Assembly: GCA_947499095.1 (NCBI GenBank)
Contig: CANMMR010000001.1
Location: forward strand, 310,001 to 374,000
Length of the DNA: 64,000 nucleotides
DNA from: an uncultured Erythrobacter sp.
GTDB taxonomy: Bacteria > Pseudomonadota > Alphaproteobacteria > Sphingomonadales > Sphingomonadaceae
Direction: 5' to 3'
Position numbers and translations under genes: made by a program. Positions 1-64,000 of the stretch are shown one piece after another (the stretch's first letter is position 1; each line of letters begins with the position of its first letter). The notes beneath the pieces were generated by a model. That model saw nothing but the letters and a program-made list of their open reading frames with translations, was not told the DNA's origin and searched no databases.

Positions 1-2
1 AC

Positions 3-341
3 AGCCTGCGCGCCACCGGCCGCGTCGTCCTGTTCAACCTGCTCGCCGCCCCCGTCGCCGTGGTCCTGCTGTTCACCGCCATCGGCCCGGCGATCGTGTT
101 CTGGTTCGTCAACGCGCTGCTGCTCGGGCGCGAGTTGCAGGACATGGTCTGGCTACGACACAGGCGTGACGCAGGCGAGGTCCAGCCGATTGGCGGCCTG
201 ACCCGCTTCGCGCTGGGCGGCGTCGTCGCCGGCCTGCTGGCGATACCCTTCATCAACCTTCTTGCGCCCATTATCGGCGCGGCGAGTGCGACGCACCTGG
301 TCCACCGCAGCACACGGAAACCGACCCACCATGCGCAGTAG
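3..341 (+). CDS. EI24/CysZ-like integral membrane protein (5' truncated by window)
   Basis: Frame open from base 3 (SLRATGRVVLFNLLAAPVAVVLLFTAIGP...), hydrophobic segments; C-terminus typical of EI24 domain proteins. Confidence 0.65.
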   Translation, partial: SLRATGRVVLFNLLAAPVAVVLLFTAIGPAIVFWFVNALLLGRELQDMVWLRHRRDAGEVQPIGGLTRFALGGVVAGLLAIPFINLLAPIIGAASATHLVHRSTRKPTHHAQ

Positions 342-744
342 CGTCCTTCTCGTCCTCCCATTCCTAGCGGCCTGCGCGACCACGCCGAGCGGACCCGAGG
401 CACCGGCGCAACAGCCGCGAGTAGCACCGCCGCCGCAGGACATCGTCACCGCGCCCTCAAGCGGCGGTTTCATCGCCCCCCGCGTCATGAACCTGCCGGG
501 GCTGGAAGGCGTGATCGGCAAGAACGAGACTGCTCTCGCCAACCTGTTCGGCCCGCCCCGGCTGACGGTGAAGGAAGGCGACGCACGTAAGCTGCAATTC
601 GTCGGCCCGGCCTGCGTGCTCGACATCTATCTCTACCCGCTCGAACCGCGCGGGGAGCCGAGCGCGACCTATGTCGACGCACGCCGGGCGAGCGACGGGC
701 TGGACGTGGACCGCGCGGCCTGCGTGAAGGCGCTGCGACGCTAA
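331..744 (+). CDS. Putative lipoprotein, hypothetical
   Basis: ATG at 331; MRSSVLLVLPFLAACATTPSG lipobox-like signal; ORF track 262..744 with later start. Confidence 0.7.
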   Translation: MRSSVLLVLPFLAACATTPSGPEAPAQQPRVAPPPQDIVTAPSSGGFIAPRVMNLPGLEGVIGKNETALANLFGPPRLTVKEGDARKLQFVGPACVLDIYLYPLEPRGEPSATYVDARRASDGLDVDRAACVKALRR

Positions 745-808
745 CCCGGTCTTAAGCAAACCGCGCTATGTCTCACCCGACGTGAAACTTACGGGAAGTG
801 GGCAGGCG

Positions 809-1738
809 ATGAGCGTGCATTTCGGCGAATTGGCGAAGAGAGTCGGCGCGGACGGCGCGATTACGGGCGCGGATGTGCTCGCATTGCGGCGCGAGGCGTG
901 GCCCGACGGGCGTATTTCGCAAGGCGAGGCCGAAGCGATCTTCGCGCTCAATCACGAGCTGGCGACCAAGCCTGCCGAATGGGTCGACTTCTTCGTCGAG
1001 GCATTGGGCGAGTATGTGATCAATCAGCGCGCTCCTGCAGGCTATGTCGATAGCGAGAACGCTCAATGGCTTATGAGCCAGATCGATGCCGACGGACAGC
1101 TGGGCTCGATGGCCGAGCTGGAATTGCTGGTCCGCGTGTTCGAGCGGGCGCAGAACGTGCCGCAGTCCCTGAAGGACTATGCGCTCAAACAGATGGAAAA
1201 GGCGGTCATCGAAGGCACCGGCCCGACCCGCGATGGCGGCGCGCTGGAAGCAGGCAATGTCAATGCGACCGAGGCGAAGTTGCTCCGCCGCGCGATCTTT
1301 GCGCCGGCCAGCGAGCGACCTGCCGTCGTCGGCCCGAACGAAGCAAGCATGCTATTCCGCCTGAAAGACGCGACGCTGGGTGCCGATAACGATCCGGAAT
1401 GGAAGCGGCTGTTCGTGCAGGGTGTCGCGAACTACCTGCAGGGCTACAGCGCCGAGAATGCCCAGATCAGCCGCGAGCGGGCGGGCGAGTTGCAGGCGTT
1501 CATGGCCGACACCTCCTCCAGCGTGGGCGGCTTTCTCGGCCGCATGGCGAAATCCGCACCGAACTCCTTCGGCGTAGTTTTCGGTCGAAACGATTACGAG
1601 CCGACGCGCGAGGAGCTTGTCGCCGAGGCCGAAGAGGTCACCAGCGACGAAACGGCCTGGCTGGCTGCGAAGATCGAAGCCGACGGCAAGGTCGACGAAT
1701 ACGAACAGGCTTTGCTCGATTTTCTCGCCAAGGACTGA
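809..1738 (+). CDS. Conserved hypothetical protein with repeated acidic DxDG motifs (TerB/EF-hand-like?)
   Basis: ORF 782..1738; ATG at 809 more plausible than GTG 782. Confidence 0.7.
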   Translation: MSVHFGELAKRVGADGAITGADVLALRREAWPDGRISQGEAEAIFALNHELATKPAEWVDFFVEALGEYVINQRAPAGYVDSENAQWLMSQIDADGQLGSMAELELLVRVFERAQNVPQSLKDYALKQMEKAVIEGTGPTRDGGALEAGNVNATEAKLLRRAIFAPASERPAVVGPNEASMLFRLKDATLGADNDPEWKRLFVQGVANYLQGYSAENAQISRERAGELQAFMADTSSSVGGFLGRMAKSAPNSFGVVFGRNDYEPTREELVAEAEEVTSDETAWLAAKIEADGKVDEYEQALLDFLAKD

Positions 1739-1783
1739 CTAGGCCTTACCGCGCGGGTCATTCCTATCCGATACCCTGTCGAT

Positions 1784-2143
1784 CTAGACCATGAAGCTTT
1801 CGCCGCAGCCGCAGGCGCCTTTGGCGTTGGGATTGTCGAACACGAAGCCGGCGGTGAAGTCGTCCTCAACCCAGTCCATCGTGCTGCCGATCAGGTACAG
1901 CACGCTGGCGCTGTCGATGTAGAAGATGCCACCGGTGGTTTCGATCTTCTCGTCGAACTTGGCCTCTTCCGTGACGTAATCGACCGAATAGGCGAGGCCC
2001 GAACAGCCACGGCGTGGAGTCGAGAGTTTAACACCGATGGCATCCTCGGGCGCTTTCGCCATCAGGTCGGCGACCCGCTGCTCGGCCCGCTCGGTCAGGA
2101 TGATGGCGGCCTTGGGGGTGGGGCGGGTTTTGGTCTCGGTCAT
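1784..2143 (-). CDS. sufA: HesB/IscA-type Fe-S assembly protein (SufA-like)
   Basis: MTETKTRPTPKAAIILTERAEQRV...RRGCSGLAYSVDY...GACGCGESF: conserved Cys and CGCGxSF C-terminus; last gene of suf operon. Confidence 0.9.
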   Translation of the reverse strand: MTETKTRPTPKAAIILTERAEQRVADLMAKAPEDAIGVKLSTPRRGCSGLAYSVDYVTEEAKFDEKIETTGGIFYIDSASVLYLIGSTMDWVEDDFTAGFVFDNPNAKGACGCGESFMV

Positions 2144-2661
2144 CAGAGCATCCCCAGTTCGAGGCGGGCCTCGTCCGTCATCTTCTCGGGGCCCCAAGGC
2201 GGATCCCAGACGAGATTGACCTCGGCATCGCGGACGCCCGGCACACTGGCGGCGCGCAATTCGACCTCGCCCGGCATGGTCTCCGCGACCGGGCAATGCG
2301 GCGTGGTCAACGTCATAGTGACCGTCACGTCGCTCTCTTCGTCCACGTCGACGCCATAGATCAGGCCGAGATCGTAGATATTCACCGGGATCTCGGGATC
2401 GTAAATCTCCTTCAGTGCGGCAACGACCGCCTCGTAAAGGTCGCCGCCCGGCGCGCCGGCAGGCACGTTCTCGGGTTTCTGCTGCAGGAAACCTTCGAGA
2501 TAGTCGCGCTTGCGCTCCATGCTCTCGCGCGGCGTCTCGTCCGTATCGACGGCATCCTCGACTCGTGCGCGTTTCGGCTTTTCGGGCTGCTTGCCCACGA
2601 CGTTGTCCGCCGGCGAGGGGGCCGCGATGAAATCCTGGTCGTTGTTCGTTTCTTCGCTCAT
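2143..2661 (-). CDS. sufT: SufT / MIP18-family (DUF59) Fe-S assembly protein
   Basis: LKEIYDPEIPVNIYDLGLIYGV...TLTTPHCPVAETMPGEVE DUF59 signature; suf operon. Confidence 0.9.
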   Translation of the reverse strand: MSEETNNDQDFIAAPSPADNVVGKQPEKPKRARVEDAVDTDETPRESMERKRDYLEGFLQQKPENVPAGAPGGDLYEAVVAALKEIYDPEIPVNIYDLGLIYGVDVDEESDVTVTMTLTTPHCPVAETMPGEVELRAASVPGVRDAEVNLVWDPPWGPEKMTDEARLELGML

Positions 2662-3875
2662 CCGAAGATCCTTTGGGTACGGTCTATGCCGCGCAACAGG
2701 GCGGCGATATCGCTTTCGTCCGAGTAGAGCCCGAAGCTTGCCCGCGCGGTCGCGGGGACGCCGAGGTGCTCCATCAGCGGCTGTGCGCAGTGGTGTCCGG
2801 CACGGATCGCGACATTCTCTTCATCCAATATGGTGCCGAGATCGTGAGGATGAACCCCCTCCATCGCAAAACTGACGATCCCGGCGCTTTCGTCGGGCCC
2901 GAACAGCGTCACCGAATTGAGATTGCAGAGTTCGTCGCGCAATTGCCGCGCGAGGGCGCTCTCGTGGGCAAAGAGCCTGTCGGGACCCATCCCGGCGACA
3001 TAGTCGATCGCCGCATGGAGCGCGATCGCCTCGGTTATCATCGGCGTGCCTGCCTCGAAGCGCTGGGGCGGCGGGGCATAGGTGGTTTTGTCGAATGTGA
3101 CCTTGTCGATCATCGCGCCGCCGCCCTGCCATGGGGGCATGGCATCGAGGATCTCCTCGCGCGCCCACAGCACGCCGATGCCGGTGGGGCCGTAGAGTTT
3201 ATGGCCCGACCAGGCGTAGAAATCGCAATTCAGCGCCGCCATGTCGAGCGCCATGCGCGGTGCAGCCTGGCAGCCGTCGAGCATGATCTTAGCCCCGACC
3301 GAATGCGCGAGGTCGGCCGCCTTGCGCGCATCGAGCACCGAACCCAGAACATTCGATACATGCGCGAGAGAAACCAGTTTGGCTCGCGGCGTCAACAACG
3401 CCTCTAGCGCGCCGAGGTCGATCCTGTGGTCCTCGGTCAGCGGGCAGACGTCGATTTGCGCACCGGTGCGCTCGGCGACCATCTGCCAGGGGACGATATT
3501 GGAATGATGTTCCAGCGTGGAGAGGACGATCCGGTCGCCCTCGCCGATCTGCGTCATGCCCCAGCTGGCGGTCACGAGATTGATCGCCTCGGTCGCGCCG
3601 CGCACGAACACGACTTCGTTCTCGCTCCGTGCGCCCATGAAGTCCGCGACCCGGCGGCGCGCGGCTTCGTACCCCAACGTCATCTGGGCCGAGCGACCAT
3701 AGACTCCGCGATGCACGGTCGCATAATCGCGCCCCAGTGCATGGCTCATGGCGTCGATCACCGCCTGCGGTTTTTGCGCCGTCGCGGCCGTGTCGAGATA
3801 GTGCCACGGCGCGCCGTCGCCCGTCACGAGGCCGGGGAAATCCGCTTTGCGCGTCAGAGTTGCCGTCTCGCTCAC
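2658..3875 (-). CDS. sufS: SufS cysteine desulfurase
   Basis: YLDTAATAQKP...YAWSGHKLYGPTGIGVLW...RAGHHCAQPLM; probable GTG start at 3875. Confidence 0.95.
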   Translation of the reverse strand: MSETATLTRKADFPGLVTGDGAPWHYLDTAATAQKPQAVIDAMSHALGRDYATVHRGVYGRSAQMTLGYEAARRRVADFMGARSENEVVFVRGATEAINLVTASWGMTQIGEGDRIVLSTLEHHSNIVPWQMVAERTGAQIDVCPLTEDHRIDLGALEALLTPRAKLVSLAHVSNVLGSVLDARKAADLAHSVGAKIMLDGCQAAPRMALDMAALNCDFYAWSGHKLYGPTGIGVLWAREEILDAMPPWQGGGAMIDKVTFDKTTYAPPPQRFEAGTPMITEAIALHAAIDYVAGMGPDRLFAHESALARQLRDELCNLNSVTLFGPDESAGIVSFAMEGVHPHDLGTILDEENVAIRAGHHCAQPLMEHLGVPATARASFGLYSDESDIAALLRGIDRTQRIFG

Positions 3876-4630
3876 AGGTTCCGGTCCACCTTGGCCAGCG
3901 CAACGTCCATAAGTTCGTCCCGCAGAGCCTCGTTGTCGAGATTGACCAGCGCATCGCCGAGGAACGCCTGTGCCAGCAGGCGCTGGGTAAGCTCCGGCGA
4001 GACGCCGCGCGCGGCCATGTAAAAGCGCGCATTCTCGTCCAATTGGCCGACACTGGCACCATGGGCGCATTTCACGTCGTCGGCGAAAATCTCGAGCTGC
4101 GGCACGGCATTCACGCTCGCGCCCTTTTCCAGCAACAGCCCCTTGAAGTCCTGCGCCGCATCGGTCTTTTGCGCATCGCGCACCACGTCGATCCGACCGA
4201 GGAAATTGCCCGTGCCATGGCCCCAGTGGACGGCTCGGACGACCTGATTGCTGGTCGCTTCAGGCTCTGCATGGGTCATGTGGGTCACGAATTCGCGCAC
4301 CGTTTCCCGACCGCCGACCGCGATGCCGCCAAGCTCGAAATGCGCGCCTTTCTTCAGCACGACCTCGATCTCCAGCCGCGCGAATTCGGCGGAGGCGAGA
4401 ACGGCGAAGAGCTCGCAAGTCGCGCCCTCGCCGACGGTCACGCGCCAGCGGTGCAATTCGGTCGGCTTGGTCGCCTCGCCATCCGCCACGACCAGCGTGT
4501 CGCGAAAGCTCTCGCCGGCGGCCACGTCGATCGTGCGCCATTGGTCGAGCGGGACGCCTTGCAGGCGCTCGACGCGCGAATAGCGCCAGGCTTCGTCCTT
4601 GCGGGTGGGGAGATCGGCGATTTCGCTCAT
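3872..4630 (-). CDS. sufD: SufD Fe-S cluster assembly protein
   Basis: SufBD-family C-terminus (CAHGASVGQLDENARFYMAARGVSPELTQRLLAQAFLGD); between sufC and sufS. Confidence 0.92.
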   Translation of the reverse strand: MSEIADLPTRKDEAWRYSRVERLQGVPLDQWRTIDVAAGESFRDTLVVADGEATKPTELHRWRVTVGEGATCELFAVLASAEFARLEIEVVLKKGAHFELGGIAVGGRETVREFVTHMTHAEPEATSNQVVRAVHWGHGTGNFLGRIDVVRDAQKTDAAQDFKGLLLEKGASVNAVPQLEIFADDVKCAHGASVGQLDENARFYMAARGVSPELTQRLLAQAFLGDALVNLDNEALRDELMDVALAKVDRNL

Positions 4631-5028
4631 AGCTTGCCTGCCCGGCTCTGCGCGAGGCGCATGACAGCCGTCTTGTGATAGGCATCCATGCACGGCACCG
4701 CGCCTTCCGCGATGGCCTCCACCTGTGCCTGCTTTTCCTTGCGGACGATGTCGGACGCCATCACCTCGTCGATCTGCGGAGCGAGTTCGCCCATGCAGGT
4801 CAGCATCGCGCCGCAGCGGATGGCATCGACCATTTCGTCGCCGCTGCTCGTCTTCGTGCGGCAGGTGAGTTTGCCGTCGACCTTGGCGAGGCCGCCGTTC
4901 CAGGCATGCATCCGCTCGCCGATGACGACGATCTGCTCCTCGACCTCGGTCTGCGGCGCCGGCGCGGCATCCTGCGCCGCGAGCGCCCCGGACGGGGCCA
5001 GCATCAGGGCAATCGCGAGCGTCCTCAT
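4627..5028 (-). CDS. Putative exported small cysteine-containing protein embedded in suf operon
   Basis: N-terminal signal-like MRTLAIALMLAPSGALAAQ; 4-bp overlaps with both neighbours. Confidence 0.75.
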   Translation of the reverse strand: MRTLAIALMLAPSGALAAQDAAPAPQTEVEEQIVVIGERMHAWNGGLAKVDGKLTCRTKTSSGDEMVDAIRCGAMLTCMGELAPQIDEVMASDIVRKEKQAQVEAIAEGAVPCMDAYHKTAVMRLAQSRAGKL

Positions 5029-5771
5029 GCCGCCATCACCGCGTCGTAGCCCTCTTCTTCGAGCCGCACGGCCAGTTCCGGCCCGCCGGTCTGGACGATC
5101 CGGCCCTGCGACAGGATCGAGACCTTGTCCGGTTTCACGACTTCGAGCAGGCGCTGGTAGTGCGTGATCAGCAGCACCGCCTTGTCCGGGGCGCGCATGA
5201 TCGAATTGATGCCCTCGCCCACGACGCGCAGCGCATCGATATCGAGGCCGCTATCGGTTTCGTCCAGCACGGCGAACTTGGGGTCGAGAATGCCCATCTG
5301 GACCATCTCGGCGCGCTTCTTCTCGCCGCCGGAGAAGCCGACATTGACGTGGCGCTTGAGCATCTCCGGATCGAGCTTGAGCAGCGCGGATTTTTCCTTG
5401 GCAAGCTTGAGGAATTCGCCGCCGGTCAGCGGCTCTTCGCCGCGCGCCTTGCGCTGCGAATTCAGCGCCTCGCGCAGGAACTGCACATTGGACACGCCGG
5501 GAATCTCGACCGGGTACTGGAAGCCCAGGAACAGCCCCGCCGCCGCCCGTTCGTGCGGCTCCATGTCGAGCAGGTCCTCGCCGTTGAAGCGCACGCTGCC
5601 GCCGGTCACTTCGTAACCCGGGCGGCCGCCGAGCACATAGGACAGCGTGGACTTGCCTGCGCCATTGGGGCCCATGATCGCATGGACCTCGCCCGCGGGC
5701 ACGGTCAGCGTGAGGCCGTTGAGGATGGTCTTGCCGTCGATCTCGGCAGTGAGGTTTTCGATTTCGAGCAT
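5025..5771 (-). CDS. sufC: SufC Fe-S assembly ATPase
   Basis: GPNGAGKSTL Walker A, FSGGEKKRAEM signature, VLDETDSGLDIDAL. Confidence 0.97.
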   Translation of the reverse strand: MLEIENLTAEIDGKTILNGLTLTVPAGEVHAIMGPNGAGKSTLSYVLGGRPGYEVTGGSVRFNGEDLLDMEPHERAAAGLFLGFQYPVEIPGVSNVQFLREALNSQRKARGEEPLTGGEFLKLAKEKSALLKLDPEMLKRHVNVGFSGGEKKRAEMVQMGILDPKFAVLDETDSGLDIDALRVVGEGINSIMRAPDKAVLLITHYQRLLEVVKPDKVSILSQGRIVQTGGPELAVRLEEEGYDAVMAA

Positions 5772-6307
5772 TTACCTGTCGTTCCTGCGCGGACCGCCGG
5801 TGCGGTTCGGGCGCGAATAGTGCTGGTTGGGATTGGCCTCGCGATGGGCGCGGGCCCGGGCTTTCTTGTCGGCGATACGCTCGCGCATCACGAGCGTGAG
5901 GCGCTGCAACACGTCGTCCATGTTCTCGAGGATCTCGGCGGCGGGTATGCGCATCACGCGGATGTCGACTGCCTCGAGGCTCTTGTCGCGGCGCTTGGCC
6001 AGCGTTTCGTCCGCATCCTCCTCGTCGATCATCACGGCGAGGCCGAGGTTGTGACAGTTGAAATCGACGATCGCGCTGCCGACCACGGCATGGCGGGTGA
6101 ATTTGTAGCGGCCCATGTCGGCCTCGGCGAATTTCTTCGCCAGCGCCTTGTGCGCCGGAGTCGAATGCCGCCGCAAGTCGCGCGCACGGTCATGCAGCGC
6201 ATCGAGCCGCTTATCCGAAATCTCCCACCCACGGCCCTTCTTCTTGAGGGAGGGGGTGTCGTCGGCGATCTCGGACGCGTCGCGAAGCTGGAGGGTCTTG
6301 CGGTCAG

Positions 6308-6311
<4 letters not shown>
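5772..6311 (-). CDS. DUF559-like (Vsr-type endonuclease fold) protein in suf operon
   Basis: [57 protein letters not shown]...[23 protein letters not shown]. Confidence 0.75.
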
Positions 6312-7785
<1,474 letters not shown>

Positions 7786-7789
<4 letters not shown>

Positions 7790-8196
7790 GCCATTTCTTC
7801 CATTCGTGCGAGCTGCGTCAGCGGGATGGCCGCCAGCGCGCCGCGCAAAGCCTCGTTCACGACCGGCCAGTGCGGCTTGACCGAACACTCATGCTCGACC
7901 GAGCATTCCGTGCCCTCGACGCAGGCGGTCAATGCGATCGGCCCTTCGACGGCCTCGACGATATCCGCCACGCTGATCGCCGCCGCCGGGCGGGCCAATT
8001 GCAAGCCGCCGCCTGCGCCGCGTGTCGAGCGAATGAGGCCGGCTGCCGAGAGCTTGCTCACCAGCTTCTGCACCGTAGGCACCGGCAACCCGGTTTCATT
8101 CGCCAATTCCGCTGCATTCGTCCGCTCGCCTCCACAATGCCGCGATGCGGCGCACATTGTGACGACAGCATAATCTGCAAGGTTGGATAGGCGCAT
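7786..8196 (-). CDS. Rrf2-family transcriptional regulator (IscR/SufR-like)
   Basis: [20 protein letters not shown]...[27 protein letters not shown]-x5-C-x5-C spacing as in IscR; first gene of suf operon. Confidence 0.93.
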
Positions 8197-8211
8197 AGCT
8201 CAATCGCACTA

Positions 8212-8234
8212 AATCGGACCAAATCGTTCCGATT
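8212..8234. promoter_or_regulatory. Inverted repeat AATCGGA-N9-TCCGATT, candidate operator of the Rrf2/suf operon
   Basis: Perfect 7-bp arms, 9-bp spacer, 16 bp upstream of the Rrf2 start codon. Confidence 0.6.
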
Positions 8235-8297
8235 GCCGAGCTAATGGCCGAAACGCGTATTTTCAACGCATTTCCGCCAGTTGCGAGTCGTTAGCAG

Positions 8298-9212
8298 CTA
8301 GCGGATTTGCTTGTCCAGCTGCTTGGCTTCGCCCGATCCGAACAGGTCGACCGAGCCGTAGCCTTCCGGCCCGAGCATGTGGTGCACGGGCGAAGCGCCC
8401 TCCGGCAGCAGCCGCTTCGGCGTCCGCCCGGTGAAGAAGCGGATTTCCTTGATGAGATGCGCCTGATCGTAAAAAGCCTCGCGAATGTCGGCTTCGACCT
8501 CCTCCGAAAGCTCCGGGAGCGAAAGCAGCGTCGCCGCGCGGACCGCGCGATAACGTCGGACAAGCCGCACGGGGGACTGGCCGAAGAATTGCGCCACGAG
8601 TCGCTGCACCTGCCGACGCGAATAGGGCAGGCTTTCGTACAGTTCTTCGAGATCCGGCCGGAAAGAGGCGGACAGCCACTCCAGCGTACGATCGATGACG
8701 TTGAGATGCGCCTCCGGCAGGCGCGAGAGGTTGTGACGCACGACATCGGCCATGGCGTCGAGAATCCCCTCGTCGTCGAGTTCGCCCTTGCGCCAGCGCT
8801 GCGCCAACCCTTCGAACACTCGTGCGCGATCCTCGCTCAGCACACGGTCCGGCTCCAGGAAGCAGTCGTGGTGGTCGTTTACCGGCAAGCCGGTCATCGC
8901 TGCCCAGCCCCGGAAATTCAACGAGACGCCAAACATCTTGGCGGGCCCCTTGATGTGGAATTCGCGCGCCTGGCAAAGCGGGGCGAGGAAGAACGCGTCG
9001 CTCGTCTCGCCGACCTGGCCGTCGTCGAATTGCATCCGGCCGACGCCTTCTACAAAGGCCGTCATCTGGCCGGAATAGGCCGGCAGGACATCGACCAAGT
9101 CGGCATCCTTACAACGCCACACGTACAGGGCGTTCAGGTACCGCGAAAGATCGTCGGGCGCGGCGACGAAATGGAAAAGATGCTGCTCTTCGTCTGGTGA
9201 ATCGTCAGCCAA
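8298..9212 (-). CDS. AraC-family transcriptional regulator
   Basis: C-terminal HTH (ELYESLPYSRRQVQRLVAQFFGQSPVRLVRRYRAVRAATLL...FYDQAHLIKEIRFFTGRTPKRL). Confidence 0.88.
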   Translation of the reverse strand: MADDSPDEEQHLFHFVAAPDDLSRYLNALYVWRCKDADLVDVLPAYSGQMTAFVEGVGRMQFDDGQVGETSDAFFLAPLCQAREFHIKGPAKMFGVSLNFRGWAAMTGLPVNDHHDCFLEPDRVLSEDRARVFEGLAQRWRKGELDDEGILDAMADVVRHNLSRLPEAHLNVIDRTLEWLSASFRPDLEELYESLPYSRRQVQRLVAQFFGQSPVRLVRRYRAVRAATLLSLPELSEEVEADIREAFYDQAHLIKEIRFFTGRTPKRLLPEGASPVHHMLGPEGYGSVDLFGSGEAKQLDKQIR

Positions 9213-9322
9213 CTGCGCCCCCGCCGCTTTGCCCCTATGCTTAATTGTATAAATACGTCATTGCTGCGAAGCGCAACCCGCTGTCAACAATCAATCCAGC
9301 CCCCATGCGCATGACGGTCGAC

Positions 9323-9354
9323 AAAAAAAGGGCGGCCCCAATACAGAGCCGCCC
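9323..9354 (-). terminator. Rho-independent terminator reading on minus strand
   Basis: Stem GGGCGGC (9330-9336)/GCCGCCC (9348-9354); on minus strand followed by 7 T (A-run at 9323-9329). Confidence 0.75.
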
Positions 9355-9430
9355 CTTGAAGTCGAGAACTCGTTGCAATGATGCTCCGAGCCCTTCGGGT
9401 CGCAGGAGTGTGATAGACCGAGTCTGTTAC
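9355..9430 (-). ncRNA. Candidate small RNA upstream of pyrD
   Basis: Minus-strand terminator with no protein gene feeding it; TACAAT -10-like box at 9441-9436 (minus); internal CCCGAAGGG hairpin. Confidence 0.4.
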
Positions 9431-9553
9431 ATTTGATTGTATGCAAGCGACACTATCGCAAAATTCGTTATTGATGGCGCGCAATATGTGCCGACGAGAC
9501 CGGCCATTGCGCGGAATCTCGACAAGATCGCGGGCCTTCGCCATAGGCGCGCC

Positions 9554-10591
9554 ATGCTGTTCGGTCTCGCGCGACCCGCCCTTTTCCTGCTCGATCCGGA
9601 GCGTGCCCATCGGCTGACGATCCGGGCACTGGCGGCTATGCCGATCCGCGCGACGAGCAGATATGAGCGGGATAGCCCACTGGGTATACGCGTCGCCGGG
9701 ATCGACTTTTCCAACCCCCTCGGCATGGCAGCCGGCTTCGACAAGGATGCCGAAGTGCCCGACCAGTTGCTGGGGCTGGGTTTCGGATTTACCGAGGTCG
9801 GATCGATCACTCCGCGCCCGCAAGCCGGCAATCCCAAACCGCGCCTGTTCCGCTTGGTCGAGGACCGCGCGGTGATCAACCGGATGGGCTTCAACAATGC
9901 CGGATCGGAGATAGCGCGTGGGCGACTCGAAGCGCGGCGAGGTCGCCCCGGAATCGTCGGTGTAAATGTCGGCGCGAATAAGGACAGCGAGGACCGGACT
10001 GCCGATTATGCCGAAATGACCCGCGTCATGGCCCCGCTGGCATCCTATCTAGCGGTCAACATTTCCAGCCCCAACACGCCCGGCCTGCGCGCGTTGCAGG
10101 ATGAAGGCGCGCTGACCGGCCTGCTCGATGCCGTGCTGGAGGCCTTGGGCGGCAAAGGCCCGCCGGTGTTCCTGAAAGTCGCGCCGGACCTCGAGCCTGC
10201 GGATATCGATGCGATCGCGCGCATCGCGATAGAAAAGGGGCTCGGCGCACTGATCGTCTCCAATACGACCATCCGGCGCCCGGCGCTGCGGTCGTGCGAT
10301 GCGGGGGAAACGGGCGGCCTGTCCGGCAAGCCGTTGCGCGACCTCGCACAGCAGCGGCTGCGCGACTTCCGCAAAGCCACGGGCGGTGCCCTTCCGCTGG
10401 TTGGAGTCGGCGGCATTGCGAGCGCCGAGGATGCCTGGGTGCGTATTCGTGCCGGGGCCAGCCTGGTGCAGCTCTACAGTGCGATGGTCTATGAAGGGCC
10501 GGGCCTGCCGCGGCGCATCCTTTGCGGGCTGGAGCGGCTGATGCAGCGTGACGGCTTCGCTTCGATTGCCGAAGCGGTCGGAAGCGAATAG
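9554..10591 (+). CDS. pyrD: Dihydroorotate dehydrogenase (quinone)
   Basis: NPLGMAAGFDKDAEVPDQLLGLGFGFTEVGSITPRPQAGNPKPRLFRL class 2 DHODH; ATG 9554. Confidence 0.95.
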   Translation: MLFGLARPALFLLDPERAHRLTIRALAAMPIRATSRYERDSPLGIRVAGIDFSNPLGMAAGFDKDAEVPDQLLGLGFGFTEVGSITPRPQAGNPKPRLFRLVEDRAVINRMGFNNAGSEIARGRLEARRGRPGIVGVNVGANKDSEDRTADYAEMTRVMAPLASYLAVNISSPNTPGLRALQDEGALTGLLDAVLEALGGKGPPVFLKVAPDLEPADIDAIARIAIEKGLGALIVSNTTIRRPALRSCDAGETGGLSGKPLRDLAQQRLRDFRKATGGALPLVGVGGIASAEDAWVRIRAGASLVQLYSAMVYEGPGLPRRILCGLERLMQRDGFASIAEAVGSE

Positions 10592-10602
10592 CAAGCGGCG
10601 GC

Positions 10603-12321
10603 ATGAACCGCCTCGTACTCGCTTCGCTCCTCGCGCTCCCGCTCGCCGGCTGCGCGACCTATCCCACCGATTCCGCGCCTGACGAAGGTGCAGCCTCCAC
10701 TTCGCCGGGTTGGGCGGTCAGCGCCGCCGATCCACGCGCGCAGGAGGCAGGGGAGGCCATCTTGCGCAAGGGCGGCAGCGCGACGGACGCAGCCATCGCA
10801 ACGATGCTTGCCCTCACCGTAGTCGAGCCGCAGAGTTCGGGCATCGGAGGAGGCGGGTTCATGGTGCGCGGAACTACCGATGGCAAGGTCACCAGCTATG
10901 ACGGGCGCGAAACCGCTCCGTCCGGCGCAACGCCCGAGTGGTTTTTCGGCGAGGATGGGGAATTGCCGCCGTTCATCGAATCGGTCCGCAGCGGTCTCAG
11001 CGTCGGCGTGCCGGGCAATATCGCGCTGGCGGCAAAGGCGCATGCCGAACATGGGCGCTTGCCTTGGGCGGAGCTGTTCGAACCGGCGATCGCGCTGGCC
11101 CGCTACGGCTTCGAGATCAATCCGCGCATGCACAATTCGCTGACGAGCGCCAAGAACCGCGCGGCGTTCAGCGAGAGCGGCCGGGCCCTGTTCTACGATG
11201 CTGACGGCGAGCCGCTGGCTGTCGGCACGCGGGTGGTGAACGAGTCGCTTGCCCAAACCTTCGAGGCGATTGCCGCAGGGGGCAGATCCGCGTTCTATTC
11301 CGGCGATCTCGCCGCGGAGATCGCCGCGACTGTCGCCGCGGACACGCCGCGAGCTGGCGCGATGACCGCCGCGGACGTCGCCGCCTACGAAGCGAAGGAG
11401 CGCGACGCGCTGTGCGGCGATTATCGCGGCTATCGCGTCTGTTCGATGGGGCCGCCGACATCGGGCGGAATCGCCGTGCTGCAAATCCTCGGCCAGCTGG
11501 AGCGGTTCGACCTCACCGCGCTGGGTGCCGAAAATCCGGTCACCTGGCACCTGTTCCTCGAATCCCAGCGCCTCGCCTATGCCGATCGCGAGCTTTACGC
11601 GGCCGACAGCGATTTCGTATCCGTTCCGGCGCGCGGCCTCGTCCATCCGGACTATCTCGCCTCGCGCTCGGCGCTCATCTCCGCCGATAGCACCATGGGC
11701 GAAGTCGCCGCCGGTACGCCGCTGGGCGCACCGCAGGCGCTTGCCGACGGCGACGAGCCCGAAGAACAGGGCACCACGCACTTCGCGGTGGTCGACACTG
11801 CCGGAACCATGGTCAGCTATACCTCGACCGTCGAGGGGCCGTTCGGTTCGGGACTCATGGTCGGCGGCTTCTTCCTCAACAACGAACTCACCGACTTCAG
11901 CCGCGCGCCGGAGGTGGACGGGCGGCTGGTCGCCAATCGCCTCGAACCGGGCAAGCGCCCGCGCAGTTCGATGTCCCCCAGCCTCGTTTACGATCCCTCC
12001 GGCCAGCCCTTCATGGTGGTCGGCGCGGCGGGCGGGGGCACGATCCCGGTGCAGACTGCGCGCAGCATTATCGGAGCGATCGACTTCGGCCTGGGCGCCG
12101 AAGACGCACTCGGCCTGCCGTTCCTCATGGCCTTTGGCGACCGCGTGCTGCTGGAAGAGGGCACCTGGCTCGAAGCACAGGCCGATGCCTTTCGCGCGCT
12201 GGGCCATAGCGACATCACGATCCGCGAGGCGCCGGTCAAGGCAGGGGCGATCCTGCGCGGAGCGAGCGGTTGGACTAGCGCCCGCGATCCGCGGCTCGAG
12301 GGTCAGCTGGAGACGCCGTGA
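10603..12321 (+). CDS. ggt: Gamma-glutamyltransferase (lipoprotein)
   Basis: LPLAGCAT lipobox; GGSATDAAIATMLALTVVEPQSSGIGGGGFM; EEQGTTHFAVVDTAGTMVSYTSTVEGPFGSGL catalytic Thr region. Confidence 0.93.
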   Translation: MNRLVLASLLALPLAGCATYPTDSAPDEGAASTSPGWAVSAADPRAQEAGEAILRKGGSATDAAIATMLALTVVEPQSSGIGGGGFMVRGTTDGKVTSYDGRETAPSGATPEWFFGEDGELPPFIESVRSGLSVGVPGNIALAAKAHAEHGRLPWAELFEPAIALARYGFEINPRMHNSLTSAKNRAAFSESGRALFYDADGEPLAVGTRVVNESLAQTFEAIAAGGRSAFYSGDLAAEIAATVAADTPRAGAMTAADVAAYEAKERDALCGDYRGYRVCSMGPPTSGGIAVLQILGQLERFDLTALGAENPVTWHLFLESQRLAYADRELYAADSDFVSVPARGLVHPDYLASRSALISADSTMGEVAAGTPLGAPQALADGDEPEEQGTTHFAVVDTAGTMVSYTSTVEGPFGSGLMVGGFFLNNELTDFSRAPEVDGRLVANRLEPGKRPRSSMSPSLVYDPSGQPFMVVGAAGGGTIPVQTARSIIGAIDFGLGAEDALGLPFLMAFGDRVLLEEGTWLEAQADAFRALGHSDITIREAPVKAGAILRGASGWTSARDPRLEGQLETP

Positions 12322-12410
12322 TCGCGCCGCCGCTTGCCGTGACGATGCCGGACGCTTAAGCCCCGCGCTCAACGAGGCGCAGACCCTACACTACTTCGAG
12401 GAGCGGAGCC

Positions 12411-14213
12411 GTGCTGGCCGACATCGATACAGCGAACAATCTCGTCGAGCTTTTCCTGAAGCGCGCCGACGAAAAGGGCGACAGCGCCTTCCTCGGCGCG
12501 AAAATCGACGGCAGCTGGCAGACGATCAGCTGGGCCGAAGCCGCCAACCGGGTCTGCCTGCTGGCCGAGAACCTGCGTGCGCTCGGCCTGCGCGATGGGG
12601 ACCGGGTGTGTCTCGTCTCCGAAAACCGCCCCGAATGGTGCATCGCCGATCTCGCCATCATGGCGGCGGGCTGCATCACCGTGCCGACCTACGTCACCAA
12701 TACCGAGCGCGATCACGTCCATATCCTCGACAATTCGGGCGCCAAGGCGGTCATTGTTTCGACCGAGAAGCTGCTTCGCCCCCTGCACGGCGCGCTGCAG
12801 GCATCCGGCGTGGCGGAACACGTCATCGGCATCGAGGACCTGCACCGCCAGCAATCGGGCAGTTTCGAATTCCATACCTGGGCGAAGATGACTGCCGGAG
12901 ATGCCGTTGCGGCGCGCAAGGCTGTCGACCAGCGGATCGCGTCCATCGGTCGCGACGACACCGCTTGCATCATCTACACCAGCGGCACCGGCGGCGCTCC
13001 GCGCGGCGTCAAGCAGCATCACGGCGCGATCCTGTGCAATGCGGCCGGGGCGGCGGAAATCCTGAGCGAGGATTTCGGCATCGACGACGACGAGCGTTTC
13101 CTCTCCTTCCTGCCGCTGAGCCATGCCTATGAGCATACGGGCGGCCAATACCTGCCGATCGGCGTGGGCGCGCAGATCTATTATGCGGAAGGGCTGGAAA
13201 AGCTCGCCAGCAATATCGAGGAAACCAGGCCGACCATCATGGTCGTCGTCCCGCGCCTGTTCGAAGTGCTGCGGGCGCGGATCATGAAACAAGTTCAGAA
13301 GCAGGGCGGACTGGCCGAGAAGCTGATGAACACCGCGCTGGAAGTCGGCGAGCGCCGGGCCGAAGGGCGCAAGCAATTCGGCGACGGCGCGAAGGATTTC
13401 GTGGTCGGCAAGCTTCTGAAACCAAAGATCCGCCAGCGGTTCGGAGGGCGGATGAAGGCGATGGTGTCGGGCGGCGCGCCGCTCAATCCAGAAGTCGGCG
13501 TGTTTTTCGAAACGATGGGGCTCACCATGCTGCAGGGTTACGGCCAGACCGAGGCCGGGCCGGTGATCAGCTGCAATCGTCCCGCCGCCGGCATCAAGAT
13601 GGACACGGTCGGTCCGCCGATGCGCGGCGTCGACATCAAGATCGCCAAGGATGGCGAGATCCTGTGCCGCGGTGAACTGGTGATGCATGGCTATTGGCAG
13701 AACGAGGGCGAAACCGAGCGCACGATCAGGGACGGCTGGCTCCACACCGGTGACATCGGCCATCTCGACGACAAGGGCCGGATCGTCATCACCGACCGCA
13801 AGAAGGACATGATCGTCAACGACAAGGGCGACAATATCGCCCCGCAGAAGGTCGAGGGCATGCTGACCCTGCAGCCGGAGATCGGCCAGGCGATGGTCGC
13901 GGGCGACAAGCGGCCCTATATCGTCGGCCTGATCGTGCCCGATCCCGAATGGCAGCTGGAATGGTGCCAGGCGCAGGGCAAGAAGTTCGACTGCAAGCAG
14001 CTGCAGGACCTGCCCGAATTCAAGGCCGCCGTCCGCGCCGCGGTCGACCGCGTGAACAAGGATCTCTCGGTGGTCGAAAAAGTCCGCCAGTTCGCGATCG
14101 CCGACGAGCCGTTCACCATCGAGAACGAGGAAATGACCCCCTCGATGAAAATCCGCCGCCACAAGATCAAGGAACGCTATGGCGAGCGGCTGGATGGGTT
14201 GTATCGGAGTTAG
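12411..14213 (+). CDS. AMP-dependent synthetase / long-chain acyl-CoA ligase
   Basis: IIYTSGTGGAPRGVKQHHGA; GYGQTEAGPVIS; DGWLHTGDIGHLDDKGRIVITDRKKDMI; GTG start. Confidence 0.93.
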   Translation: MLADIDTANNLVELFLKRADEKGDSAFLGAKIDGSWQTISWAEAANRVCLLAENLRALGLRDGDRVCLVSENRPEWCIADLAIMAAGCITVPTYVTNTERDHVHILDNSGAKAVIVSTEKLLRPLHGALQASGVAEHVIGIEDLHRQQSGSFEFHTWAKMTAGDAVAARKAVDQRIASIGRDDTACIIYTSGTGGAPRGVKQHHGAILCNAAGAAEILSEDFGIDDDERFLSFLPLSHAYEHTGGQYLPIGVGAQIYYAEGLEKLASNIEETRPTIMVVVPRLFEVLRARIMKQVQKQGGLAEKLMNTALEVGERRAEGRKQFGDGAKDFVVGKLLKPKIRQRFGGRMKAMVSGGAPLNPEVGVFFETMGLTMLQGYGQTEAGPVISCNRPAAGIKMDTVGPPMRGVDIKIAKDGEILCRGELVMHGYWQNEGETERTIRDGWLHTGDIGHLDDKGRIVITDRKKDMIVNDKGDNIAPQKVEGMLTLQPEIGQAMVAGDKRPYIVGLIVPDPEWQLEWCQAQGKKFDCKQLQDLPEFKAAVRAAVDRVNKDLSVVEKVRQFAIADEPFTIENEEMTPSMKIRRHKIKERYGERLDGLYRS

Positions 14214-14701
14214 GCCTTCCGCAACTGGTTCAGCAGCGCCGCGTCGGCCAAGATATTCCGGACATGGTCGCAAATCGAGCGACTGTCGTTGCTTACTTGA
14301 CGATAGAGCTCGGCTCTTTCGCCTAGCGTCCACATCCGGTCCGGGGTGGCATCATTCGCATCGCGGGGAAGATGCCTCGTCACGAGAACTTGCTGACCCT
14401 CTAAGTCCTTTAGGACGAAGATCGTGGCGTGGGCCAAGAGGTTTCGCTTAGGCCTGTTTGCCGACCATCTTGCGATCCGTTTTTCCAAGCCTTTCGCCTT
14501 CCGATCACCTGAGGCTTGAAGCCGATTCAGGATTTCATTCAGGCTTGAAAGGCTACCATTCGAAATCGGCAGCCCCAATGCCAAAGAAAGTTGGCCGATG
14601 GCCTGTTCTCCACGAGCGAATTGATCGAGGACAAGTCCAAGCCAGCCATGCGGCGTAACCCCGGTGTCGATGGGCTTTTCAACTAGCAGCACTTCACTCA
14701 T
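14210..14701 (-). CDS. Hypothetical protein
   Basis: 163-aa ORF, convergent with acyl-CoA ligase. Confidence 0.5.
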   Translation of the reverse strand: MSEVLLVEKPIDTGVTPHGWLGLVLDQFARGEQAIGQLSLALGLPISNGSLSSLNEILNRLQASGDRKAKGLEKRIARWSANRPKRNLLAHATIFVLKDLEGQQVLVTRHLPRDANDATPDRMWTLGERAELYRQVSNDSRSICDHVRNILADAALLNQLRKA

Positions 14702-14704
14702 CTG

Positions 14705-15283
14705 CTAAGCCGCCGCTTCCTCGATAAACTCTGGATAGAAACTCGGCGCGCGGTCGCTCCAGCCGGGAGCGGTGGCGGCGGCCTCGCTGAGGCTTTGCAG
14801 CAGCATCTTGCGGCGTTCGGGCCGGATGTGCGGCAGGGCGGCGGCGGCGCAGAAGGCGCTCGGCAGCCAGGGCCGCGCTTCGGCGGAGATCAGGCGTTCG
14901 TAGAGGAAGCGGAAGGCGGAGAAGCTGTCGATCCGCTCCTGCGCCAGGTCGAAGGCCGCCACGCGGGTCAGCTTGCCGACGAAGGGCTCGATAGCATCGA
15001 AGCCGGACGCCGCCGGGATCGACTGGCGCAGCGCCTTGAGCTCCTGATAGGCAACATACTGGCTGCGGATGGCGGCATTCTCCACCGCATCGCGGCCCCA
15101 GATGCGGAACGCATCGCAGCGCCCCAGCCCGATATCGAGGCTGCGACGGATATAGCGCTGCTCGGCGGCGGTGAAGCCGGCGAACTCGCGCATTTCGGCG
15201 ATGGTCAGCGAAGCGGTATTGGTAACGGCCATGATCGGTGCCCCCGTTGTGTCAGGGCGAATGTCACCGAAGATGGTTAACAA
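14705..15283 (-). CDS. Hypothetical protein (shorter start at MAVTNTASLTIAEM likely)
   Basis: 192-aa ORF with clear coding-like composition; internal ATG near 15232. Confidence 0.6.
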   Translation of the reverse strand: MLTIFGDIRPDTTGAPIMAVTNTASLTIAEMREFAGFTAAEQRYIRRSLDIGLGRCDAFRIWGRDAVENAAIRSQYVAYQELKALRQSIPAASGFDAIEPFVGKLTRVAAFDLAQERIDSFSAFRFLYERLISAEARPWLPSAFCAAAALPHIRPERRKMLLQSLSEAAATAPGWSDRAPSFYPEFIEEAAA

Positions 15284-15296
15284 GCGGTAAGCGGAA

Positions 15297-16271
15297 TTAA
15301 ATTAGCCCTGCGAGCGGGCTGCTCGGATCGGCATATTTGCGCGTCGCCATGCGGCCGGACAGGTAAGCATCGCGCCCGGCCTCGACCGCCAGCTTCATTG
15401 CGCGGGCCATGCGGATGGGGTCTTTCGCCTCGGCGATGGCGGTGTTCATCAGCACGCCGTCGCAGCCGAGTTCCATCGCGACGGCCGCGTCCGAGGCCGT
15501 GCCGACGCCCGCATCGACCAGCACGGGCACATTCGCGCCTTCCTTGATCAGGCGGATGGTTACGCGGTTCTGGATGCCGAGGCCCGACCCGATCGGCGCG
15601 CCCAGCGGCATCACTGCGACGGCACCTGCGTCTTCCAGTTGTTTCGCGGCAATGGGATCGTCCACGCAGTAGACCATCGGCAGGAAGCCTTCCTTGGCGA
15701 GCGTCTCGGTGGCCGTCAGCGTTTCGCGCATGTCGGGATAGAGCGTGCGCGCTTCGCCCAGCACCTCCAGCTTGACGAGGTCCCAGCCGCCCGCTTCGCG
15801 GGCCAGCCGCAGCGTGCGGATGGCTTCGTCGGCCGTGAAGCAGCCCGCGGTGTTCGGCAGGTAGGTGATCTTCTTCGGATCGATATAGTCGGTCAGCATT
15901 GGCGCCTTGGGATCGCTGACATTCACACGGCGCACTGCCACGGTGACGATCTCGGCTCCGCTCGCCTCTAATGCGGCGGCGTTCTGTTCGAAATCCTTGT
16001 ATTTGCCCGTGCCAACGATGAGGCGGCTCTTGAAGGTGCGCCCCGCCACGTTCCACGTGTCGTCGCTGGCCTGCCCGCCACCGACGAAATGAACGATCTC
16101 CAGCGTATCGCCTTCGCTTAGGGTGTGCTGGTCCAGCTCGCTGCGCGGCGCGATCGTGCCATTGTGCTCGACCGCGACCTTCTCGGGCGCGAGGTCGAGT
16201 TCGCGGACCAGTTCGGCGATGGTGGTGGCGGAGGTACGGCGGCTTTCGCCATTGACGGTCAGGGCAATCAT
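15297..16271 (-). CDS. thiG: ThiS-ThiG fusion (sulfur carrier + thiazole synthase)
   Basis: N-term ThiS ubiquitin-like domain ending FVGGG, then ThiG ([20 protein letters not shown]...[32 protein letters not shown]). Confidence 0.92.
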
Positions 16272-16281
16272 GCCGCCCGAC

Positions 16282-16686
16282 TTAGTCGCCGCAACGCTCC
16301 TTGCAAGCGCTGGAATGTACATGGCGCAGGTTGAGAATATGCCCCAGCGACACGAGCGCGACTCCGATGATCGTCAGGATCGCTTCTTTGTAGCCGTGCG
16401 GAACGGCCAGCGCTGCGCCCATGAAGGTGAGGCCGGTCATCGCGATCACGAAGGGCGCAGCCATCCGGTGCCGGAGTGCGCCCCAGCCGATGGCGACGCC
16501 CGCGATCAGCGTGGCGAGCAAGAGGCCGTAACGGTGGATGTCGGGCGAAAGGAAGAATTCCCCGCCGATACCCAGCCCGGATACGATGACGATCGAAAGC
16601 AGGCAGTGCAACGCGCAGGCCCCGGACAGGAAGATGCCGACACGGTCGAGCCGTCGTCGAATCGGAAGGGTGGCGCGCTCGAGCAT
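16282..16686 (-). CDS. MerC-domain membrane protein
   Basis: [24 protein letters not shown] MerC-like N-terminus with CxxHC. Confidence 0.82.
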
Positions 16687-16699
16687 TGCGATTTGCCAC

Positions 16700-16720
16700 T
16701 TATGTGACGATGTAACATAA
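16700..16720. promoter_or_regulatory. Palindrome TTATGTGACGATGTAACATAA, candidate Fur/Zur-family operator
   Basis: 8 of 10 half-site positions symmetric; lies between divergent merC-like and ctaA genes. Confidence 0.5.
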
Positions 16721-16829
16721 TTCAAGCGGAACTGCGCGACAAAGCGATAGTCGGTGCTTTCATGGCGAGCGACAGCGGTTGCCCGCTTTGCACTTGCGAA
16801 AGCCCGGGGGTCGCCGCACATGAGCGCGC

Positions 16830-17855
16830 ATGACGGCAGATACCGAATCCTCGCGCCCCCGGGCTATCGCGATATGGCTCTTCGTCGTTGCGGCGCTGGT
16901 CGTACTGATGGTGTCGGTCGGCGGAATCACGCGGCTGACCGAGAGCGGGCTTTCGATCACCCAGTGGAAGCCGATCAGCGGGGCGATTCCGCCGCTGAAC
17001 CAGGCGGCATGGCAGGCCGAGTTCGACCTCTACAAGGCGACCGGGGAATACAAGAACGTAACCGGCCCTGCGGGCATGGACCTCGCCGCCTTCAAGTTCA
17101 TCTATTTCTGGGAGTGGTTTCACCGCCTGCTCGGCCGCGCAATCGGACTGGTCTATGCGCTTCCGCTGGCGTGGTTCTGGGTGCGCGGTGTTATTCCGCA
17201 GGGCTACAAATGGCGGCTGGTCGCATTGCTTGCGCTGGGCGGCCTGCAGGGTGTCTTCGGCTGGTTCATGGTGAGGAGCGGCCTTGCCGGTACGATGACC
17301 GACGTCAGCCATTTCTGGCTGTCCATCCACCTGCTGACCGCGCTCTTCACTCTTGGCGGCCTGATCTGGACGGCGCTGGACCTGCTGCGGCTCAAGGCGA
17401 GCGGCGCACCGCCCGCCCGCTGGACCGGAACCGCCAGCTGGGTCGGCCTCATCCTCTTCATCCAGCTGTTGCTGGGCGCATGGGTGGCGGGCCTCAATGC
17501 CGGGCTGGCAAGCGACACCTGGCCGCTGATGCAGGGTCGTTTGGTGCCGGAATACGATACCAGCCGCGGGCTCTTCTGGGCGCTGACTCATGACCCCTAC
17601 CTGCTCCACTTCCTGCATCGCTGGTGGGCCTGGGTCGCCGTGATCGCGCTCGTTGTCATGGCTCGCCAGGTGAAACCGGTGCAGCGGCAGGCTTCGATAG
17701 CGATTCACGCAGCGTTCGGAACGCAGATCCTGCTCGGTATCGCGACCGTGATGACAGGGGTCGCCTTGTGGATTGCTGTCGCGCACCAAGTGGTGGGGGC
17801 GCTCCTCGTAGCGGCATTTGCATGGGGCGCGCACGCGTTGGGCAGGTATCGATGA
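16830..17855 (+). CDS. ctaA: Heme A synthase (COX15/CtaA)
   Basis: VSVGGITRLTESGLSITQWKPISGAIPPL; EWFHRLLGRAIG; LHFLHRWWAW. Confidence 0.95.
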   Translation: MTADTESSRPRAIAIWLFVVAALVVLMVSVGGITRLTESGLSITQWKPISGAIPPLNQAAWQAEFDLYKATGEYKNVTGPAGMDLAAFKFIYFWEWFHRLLGRAIGLVYALPLAWFWVRGVIPQGYKWRLVALLALGGLQGVFGWFMVRSGLAGTMTDVSHFWLSIHLLTALFTLGGLIWTALDLLRLKASGAPPARWTGTASWVGLILFIQLLLGAWVAGLNAGLASDTWPLMQGRLVPEYDTSRGLFWALTHDPYLLHFLHRWWAWVAVIALVVMARQVKPVQRQASIAIHAAFGTQILLGIATVMTGVALWIAVAHQVVGALLVAAFAWGAHALGRYR

Positions 17856-18175
17856 CCGCGCTGATATACTGCCCCTTCCCGGACCAAGAGACGGCAGAAA
17901 AGATCGGGGCGACCTTGCTCGACGAAGAGCTGATCGGCTGCATCAATATCGGCGCGCCGATCCACTCGCTCTTCGCATGGGGCGGCGAGCGCGGGGAGGG
18001 AACGGAAGTTCCGGCCCTGCTCAAGACTCACGCCCGGTTGCTCGACTCTGCAATCGCGCGCCTTGAGAGCTTGCACCCCTACGATGCCCCGGCAATAGTG
18101 GGCTGGAATTGCGATGCGGCGGGCGCGGCGACGCAGGCGTGGCTCGATGAAGTCGGCCCGGCTTTGGGGGGATAG
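17852..18175 (+). CDS. cutA: CutA divalent-cation tolerance protein
   Basis: EEL IGCINIGAPIHSLFAW...EVPALLKTHARLLDSAIARLESLHPYDAPAIVGW; 4-bp overlap with ctaA. Confidence 0.92.
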   Translation: MTALIYCPFPDQETAEKIGATLLDEELIGCINIGAPIHSLFAWGGERGEGTEVPALLKTHARLLDSAIARLESLHPYDAPAIVGWNCDAAGAATQAWLDEVGPALGG

Positions 18176-18179
18176 GAAG

Positions 18180-18902
18180 ATGGCAGGGTCCGACAGACGC
18201 GAGGCGATGCTTCGCCTTGGCGCAATTGCCGTCCTGCCCATTGCCCTCCACATAAGTCCGGCATGCGCGGCGGAGAACCGACCTCATCGCACAGCGTCGT
18301 TGGGCGAGTATCAGCTTTCCCGCAAAGTGTCGCGTTCGCTTGTCGACGACCGCGTCCTGACCGTCGAGCGCAACTGGTCGTGCCGTTTTTCTGCTAGCGA
18401 GAGAGGGATGTCGGTCAGCAGCTACGGTCAAAGCGCCAAAGTCGACGCCCCTGAAAGTCTGCAAGCGCTGGCCAGCACGGAAGAAGAGCGGCGCGATAGC
18501 GGCCCCTTCCCCGCGTTGCTTGATAATTCGGGCATGATCGTCGCTGCTCGAAGCGCGCCGACAGGTGCATCGAGCGAAGCGATCGCCGCCGCAATGGGTG
18601 CGCTTCGGAATGCTGCTGCGAGCCATGATGAGGCAGCGGATGCCCGCCGTTTCCTCCAACGCCTCGCTGGCGCAGCGATGAGCGCCATTCCACCGGACCT
18701 TTTCTTTCCTACACCTGGCGAACGCGAAGACGTGCGCGCCATCGCACTGCCCAGCGGCGGATCTGGGACCGTGGCCATCGCGCTGCGGAGTTCCGCGCAC
18801 GAGCAAAGCGGGTTGCTCGACCGGTTCGAACGATCGGTGCAAACCCGGTTGGGGGGCGATACCCGTTACTCGAGCGAGGTCTGGCACTTGTACCGCATTT
18901 AG
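18180..18902 (+). CDS. Hypothetical exported protein
   Basis: Signal-like N-terminus (RLGAIAVLPIALHISPACAAE); follows cutA. Confidence 0.6.
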   Translation: MAGSDRREAMLRLGAIAVLPIALHISPACAAENRPHRTASLGEYQLSRKVSRSLVDDRVLTVERNWSCRFSASERGMSVSSYGQSAKVDAPESLQALASTEEERRDSGPFPALLDNSGMIVAARSAPTGASSEAIAAAMGALRNAAASHDEAADARRFLQRLAGAAMSAIPPDLFFPTPGEREDVRAIALPSGGSGTVAIALRSSAHEQSGLLDRFERSVQTRLGGDTRYSSEVWHLYRI

Positions 18903-19059
18903 CTAGGGTATTATTTTACCACCCCGAACTCCCCCGGAATCGCTTGACTTGCGGGTCCTTCACCGCCATTTGCCGCCCGCTTCGCGAATGCGGCAACGCC
19001 GGATTCGCAGGAAACGCCGCCGACCAGGCGGCATGAACACTAGATACGGAAAACCAGCC

Positions 19060-19539
19060 ATGAAGGCTCTCAGCAAGGTGACCCGGTCGGTCAAGCCGTC
19101 CGAGGTCGAAAAGAAGTGGCACATCATCGACGCCGAAGGTCTCGTCGTCGGTCGTGTTGCGGCGATCATCGCCAACATCCTGCGCGGCAAGCACAAGCCG
19201 ATCTACACGCCGCATGTCGATTGCGGCGACCATGTCATCGTCATCAATGCCGACAAGGTGAAGTTCACCGGCAAGAAGATGACCGACAAGGTCTATTACA
19301 AGCACACCGGCTGGGTCGGTGGCATCAAGGAAACGACGCCCGCCAAGGTGCTGGGCGGCCGCTTTCCCGAGCGCGTGCTCGAAAAGGCCGTGGAGCGCAT
19401 GATCCCGCGCGGTCCCCTGGGCCGCGACCAGATGCGTGCGCTGCACGTCTTTGCCGGCACCGAGCATCCCTATGACGGCCAGAAGCCCGAGAAGCTCGAC
19501 GTTGCCTCGATGAACCGCAAGAACAAGGCTGTTGCATAA
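19060..19539 (+). CDS. rplM: 50S ribosomal protein L13
   Basis: [49 protein letters not shown]. Confidence 0.98.
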
Positions 19540-20063
19540 TGGCTGACGAAACCAAGAACGACACCGTCTCGGATCTCGCCGATCTGAAGGACATCGCCTC
19601 CAACGCCCCTCAGGGCGACGCCGCGGACATCGCTGCGACTGCCGAGGTTCCGCTGCGCGAGCAGGAACTCGACAAGGAAGGCCGCGCCTATGCTACCGGT
19701 CGCCGCAAGGACGCGACGGCTCGCGTCTGGCTGAAGCCCGGCAGCGGCAAGGTCACCGTCAACGGCAAGGACCAGGAAGTCTATTTCGCGCGTCCGACGC
19801 TGCGCCTGATCATCGACCAGCCCTTCACCATCACCGAGCGCCAGGGGCAGTATGACGTCGTCGCCACCGTCAAGGGCGGCGGTCTTTCGGGCCAGGCCGG
19901 TGCGGTGAAGCACGGCATCAGCCAGGCGCTCACCAAGTACGAGCCGGCCCTGCGCAGCACGGTCAAGGCCGCCGGCTTCCTGACCCGCGACAGCCGCGTG
20001 GTCGAGCGTAAGAAGTACGGTCGCGCCAAGGCACGCCGCAGCTTCCAGTTCTCGAAGCGCTAA
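19539..20063 (+). CDS. rpsI: 30S ribosomal protein S9 (acidic N-terminal extension)
   Basis: [25 protein letters not shown]...[16 protein letters not shown]. Confidence 0.98.
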
Positions 20064-20093
20064 CCGGCTTAACGAGTTTTTCGGTCACCGAGG

Positions 20094-20124
20094 AAGGGCG
20101 GTCCCGCGAGGGGCCGCCCTTTTC
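20094..20124 (+). terminator. Rho-independent terminator of rplM-rpsI
   Basis: AAGGGCGG-N12-CCGCCCTT followed by TT. Confidence 0.75.
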
Positions 20125-20132
20125 ACATGTGC

Positions 20133-20993
20133 TTAGTGCACGGGCGGATCGACGCGCGGGACTTGCCTGACCGGCGCGACCGGCTCGCCGCTCCTGCGCG
20201 GGGGCATCGCATCTTCGGGCACATCGTCGATCTGCATGTCGCGCGTCTCAACGTCTTCGAGATTGCGAACCGTGACCTTGAGGTTCTGCCCGTCGAATTC
20301 GATCTCGTTGAAGCTGGGCGGTGTCGAGCGGGTGCGTTGCGACAGCGTCCCGGCACCGATCATCCGTACCGGGCCGTCTGGCGTCTGCTCCATAATGTCG
20401 AAGGCATCGTGGACATGGCCGGACAGCACCGCGCGTACCGGCCGCTTCGCCAGCGCCCGAAGCGCTTTTTCGCCGTGCCTGGTCAGCGCGGTTCCTTCTG
20501 TCCCGACCTCGCGCAGCGGATGATGTACGGCGACCAGCGCTTCTTTCCCCTTCGGTAGCGCGTCGATCGCTGCCAGGCATTTCTCCAGCGCTGCATCGGT
20601 CACCCAGCCCTTCGACCAGTTGAAGCGCGGTTGCGCGCGGACGGCGGTCTTGAGCGGCACGATCGCGAGGGTGCCGAGATCGAGTTCTTTCTCGACCTTT
20701 TCCTCCATGCCGCGGAAGCGTTTGTAGGGCGTGAAGAAGCGCTCGAAGGGGTTGAAGTAGGGCATGTCGTGGTTGCCCACTTCGACCGTCACCGGCGCAT
20801 CGAGCGAGTTGATCCAGTGAGTCGCCGCCGCGAATTCGCGGTGCCGCGCGCGCATGGTTAGATCACCGGTTATGGCTACGGCATCGGGGCGCCGTTCTGC
20901 AATTTCCTGCTTCACCCAGTCGAGCGCCCGATTGTCTTCCAGTCCGAAGTGAATGTCGCTGAGGTGGAAAATGCGCCGGAAATCAGTAGCCAT
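20133..20993 (-). CDS. Metallophosphoesterase
   Basis: FHLSDIHFG...AITGDLTMRARHREF...VEVGNHDMPY...VAVHHP...LSGHVHDA calcineurin-like motifs. Confidence 0.92.
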   Translation of the reverse strand: MATDFRRIFHLSDIHFGLEDNRALDWVKQEIAERRPDAVAITGDLTMRARHREFAAATHWINSLDAPVTVEVGNHDMPYFNPFERFFTPYKRFRGMEEKVEKELDLGTLAIVPLKTAVRAQPRFNWSKGWVTDAALEKCLAAIDALPKGKEALVAVHHPLREVGTEGTALTRHGEKALRALAKRPVRAVLSGHVHDAFDIMEQTPDGPVRMIGAGTLSQRTRSTPPSFNEIEFDGQNLKVTVRNLEDVETRDMQIDDVPEDAMPPRRSGEPVAPVRQVPRVDPPVH

Positions 20994-21840
20994 GGTCGGT
21001 CGCTAGCAGATCGACTTCGGTTTCGGCCAGTTGCAATACCGCTTCGGGGCCGAGCGTTTCGGGCTCCCCGTCCAGCAAGACATCGAGCGGCTCGCGTTCG
21101 CAATTCGCGATTTCGAGCTCGTCGAACAAGCCGAGGCGCTCATGCGGGCCCTCGCGAAAGCGGCGTCGAAGCAGTGCCCAGCCCTGCCGCAGATAACCGG
21201 CGGCATCGTCGGCGCAGTAGGCGTCGACCTGCATACCCCGAGCGCTGGGCGTAATTTCGAGAAGGGGATACCCGTCCGGTCGACCTTGCGCCGGATCAGC
21301 CATTCGCACGCGGGCGCCGTATGTGGTTTCGGCCACGGCATCGCTCGCATGCTCGGCCAAACCGGCGACATCGATATCGCGCATCGCTTCGCGTACATTG
21401 GCCCATGCGGTCCCCGGGCCCGCGAGGAACCCAGCCAAGGCAATCCCCTTCTCGCAACGAACGACCGGGAGGCGAATCCGCCGGTATGCGCCCTGGGCTA
21501 CGCGCAAGAGAATTTCCTCGGCCTCGACCTCTTCGCCATGGAGCCGGCCGCTGAGCAGGTTCATGGTTCCGCCCGGGAGAAAGAGTATCTCTCCGCCCCA
21601 TCCGCCAAGTTTGGCGATTGCGCCATTGGCGGTGCCGTCGCCGGTGAAGATGATGAGTCGTTTTATTCCGCTTTCCTCGAGCAGCGACCTGCTAGGCAGG
21701 TCGGCATCGGGAAAGGATACGGTGAGGTCGCAGTCCAGCCCCTGTTCGGCCAGGACCCGTTTCAACTCTTCCTCGCGCACGGCGCTATGGCTCCCGCTGC
21801 GGGTGTTGACGATCAACCAGCTTGGATGACAGGCGGCCAT
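20983..21840 (-). CDS. Diacylglycerol kinase catalytic-domain lipid kinase
   Basis: IIFTGDGTANGAIAKLG; LPGGTMNLLSGRL; start probably 21840. Confidence 0.87.
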   Translation of the reverse strand: MAACHPSWLIVNTRSGSHSAVREEELKRVLAEQGLDCDLTVSFPDADLPSRSLLEESGIKRLIIFTGDGTANGAIAKLGGWGGEILFLPGGTMNLLSGRLHGEEVEAEEILLRVAQGAYRRIRLPVVRCEKGIALAGFLAGPGTAWANVREAMRDIDVAGLAEHASDAVAETTYGARVRMADPAQGRPDGYPLLEITPSARGMQVDAYCADDAAGYLRQGWALLRRRFREGPHERLGLFDELEIANCEREPLDVLLDGEPETLGPEAVLQLAETEVDLLATDHGY

Positions 21841-21877
21841 ACCCGGCAAGCGCGTGGTGCCGTCTTTTGGTTCCCCA

Positions 21878-22144
21878 TCAAAGCCTTCCGGTTGCGACCA
21901 GCCAGCCGAACGCCCCATTGGCGATCGTGTAGCCGGCATATAGCCAAGCCGCGGAAGGCCAGCCATTGGCGGCAAGGAGCATCGCGACCACCAGCACGGC
22001 AAACTCGAATGCCAATGACACGCGTCCGCCGTTGCGGCGAAAAGCAGCCGGCAAAGTCTCGAGAATCGGATGATCGCTCTCGATCAGAGCTTTGCTGAGC
22101 GCGAAATTGGCTACGCCGCACACAAAGAGAACCGCAAGCATCAT
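21878..22144 (-). CDS. Small membrane protein, hypothetical
   Basis: 88-aa ORF with two to three hydrophobic segments. Confidence 0.6.
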   Translation of the reverse strand: MMLAVLFVCGVANFALSKALIESDHPILETLPAAFRRNGGRVSLAFEFAVLVVAMLLAANGWPSAAWLYAGYTIANGAFGWLVATGRL

Positions 22145-22344
22145 CGATTGACGGCATAGTCTCGACGCCCGCCGATTGCCAAGCGCGCTTCGTCGGCCAG
22201 TTCGCGCCTTCCGTCCAATACGCGGGTCGTCCGTCGAATGCGCCGTGCGATTACAGGTGTAGCTGGGTAATACAGTTCCTGCGGAGGGCCTTCCAACAGT
22301 TTCCCAAAACCCTTCGGGCCCTCCGCCATCGCAGGAGAGATTTC

Positions 22345-22647
22345 ATGAATAAAGCATTCGCAGCAATGGCTGCGCTTGGCCTCGTTGCCACAGCAGCGAC
22401 GGCAGTGGCGCAGGAAGGCGCTGACATCATCGTGACTTACGACGATCTCGATCTAGACACCGCCAAGGGCCAGAAGGAACTCGATCGGCGGATCGAAAAA
22501 GCCGCTCGCCAGGTGTGCGGGCTGGATCGCCAGCGCACCGGCACACGGATCCGGGACCATAAGGCTACCGAATGCCTTGCCTACGCGCGCAACAGTACGC
22601 GCGAATATGTCGCAGCGGCGATCGCTTCCGCCGGAAAGGGCGGATGA
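22345..22647 (+). CDS. UrcA family protein
   Basis: Signal peptide then VTYDDLDLDTAKGQKELDRRIEKAARQVCG...ECLAYAR. Confidence 0.88.
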   Translation: MNKAFAAMAALGLVATAATAVAQEGADIIVTYDDLDLDTAKGQKELDRRIEKAARQVCGLDRQRTGTRIRDHKATECLAYARNSTREYVAAAIASAGKGG

Positions 22648-22730
22648 CATCAGGACGAAATAAACAGTTGTAGCTGCCTCAGAGCAGCGCGGGACGGGTG
22701 GCTGAGAAACCCCCAGCCAAACCCAAACTA

Positions 22731-22775
22731 GGCCTCGACCGGACGCAGTCCCCCGGTCGGGGCCGCCTTTGTTTT
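22731..22775 (+). terminator. Terminator-like hairpin downstream of UrcA gene
   Basis: GGCCTCGACCGG / CCGGTCGGGGCC (12-bp stem with one G.U) then GCCTTTGTTTT. Confidence 0.65.
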
Positions 22776-22830
22776 GGAGCTAGCTCAAATGCAGTCAGCG
22801 GACCACTGGCGTGCAGTCAGCGTCTTGCAG

Positions 22831-23586
22831 TCAGCGACCGGCCATCGCCTTGACTTTCGGCAGATAGGTCCGACCGATCCGGAGCGCTTCGTCGTCTTCC
22901 AGTTCCACTGACCAGACTCCCAGGCCATCATGGCGGAGGCCCTGGATGCGATCCTTGCGCAGGATAGTGGAGCGGTGGATGCGGATGAACTTTGCAGGAT
23001 CGAGGCGCTTTTCCAGACCGGCGATCGTTTGCAGCAGCAGGTAGGTGCGCGCTTCGTCACCTTCGCCGACATACAGCCGCACATAGTCGCGCTCGGCATC
23101 GATGCGGCCGACTTCGCTGGTGGCGATGCGGATAAGCTCGGACCGGTGGGGGATCCACAGCTCCTCGAGCCACTGGCTCTCTTCGCGTTCGCCGTCTCCA
23201 CGCCGAGCCATCGCGCGCTTGATGGCGCGCTCGAGGCGATCGGGCTTCACCGGCTTAAGCACATAATCGACCGCATCAAGATCGAAGGCTTCGACCGCGT
23301 AATTGTCATACGCGGTAACGAAGACCACGGCGGGCCGCTGCTCTTCCTTGGCAAGAGTTCGCGCAACGGAAAGGCCGTCGACCTCGGGCATGGTCATGTC
23401 GAGCAGGACCAGGTCGGGCTTCAACGCTTCGATGAGACGCAACGCCTGAGCCCCGTCGCTTGCCGTACCGACGACGGCAAGGTCCTCCATCTTGGAGCAG
23501 ATGACCTGCATCCGCTCGACGGCCAATGGCTCGTCATCGACGATCAGGGTGCGCAGCTTTTCCGACGCTTCTTCAGCCATGCTCAT
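22831..23586 (-). CDS. LytTR-family response regulator
   Basis: REC (VDDEPLAVERM...LLDMTMPEVDG...KPVKP) + LytTR (RIDAERDYVRLY...FIRIHRSTILR). Confidence 0.93.
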   Translation of the reverse strand: MSMAEEASEKLRTLIVDDEPLAVERMQVICSKMEDLAVVGTASDGAQALRLIEALKPDLVLLDMTMPEVDGLSVARTLAKEEQRPAVVFVTAYDNYAVEAFDLDAVDYVLKPVKPDRLERAIKRAMARRGDGEREESQWLEELWIPHRSELIRIATSEVGRIDAERDYVRLYVGEGDEARTYLLLQTIAGLEKRLDPAKFIRIHRSTILRKDRIQGLRHDGLGVWSVELEDDEALRIGRTYLPKVKAMAGR

Positions 23587-24809
23587 TTCACCATCGGTAG
23601 TCTAAGTTCGGTTTCATAGCCCTGCAGTCCGGGGCCCGACGTCACGGTCGCCTCTGCGCCGAACCGCGCCTCCAGCCGGTCGCGCACATTGGCAAGACCG
23701 ATCCCGAAACCACCGCTGTGGCCGGCGGGCACGCCCGGTCCGTCGTCTGCGACAGAAATGACCAGGCGGCCGTATTCCTCGCGAGCGACTATCGATACCG
23801 TGACCGGTCGTGCGCTGGCTGACACGCCGTATTTGACCGAATTTTCGACCAATGGCTGGAGGATCATGCCTGGCACCCGGTAATGTTCCAGCTCGCGCGG
23901 GAGATCGACGTGAACGCGCAGGCGTTCCGGAAAGCGCACCGCCTCGATCTCGAGATAGTGTTCTTGCAGGTCCACTTCGTCGGCGAGCGTCACGTCGCCG
24001 GTCGATTCGTCGGCCAGGCTGTGGCGGTAGAAGCGCGAGATCGTCTGGATCATCTCCTCGGCCCGGTCCGATTTGCCGGTCATCACCAATGCGGAGAGCG
24101 AATTCAAGGTATTGAAGAGGAAATGCGGATTTACCTGATAGCGCAGCGAGCGCAGCTCCGCCGCCTTTGCTGCACTTCGAAACCTCTCACCCTCACGCTC
24201 CGCAGCGAGGGCCTGCGCCCTCGCCTGCGTCGCGATATAGAGTGCCGCCCAGGCAAGCAGCAGGAAATAGCGCCCGAGGGCGATGTCAAAGGTCATCCGC
24301 CATTTGTCCATCGCTGTCGGCGCGGGGGCGATGACGACGCTTTCCGTCGGGGCCAGGTCCTCTGCAGCCTCCTCGACCTCACCGGCGATCTGCGGCCGCG
24401 GCAGGTCCACCAGGAGATTGCCGGACTCGTCGCGACGGATTGCTATCCCGCGCTCTTCGCCGATGCGCTTCTCGATTTTTTCCTGAATGTTCGCAAAAAC
24501 CCACTGATTGGCCTGGGCAATCGCGATGGCCGCGGGAAAGGCGATGATCGCGGCTACGGCCACCTTGGCGGCCAGCGCCCTCCGATCGAACAGGCGCAAG
24601 ATAAGCCACATCACGACTGTCACGGCCATGCCGATTGCGCAGACCAGGGCACGCCGCCACAGCATTTCCCATTCGAAGCCGAATCCGGAAAGCTCACCCC
24701 GAACGGTAGCGAGAAGAAAGTAGATTCCCCAGACGGCCAGGATCGATCCCAGCACCGTTCGGGCCGGCAAGTGCGGCGTCGTAGAATTCATCAGGCGTTC
24801 AGCATCCAA
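23583..24809 (-). CDS. LytS-type histidine kinase
   Basis: LRYQVNPHFLFNTLNSLSALV; VPGMILQPLVENSVKYG; ADDGPGVPAG. Confidence 0.93.
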   Translation of the reverse strand: MDAERLMNSTTPHLPARTVLGSILAVWGIYFLLATVRGELSGFGFEWEMLWRRALVCAIGMAVTVVMWLILRLFDRRALAAKVAVAAIIAFPAAIAIAQANQWVFANIQEKIEKRIGEERGIAIRRDESGNLLVDLPRPQIAGEVEEAAEDLAPTESVVIAPAPTAMDKWRMTFDIALGRYFLLLAWAALYIATQARAQALAAEREGERFRSAAKAAELRSLRYQVNPHFLFNTLNSLSALVMTGKSDRAEEMIQTISRFYRHSLADESTGDVTLADEVDLQEHYLEIEAVRFPERLRVHVDLPRELEHYRVPGMILQPLVENSVKYGVSASARPVTVSIVAREEYGRLVISVADDGPGVPAGHSGGFGIGLANVRDRLEARFGAEATVTSGPGLQGYETELRLPMVK

Positions 24810-24890
24810 ATCATGCCCCGATGTGGCCGTTCGAACCGCGGAAAGCCAGTCCGGCGGTCGAGAGCGTTCACACGTTGGTCGAGCGGAATG

Positions 24891-26417
24891 CTATTCGGCG
24901 GGCTCCAGATCACCTTCGGCGATCCGGCGGCGCCACTCGGCAGGCGCAAGCGTGTGGACGTTGTTTCCTTCGGCATCCACTGCGACCGTCACCGGCATGT
25001 CCTCGACTTCGAATTCGTAGATCGCTTCCATGCCGAGATCCTCGAAGGCCACGACCTGCGCACCCTTGATCGCGCGGCTGACGAGATAGGCGGCCCCGCC
25101 GGTCGCCATGAGGTAGGCGACTTTGAAGTTGCTGATGATCTCGACGGCATTATGCCCGCGTTCGGCCTTGCCGATCATCGCCAGCAGGCCGAGATCGAGC
25201 ATCATTTCGGTGAACTTGTCCATCCGTGTGGCGGTGGTCGGACCCGCAGGGCCGACCACTTCGCCCATCACCGGGTCGACCGGGCCGACGTAATAGATCG
25301 CGCGGCCCTTGAAATCGACCGGCAGCTCCTCGCCAGCCTCCAGCATGTCGTGGATGCGCTTGTGCGCCGCGTCGCGCCCGGTCAGCATCTTGCCCGACAG
25401 CAGCAGGCGGTCGCCATGCTTCCAGCTGGCGACTTCTTCGGGCGTCAGCGCATCCAGGTTCACGCGCTTCGCCGCGCTGTCCGGCTTCCAGGTGACCTGC
25501 GGATATTCGTCCAGCTTGGGCGGCTCCAGATACGCCGGACCGCTGCCGTCGAGCGTGAAATGCGCATGACGCGTGGCCGCGCAATTGGGAATCATGCCGA
25601 CCGGCTTGCCTGCCGCGTGACAGGGTGCGTCGAGGATCTTCACATCCAGTACGGTCGACAGGCCGCCCAACCCTTGCGCGCCGACTCCCATCGCATTCAC
25701 CGCATCGAAGATGTCGATCCGCAACTGCTCGATATCGTTCTGCGCCCCGCGCTGCTTCAGCTGGCCCATGTCGATCGGGTCCATCAGGCTGAGCTTGGCG
25801 AGCTTCATGCAGTGCTCCGCCGTGCCGCCGATGCCGATGCCGAGCATGCCCGGCGGGCACCAGCCGGCGCCCATCGACGGGATCTGTTCGATCACCCATT
25901 CGACGATATTGTCGGACGGGTTCATCATCTTGAACTTGGACTTGTTCTCGCTGCCGCCGCCCTTGGCCGCGACGTCCACGCCCACCGTGCTACCCGGCAC
26001 CATCTCCACCGATAGTACGGACGGCGTATTGTCGCGCGTGTTGCGACGGGTGAAGGCCGGATCGGCGAGGATCGAGGCACGGAGCTTGTTGTCGGGATGG
26101 TTATAGGCGCGGCGTACACCTTCATCGACGACCTCCTGCAGCGATCGTTCGCTGTCGAGGCGACAGTTCATGCCCCAGCGCACGAAGACGTTGACGATGC
26201 CGGTATCCTGGCAGATCGGCCGGTGCCCTTCAGCGCACATCCGGCTGTTGGTGAGGATTTGCGCAATCGCGTCCTTCGCCGCCGGGCCCTTCTCGGCCTC
26301 ATAGGCGTCGCCGAGCGCGCGGATGTAATCCATCGGGTGGTAGTATGAAATATACTGGAGCGCGTCGGCCACGCTTTCGATCAGGTCGTCTTCGCTGATG
26401 ACGGTCATGTCGCTCAT
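24891..26417 (-). CDS. fumA: Class I fumarate hydratase
   Basis: CQDTGIVNVFV...RRNTRDNTPSVL...GAGWCPPGMLGIGIGGTAEHCMKLAK. Confidence 0.93.
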   Translation of the reverse strand: MSDMTVISEDDLIESVADALQYISYYHPMDYIRALGDAYEAEKGPAAKDAIAQILTNSRMCAEGHRPICQDTGIVNVFVRWGMNCRLDSERSLQEVVDEGVRRAYNHPDNKLRASILADPAFTRRNTRDNTPSVLSVEMVPGSTVGVDVAAKGGGSENKSKFKMMNPSDNIVEWVIEQIPSMGAGWCPPGMLGIGIGGTAEHCMKLAKLSLMDPIDMGQLKQRGAQNDIEQLRIDIFDAVNAMGVGAQGLGGLSTVLDVKILDAPCHAAGKPVGMIPNCAATRHAHFTLDGSGPAYLEPPKLDEYPQVTWKPDSAAKRVNLDALTPEEVASWKHGDRLLLSGKMLTGRDAAHKRIHDMLEAGEELPVDFKGRAIYYVGPVDPVMGEVVGPAGPTTATRMDKFTEMMLDLGLLAMIGKAERGHNAVEIISNFKVAYLMATGGAAYLVSRAIKGAQVVAFEDLGMEAIYEFEVEDMPVTVAVDAEGNNVHTLAPAEWRRRIAEGDLEPAE

Positions 26418-26562
26418 CGCCGGAAAATCCCATGTTGCAGAATTGCGCTCCCCGATAGGCGTGTTTGCCGCCATCGGTCAAAGCGCTTGGACACAAAAGC
26501 TCTTGCGCCTACAGCAAGCCGGCTTGACCCAGCGTGTTATTAAAGCAATACAGCGATCCACC

Positions 26563-27162
26563 ATGACCACTACCCTCGCCCCCAAGACCGATTTCGCCGC
26601 CGCCCGCAAGGCCATGCTCGACAGCCAGCTGCGCACCAGCGGCGTGAACGAACCCTTCGTGCTCGAACGCATGGGCACGGTTGCGCGCGAGGAATTCGTG
26701 CCCGAATCGATGCGCAGCGTCGCGTATAGCGATCGCGCCGTGCGTCTGGGCGATGGCAAGGTTCTGCCGCAGCCGCTGTTCCATGGCATGATGCTGTCCG
26801 AAGCCCAGCCCCTCGCAAGCGACGAAGTGCTCGTAGTCGACGGCGGTAGCGGATATCTGCACGCGCTTGTCGAGCCGATGGTCAAATCGGTGCGGGTGAT
26901 GACCCCGGAGGACGCTGCCGGGGGCCGAAAGAAGGGTGCCTTTTCGCTGGTCCTTATCGACGGCGCGATCGAGCATGTCCCGGCGGGTCTCGCCAAGCTG
27001 GTCGCAGATGGCGGACGTATCGTGACCGGTCTGGTGGAGCGCAACGTCACGCGGCTTGCGAAAGGCCGCAAGACCGCTGGCGCGCTGGCCTTGCTGCCGT
27101 TGGCAGAGCTTGGTGTTCCGCGGCTGGCGCAATTCGATCGGCCGACCAGCTGGAGCTTTTGA
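26563..27162 (+). CDS. Protein-L-isoaspartate O-methyltransferase-like protein
   Basis: AARKAMLDSQLRTSGVNEPFVLERMGTVAREEFVP; upstream of tolC. Confidence 0.85.
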   Translation: MTTTLAPKTDFAAARKAMLDSQLRTSGVNEPFVLERMGTVAREEFVPESMRSVAYSDRAVRLGDGKVLPQPLFHGMMLSEAQPLASDEVLVVDGGSGYLHALVEPMVKSVRVMTPEDAAGGRKKGAFSLVLIDGAIEHVPAGLAKLVADGGRIVTGLVERNVTRLAKGRKTAGALALLPLAELGVPRLAQFDRPTSWSF

Positions 27163-28640
27163 TGGCGTCGCGTCTCCCTATCAAACGGCTCATGGCCGGA
27201 AGCGCGCTGGCAAGCATCGCGCTTGCCCAGTCGGCAGCTGCCGACACGCTGCAGGAAGCGCTGACCCAGGCCTATCTCAATAATCCGGTCCTGCTCGCCG
27301 CGCAGGCCAACCAGCGCGCGACCGACGAAAACGTCCCGATCAATCGCGCACAGGGCCTGCCCAGTGCCGATGCGACCGCGACCTATACCGAGTTCGTCAA
27401 GACCTCGACCAACAGCTTCACCTCACCCGACCGGGTGCTGCAGATCGGTCCGCAGCTCAACGTCCCGATCTATTCCGGCGGCGCGATCAAGAATTCCATC
27501 GCTGCCGCGGAACAGCGGGTAGAAGCTGGACAAGCGGATCTCCGCGGCACCGAAAGCGCGCTCTTCAGCCAGGTCGTCGCGGCCTATATGGACGTGCTTC
27601 TCGGCCAGGCGGTAACATCGCTGCGCGCCAACCAGATCGACGTCCTGCAAGTCAATGCACAGGCGACCAGCGACCGCTTCGAAATCGGCGACCTGACGAG
27701 AACCGATGTCGCGCAGTCGCAAGCCCGCTTGGCGCTGGCCCGCGGTGATTTCCGTAACGCGCAGGCAAACCTCATTTCGGCGCGCGAAACCTACATCCAG
27801 CTGGTCGGCGACACGCCGGACAATCTCCAGCCGCCGCCGGCTCTGCCCGGCCTGCCCGAGAATGTCGAAACCGCCGTCGCCGTCGCGCTCGAAGACAATC
27901 CGGACCTGATCGCCGCCAAGGAGCGGGCGCAGGCTGCCGGTTACGACACCGAGGTCGCCGGATCGGGCCGCCTGCCCAATGTCGGCGTCTTCGCCAATGG
28001 CGGGTACAACAATTACTTCGGCACGCTGGCCGGTGGACAGGCAGGCATTTCGCAGGCGGAAACGACGGCCAATGTCGGCGTGCAGATGAGGCTTCCTATT
28101 TTCCAGGGCGGCCTCCCAGCCGCGCGGCAACGGCAGGCGCAGGCACGCGAGACGGCCGCACTGGAGCAGGTCATCGCTGCCGAGCGCGATGTGATCGCAC
28201 AGGTCCGTGCTGCGTGGTCGAGCTGGCAGGCCTCGCTCGCCGTGATCGAAAGCAGTCAGGTCGCCGTCGATGCGGCGGCGCTCAGCCTCGAAGGCGTGCG
28301 GGCCGAAAATTCGATCGGCAATCGCACCATCCTCGACGTACTGAATGCGGAACAGGAGCTGCTGAATTCGCAGGTCCAGCTCGTGACCGCGCGGCGTAAC
28401 GCCTATGTCGCAGGCTTCACCCTGCTGGCCGCCATGGGTCGGGCCGAAGCGCGCGACCTCAATCTCGGCGATGCGGGCGTGCTCTACGATCCCGAGCTCA
28501 ACTACCAGCGCGTGCGCGGCAAGATCTGGGACTGGGACCGCGATCCGGAGCCCGTTGCCGAGGCGACTCGCACCGTCGATCTGCCGGCGGCGAACGCCGA
28601 CATCGCCGAAGAGGATGATTTCGCGGATAGAATCGATTAA
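27162..28640 (+). CDS. TolC-family outer membrane efflux protein
   Basis: QEALTQAYLNNPVLLAAQANQRATDENVPINRAQGLPSADATATYT...SIGNRTILDVLNAEQELLNSQVQLVTARR. Confidence 0.93.
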   Translation: MASRLPIKRLMAGSALASIALAQSAAADTLQEALTQAYLNNPVLLAAQANQRATDENVPINRAQGLPSADATATYTEFVKTSTNSFTSPDRVLQIGPQLNVPIYSGGAIKNSIAAAEQRVEAGQADLRGTESALFSQVVAAYMDVLLGQAVTSLRANQIDVLQVNAQATSDRFEIGDLTRTDVAQSQARLALARGDFRNAQANLISARETYIQLVGDTPDNLQPPPALPGLPENVETAVAVALEDNPDLIAAKERAQAAGYDTEVAGSGRLPNVGVFANGGYNNYFGTLAGGQAGISQAETTANVGVQMRLPIFQGGLPAARQRQAQARETAALEQVIAAERDVIAQVRAAWSSWQASLAVIESSQVAVDAAALSLEGVRAENSIGNRTILDVLNAEQELLNSQVQLVTARRNAYVAGFTLLAAMGRAEARDLNLGDAGVLYDPELNYQRVRGKIWDWDRDPEPVAEATRTVDLPAANADIAEEDDFADRID

Positions 28641-28697
28641 GCACACCGTCCGAACGCTGCAAAAGCGTCGATTCGTGAAGCAGGGGTGCAATCGATT

Positions 28698-29159
28698 ATG
28701 AATCAGGCTGGCGAACCTTCGGTCGAAGAAATCCTCGACTCGATCAAGAAAGTGATCGCGCGAGATAATCGCGATGCAATCATCGCGGATCGTCGCCGCA
28801 AGTCTGCACCCGTGGCTCCGCCCGAACCGGCTGATGAGGAAGAGGCTGAAGAAGTCCTCGAACTCGATGCCGATTATGCCGTCGAAGATGCTGGCGACCA
28901 ACCGGATGACGAGGAAGAGGATGCGCTGACCCGCGGCGATACGCGCAAGGCGATGCAGGAAAACTTCGCCGCGCTCGCCATGCTGTCGCAACCGAGCAAG
29001 CAGCCGCAGATCGTCCGCTCGGGCGAAACCTCGCTTGAGGGTCTGGTGCGCGAGATGCTTCGCCCGATGCTGCGCGAATGGCTCGATGCCAATCTGCCCG
29101 GCATGGTCGAGGATATGGTCAAGGCGGAGATCGCCCGGATCGCCGGCAAGCGCTCCTGA
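28698..29159 (+). CDS. popZ: PopZ / DUF2497 polar organizing protein
   Basis: N-term EPSVEEILDSIKKVIARDN and C-term LVREMLRPMLREWLDANLPGMVEDMVKAEIARIAGKR. Confidence 0.88.
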   Translation: MNQAGEPSVEEILDSIKKVIARDNRDAIIADRRRKSAPVAPPEPADEEEAEEVLELDADYAVEDAGDQPDDEEEDALTRGDTRKAMQENFAALAMLSQPSKQPQIVRSGETSLEGLVREMLRPMLREWLDANLPGMVEDMVKAEIARIAGKRS

Positions 29160-29218
29160 CCACGGAACCCGATCTAAACGCTTAACTTTGCCGCGCGGCG
29201 CGGATAAGCCTTGCGCCC

Positions 29219-31306
29219 ATGACTGCACGCAACCGGGTCGCTTTCCCGCTCGCCAGCGCCATTGCGCTTCTCGCTTCGCCCCTCGCTGCGCAGGACCGCG
29301 CGCCGATGAGCGCCCAGGATCTCGTCACCATGCCGCGCCTCGGCGCGCCGAGCGTCGATCCATCCGGACGCATGGCGGTCTATTCGGTAACTACGACCGA
29401 TCCTGAGACGTACGATCGCAACAGCACGCTCTACATGCGCTCGCTCGCTGACATGAATGCCGCGCCGGTTGTGCTTGATCTCACGGGTGGCGACGCAAGG
29501 TTCGGCGGCGACGGCTGGCTCTACTACCTGCATGACGATCAGGTCTGGCGCGCCCGCATCGGCCTAGACGGGAGCGTTTCCGAGATATTGCAGGTCACCG
29601 ACTTGCCCCGCACAGTGAACGGCTTCCAGGTCGCGCGTGACGGATCGCGGCTGGCGATCTGGACCGATGTTGCGCGCAGTTGCTCCGACCTATCCTGCGA
29701 CGACAGCGCGAAGGCCTACGAACCCGGTCCGGGCACCGGACTGCTATTCGAAGGCGACGGCGGCTTCATCCGTCACTGGGATAGCTGGGAAACGCCCGGC
29801 ACCTACAGCCGCGTATTCGTGGTCCCGCTCGACGGCGGCAGGCAGGCCGGCGCAGCAAGGCCGGTGGATGGCGCTATCGGAGCAGGCGGACCCAGCGGCG
29901 ATACGCCCACCGCGCCCTTCGGCGGGAGTGAGGATGTCGCCTTCGCATCCAATGGACAGGGCCTTTATTTCACCGCGCGCGAGGGCGGGCAGACCGAGCC
30001 ATACTCGACCAATCTTGACATTTGGTTCTCCGATTTCTCCGGCAACGCACCGACCAATCTGACCGACGCCAACGAGGCTCTCGACGCGCTGCCGACCCCG
30101 TCGCCCGACGGCCGATATCTCGCCTATGTCGCCATGGAACGGCCGACCTACGAGGCCGATCGGCAGGTAGTCATGCTCCGCGATCTGCGCACTGGTGTCG
30201 TCACGCCGCTGACGAAGGACTTCGACCGCAGCTTCGGCTCGCTCGCCTGGACGCCCGATTCCCGCTGGATCGTCGCCACCGCGCAGGACGTGCTCGATAC
30301 GCCGGCTTTCCGCATCGATCCACGCACCGGCGAAGTCGTCCGGCTCGACCTGATGGCGGGCAACGAAGCGCATATCGGCAATGTGGTGCCGCTCCATGGC
30401 GGCGGGCTGGTCTTCACCCGCGATTCGATCGGCGCGCCTGCGGAGATGTACCTCGCCCGGGACTGGGATCAGGCCACGCCGCTGACGGATGTCGCGATGA
30501 GCCGGATGGGCAATCTGACACCCGTCTCGGTCGAGCGGTTCAGCTTTACAGGAGCGGGGGGCGACACCGTCTGGGGTCAGATCACCAAGCCGGACGGCGT
30601 TTCCGGCCAGCTTCCGGCAATCCTTTACGTCCATGGCGGCCCGCAGGGGTCGTTCAACGATGGCTGGTCGAGCCGCTGGAACCCGCGCGTCGTCGCCGGC
30701 CAGGGCTATGCGGTGATCTCGGTCGATTTCCACGGCTCCACCGGATACGGCCAGGCCTTTACCGATGCGATCAATCGCGACTGGGGCGGCAAGCCGCTGG
30801 AGGATTTGCAGAAAGGCCTTGCCGCTGCGCTGCAATTCGACACACAGATCGACGGCAGCCGCGCCTGCGCCATGGGCGCGAGCTACGGCGGCTACATGAT
30901 GAACTGGATCGCCGGACAGTGGCCCGAGCGCTTCGACTGCCTCGTCCAGCACGACGGCCTGTTCGACATGCGCAGCTTCTATTTCACGACCGAGGAATTG
31001 TGGTTCCCGCGCTGGGATTTCGGCGGTGGCTATCTGGAAAACCCTGAAGCCTACGAGAAATGGAATCCGGTCAATCACGTCGATGAGTGGCAAACACCCA
31101 TGCTGGTCATCACCGGCATGAAGGACTTCCGCGTGCCGTACACGCAAGGGATCGCCAGCTTTACCGCGCTGCAGGAGAAGCAGATCCCGAGCCAGCTGCT
31201 CGTCTTTCCCGATGAGAACCACTGGGTGCTGAAGCCGAAGAATTCGCTGCAATGGCACAACACCGTGTTCGCCTGGCTCGATCGCTGGCTGAAGCCCGAA
31301 GAATGA
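29219..31306 (+). CDS. S9-family prolyl oligopeptidase
   Basis: [56 protein letters not shown]. Confidence 0.93.
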
Positions 31307-31677
31307 GCGCGAGCGAAAAGAAGCTGCTTAAGGCGCGCAAAGCGCTGGCCAAGATCGGCGGTGCCTCGGCCGAGCGGCAGATCTTTCTGTGCGCCGTGTC
31401 CGAGAAGCAGAAATGCTGCAAGCGCGACGAGGGCAAGGCCGCCTGGAATTACCTCAAGAAGCGGCTGAAGGAATTAAAGCTCGTTGGGCCGGGTGCGACC
31501 GTCCAGCGGACCAAGGCCGATTGCCTGCAGGTCTGTGAGGCCGGACCCATTGCGGTCGTCTGGCCGGACAACGTCTGGTACCATTCCTGCAATGAAGAGG
31601 TGCTGGAAGCGATCATCCAGCGTCACCTCATCGGCGGCGTGCCGGTGGAGGAATTCCGGCTCTACCCGGCGGACTGA
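31303..31677 (+). CDS. (2Fe-2S) ferredoxin-like domain protein
   Basis: [21 protein letters not shown]...[27 protein letters not shown]. Confidence 0.85.
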
Positions 31678-31970
31678 TCGTCGCGGTCGTCGGCCAGCGG
31701 ATCGTCGATCGATTCGTCATGCCCGGTACCCGATGACAGGAACACCAGCCCCATGAGCGCGCTCGCCAGCAGCATGGTGAAGCCGATCCCCAGCGCCGCC
31801 GCAATGTAGTAATGGATCGAGACGGCTTCGTTGCCGAACTTCCATAGCAGCGCCAGCGAAATCGCGACCACGCCCACCGTCAGCAGGAACATGAAGCGCA
31901 TGATCCGCCGGAACCGCGCCCAGGCGAAGGCGGCGTTTTGCGGATCGTCGAGGGGAGACTTCTTCACCAT
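31662..31970 (-). CDS. Small two-TM membrane protein, hypothetical
   Basis: [43 protein letters not shown]...; convergent. Confidence 0.75.
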
Positions 31971-32096
31971 CGCGCCTTCTCTGGCCGCTCGCCTCGCACC
32001 TTGCAATGACCTTGCCGGGCCCCGGCGCGTCACGGATTCGCATTTTGCGCCGTTTGATGGCATTCTCCCGACCATTAAAAGGGAGACGACAGCGCC

Positions 32097-32528
32097 ATGG
32101 ATATCGGATCGCTCATTGCAGATCGCAGAAGCTCGAACGTGATTTCCTGTTCGGTCGATGGCCAGGTCAGGGAGGCGGTGCGGTTGCTGGCTTCCAAGCG
32201 CATCGGTGCGTTGCCCGTGATGGAAGACGGCAAGGTCGTCGGCATCTTCTCCGAACGCGATGTGATTTATCGCCTGGCCGAGGAAGGGGATGCCTGCCTC
32301 GCTCGCCCGGTCGGCGACGTGATGACCTCGCCGCCGATCACGGTCGATCGCGCGACCAAGATCGACCAGGCGCTCGCGTTGATGACCAAGCGGCGTATCC
32401 GCCACCTGCCCGTGCTCGACGGCGACACCATGTGCGGCTTCATCTCGATCGGCGATCTCGTGAAATCGCGCTTCGACGAGGTGCAGCACGAAGCCGAAGC
32501 CATGCGCGATTATATCGCCCACGCTTGA
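32097..32528 (+). CDS. CBS-domain protein
   Basis: Two CBS motifs (RIGALPVMEDGKVVGIFSERDVIY / RRIRHLPVLDGDTMCGFISIGDLVK). Confidence 0.93.
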   Translation: MDIGSLIADRRSSNVISCSVDGQVREAVRLLASKRIGALPVMEDGKVVGIFSERDVIYRLAEEGDACLARPVGDVMTSPPITVDRATKIDQALALMTKRRIRHLPVLDGDTMCGFISIGDLVKSRFDEVQHEAEAMRDYIAHA

Positions 32529-32559
32529 GCGCGGGCGCAGCGCACCCTACATTCAAGTT

Positions 32560-32889
32560 ATGACCGGCACACCCACACTGACAGAAGCGGCGGCAACGCG
32601 CGTCGCAGCAATCGCGCAGAAGCAGGCGAAGCCCGCGATATTGCGCTTGTCCGTCGAGGGGGGCGGTTGTTCTGGCTTCCAGTACAAGTTCGACCTCGCG
32701 CAGGCGCCGGACAGCGACGATGCCGTTAGCGAAACCGAAGGCGTGAAACTGGTCGTCGATCCCGTCAGCCTGGACCTGCTGGCCGGCAGCAAGGTCGATT
32801 TCGTCGAGGATCTGGGCGGTGCGGCGTTCAAGGTCGAGAATCCCCAGGCGGCCGCTGGCTGCGGTTGCGGATCGAGCTTCGGGATTTGA
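32560..32889 (+). CDS. erpA: A-type Fe-S carrier (ErpA/HesB family)
   Basis: GGGCSGFQYKFDL...NPQAAAGCGCGSSF. Confidence 0.88.
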   Translation: MTGTPTLTEAAATRVAAIAQKQAKPAILRLSVEGGGCSGFQYKFDLAQAPDSDDAVSETEGVKLVVDPVSLDLLAGSKVDFVEDLGGAAFKVENPQAAAGCGCGSSFGI

Positions 32890-32926
32890 GTTAGACCCGC
32901 GCGCGCCTTTCGGGCATCACGCGCGG

Positions 32927-33712
32927 ATGCGTATCGCCACTTACAATATCAACGGCATCAAGGCGCGCCTGCCGCGCCTGAAGGAATGGCTCGAGGAAAC
33001 CCGCCCCACCGTCGCCTGCCTGCAGGAAATCAAGACGATGGACGACGGCTTCCCCGCCGACGAGTTCGAGGCGATCGGATACAAGGCGATCTGGCACGGC
33101 CAGAAGAGCTTCAACGGCGTCGCGATCCTGGCCGATGGTGTCGAGCCGGTCGAAGTGCAGCGCGGCCTCGGCATCGATGGCCCGAAGGACGGCGAGGGCG
33201 AACAGGCCCGCTATCTGGAAGCCGAGGTAAACGGTGTCCGCATCTGCAACCTCTACCTGCCCAACGGCAATCCGCATCCGGGGCCCAAGTTCGATTACAA
33301 GCTCGCCTGGATGGAGAAGCTGCGCGCCCGCATGCGCGAAATCTGGCGCGAGGAGGTTCCGGCGGTCGTCCTTGGCGATTTCAACGTCATACCGGAAGAC
33401 AAGGACGTCTGGTCCGTCCGCGCGATGGCGAACGATGCGCTGATGCAACCCGAATCGCGCGATGCCTATCGCCGCTTCCTCGACGATGGGTGGACCGACG
33501 CGATCGATACGCTCAACCCGCGCGGCGGGGTCTGGACCTATTGGGATTACCAGGCCGGTGCCTGGCAGCGCGACCACGGCTTCCGGATCGATCACCTGCT
33601 GCTGTCGCCCGAGACCGCGGACAGGATGACTACGGCCGGCGTCGACAAGGAATATCGCGGGCGTGAGAAGTCCAGCGATCACACGCCCGTCTGGGTAGAG
33701 CTGCGCGACTGA
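32927..33712 (+). CDS. xth: Exodeoxyribonuclease III
   Basis: MRIATYNINGIKARLPRLKEWLEETRPTVACLQEIK...LGDFNVIPEDKDVW...SDHTPVWVEL. Confidence 0.95.
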   Translation: MRIATYNINGIKARLPRLKEWLEETRPTVACLQEIKTMDDGFPADEFEAIGYKAIWHGQKSFNGVAILADGVEPVEVQRGLGIDGPKDGEGEQARYLEAEVNGVRICNLYLPNGNPHPGPKFDYKLAWMEKLRARMREIWREEVPAVVLGDFNVIPEDKDVWSVRAMANDALMQPESRDAYRRFLDDGWTDAIDTLNPRGGVWTYWDYQAGAWQRDHGFRIDHLLLSPETADRMTTAGVDKEYRGREKSSDHTPVWVELRD

Positions 33713-33771
33713 GCGCCAAGCGAAAGGGGCCGCCGCTCGCGCGACGACCCCTCACGTTTCCGATCCGCCAA

Positions 33772-34428
33772 TTAGCGGTAGAAAATGTGCGTATCGATGG
33801 TCGCAGTGGCGATCTTCTTGCGGCTCCAGCTCGGCCGCACGTATTTCGCATGGAAGAACAGGGCATCGCCGGCTTCGCTCTCCCACAAGCCGCGGTGGGC
33901 GATGCGGGCAAGGGCCTTGGCCTTGGTCCACGCTGCGGTACCCGTGCGAATGCGTGGCATGCGGCCGCCCTTCACGAATGAGAACTGCGCGCGCTGGTAG
34001 ACCACGCCGCAATAGCTCGACGGGAAGCGGCGGTCCTCCGCGCGGTTGATGATGACCTGCGCCACGGCCAGCTGGCCGGCCAGCGGTTCGCCGCGCGATT
34101 CGAAATAGATCGCACCGGCGAGGCACTGGAGTTCGGGCGAGAGCTCGCCGGTGGCGGGCATCGCGTCGACCAGCTCGCGCAGGCTTTGGGCGCGCGGGGC
34201 TTCTTCGACGACGGGAATTTCGGGTTCGGCTTCCTCGGGAAGCTCCTGCACCACCTCGTTCTGTACGAAGACCGGAACGACCTCTTCGGTCACTTCGGGT
34301 TCGGCGGTGGCGATTTCGGTTGCTTGCGCCGCAACTTGGGCGTTGGCGCCGGAACTTTCCGCTCCGGCAAGCGTGGTAAGGGCGATCGCCGCGACAGCCG
34401 CGGTGAAACCGGTAAATTTACGGACCAT
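33772..34428 (-). CDS. Cell wall hydrolase, SleB family
   Basis: LAGAIYFESRGEPLAGQLAVAQVIINR...HAKYVRPSWSRKKIATATIDTHIFYR. Confidence 0.9.
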   Translation of the reverse strand: MVRKFTGFTAAVAAIALTTLAGAESSGANAQVAAQATEIATAEPEVTEEVVPVFVQNEVVQELPEEAEPEIPVVEEAPRAQSLRELVDAMPATGELSPELQCLAGAIYFESRGEPLAGQLAVAQVIINRAEDRRFPSSYCGVVYQRAQFSFVKGGRMPRIRTGTAAWTKAKALARIAHRGLWESEAGDALFFHAKYVRPSWSRKKIATATIDTHIFYR

Positions 34429-34626
34429 TTTTCTGCTAAACTAAGCGGTTGATGGCCTGACGCAGACTGGGATCCGTGCGCGTTGTTCGCGTCGTTGAAC
34501 TGGATCCGTTACGGGCCTGCCGCCCATCCCCCGTCTGCGTGCTAGCCTACCGACCCCATTGCCGAAGCAGGCCGCCTACGCATCGAAGTTGGGCGGCCAA
34601 ATAGTCACATCCGAAACCAAGTCAAG

Positions 34627-34962
34627 TTATTGCACTGCGGAATCGATGAACCGTTCCGCATCGGCGATATCCAGCTCAACCACCCAGCAATCGGGATCCG
34701 ACTGCTGTCTGCGAGCGATATATTCGCCAAATTCCTGAGGCTTATCAGGGTCTTGACTTAGAGAGCGAGTGAAGCTGCGCGATCCGTCGAGCTGGGGCAT
34801 TCGCTCCCATAAGACCGCATTTTCGCCCCGGTCGAGCGTAATTACTAGGAGCGTCCCGGCGTCCTTCTCCCCGCGCTGCAAGACAGTTGCAAAGCCGCCT
34901 GCAGCCGAAACCGAGCGCACCAGACCCGAGACCTCGACATGGGCGGGAAGCCGTGCATCCAC
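34627..34962 (-). CDS. DUF1491 family protein
   Basis: MDARLPAHVEVSGLVRSVSAAGGFATVLQRGEKDAGTLLVITLDRG. Confidence 0.8.
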   Translation of the reverse strand: MDARLPAHVEVSGLVRSVSAAGGFATVLQRGEKDAGTLLVITLDRGENAVLWERMPQLDGSRSFTRSLSQDPDKPQEFGEYIARRQQSDPDCWVVELDIADAERFIDSAVQ

Positions 34963-34967
34963 CTCGT

Positions 34968-35435
34968 TCAGCCCTTGCCGATGTAGCCGGGCAGGCTCGA
35001 CAGGGCGATTCGCGAGCGCATGAATGTGCCCGTGCCACGACCGATCTCGTCGCCTTCCTCATCCACCAGACGCGACTCGGCGACGAACACCCGCTTACGG
35101 CCGCTGACCCACTTGCCCTCCGCAATCACCTTGCCGGTCCGGACCGGCTTGGTGAAATGAAGGTTGAAGGAGGTCGTCAGCAGGAATCGATCCGTCGCCA
35201 GCGTATTCGCTGCATAGAAAGCCGCATCGTCGAGCATCTTGAAGTAGATCGTGCCATGCGCGGCGCCGGCAGCATGATAGACTTCCTCGGTCACATCGAA
35301 AGCGATCCGGGCAAGACCCTCGTCCGGGATCGAGAGGCGCGAGGCGAACAGAGCATTGACCGGCGCCGAGGTATAGAGCGCCTCAAGCGCGCGATAATGC
35401 CTCTCGGCCCCGCTATTTGCCGCCCCGTCCGCCAT
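34968..35435 (-). CDS. PaaI-family hotdog thioesterase
   Basis: GAAHGTIYFKMLDDAAFYAANTL...HFTKPVRTGKVIAEG. Confidence 0.88.
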   Translation of the reverse strand: MADGAANSGAERHYRALEALYTSAPVNALFASRLSIPDEGLARIAFDVTEEVYHAAGAAHGTIYFKMLDDAAFYAANTLATDRFLLTTSFNLHFTKPVRTGKVIAEGKWVSGRKRVFVAESRLVDEEGDEIGRGTGTFMRSRIALSSLPGYIGKG

Positions 35436-35448
35436 GAACCCGCTCTGC

Positions 35449-36018
35449 CTAGCGCGGCTCGACCCAGCCGATCGAACCGTCGTGGCGGCGATAGACCATA
35501 TTGTGCTGCTCGCTGCCGGCATTCTTGAACAGGAGCGCGTTGGCGTTCTGCAAATCGAGCATCATCACCGCATCGGCGACACTGCATTCGGGAATGATGG
35601 CGCGCGTTTCGGCGATGACCGGCGGGCTGTCGACCGTGACCTCTTCCTCGTCGTCCGCATCGGGCGCGGCGAGGATGGTATAGGCCGCTTCTTCCTCGCG
35701 CAGGGCATGAGCAGCCTGCTCGTGCCGGTCCTGGATCCGGCGCTTGTAGCGGCGGAGCTGCTTCTCGATCTTGGCCGCGGCCTGATCGAAGGATTGGTGC
35801 ACGTCATGCGCCTCGGCATGGCCCTTGAGGATCAGGCCCTGCATCACATGGGTGACAATATCTGCGGTGAACGAGCCGCCCGCCCCCTTGCCGAAAGTGA
35901 CGTGGGAGGAGATCGCGCGATTGAAATGCTTGTCGACGATGGCGTTCATGCGGTCGTCGACATGCTCTTGCAGAGCGGCGCCGGTATCGATCTGGTGGCC
36001 GGAAACGCGGATATCCAT
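35449..36018 (-). CDS. hpf: Ribosome hibernation promoting factor, long form
   Basis: MDIRVSGHQIDTGAALQEHVDDRM...C-terminal ...VADAVMMLDLQNANALLFKNAGSEQHNMVYRRHDGSIGWVEP. Confidence 0.94.
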   Translation of the reverse strand: MDIRVSGHQIDTGAALQEHVDDRMNAIVDKHFNRAISSHVTFGKGAGGSFTADIVTHVMQGLILKGHAEAHDVHQSFDQAAAKIEKQLRRYKRRIQDRHEQAAHALREEEAAYTILAAPDADDEEEVTVDSPPVIAETRAIIPECSVADAVMMLDLQNANALLFKNAGSEQHNMVYRRHDGSIGWVEPR

Positions 36019-36089
36019 TGGTTTCGTTCTCCTTGTTCGTCCCCGCTTACAATCCCGACCGGCCCCGTCCGCCGGCGCTGGTCAGCAAT

Positions 36090-36785
36090 CTATCCCCACA
36101 GTGGGTTTTCGATCCCGGCCATGAATTCCCTATGGCGCGCAAGCTCTGCGGCAGACGCCGAATGCGGCCGCGGTTCACTGCGAGGCCGGTCGGGTGCGCG
36201 GCGAACCGCGACGATCTCCTCGATCGCCCCGCCCTGCTGCACTTCGATTTCGGCCGCGAGTTCCAGCCCTATCTGCCGTCCACCTTTCAGCTCGACATAG
36301 ACTTGCGCGAGCAGCTCGGCATCGAGCAGCGCGCCATGCTTCACGCGGTGGCTGCGGTCGATCCCGTAGCGCGAGCACAGCGCATCGAGCGAGAGCTTCG
36401 CGCCCGGATGCCGCTTGCGCGCCAGCGCGACCGTGTCGACCATGCGACTGGTGCACACTGCATCGCGCCCGCAGATCCCCAGTTCCGCATTGAGGAAACC
36501 GAAATCGAAGCCGGCGTTGTGCGCGACCAGCGGAGAGTCGCCAATAAACGCGAGCAGTTCCTCTGCCGCATCCGAGAACAAGGGCTTGTCCGACAGGAAG
36601 GCCGCCGAAAGCCCGTGCACCGCTTCCGCGCCAGCAGGCATGTCGCGCTCGGGATTGAAATAGGCGTGGTAGGTTTTGCCCGTGGGCACGAGATTGACCA
36701 TCTCGACGCATCCGATCTCGACCATCCGGTCCCCCGTCTTGGGGTCTAGCCCGGTGGTTTCGGTATCGAACACGATCTCACGCAT
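36090..36785 (-). CDS. dnaQ: DNA polymerase III epsilon subunit
   Basis: VFDTETTGLDPKTGDRMVEIGCVEM; LVAHNAGFDFGFLNAEL; HGALLDAELLAQVY. Confidence 0.96.
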   Translation of the reverse strand: MREIVFDTETTGLDPKTGDRMVEIGCVEMVNLVPTGKTYHAYFNPERDMPAGAEAVHGLSAAFLSDKPLFSDAAEELLAFIGDSPLVAHNAGFDFGFLNAELGICGRDAVCTSRMVDTVALARKRHPGAKLSLDALCSRYGIDRSHRVKHGALLDAELLAQVYVELKGGRQIGLELAAEIEVQQGGAIEEIVAVRRAPDRPRSEPRPHSASAAELARHREFMAGIENPLWG

Positions 36786-36832
36786 TGCTTATCCTATCGG
36801 CCCCAATTGCGGCGATTTCAAGGGCCGATCGG

Positions 36833-37438
36833 TCAGCGAGCAGCGGCTGCCTCGCGCAATTCCCCGACAAGGACGATGACGGCCTCTTCGGTTCGTTGCA
36901 GCGAAGTGCCGGTGTCGATCACATGATCGGCCAGCTCGCGCTTCTCGGCATCGGGCACCTGGAGGGAGAGGATGTGGGCAAATTTTTCCTCGGTCATCCC
37001 GGGCCGCGCAAGCACACGCTTTCGCTGGGCTTCGGCGGGAGCGGAGACCACGACCACGCGGTCGACGGCCTCGGCGCCGCCTTTCTCGAACAGGAGCGGA
37101 ATGTCGAACACCACGACCGGCGCGCCCGAATGTTCGATCAGGAATGCTTCGCGTTTGCGGGCGACGGCGGGGTGGACGATGCTTTCGAGCCGGGCGAGAG
37201 CTTCCTTGTCGCCGAACACTTTCGCACCCAGAGCGTCGCGCAACACGCCGTCCGGCCCGGTGCTGCCGGGGAACGCCGCTTCGATAGCCGGGAGCAGTTC
37301 GCCATCCGGCCCCTGCATGGCACGCACTTCGGCGTCGGCATCGAATACGGGGACGCCGGCTGCCTGAAACATGGCGGCCACGGTCGATTTGCCCATGCCG
37401 ATGGAACCGGTGAGACCGACGATCAGCGGCCGCGTCAT
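36833..37438 (-). CDS. coaE: Dephospho-CoA kinase
   Basis: LIVGLTGSIGMGKSTVAAMFQAAGVPVFDADA...DIPLLFEKG. Confidence 0.96.
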   Translation of the reverse strand: MTRPLIVGLTGSIGMGKSTVAAMFQAAGVPVFDADAEVRAMQGPDGELLPAIEAAFPGSTGPDGVLRDALGAKVFGDKEALARLESIVHPAVARKREAFLIEHSGAPVVVFDIPLLFEKGGAEAVDRVVVVSAPAEAQRKRVLARPGMTEEKFAHILSLQVPDAEKRELADHVIDTGTSLQRTEEAVIVLVGELREAAAAR

Positions 37439-38310
37439 GTGAGCAGCCTTTCGCGCAACTCCGCATCGAACTGGCGCGGCGGCTCGACGCCGAAAAAGTG
37501 GGTGAAGGCGGCAGCTGCCTGTCCGATCAGCATGGCGAGACCGTCGACCGTCGCAAATCCGGCGGCGCGCGCGTTGACGAGGAATTCGGTCTCCACCGGA
37601 TCGGTGACGATGTCATAGGCGATCGAGCCGGGCGGCGCGTGGCTCCAGTCGAAAGCGAGCGGCGGCTGGCCGCGCATGCCGAGCGGAGAAGCGTTGATGA
37701 CGAGATCGCAGCACCCCTCACGATCGTCGAAAGCGAAATCGGTCGGCGTGGCGAAATGATCGAGCGGGGCGACATGATGCTCGCCGCTCGGATCGAGCTC
37801 GTCCAGCAACGCGCGGGCCTTGTCGGGATTTCGTCCGGCGAGAACGACGGTGAAGCCCTCATCCGCTAGTCCGGAGACTATAGCGCGCGCCGCACCCCCG
37901 GTTCCGAGAATGCGGGCCATACGAAAATAGTGCGTATCGCGAAGCTGGCCGAGCAAGGGTTCGAGAAACCCCGCCACATCGGTGTTGCGCCCGACAAGAG
38001 CGCCATCGCGAGTCTTGACCACCGCATTGACAGCGCCGACGCGCTTGGCGAGCGGCTCGATCCGGTCGAGCAACGGCATGACCGTCTGCTTGTGCGGCAT
38101 GGTGACATTGCAGCCGTGCCAACCCGCATCGTCGCGGCGCTCTTCGAGATAGCTCTTCAGACTAACCGTACTCACATGATGCGCACGATACGCCGCATCG
38201 AGCCCGAGCTTCTCGATCCAGAAGCCATGGATCGCCGGCGATTTCGACTGGGCGATGGGATCGCCGATGACTTCGGCATAGCCCTGCCCCGGACGGCGAT
38301 CCGGGGTCAC
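37435..38310 (-). CDS. aroE: Shikimate dehydrogenase
   Basis: [20 protein letters not shown]...[17 protein letters not shown]...[11 protein letters not shown]. Confidence 0.96.
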
Positions 38311-38903
38311 GCGGGCAACACACCTTCTTCGCGCAGCGCGTCAAGCACCTGCAGCAGCGGCATGCCGAGCACGGTGAAATGGTCACCCATGATGCTCTCG
38401 AACAGCTGCACACCCGGCCCCTCCATGCGGAATACGCCGACGCAACAGGACACCGCGGGCCATTCGGCGTCGAGATAGGCCTCGATGAAATCCTCGCTCA
38501 ACTCGCGCACGCGCAGCCGGGCGAAATCGGAGCCGACCCAGACGATCTGCCCCTCTCGCGCCAATGCTGCCGCGCTGTGCAGCGTCATAACCTTGTCCGA
38601 GAAAAAGCGCAGATGCTCGGCTGCCTGTTCGCGCGATTGTGGCTTGTCGAAACGTCGGCCCTCGACCTCGACCAGCGAATCCGACCCCAGCACAAGGCCA
38701 CCCGCCGTCACCGCGGCAGCCTTGGCCGCAGCCAGCGCTTGGGCGATCTCGGCAGGCTCCGCGCCCTCCATTTCCGCTTCGAGCGCGCGCTCGTCGACAT
38801 CGGCGGCCTCCGCCGTAAAGGCCACACCAGCTGCCTCCAGCATCGCCTTGCGCGAAGCGCTGTTAGACGCGAGCACGATTCCGCCTCCCGAAATCCCGCT
38901 CAT
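38307..38903 (-). CDS. maf: Maf-family nucleotide pyrophosphatase
   Basis: [20 protein letters not shown]...[17 protein letters not shown]. Confidence 0.94.
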
Positions 38904-39784
38904 ATCGGTTTCGCCCCTTGCGATGTGCCGCGCATCTCGCGTTCATTGTAAAGGCGGATCACCGCCGCTGCCGTCTCCTCGATCGATCGGCGCGTCACAT
39001 CGATCACGGCCCAGCCATTGTCGGCGAACATCCGCCGGGCAAACGCCACTTCGCTCTTCACCTTCTCCTGATCGGCATAGTCGGTCTGCGCCTGCTCGTT
39101 GAGGCTGAGTAGTCGGTTGCGGCGGATCTGGACCAGCCGCTCCGGCGCCGTCGTGAGGCCAATCACCATTGGATTCTTTAGCGAGTAAAGCGCCGGCGGC
39201 GGCGGGCTTTCCACGACCAGCGGAATGTTCGCCACCTTATAGCCGCGATTGGCGAGGTAGATACTGGTCGGCGTCTTTGAGCTGCGCGACACACCGGCGA
39301 GGACGATGTCGGCGTCCTCCCAATTCTCCCAACCCACCCCGTCGTCATGCGCGATGGTGAACTGGATTGCCTCGACCCGCTCGAAATAGGCCTTGTCCAT
39401 AGTGTGCTGGCGACCGGGGCGGCCATGCGCCTCCTGGCCTAGCGCCTTCTCCAGCGCCGCCGTCACATGGTCGAGGATCGGCACGGCGGGCAGGCCCTGT
39501 TGCGCGCAGACCTCTTCCAAGCGGGCGCGCGTGTCCGGATTGACGAGTGTGAAGAGGACAAGGCCGGGATTGGCCTTGAGTTCGGGCACGATCCGTTCGA
39601 GATGCTGCCTGCTCCTGACCATCGGCCAGAAGTGACGCATCACATCGGCATCCTCGAATTGCGCGAGCGCGGCCTTGGCCAGCATTTCGAGCGTTTCGCC
39701 GGTGGAATCGGACAGAAGGTGGAGATGGATGCGATCGGGAATTGCGGGCCTGCCTGCCTGTGGAGAAGCACCGGCATAAACCAC
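38900..39784 (-). CDS. PEP synthase/PPDK regulatory protein (DUF299)
   Basis: [22 protein letters not shown]...[30 protein letters not shown]; probable GTG start 39784. Confidence 0.93.
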
Positions 39785-40062
39785 GGGAGAAAGCTGCCGA
39801 CAAGTTCGGGAGCAAATTGTGTGCCCGATCCGAGTCCTCCGCGCGCCGATTCCCGCACACCAAACGCAAGTTTTGCGCAAGGGGTGGAATAGCGAGGATA
39901 AGTTTGACTCGACTCAACCCCGCAGCCGAGTCGCGATCCGGGACACACCCTTTGCACGGCGGGAGAAATCGGGCAGGGGCGGCTTATCCCTGAAATCCAC
40001 AGGGCCAACAGACTCCATCAACTCTTATAAATATTACTATTATTATTGGATTGGACTCTCCG
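39785..40062. other. oriC: Putative chromosomal replication origin (oriC), hemE/DUF299 intergenic
   Basis: Caulobacter-type gene context; 22/23 A+T tract at 40025-40047; DnaA-box-like 9-mers at 39893-39901 (-), 39984-39992, 39993-40001 and just outside at 39759-39767 (-, TTCTCCACA); seven GANTC sites. Confidence 0.75.
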
Positions 40063-41088
40063 ATGCCCGGTCTCCTCCTCGATACGCTGAACGGAAAGCG
40101 CGGGAGCCGCGTGCCGCTCTGGCTCATGCGCCAGGCCGGTCGCTACCTGCCCGAATATCGCGCGCTGCGGGCGGAGAAGGGCGGCTTCCTCGCCATGGCC
40201 TACGATAGCGAGGCGGCTTGCGAGATCACCCTCCAGCCGATCGACCGTTTCGGCTTCGACGGCGCGATCCTTTTTTCGGACATTCTCATCGTGCCGCATG
40301 CTTTGGGGCAGCATCTCGAATTTCTGGCGGGCGAGGGGCCGAAGCTCTCGCCGCCACTGGTCGACGCAAGTCTCGAGAGCCTAGAACCCGATCCCTCGCG
40401 CTACGAACCGATCTACGAGACGGTTCGCCTGTGCCGCCAGCGGCTCGGCCCGGAAACCACCATGCTGGGCTTTGCCGGCAGTCCTTGGACCGTCGCGACC
40501 TATATGGTCGCTGGCGAAGGGAGCCGCGACCAGCATGAGGCGCGGGCGATGGCTTATCGCGATCCGGCGGCGCTCCAGGCGATCGTGGATGCGATTTCCG
40601 TCCAGACGATCGAATATCTGCGCGGGCAGATCGATGCGGGCGCGGAAGCGGTGCAATTGTTCGATAGCTGGTCGGGCAGCCTCGCCCCGGACGAATTCGA
40701 GCGCTGGGTCATCGCGCCCAATGCGGCCATCGTCGCGGCGCTGGGCGAAAGCCATCCGGACACGCCGGTGATCGGCTTTCCGAAGGGCGCCGGTGAGAAG
40801 CTTCCGGCTTATGCGCGCGAAACCGGCGTGAAGGCCGTCGGTGTGGACGAGACGCTCGATCCTGCGTGGGTCGCGCGCGAGTTGCCCGCAGGCATGCCGG
40901 TGCAGGGCAATCTCGATCCGCTGCTGCTGCTGGCCGGGTCCGATGCACTCGAAGCGCGCATTCGCACCATCCTCGACGCATTTGCCGACCGGCCGCATGT
41001 CTTCAACCTCGGGCATGGGATCGACCGGCGCACGCCGATCGGACATGTCGAGCGGCTGATCGAAGCGGTCCGCGGTTTCGAGGGGTGA
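40063..41088 (+). CDS. hemE: Uroporphyrinogen decarboxylase
   Basis: PLWLMRQAGRYLPEYRALRAEKGGFLAMAYD...ILFSDILIVPHALG...VFNLGHGI. Confidence 0.97.
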   Translation: MPGLLLDTLNGKRGSRVPLWLMRQAGRYLPEYRALRAEKGGFLAMAYDSEAACEITLQPIDRFGFDGAILFSDILIVPHALGQHLEFLAGEGPKLSPPLVDASLESLEPDPSRYEPIYETVRLCRQRLGPETTMLGFAGSPWTVATYMVAGEGSRDQHEARAMAYRDPAALQAIVDAISVQTIEYLRGQIDAGAEAVQLFDSWSGSLAPDEFERWVIAPNAAIVAALGESHPDTPVIGFPKGAGEKLPAYARETGVKAVGVDETLDPAWVARELPAGMPVQGNLDPLLLLAGSDALEARIRTILDAFADRPHVFNLGHGIDRRTPIGHVERLIEAVRGFEG

Positions 41089-41121
41089 CGCGCGCGTGAG
41101 CAGCGCTTACATGCACCGGCG

Positions 41122-41565
41122 ATGCAGGATGTTCTCGCGATGACCTATCTCTGGCTCAAGGCCGGCCATATCATCTTCATGGTGTTCTGGATGGCCGGCC
41201 TGTTCATGCTGCCGCGCCAGATGATCTATCTACACCCGGCCGCTGCAGATTCGGACGAGACCGCGATCTGGACGAAACGGATGGGGCTGCTGCGCAAGGT
41301 CATCCTCACGCCCAGCCTGATCGTCGTGTGGGTGCTCGGTCTGCTGCTGGCGATGACCATCGGTGCTTGGGACCAGGGGTGGTTTCATGCGAAGCTGCTT
41401 ATCGTCGTCGCGCTGACCGGCTTCCACGGTTATATGGTGGCGCAGGCGAAGAAGATGACTGCTGGCGAGCGCCCCCTCACCGAAAAGCAGCTGCGCCTCT
41501 GGGGCGAATTCCCCGGCATCGCGCTGGCGCTTATCGTCGTGCTGGTGGTCGTCAAACCGTTCTGA
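41122..41565 (+). CDS. hemJ: HemJ-type protoporphyrinogen oxidase / CopD-like membrane protein
   Basis: LWLKAGHIIFMVFWMAGLFMLPRQMIYLH...WFHAKLLIVVALTGFHGYM. Confidence 0.9.
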   Translation: MQDVLAMTYLWLKAGHIIFMVFWMAGLFMLPRQMIYLHPAAADSDETAIWTKRMGLLRKVILTPSLIVVWVLGLLLAMTIGAWDQGWFHAKLLIVVALTGFHGYMVAQAKKMTAGERPLTEKQLRLWGEFPGIALALIVVLVVVKPF

Positions 41566-41655
41566 GCGCCATATGGCCCGATCCCGACAGGGCCTGATTC
41601 CGAATTGACGGCTTCGCGCAGGCCCCGTAATTAAACGCCCATCGATCCGGTTGAA

Positions 41656-41676
41656 GGCCCTGCATTCGACAGGGCC
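41656..41676 (+). promoter_or_regulatory. Hairpin in rho 5' leader
   Basis: GGCCCTG-CATTCGA-CAGGGCC perfect 7-bp stem in the ~200-nt hemJ-rho gap. Confidence 0.5.
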
Positions 41677-41766
41677 GGGTCCGCTTTCTCCAAGCCCAGT
41701 TCCATGCCCTCCGCACGGACATACCGACCTGCCGGCCACCCCTAGCTACAATACCGAGTAAACATC

Positions 41767-43032
41767 ATGCATCTTAAGGATTTGAAAGCAAAAGCCCCGG
41801 CAGACCTGGTCGCGATGGCCGAGGAACTGGGCGTCGAAGCGGCCGGCACCATGCGCCGCCAGGACCTGATGTTCTGCATCCTGCGCGAACTCGCCGACGA
41901 CGAGGAGTATGACGAGGAAATCATGGGCATCGGCACCATCGAGGTGCTGCAGGACGGCTTCGGCTTCCTGCGTAGCCCGGAGGCCAATTACCTCGCCGGT
42001 CCCGACGACATTTACGTCTCGCCCAACCAGATCCGTAAGTGGGGCCTTCGCACCGGCGACACGGTCGAAGGCCAGATCCGCGCGCCGCAGGAAGGCGAGC
42101 GCTATTTCGCCCTGACCGGGCTCACGACGGTCAATTACGAGGATCCCGATCAGGTCCGCACGCGCACCAATTTCGACAATCTCACACCGCTCTATCCCGA
42201 AGAGAAGCTGACGCTCGACACGCTGGATCCGACGGTGAAAGACAAGTCGGCGCGGGTGATCGACATCATCTCGCCGCAGGGCAAGGGCCAACGCGCACTG
42301 ATCGTCGCCCCGCCGCGCACCGGTAAGACGGTGCTGCTGCAGAACATCGCCAAGGCGATCACCGACAACCACCCGGAAGTCTTCCTGCTGGTCCTGCTCG
42401 TCGACGAGCGGCCCGAGGAAGTCACCGACATGCAACGTTCGGTCAATGGCGAGGTGATCTCCTCGACCTTTGACGAGCCTGCGAATCGCCACGTCCAGGT
42501 CGCCGAAATGGTGATCGAGAAGGCCAAGCGCCTAGTCGAGCACAAGAAGGACGTCGTGATCCTGCTCGATTCGATCACTCGCCTCGGCCGCGCCTACAAC
42601 ACCGTGGTGCCCAGCTCGGGCAAGGTTCTGACCGGCGGTGTCGACGCCAATGCCCTCCAGCGCCCCAAGCGCTTCTTCGGTGCGGCACGCAATATCGAGG
42701 AGGGCGGTTCGCTCTCGATCATCGCCACTGCGCTGATCGACACCGGAAGCCGCATGGACGAGGTCATCTTCGAAGAATTCAAGGGCACGGGTAACAGCGA
42801 AATCGTGCTCGATCGCAAGGTCGCCGACAAGCGCATCTTCCCGGCGCTCGACGTCGGCAAGTCCGGCACCCGCAAGGAAGAGCTGCTGGTCGACCAGGTC
42901 CAGCTGTCGAAGATGTGGGTCCTGCGCCGGATCCTCATGCAAATGGGCACGGTCGACGCGATGGAATTCCTGCTCGACAAGATGAAGGATTCCAAGACGA
43001 ACGAAGACTTCTTCGCGAACATGAACCAGTAG
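41767..43032 (+). CDS. rho: Transcription termination factor Rho
   Basis: [24 protein letters not shown]...[26 protein letters not shown]. Confidence 0.98.
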
Positions 43033-43173
43033 GGTTGCGCCGAACAGGGCGTGTCATCAGGCACGCTCGCCCGAATGATGAATCCGTTCGCGGGTCTGCC
43101 ATTGCGGCAGTCCCATGGCTCTAACGCATAATTAACCCTGTTTCCCCTAGGAAAGTCTCGTGGCGGGTGACGA

Positions 43174-43202
43174 CCCGGCATCGCCGGGCAGGCGGTCTGC
43201 CC
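43174..43202 (+). promoter_or_regulatory. Two overlapping, mutually exclusive hairpins
   Basis: CCCGGC-ATC-GCCGGG (43174-43188) shares GGG with GGGCAG-GCGGT-CTGCCC (43186-43202). Confidence 0.45.
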
Positions 43203-43226
43203 AGATGGCTTTTCACGGGGGACACG

Positions 43227-43295
43227 ATGGTCGGTTTTCGCGCCAGCTTGCGCGTGCTCCGGAAAGCCTTCGGTCGCGCCGCATATCGCATCTGA
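43227..43295 (+). CDS. Candidate 22-aa cationic leader/small peptide MVGFRASLRVLRKAFGRAAYRI
   Basis: ATG after CACGGGGGACACG (SD-like), stop 43293-43295, 1 nt before GTG start of next gene. Confidence 0.45.
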   Translation: MVGFRASLRVLRKAFGRAAYRI

Positions 43296-43296
43296 C

Positions 43297-45894
43297 GTGG
43301 CGTCGCTCAGCTCTCTTGCGTTCCCGCATAAGGTGACTGCCTCGCGCAGCGCGCGCGTGCTCACGCGCGAGCGCTTCGCCAGCGTACTCTTGCCGATGAT
43401 TACCGTAATCCTGCTTGGCATCCTCCACCAGGCGCAGGTCTTTCGCGACATCGACGGGCGGATTTTCGATCGGTTCGCCGTCGTCGGGAGCGCAACTGCC
43501 CCCACGGTGGTCGTGGTGGAACGCGATCCGCGCTTTGCCGCAATGGGACCCGACCGCTATGCCACTCTCGATCGAGTCTTGGCCGGTTCGGGTATCGAGC
43601 GCATCGGCTATCTCGGCTTCCGCGACACTCAGAGGAGCGGAGCGAGCATCCCGGTGATCGTCGGCCGAAGCGCCGACAGAGTGCCCCTTAGCGGACGCTG
43701 GCAGTTCGCTCCCGCGCTCGCAGTCTCAGACACTGGCGCCTTGAAAGCGGCTTCCAATCTCGCGCCGTCCGAATACGGAATCCAGCGCAGCCAACATCTG
43801 GGGCTGCCTGGTGGCGGACACATCGTGCCGTCGTTCGAATCCGCTCTAGCCGGTGTTGAACCACGCGAGGGTGAGTTCCTCGTTCGTATGCCGCGCGCGC
43901 AGTCGATCCCCGTCATTCCGGCGAGCCAGCTGGTCGCGGGCGATCTCTCGGGAGCCGACCTTGCCGGAACCGTAGCTTTGGTCGCAGCGCCAGCCGCGCT
44001 TGAGCCTTCGCTCGAAACGCCGCGCGATCCTGACATGCGAGCCATGTCCGAAGCGATCTTCCGCGCCCACGCCGTCCACGATTTGCGGACCGGCCGGCAG
44101 GTCGTCCGTGCAGCCGCATGGAACAGCTGGATTTTACTACTCGCTGTCGGGTTGGCATTGGCGATCACCTTTCGCCGGAGCGATCCGAAGCAGCTCATCT
44201 TGCGCGTTTCGATCATTGCCAGCGTGCTGATCGCCGCGGGCGGTTGGCTCGCGCTCGAATTCGCCGGACGTTTGTTGCCGCTGACGGCCCTGCTGCTCGC
44301 GCCCTGGATTATTGCCATCCAGCGCATTCTCATCCGCGAGCGGCGCCAGGACAATCGTCTGGAACAGGTCGCTGCTCGGGCAGTCCAGCATTCGGTGCAT
44401 CGCTCGGCACTGCGCGAAGGGGCAAGGCTACCGCAATTCGTCGATCCGACGGCGCGCATCGCGGGGATCGAGAAGAGCCTGCTGATCGAGCTCTCCCGCA
44501 CCGGCGAATTGCAGCTCGTGAGCGCTATCGATGCCGGGCTCGACGATATCGCGATGGACCCTACCGAGCTATCGAAAGAACTCGCGAAGATGCGCGGGCG
44601 CCAGGTCGGCTTCGATGCCGCGGCTTTGGTCCCCGGTTGGGCCTGTGAGGCGCGGCTGACCTGGATCGGCGGGGCCGAGCGCAACCTCTTCTGGCTCTAC
44701 GCCGTTCCGCCCGGAGGACGCAGCGGCAAGCGCGGGCAACTGGTGCGCGCGGCTGCCGCCTCCTTTCGCGAGCTGTTTCGCTGGCGCGCCGATCTGAACG
44801 CGCGCGAGCGACAGGAGGAACGCTACCTCCCGATCGACGAGAAGGTCGCCAGCGCGGTCTCGCTTGTCGCTCGTGAATCCGACCAGGTCCGCCGCGGTTT
44901 CGACACGATCGATACCGCGGTGATGATTTTCCACCTTATCGGATCCCCGCTCCATGCCAACCGCGCGATGGAAGACCTCTACCGCGAAGCCGAGCTCGCC
45001 GTGAACGAGACACCGCTGGTCGACGCGATCGTCGCTCTGACCGGGCTCGATATCGTCCGGGTAGAGGCGCTGCTGCAGGAGCTGGTGTTCCGCGGCGGCG
45101 AAATGCGCCTGCCGATGCGGCAGTTCGGTCCGGTCGAGCGCATCCTTCGTGTGGCGGCGCCGGACAGCATGGCGCGGGGCATGGACCGGGTGATCGTGAT
45201 CGAAGCGGTCGATATCACGGAATTGCACGCCGCTGCAGACCTGCGCCAGTCGGTCGGACTGTTCATCGACCTCCAGCTTCGCAACGATCTCGAAGCGATC
45301 CTGCTTGCGGCCGACCTTGCGAGCGACCCGCGGGTCGGCGCGGAAAAGATCGGTCCGATCATAGCGCGGATCGGTGAGGCCACACGCCGCGCCACCGGAC
45401 GTCTGGACGAGGTCGCGGAGCTCGTGCGCGGCGAGAACGAGGAACTGGTCGAGGCCTGTTATCCCGTCGATGCCCGCGCGCTGGTCCTCCAGACTCTCGA
45501 GAAAACCGCCGGGATGGCCGAAGAGCTGGAAGTCGGGATCGATATCCAGCTGCCGGCGATGAGCGGCTTCACCATCGCCGAACCGCGTGCGCTTGGCGAC
45601 ATGCTGGAAGCCATGCTGCGCGTCGTGGTGGCCGATACGCCGCAAGGCGAGACGGTCACGGTCCGGCTCGAAGAGAAGAACACCGAGACGCGGGTCAACA
45701 TCGCCGGCGGTTTCGGGATCGGCTTCGGCAGGCTCGTCTATCTGCTCACCAAGGGCGAGGATCAGTCGGTCGGCGAGTACCGCCAGATCAATCGCGGCAT
45801 CGCCCGCACTGCCAAGTGGGGCGGCAGCGTCTCCTACTGGGGCCGCGAGGCCAACGGATTCGGATTCAACGTAAAATTGAGGCGCATCGGATGA
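43297..45894 (+). CDS. CHASE2-like sensor with degenerate histidine-kinase-like C-terminus
   Basis: N-term FRDIDGRIFDRFAVVGSATAPTVVVVERDPRF (CHASE2-like), TM cluster (SWILLLAVGLALAI / LILRVSIIASVLIAAGGWLALEFAGRLLPLTALLLAPWIIAI), C-terminal GFGIGFGRL G-box-like. Confidence 0.75.
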   Translation: MASLSSLAFPHKVTASRSARVLTRERFASVLLPMITVILLGILHQAQVFRDIDGRIFDRFAVVGSATAPTVVVVERDPRFAAMGPDRYATLDRVLAGSGIERIGYLGFRDTQRSGASIPVIVGRSADRVPLSGRWQFAPALAVSDTGALKAASNLAPSEYGIQRSQHLGLPGGGHIVPSFESALAGVEPREGEFLVRMPRAQSIPVIPASQLVAGDLSGADLAGTVALVAAPAALEPSLETPRDPDMRAMSEAIFRAHAVHDLRTGRQVVRAAAWNSWILLLAVGLALAITFRRSDPKQLILRVSIIASVLIAAGGWLALEFAGRLLPLTALLLAPWIIAIQRILIRERRQDNRLEQVAARAVQHSVHRSALREGARLPQFVDPTARIAGIEKSLLIELSRTGELQLVSAIDAGLDDIAMDPTELSKELAKMRGRQVGFDAAALVPGWACEARLTWIGGAERNLFWLYAVPPGGRSGKRGQLVRAAAASFRELFRWRADLNARERQEERYLPIDEKVASAVSLVARESDQVRRGFDTIDTAVMIFHLIGSPLHANRAMEDLYREAELAVNETPLVDAIVALTGLDIVRVEALLQELVFRGGEMRLPMRQFGPVERILRVAAPDSMARGMDRVIVIEAVDITELHAAADLRQSVGLFIDLQLRNDLEAILLAADLASDPRVGAEKIGPIIARIGEATRRATGRLDEVAELVRGENEELVEACYPVDARALVLQTLEKTAGMAEELEVGIDIQLPAMSGFTIAEPRALGDMLEAMLRVVVADTPQGETVTVRLEEKNTETRVNIAGGFGIGFGRLVYLLTKGEDQSVGEYRQINRGIARTAKWGGSVSYWGREANGFGFNVKLRRIG

Positions 45895-46277
45895 CTTTGC
45901 CGCATATCCTTATCGTCGACGATGACGAAATCCTCGCCAGTCTTCTGCAGATCACGCTGGAGGTCGAGGGCTACGAGGTGTCGACCGCACCAGATGGCGA
46001 GGCTGCGCTGGCGCGGCTGGCCGAGGGTGGGATCGATCTGGTCGTGCTCGATCTCGTGATGCCCAAAATGGACGGAGTGCGCTTCCTGCGCGTGCTGAAC
46101 GAACAGGGTGAGGCTCGTCCTCCGGTGATCGTCATCTCCTCGACTGCGGGCAATACCGTGTCCGACGAGTTCCGGGCACTCGGCGTCGTCACCATCGCGC
46201 GCAAGCCGGTCGAGCCGAGCTGGCTCGTGGCGAATATCGCGGGCGCGTTCGGACAAGGAGCCGCGAACGCCGGATGA
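45891..46277 (+). CDS. Single-domain response regulator
   Basis: ILIVDDDEILASLLQ...DLVVLDLVMPKMDG...VISSTAG...IARKPVEP; ATGA overlaps both sides. Confidence 0.93.
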   Translation: MTLPHILIVDDDEILASLLQITLEVEGYEVSTAPDGEAALARLAEGGIDLVVLDLVMPKMDGVRFLRVLNEQGEARPPVIVISSTAGNTVSDEFRALGVVTIARKPVEPSWLVANIAGAFGQGAANAG

Positions 46278-48817
46278 GCCTCTTCCCGCTCGCCATATTC
46301 CCCGAGGGCGGCCTCGTCAGCTCGATCATCACGACCGTCTGGGTCGGGGTCTTCGTACTGTGCTTTTTCAACCTGCGCTACGGCTGGGTCCTCTCGGGCC
46401 TGGTGGTGCCGGGCTATATCGTGCCGCTGCTGATCGTGAAACCGGTGGCCGGCTTCGTGATTATTCTGGAGGCAGTCCTCGCCTATGCGCTCGTCTGGCT
46501 TTTCTCCGAAAAGTTGAGCCGCGGCCGCTATCCCAGTCTGTTCGGGCGCGACCGTTTCATGGGGCTTATCCTTGCGAGCATCGCCGTCCGTTTGATTATG
46601 GATGGCTACGTCCTGCCCGAATTCGCCGGGTGGCTGGAGAGCAATTTCGACCGCCGTTTCGACTGGCGTGACAATCTCCAGAGCTTCGGCCTCGTCATCA
46701 TTTCCTTGCTGGCGAACCAGTTCTGGAAGCCGGGGCTGGTGCGTGGGCTGGGCGCTGCCGTCGTGACGATGGGGATCACCTATCTCGTAGTCCGCTACGG
46801 CCTGATGGAGTTCACCAATTTCCGTATGAGTGCGGTGACCTACATGTATGAGGGTCTCGCAAGCTCGATCCTGGCCAGTCCGAAGGCCTATATTATCCTG
46901 ACCCTGACCGCGCTTATCGCCAGTCATATGAACGTGCGCTATGGCTGGGACTTCTCGGGCATCCTGATCCCGGCGCTGATTGCGCTGCAATGGTATCAGC
47001 CGACCAAGATCGTCACCTCCTTTCTCGAAGCGATCATTATCTACGTGATCGCGCGACTCGTTCTGAAGCTGCCGAGCATGGCCAATGCGACGATTGAGGG
47101 CGGAAGCAAACTGCTGCTGTTCTTCAACATCAGCTTCGCCTGGAAGATGGCGCTGGGATGGTTCATCGTCTGGCAGGGCTACGACGTGAAGACGACCGAC
47201 TTCTACGGCTTCGGGTATCTCCTTTCCACGCTCATCGCAATCAAGGCACACGACAAGAACATCTTCCCGCGCCTCGCCCGCTCGACCTTGCAGGTCAGCT
47301 TCATGGGCGCAGTCTTTGGAAACATCGTCGGTTTCGCGCTGTCGGCGGCGGTTTCGCGGACTCCCGGTGGTTCGGTGATGGCGGAGGCTGACGGATTGTC
47401 CCGAAGCGAAGATCGCATCGAGTTGCTTGTAGCCGAGGCGATCGGCGACGCGCATGTCCGCAGGGTCTCGGGCAAGGCGGCGCCATTGTCGGATGCTGCG
47501 CGCGAAGATCTGGCGGAGTTGGTCTACGGCTTGCAGCAAGGTGTGCCCGCCTCCTCTCCCGATTTCGATATGCAGGCTGATGCGTGGCGGTTGATGTCGG
47601 TCGGCGATGGTCGGCTGGCGGTTGTCAGAGCCGACGACGATGGCCACGAAATGTTGCTGTACGACCCGTCGGCAGCCCGCGATGCCGCAATCGTCCTGCG
47701 GGATCCGGCCAGCAAGCCTGGTTTGGGGGTAGCGGGTCTGGCGCTGCGTCAGAAACTCGACGCACGGTGGCTCGTCATATCGACGCCGGAAAGCGCCGGT
47801 ACGATCGCGGAAGCGAGTGTGGCCGATGTATTCGCGGATGCGAGCGAAACCGTCTTGCTCGAATTGCAAGCCGGTGCGGGCGAACCGTCCGAGATTGCCT
47901 ATGCCAATGCATCGGCCGGTGTCCTCGATCTCTCGAGCCTAGAGGCCGCAGTTCCGGATATCCGTGCCGGCATCGATATTGGCGCGAGCAACGGAGGTGG
48001 AGACCGTGCCGTCCTTTCTCTGAGCGACGCGGCGCTCGAAGGACTCGCCGCGATGCGTGTACCGCGCCTGCGCGACGGTGCCGCCTGTCGCCTAGTTGCC
48101 AATGGCAATGCCGGGGTGAAATGGCGAGACGTCGAACGCCTCGCCTTTGTTCGGTATGAAGTCGCGGAGCCCTTCGTCGCCTCCGTCCGCGAAGGAGAAG
48201 TTGCAACCCACGCCCGCGCAGCTGCCAAGACCGCAGGCTTCGGAGTTGCTCGATGCACGCTGGGAGGCCGTAACCACTGGACACTCTTTTCGAGTCAGCG
48301 GGACGAGGGCCAGATATTCATCGCCGAAGGTGCACCCCTCGCCAAGAGCGTGCTTACCTGGCGCGAGGAAGACTATGGCAAGGCCGCCCGGCTCGGTGTC
48401 GCTGTGCATCGCAACTGGGGAGGCGATGTCTTGCTGGTTGCAGCGCAGCCCGACGGTTTTTCCCGATCGCCCAGCTCGGCCATGACGGTGATCTGGCAGG
48501 AAATCGTCCGGCAGCAGGTGGGAAAAGAGGAAGCGTTCTCTTTCCACCTGCGCCAGCGGCCGAAGGGCTCTGCCTTTCCCGAAGCCCGTCCCGAAGTCTT
48601 GCTGATACAGGATGTGGTGGGGCCGGAATATTCCGAACTCGGGGACCTCGCATCGGCATTGCGCGAGGCCGGGATCCGCACCGAGCTTTCGGACGGCAGC
48701 CGGGCCTTTGCAGGATATGAAGCACGCCCGGCTCAGGCCGAGCGCTATTATGATGCCACGAGCGGACGCCGCTCCGCGATCGGATGGGTGCTTAATTACG
48801 GAGGCGATCGGCAATGA
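46274..48817 (+). CDS. PgsC/CapC-like poly-gamma-glutamate biosynthesis membrane protein with extra C-terminal domain
   Basis: Two CapC-like repeats (FNLRYGWVLSGLVVPGYIVPLLIVKPVAGFVII and MNVRYGWDFSGILIPALIALQWYQPTKIVTSFLEA), many TMs, ~470-aa soluble C-terminus. Confidence 0.75.
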   Translation: MSLFPLAIFPEGGLVSSIITTVWVGVFVLCFFNLRYGWVLSGLVVPGYIVPLLIVKPVAGFVIILEAVLAYALVWLFSEKLSRGRYPSLFGRDRFMGLILASIAVRLIMDGYVLPEFAGWLESNFDRRFDWRDNLQSFGLVIISLLANQFWKPGLVRGLGAAVVTMGITYLVVRYGLMEFTNFRMSAVTYMYEGLASSILASPKAYIILTLTALIASHMNVRYGWDFSGILIPALIALQWYQPTKIVTSFLEAIIIYVIARLVLKLPSMANATIEGGSKLLLFFNISFAWKMALGWFIVWQGYDVKTTDFYGFGYLLSTLIAIKAHDKNIFPRLARSTLQVSFMGAVFGNIVGFALSAAVSRTPGGSVMAEADGLSRSEDRIELLVAEAIGDAHVRRVSGKAAPLSDAAREDLAELVYGLQQGVPASSPDFDMQADAWRLMSVGDGRLAVVRADDDGHEMLLYDPSAARDAAIVLRDPASKPGLGVAGLALRQKLDARWLVISTPESAGTIAEASVADVFADASETVLLELQAGAGEPSEIAYANASAGVLDLSSLEAAVPDIRAGIDIGASNGGGDRAVLSLSDAALEGLAAMRVPRLRDGAACRLVANGNAGVKWRDVERLAFVRYEVAEPFVASVREGEVATHARAAAKTAGFGVARCTLGGRNHWTLFSSQRDEGQIFIAEGAPLAKSVLTWREEDYGKAARLGVAVHRNWGGDVLLVAAQPDGFSRSPSSAMTVIWQEIVRQQVGKEEAFSFHLRQRPKGSAFPEARPEVLLIQDVVGPEYSELGDLASALREAGIRTELSDGSRAFAGYEARPAQAERYYDATSGRRSAIGWVLNYGGDRQ

Positions 48818-49578
48818 GCCTGACCTTCGTGGGCCGTAGCATCCTATTCGCCGTCCTCGCGGCGCTCGCCGCCTATGGGGGTTGGGCCTGGGCCGTGCCA
48901 TTAGCGCGCTATTTCGTGGCAGCGCAGGATTCTACCCAGATGGACCTTCGTATCGCGAAACGCACGCTGGCATATCGGCTTGAGCGGGACGTACCGATGA
49001 CGTTCGTCTTGTCGCAGCCTGCCGAAGAGCTGAAAGTCATCGCGCACGTCGCGGTCACTTCCCCTCCCGCCGATGTGGCCGGGGCTTCATACACGCTTCA
49101 CTTCGCGCTTTTCGATGTTCAGGGGGTTCAGGTTGCGGAATACGAACGCGCTCTCGTTTCCGGTCGCGGCGGTGGGTATCTCCCGGACGGAAGGGCACGG
49201 CGCTTCTACCGCTCGAGCGAAGCACACATTTGGGGCCAGGATCAGCTGGTAATTCGCAGCAACGTGCCGCTTACCCGCGTAGAGGTCACGCTGCAAGATA
49301 GCGATCCCATGGTAGTAGGTGTGGATGCGCGGGTCTACGAGCGGCGCCCCGTCTCCGCCGGAGACGGTCGGGCCGTATTTTTGCGTCGCAGCAGGGAAGA
49401 GCGCGCGGCCCTGACCGCGTTCAGTCCGTTTCCGCCCGAAATGCTTTCCGCATCCGAGATTACGCACCTTGCAAGCAATCTTTGGCGACCGATCGGTCCC
49501 GTGGGTATCGAAGGCCGCGAGTACGATGCTTTGGTCATCTACGAAGCCGACAGAGCCGCCGAAGAGGCAGAGTCATGA
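48814..49578 (+). CDS. Single-TM periplasmic protein of unknown function in PgsBC-like operon
   Basis: N-terminal TM (SILFAVLAALAAYGGWAWAVPLARYF), beta-rich remainder; ATGA overlaps. Confidence 0.75.
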   Translation: MSLTFVGRSILFAVLAALAAYGGWAWAVPLARYFVAAQDSTQMDLRIAKRTLAYRLERDVPMTFVLSQPAEELKVIAHVAVTSPPADVAGASYTLHFALFDVQGVQVAEYERALVSGRGGGYLPDGRARRFYRSSEAHIWGQDQLVIRSNVPLTRVEVTLQDSDPMVVGVDARVYERRPVSAGDGRAVFLRRSREERAALTAFSPFPPEMLSASEITHLASNLWRPIGPVGIEGREYDALVIYEADRAAEEAES

Positions 49579-50345
49579 TCCGTTGGGCCATCCTCTGGCT
49601 GTCCGGCCTGTTGGCGGGTGGATGCAGCAGCGCGGATGCACGCGATTATTTCGCGCAAGCAGCGCCGCAGGAGCGCGATGCGGCAATACTTGGCTTGGCC
49701 CGGAGCGAAGAAAGCGGGTCGATCATGTTGCGCGACACGCGCCATTGCGGCAGCGGCGGCGAGTACCGGGTTCGCAAGGGAACGGCAGTCCCGTTTGCCA
49801 TCACCGCCCCTCACGCCTTTCACGATCGCAGGACAGGTGAGCTTGCGATGCGTATCTTCGCGCGCAGTCGGGCGGCGGCTGCCGCGCAAAATACCGTCGC
49901 ACGCGATGGTAGTGACGGGTGTGAGGCGCTTGATGTCGCGCGTCAAGGCGAGCATCTGTTCACGCAATTCGCGCTGGGATTCTCCGATCGTTTCCCGGAT
50001 GGCCTCGTCGTCCAGCTACATGGTTTCAACGGGGCGAAGCGCTCGTCATCGCGGGCGGAAGAAGCCTCGGCCATCGTGAGCAATGGAACCGCTTCCCCCG
50101 GTCCCGATACACTCGATCTCGCGGATTGCCTCAGCCGCGCTCTCGCTCCACGCGCCGTACTGGTGTACCCGACGGAAACGAGCGAATTGGGGGCCGAGGA
50201 CAATGCCCAGGGGAAGGCCTTGCGCGAAGCAGGGGGCGCACGCTTTGCGCATCTCGAACTCTCGGCCGACCTGCGCGGAGCGATGATAAGCGACGAGCAG
50301 CTTCTCGACTCTGTCGGTTCTTGCCTCGAGGAAGCTGCGGCGTGA
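49575..50345 (+). CDS. Lipoprotein with PghP / N-formylglutamate amidohydrolase-like motifs
   Basis: Lipobox LLAGGC; PFAITAPHAFHDRRTGELAMRIF and LVVQLHGFNG resemble Zn-amidohydrolase H/E and HG motifs. Confidence 0.6.
   Translation: MIRWAILWLSGLLAGGCSSADARDYFAQAAPQERDAAILGLARSEESGSIMLRDTRHCGSGGEYRVRKGTAVPFAITAPHAFHDRRTGELAMRIFARSRAAAAAQNTVARDGSDGCEALDVARQGEHLFTQFALGFSDRFPDGLVVQLHGFNGAKRSSSRAEEASAIVSNGTASPGPDTLDLADCLSRALAPRAVLVYPTETSELGAEDNAQGKALREAGGARFAHLELSADLRGAMISDEQLLDSVGSCLEEAAA

Positions 50346-64000: not shown

Follow-up and report, generated by a model that had tools for sequence, protein, structure and literature searches.

Where does chromosome replication begin in the marine alphaproteobacteria related to Qipengyuania and Erythrobacter? 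The window analysed here, a stretch of 64,000 bases, comprises bases 310001–374000 of a 607,586-base contig (C1) from a genome of 2.96 Mb in 25 contigs. In sequence searches the closest relatives of its hemE come from those two genera, whose group is marine. Adjoining hemE is a gap of about 320 bases. Is this gap the chromosomal origin, oriC? Or, is it the regulatory region shared by two divergent genes, with replication starting elsewhere? An origin beside hemE has been proven in Caulobacter and has already been predicted for Sphingomonadaceae (PMC4741004). The gap is therefore the expected origin site for the class, and the present locus is a further case of a known type. Less expected is the conserved cluster of CcrM sites inside it. 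We are highly confident that 39743–40062 is the location of oriC in this Qipengyuania/Erythrobacter-type alphaproteobacterium, on the basis of the position of the GC-skew switch, motif content, conservation and linkage to parS. Our confidence in each step of the mechanism proposed below is lower.

Position of the gap and its left edge

A hemE-type oriC is recognised by its place between hemE and the PPSR/DUF299 (RP001) gene, a switch in GC skew, linkage to parABS, conserved DnaA boxes and an A+T-rich unwinding element. The gap lies between these two genes. On its right is hemE, encoding uroporphyrinogen decarboxylase (40063–41088, plus strand; TIGR01464, 385 bits against a cut-off of 303), followed by hemJ and rho. 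On its left is the PPSR/DUF299 gene (38900–39742, minus strand; NF003742, 329 bits against a cut-off of 225), with maf, aroE, coaE and dnaQ beyond it on the same strand. An earlier note, made from the window alone, had given this gene order correctly and had proposed an origin between DUF299 and hemE; skew, the proximity of parAB and parS, and DnaA-box cores found throughout the family all support that proposal.

GC skew, the check that note had suggested, was computed for 404 kb around the window (C1:150-554 kb), a part of the 25-contig assembly rather than a whole chromosome. The cumulative curve has its minimum at window position 45042, 5 kb from the gap, and then rises. Three congeners with single-contig genomes were sampled as well, and each changes sign at hemE within the resolution of the sampling. 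In G031, with hemE at 1,530,571, forty 20-kb samples show mostly negative skew up to the gene and positive skew beyond; they divide best at the sample that starts at 1,522,501. In G045 the switch comes between the samples at 2,176,001 and 2,312,001, with hemE at 2,183,970; in G009, which has a noisy profile, it comes at 145,001, with hemE at 169,646. The best division into two replichores is thus at hemE or in the adjacent sampling interval in all three, with a small amplitude of about 0.03 between replichores.

Partition genes lie on the same contig. parA starts at 63285 and parB is at C1:374247, just past the end of the window. The parS-like palindromes TGTTCCACGTGAAACA (60766–60781, 1 mismatch to consensus) and TGTTCCACGTGGAACA (63224–63239, 2 mismatches) are the only two near-consensus copies in the genome, and parAB and parS are 21–24 kb from the gap. 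The dnaA gene is unlinked, on contig C10, as has been reported for Sphingomonadales (PMC8116508). Some 13–16 kb of other genes (window 43297–56328) separate rho from the trmE-gidA-rsmG-parA cluster; among them are genes for a CapC-like protein and for a response regulator, and a 1457-aa ORF that has no Pfam match at E<=1e-8.

The earlier span, 39785–40062, is right at its hemE end; its left end should be widened to about 39743. Position 39785 matches a PPSR start at a GTG (39784–39782). However, upstream of a 10-residue stretch the PPSR frame is unconserved, and among close relatives the origin block is read in all three frames. We compared the start in loci L057 and L090–L126, 36 of them distinct. 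At the codon homologous to the ATG, GTG or TTG with which sister genera start, 29 of the 36 have ATT, ATC or ATA. Within this Qipengyuania clade ATC occurs 15 times, ATT 12 and ATA 2, the remainder being GTG or ATG. A Shine-Dalgarno-like stretch 5' of this codon has a mean of -5.2 kcal/mol in all 36 loci taken together (background, -2.6), and in most of them it is stronger than that of the upstream candidates. In L111 a stop codon lies four codons 5' of the ATC, and ATG, GTG and TTG are all absent from the interval. PPSR translation in our genome probably starts at a non-canonical ATT at 39740–39742 on the minus strand, and an AUU, AUC or AUA start appears to be common to most of the clade. 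We take this to be similar in kind to the start of infC. Since the frame is unconserved upstream, the codon is homologous and the Shine-Dalgarno-like stretch is in place, the gap probably spans 39743–40062 and includes the box at 39759. The predicted oriC region is accordingly the whole gap from the probable PPSR start to the hemE ATG, a prediction supported by the skew switch and by blocks conserved among 37 close relatives and in 105 sequences of the family.

DnaA boxes and the A+T-rich element

Conservation was assessed in alignments of the 37 close relatives and then of the 105 distinct family sequences. All five motifs named in the earlier note were located by direct reading of the sequence just where it had put them. 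The outer left DnaA box is TTCTCCACA on the minus strand (39759–39767; plus-strand TGTGGAGAA). In its TGTGGA core (39759–39764) the TGT is found in 105 of 105 sequences and the bases of GGA in 98–104. The inner right box, AAATCCACA (39993–40001, plus), adjoins the A+T-rich element; its TCCACA is present in 105/105, and many relatives have NTATCCACA here. CCTGTGGA, within the left box, recurs exactly, in inverted form, as TCCACAGG (39996–40003), 231 bases away; this pair, which the earlier note had not mentioned, bounds the region, so the two outer boxes are in opposite orientation. The right box is followed by GGGCCAACAGACTCC (40002–40016, plus), in which CCAACA is at least 90% conserved and a GANTC at 40011 occurs in 74/105. 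Further blocks on the plus strand that are at least 90% conserved in the family are ATAAACCACGG (39776–39786) and the GACAAG of GACAAGTT (39799–39806). Taken together, TGTGGA, ATAAACCACGG, GACAAG, GGGCAG, TCCACAG (39996–40002) and CCAACA are invariant or nearly so.

Other sites are weaker. TTATCCTCG on the minus strand (39893–39901; plus-strand CGAGGATAA) is a weak DnaA-box-like sequence, and several relatives have TTATCCCCA or TTACCCACA about 170 bases upstream of hemE. TTATCCCTG (39984–39992, plus) is a low-affinity candidate with variable columns, the least conserved box. Of the boxes proposed earlier, then, the cores at 39996–40001 and 39759–39764 hold up as family-conserved and TTATCCCTG does not. 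The block ATAAACCACGG is among the most conserved origin stretches in the whole family, yet it is a poor match to any known box. GTG codons of the PPSR leader fall within it, as do ATG codons in many loci, and it may be a divergent DnaA-type site or an element of that leader.

The boxes are imperfect, as had been remarked before. In 309 bp, one sequence matches TTATCCACA with at most 1 mismatch and three do so with at most 2. Equal or higher counts are found in 1.2% (at most 1 mismatch) and 0.4% (three at up to 2) of the 309-bp windows in the 404 kb, so that the boxes alone are weak evidence of an origin. They become strong evidence because they are conserved. In 68 family loci, boxes with at most 1 mismatch number 1.35 per 320 bp upstream of hemE against 0.03 in flanking DNA, and in 39 further genera of the family the corresponding gap contains DnaA boxes, many of them having the perfect TTATCCACA. 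No perfect copy lies in 39743–40062, and the four in our genome are all on other contigs; perfect boxes are therefore no guide in this host. The boxes here are of the TTSTCCACA/NNATCCACA type, in contrast to the Caulobacter G-box, which we take to have the form TGATCCACA.

The probable DNA unwinding element is TTATAAATATTACTATTATTATT (40025–40047, plus). Its 22 A+T in 23 bases agree with the earlier description, and it is the sole 23-mer with at least 22 A+T in the 404 kb. Its position is conserved, a peak of A+T lying about 36 bases upstream of hemE in nearly all family loci.

From this arrangement we infer DnaA binding, a place of opening and replication activity within 39743–40062. DnaA would probably bind the conserved inverted boxes at the two ends, TTCTCCACA (minus, 39759) and AAATCCACA (plus, 39993), together with the weaker sites between them. 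It would then oligomerise toward the A+T-rich element beside hemE and open it at 40025–40047, with helicase loading to follow, and the copies would be segregated by the neighbouring parS and ParAB.

Several elements of other origins were sought. We rejected a Caulobacter-type, CtrA-regulated origin: there is no TTAA-N7-TTAA, and indeed no TTAA at all, in 39600–40120. The IHF consensus WATCAANNNNTTR, a site described in Caulobacter and Rickettsia, has no exact match at the origin; ATCAA-N3-TTA near 40017–40027 is one spacer base off it, and weak IHF binding there is possible. A Bacillus subtilis-type BUS, a DnaA box with DnaA-trios, needs at least 3 trios no more than 16 bp from the box (PMC8287927). 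The A+T-rich element has a comparable run of trio-like steps on the lower strand (3'-AAT-GAT-AAT-AAT, about 40034–40045). It lies about 30 bp from AAATCCACA, however, and is not conserved in relatives, and this reading was rejected also.

The GANTC cluster

The gap holds seven GANTC in 302 bp, a cluster that the earlier note had not mentioned. Nowhere else in the 404 kb are they as dense: on average there are 0.44 per 306 bp, and the motif is under-represented 2-3-fold (587 observed, about 1330 expected). The origin is also the densest GANTC place within the sampled DNA of G031 and G045. Besides the site at 40011 there are GAGTC at 39832–39836 (42 of the 105 family sequences), GATTC at 39848–39852 (31/105), two adjacent sites in GACTCGACTC at 39906–39915 (41/105 and 60/105) and GACTC just 5' of hemE at 40054–40058 (37/105). 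The site at 39928–39932 is invariant: it is present in 105/105, as GAGTC in 64, GATTC in 39 and GACTC in 2. Such variation at the N would be expected if it is the methylation motif itself that is maintained; alternatively, a protein may bind here to a palindrome whose central base is free. A hairpin in the stretch from GACTCGACTC to CGAGTCG was rejected, single-stranded folding giving no signal (z = 0.11).

Across the 39 further genera the mean is 6.6 GANTC per 430 bp, with a maximum of 20. That maximum is upstream of hemE in L314 (G105:C22:277664-278464), and the corresponding count is 13 in both L292 and L302. Twelve GANTC in about 300 bp were also seen in L278 (G009:C1:2465001-2485000), around base 5930 and far from the G009 origin, and this group could be a repeat.

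The genome encodes CcrM, with a RAMA domain, in an ORF that matches PDB 6pbd (E=3e-149). Judged by sequence, both the cluster and its enzyme are thus in place, and the origin sites are probably methylated by the host CcrM. Methylation would leave them hemimethylated after initiation.

Could the island then be a gate on initiation, keeping hemimethylated origins refractory until CcrM remethylates them late in the cell cycle, on a principle like that of Dam and SeqA that evolved independently? The density of the cluster in the face of genome-wide depletion, here and in G031 and G045, speaks for such a gate, as do the 105/105 site with its varying N, the mean of 6.6 sites in other genera and the presence of CcrM. 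So does the finding, cited in PMC3973325 and PMC2217572, that over-production of CcrM gives extra chromosomes in Caulobacter. Against this, the Caulobacter origin contains several GANTC and yet CcrM is not required there for initiation control, which is normal in a C. crescentus delta-ccrM strain in minimal medium (PMC3973325); the timing of Agrobacterium ori1 is likewise independent of the CcrM level (PMC11514494). The GANTC could instead act in GcrA-dependent transcription of hemE or PPSR. Nor is a sequestration protein known in the host group. We consider a gate of this kind, which would be an addition to the oriC reading, unlikely. The cluster itself is real and conserved.

Alternative readings and related origins

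Some observations count against an origin in the gap: it contains no perfect TTATCCACA, the replichores differ little in skew, G009 gives a noisy profile and dnaA is unlinked. PPSR and hemE do diverge, and promoters in alphaproteobacteria also contain DnaA boxes and GANTC (PMC2877005, PMC3973325), so the gap might be their shared regulatory region, with DnaA and CcrM as transcription regulators and the origin elsewhere. However, the skew switches at the gap in three genomes and has its minimum close by on our own contig, parS and parAB are linked to the gap, 404 kb hold no second A+T-rich element like the one found here and conserved blocks extend over the entire gap. This makes a purely regulatory role very improbable. 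The origin might also lie nearby but outside the gap, for instance near parAB-parS or at 45042, where the skew minimum falls 5 kb into the region downstream of rho. This too is very improbable: cumulative skew differs little between 40 and 45 kb (-1006 and -1064), the sampling of relatives cannot resolve 5 kb, and it is in the gap that the sole A+T-rich 23-mer and the conserved set of boxes are found.

As an oriC, the gap most resembles known origins at hemE. The Cori of Caulobacter crescentus lies between hemE and RP001/DUF299, as the earlier note had stated. Its gene neighbourhood is the same, its DnaA boxes are weak too, it contains GANTC, and its parABS is also found on that side (PMC4468827, PMC3973325). 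By its published description it differs in that here TTAA-N7-TTAA is absent and dnaA is unlinked. The Ori-Finder origin of Sphingopyxis granuli TFA and the DoriC entries are also near hemE, and conserved DnaA boxes accompany a DUE there (PMC4741004). By comparison the boxes of the present gap form a less canonical set, and no GANTC cluster is reported in the passages of PMC4741004 consulted. The Rickettsia prowazekii origin shares the RP001/hemE pair (Brassinga et al., cited in PMC4741004 and PMC4468827). It is reported to have sites for CtrA and for IHF; a match to neither consensus was found here. The repABC replicon origins of Alphaproteobacteria are likewise described as GANTC-rich (PMC6090056); those are RepC-dependent plasmid or chromid origins, whereas the present one is of the DnaA/hemE type.

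These results place oriC in a genus for which the literature searched held no experimental origin, and they make its base-level limits and conserved elements available for testing. Two parts merit follow-up: the GANTC island and the start codon of PPSR. It is quite unlikely, on present evidence, that selection on the methylation motif keeps Sphingomonadaceae origins as GANTC islands and that remethylation by CcrM licenses DnaA-dependent initiation. If true, such licensing would be a second system of the Dam/SeqA kind, evolved independently, in origins without recognisable CtrA sites. The cluster and its 105/105 site make the question of CcrM at the origin testable in a group whose origins lack CtrA sites.
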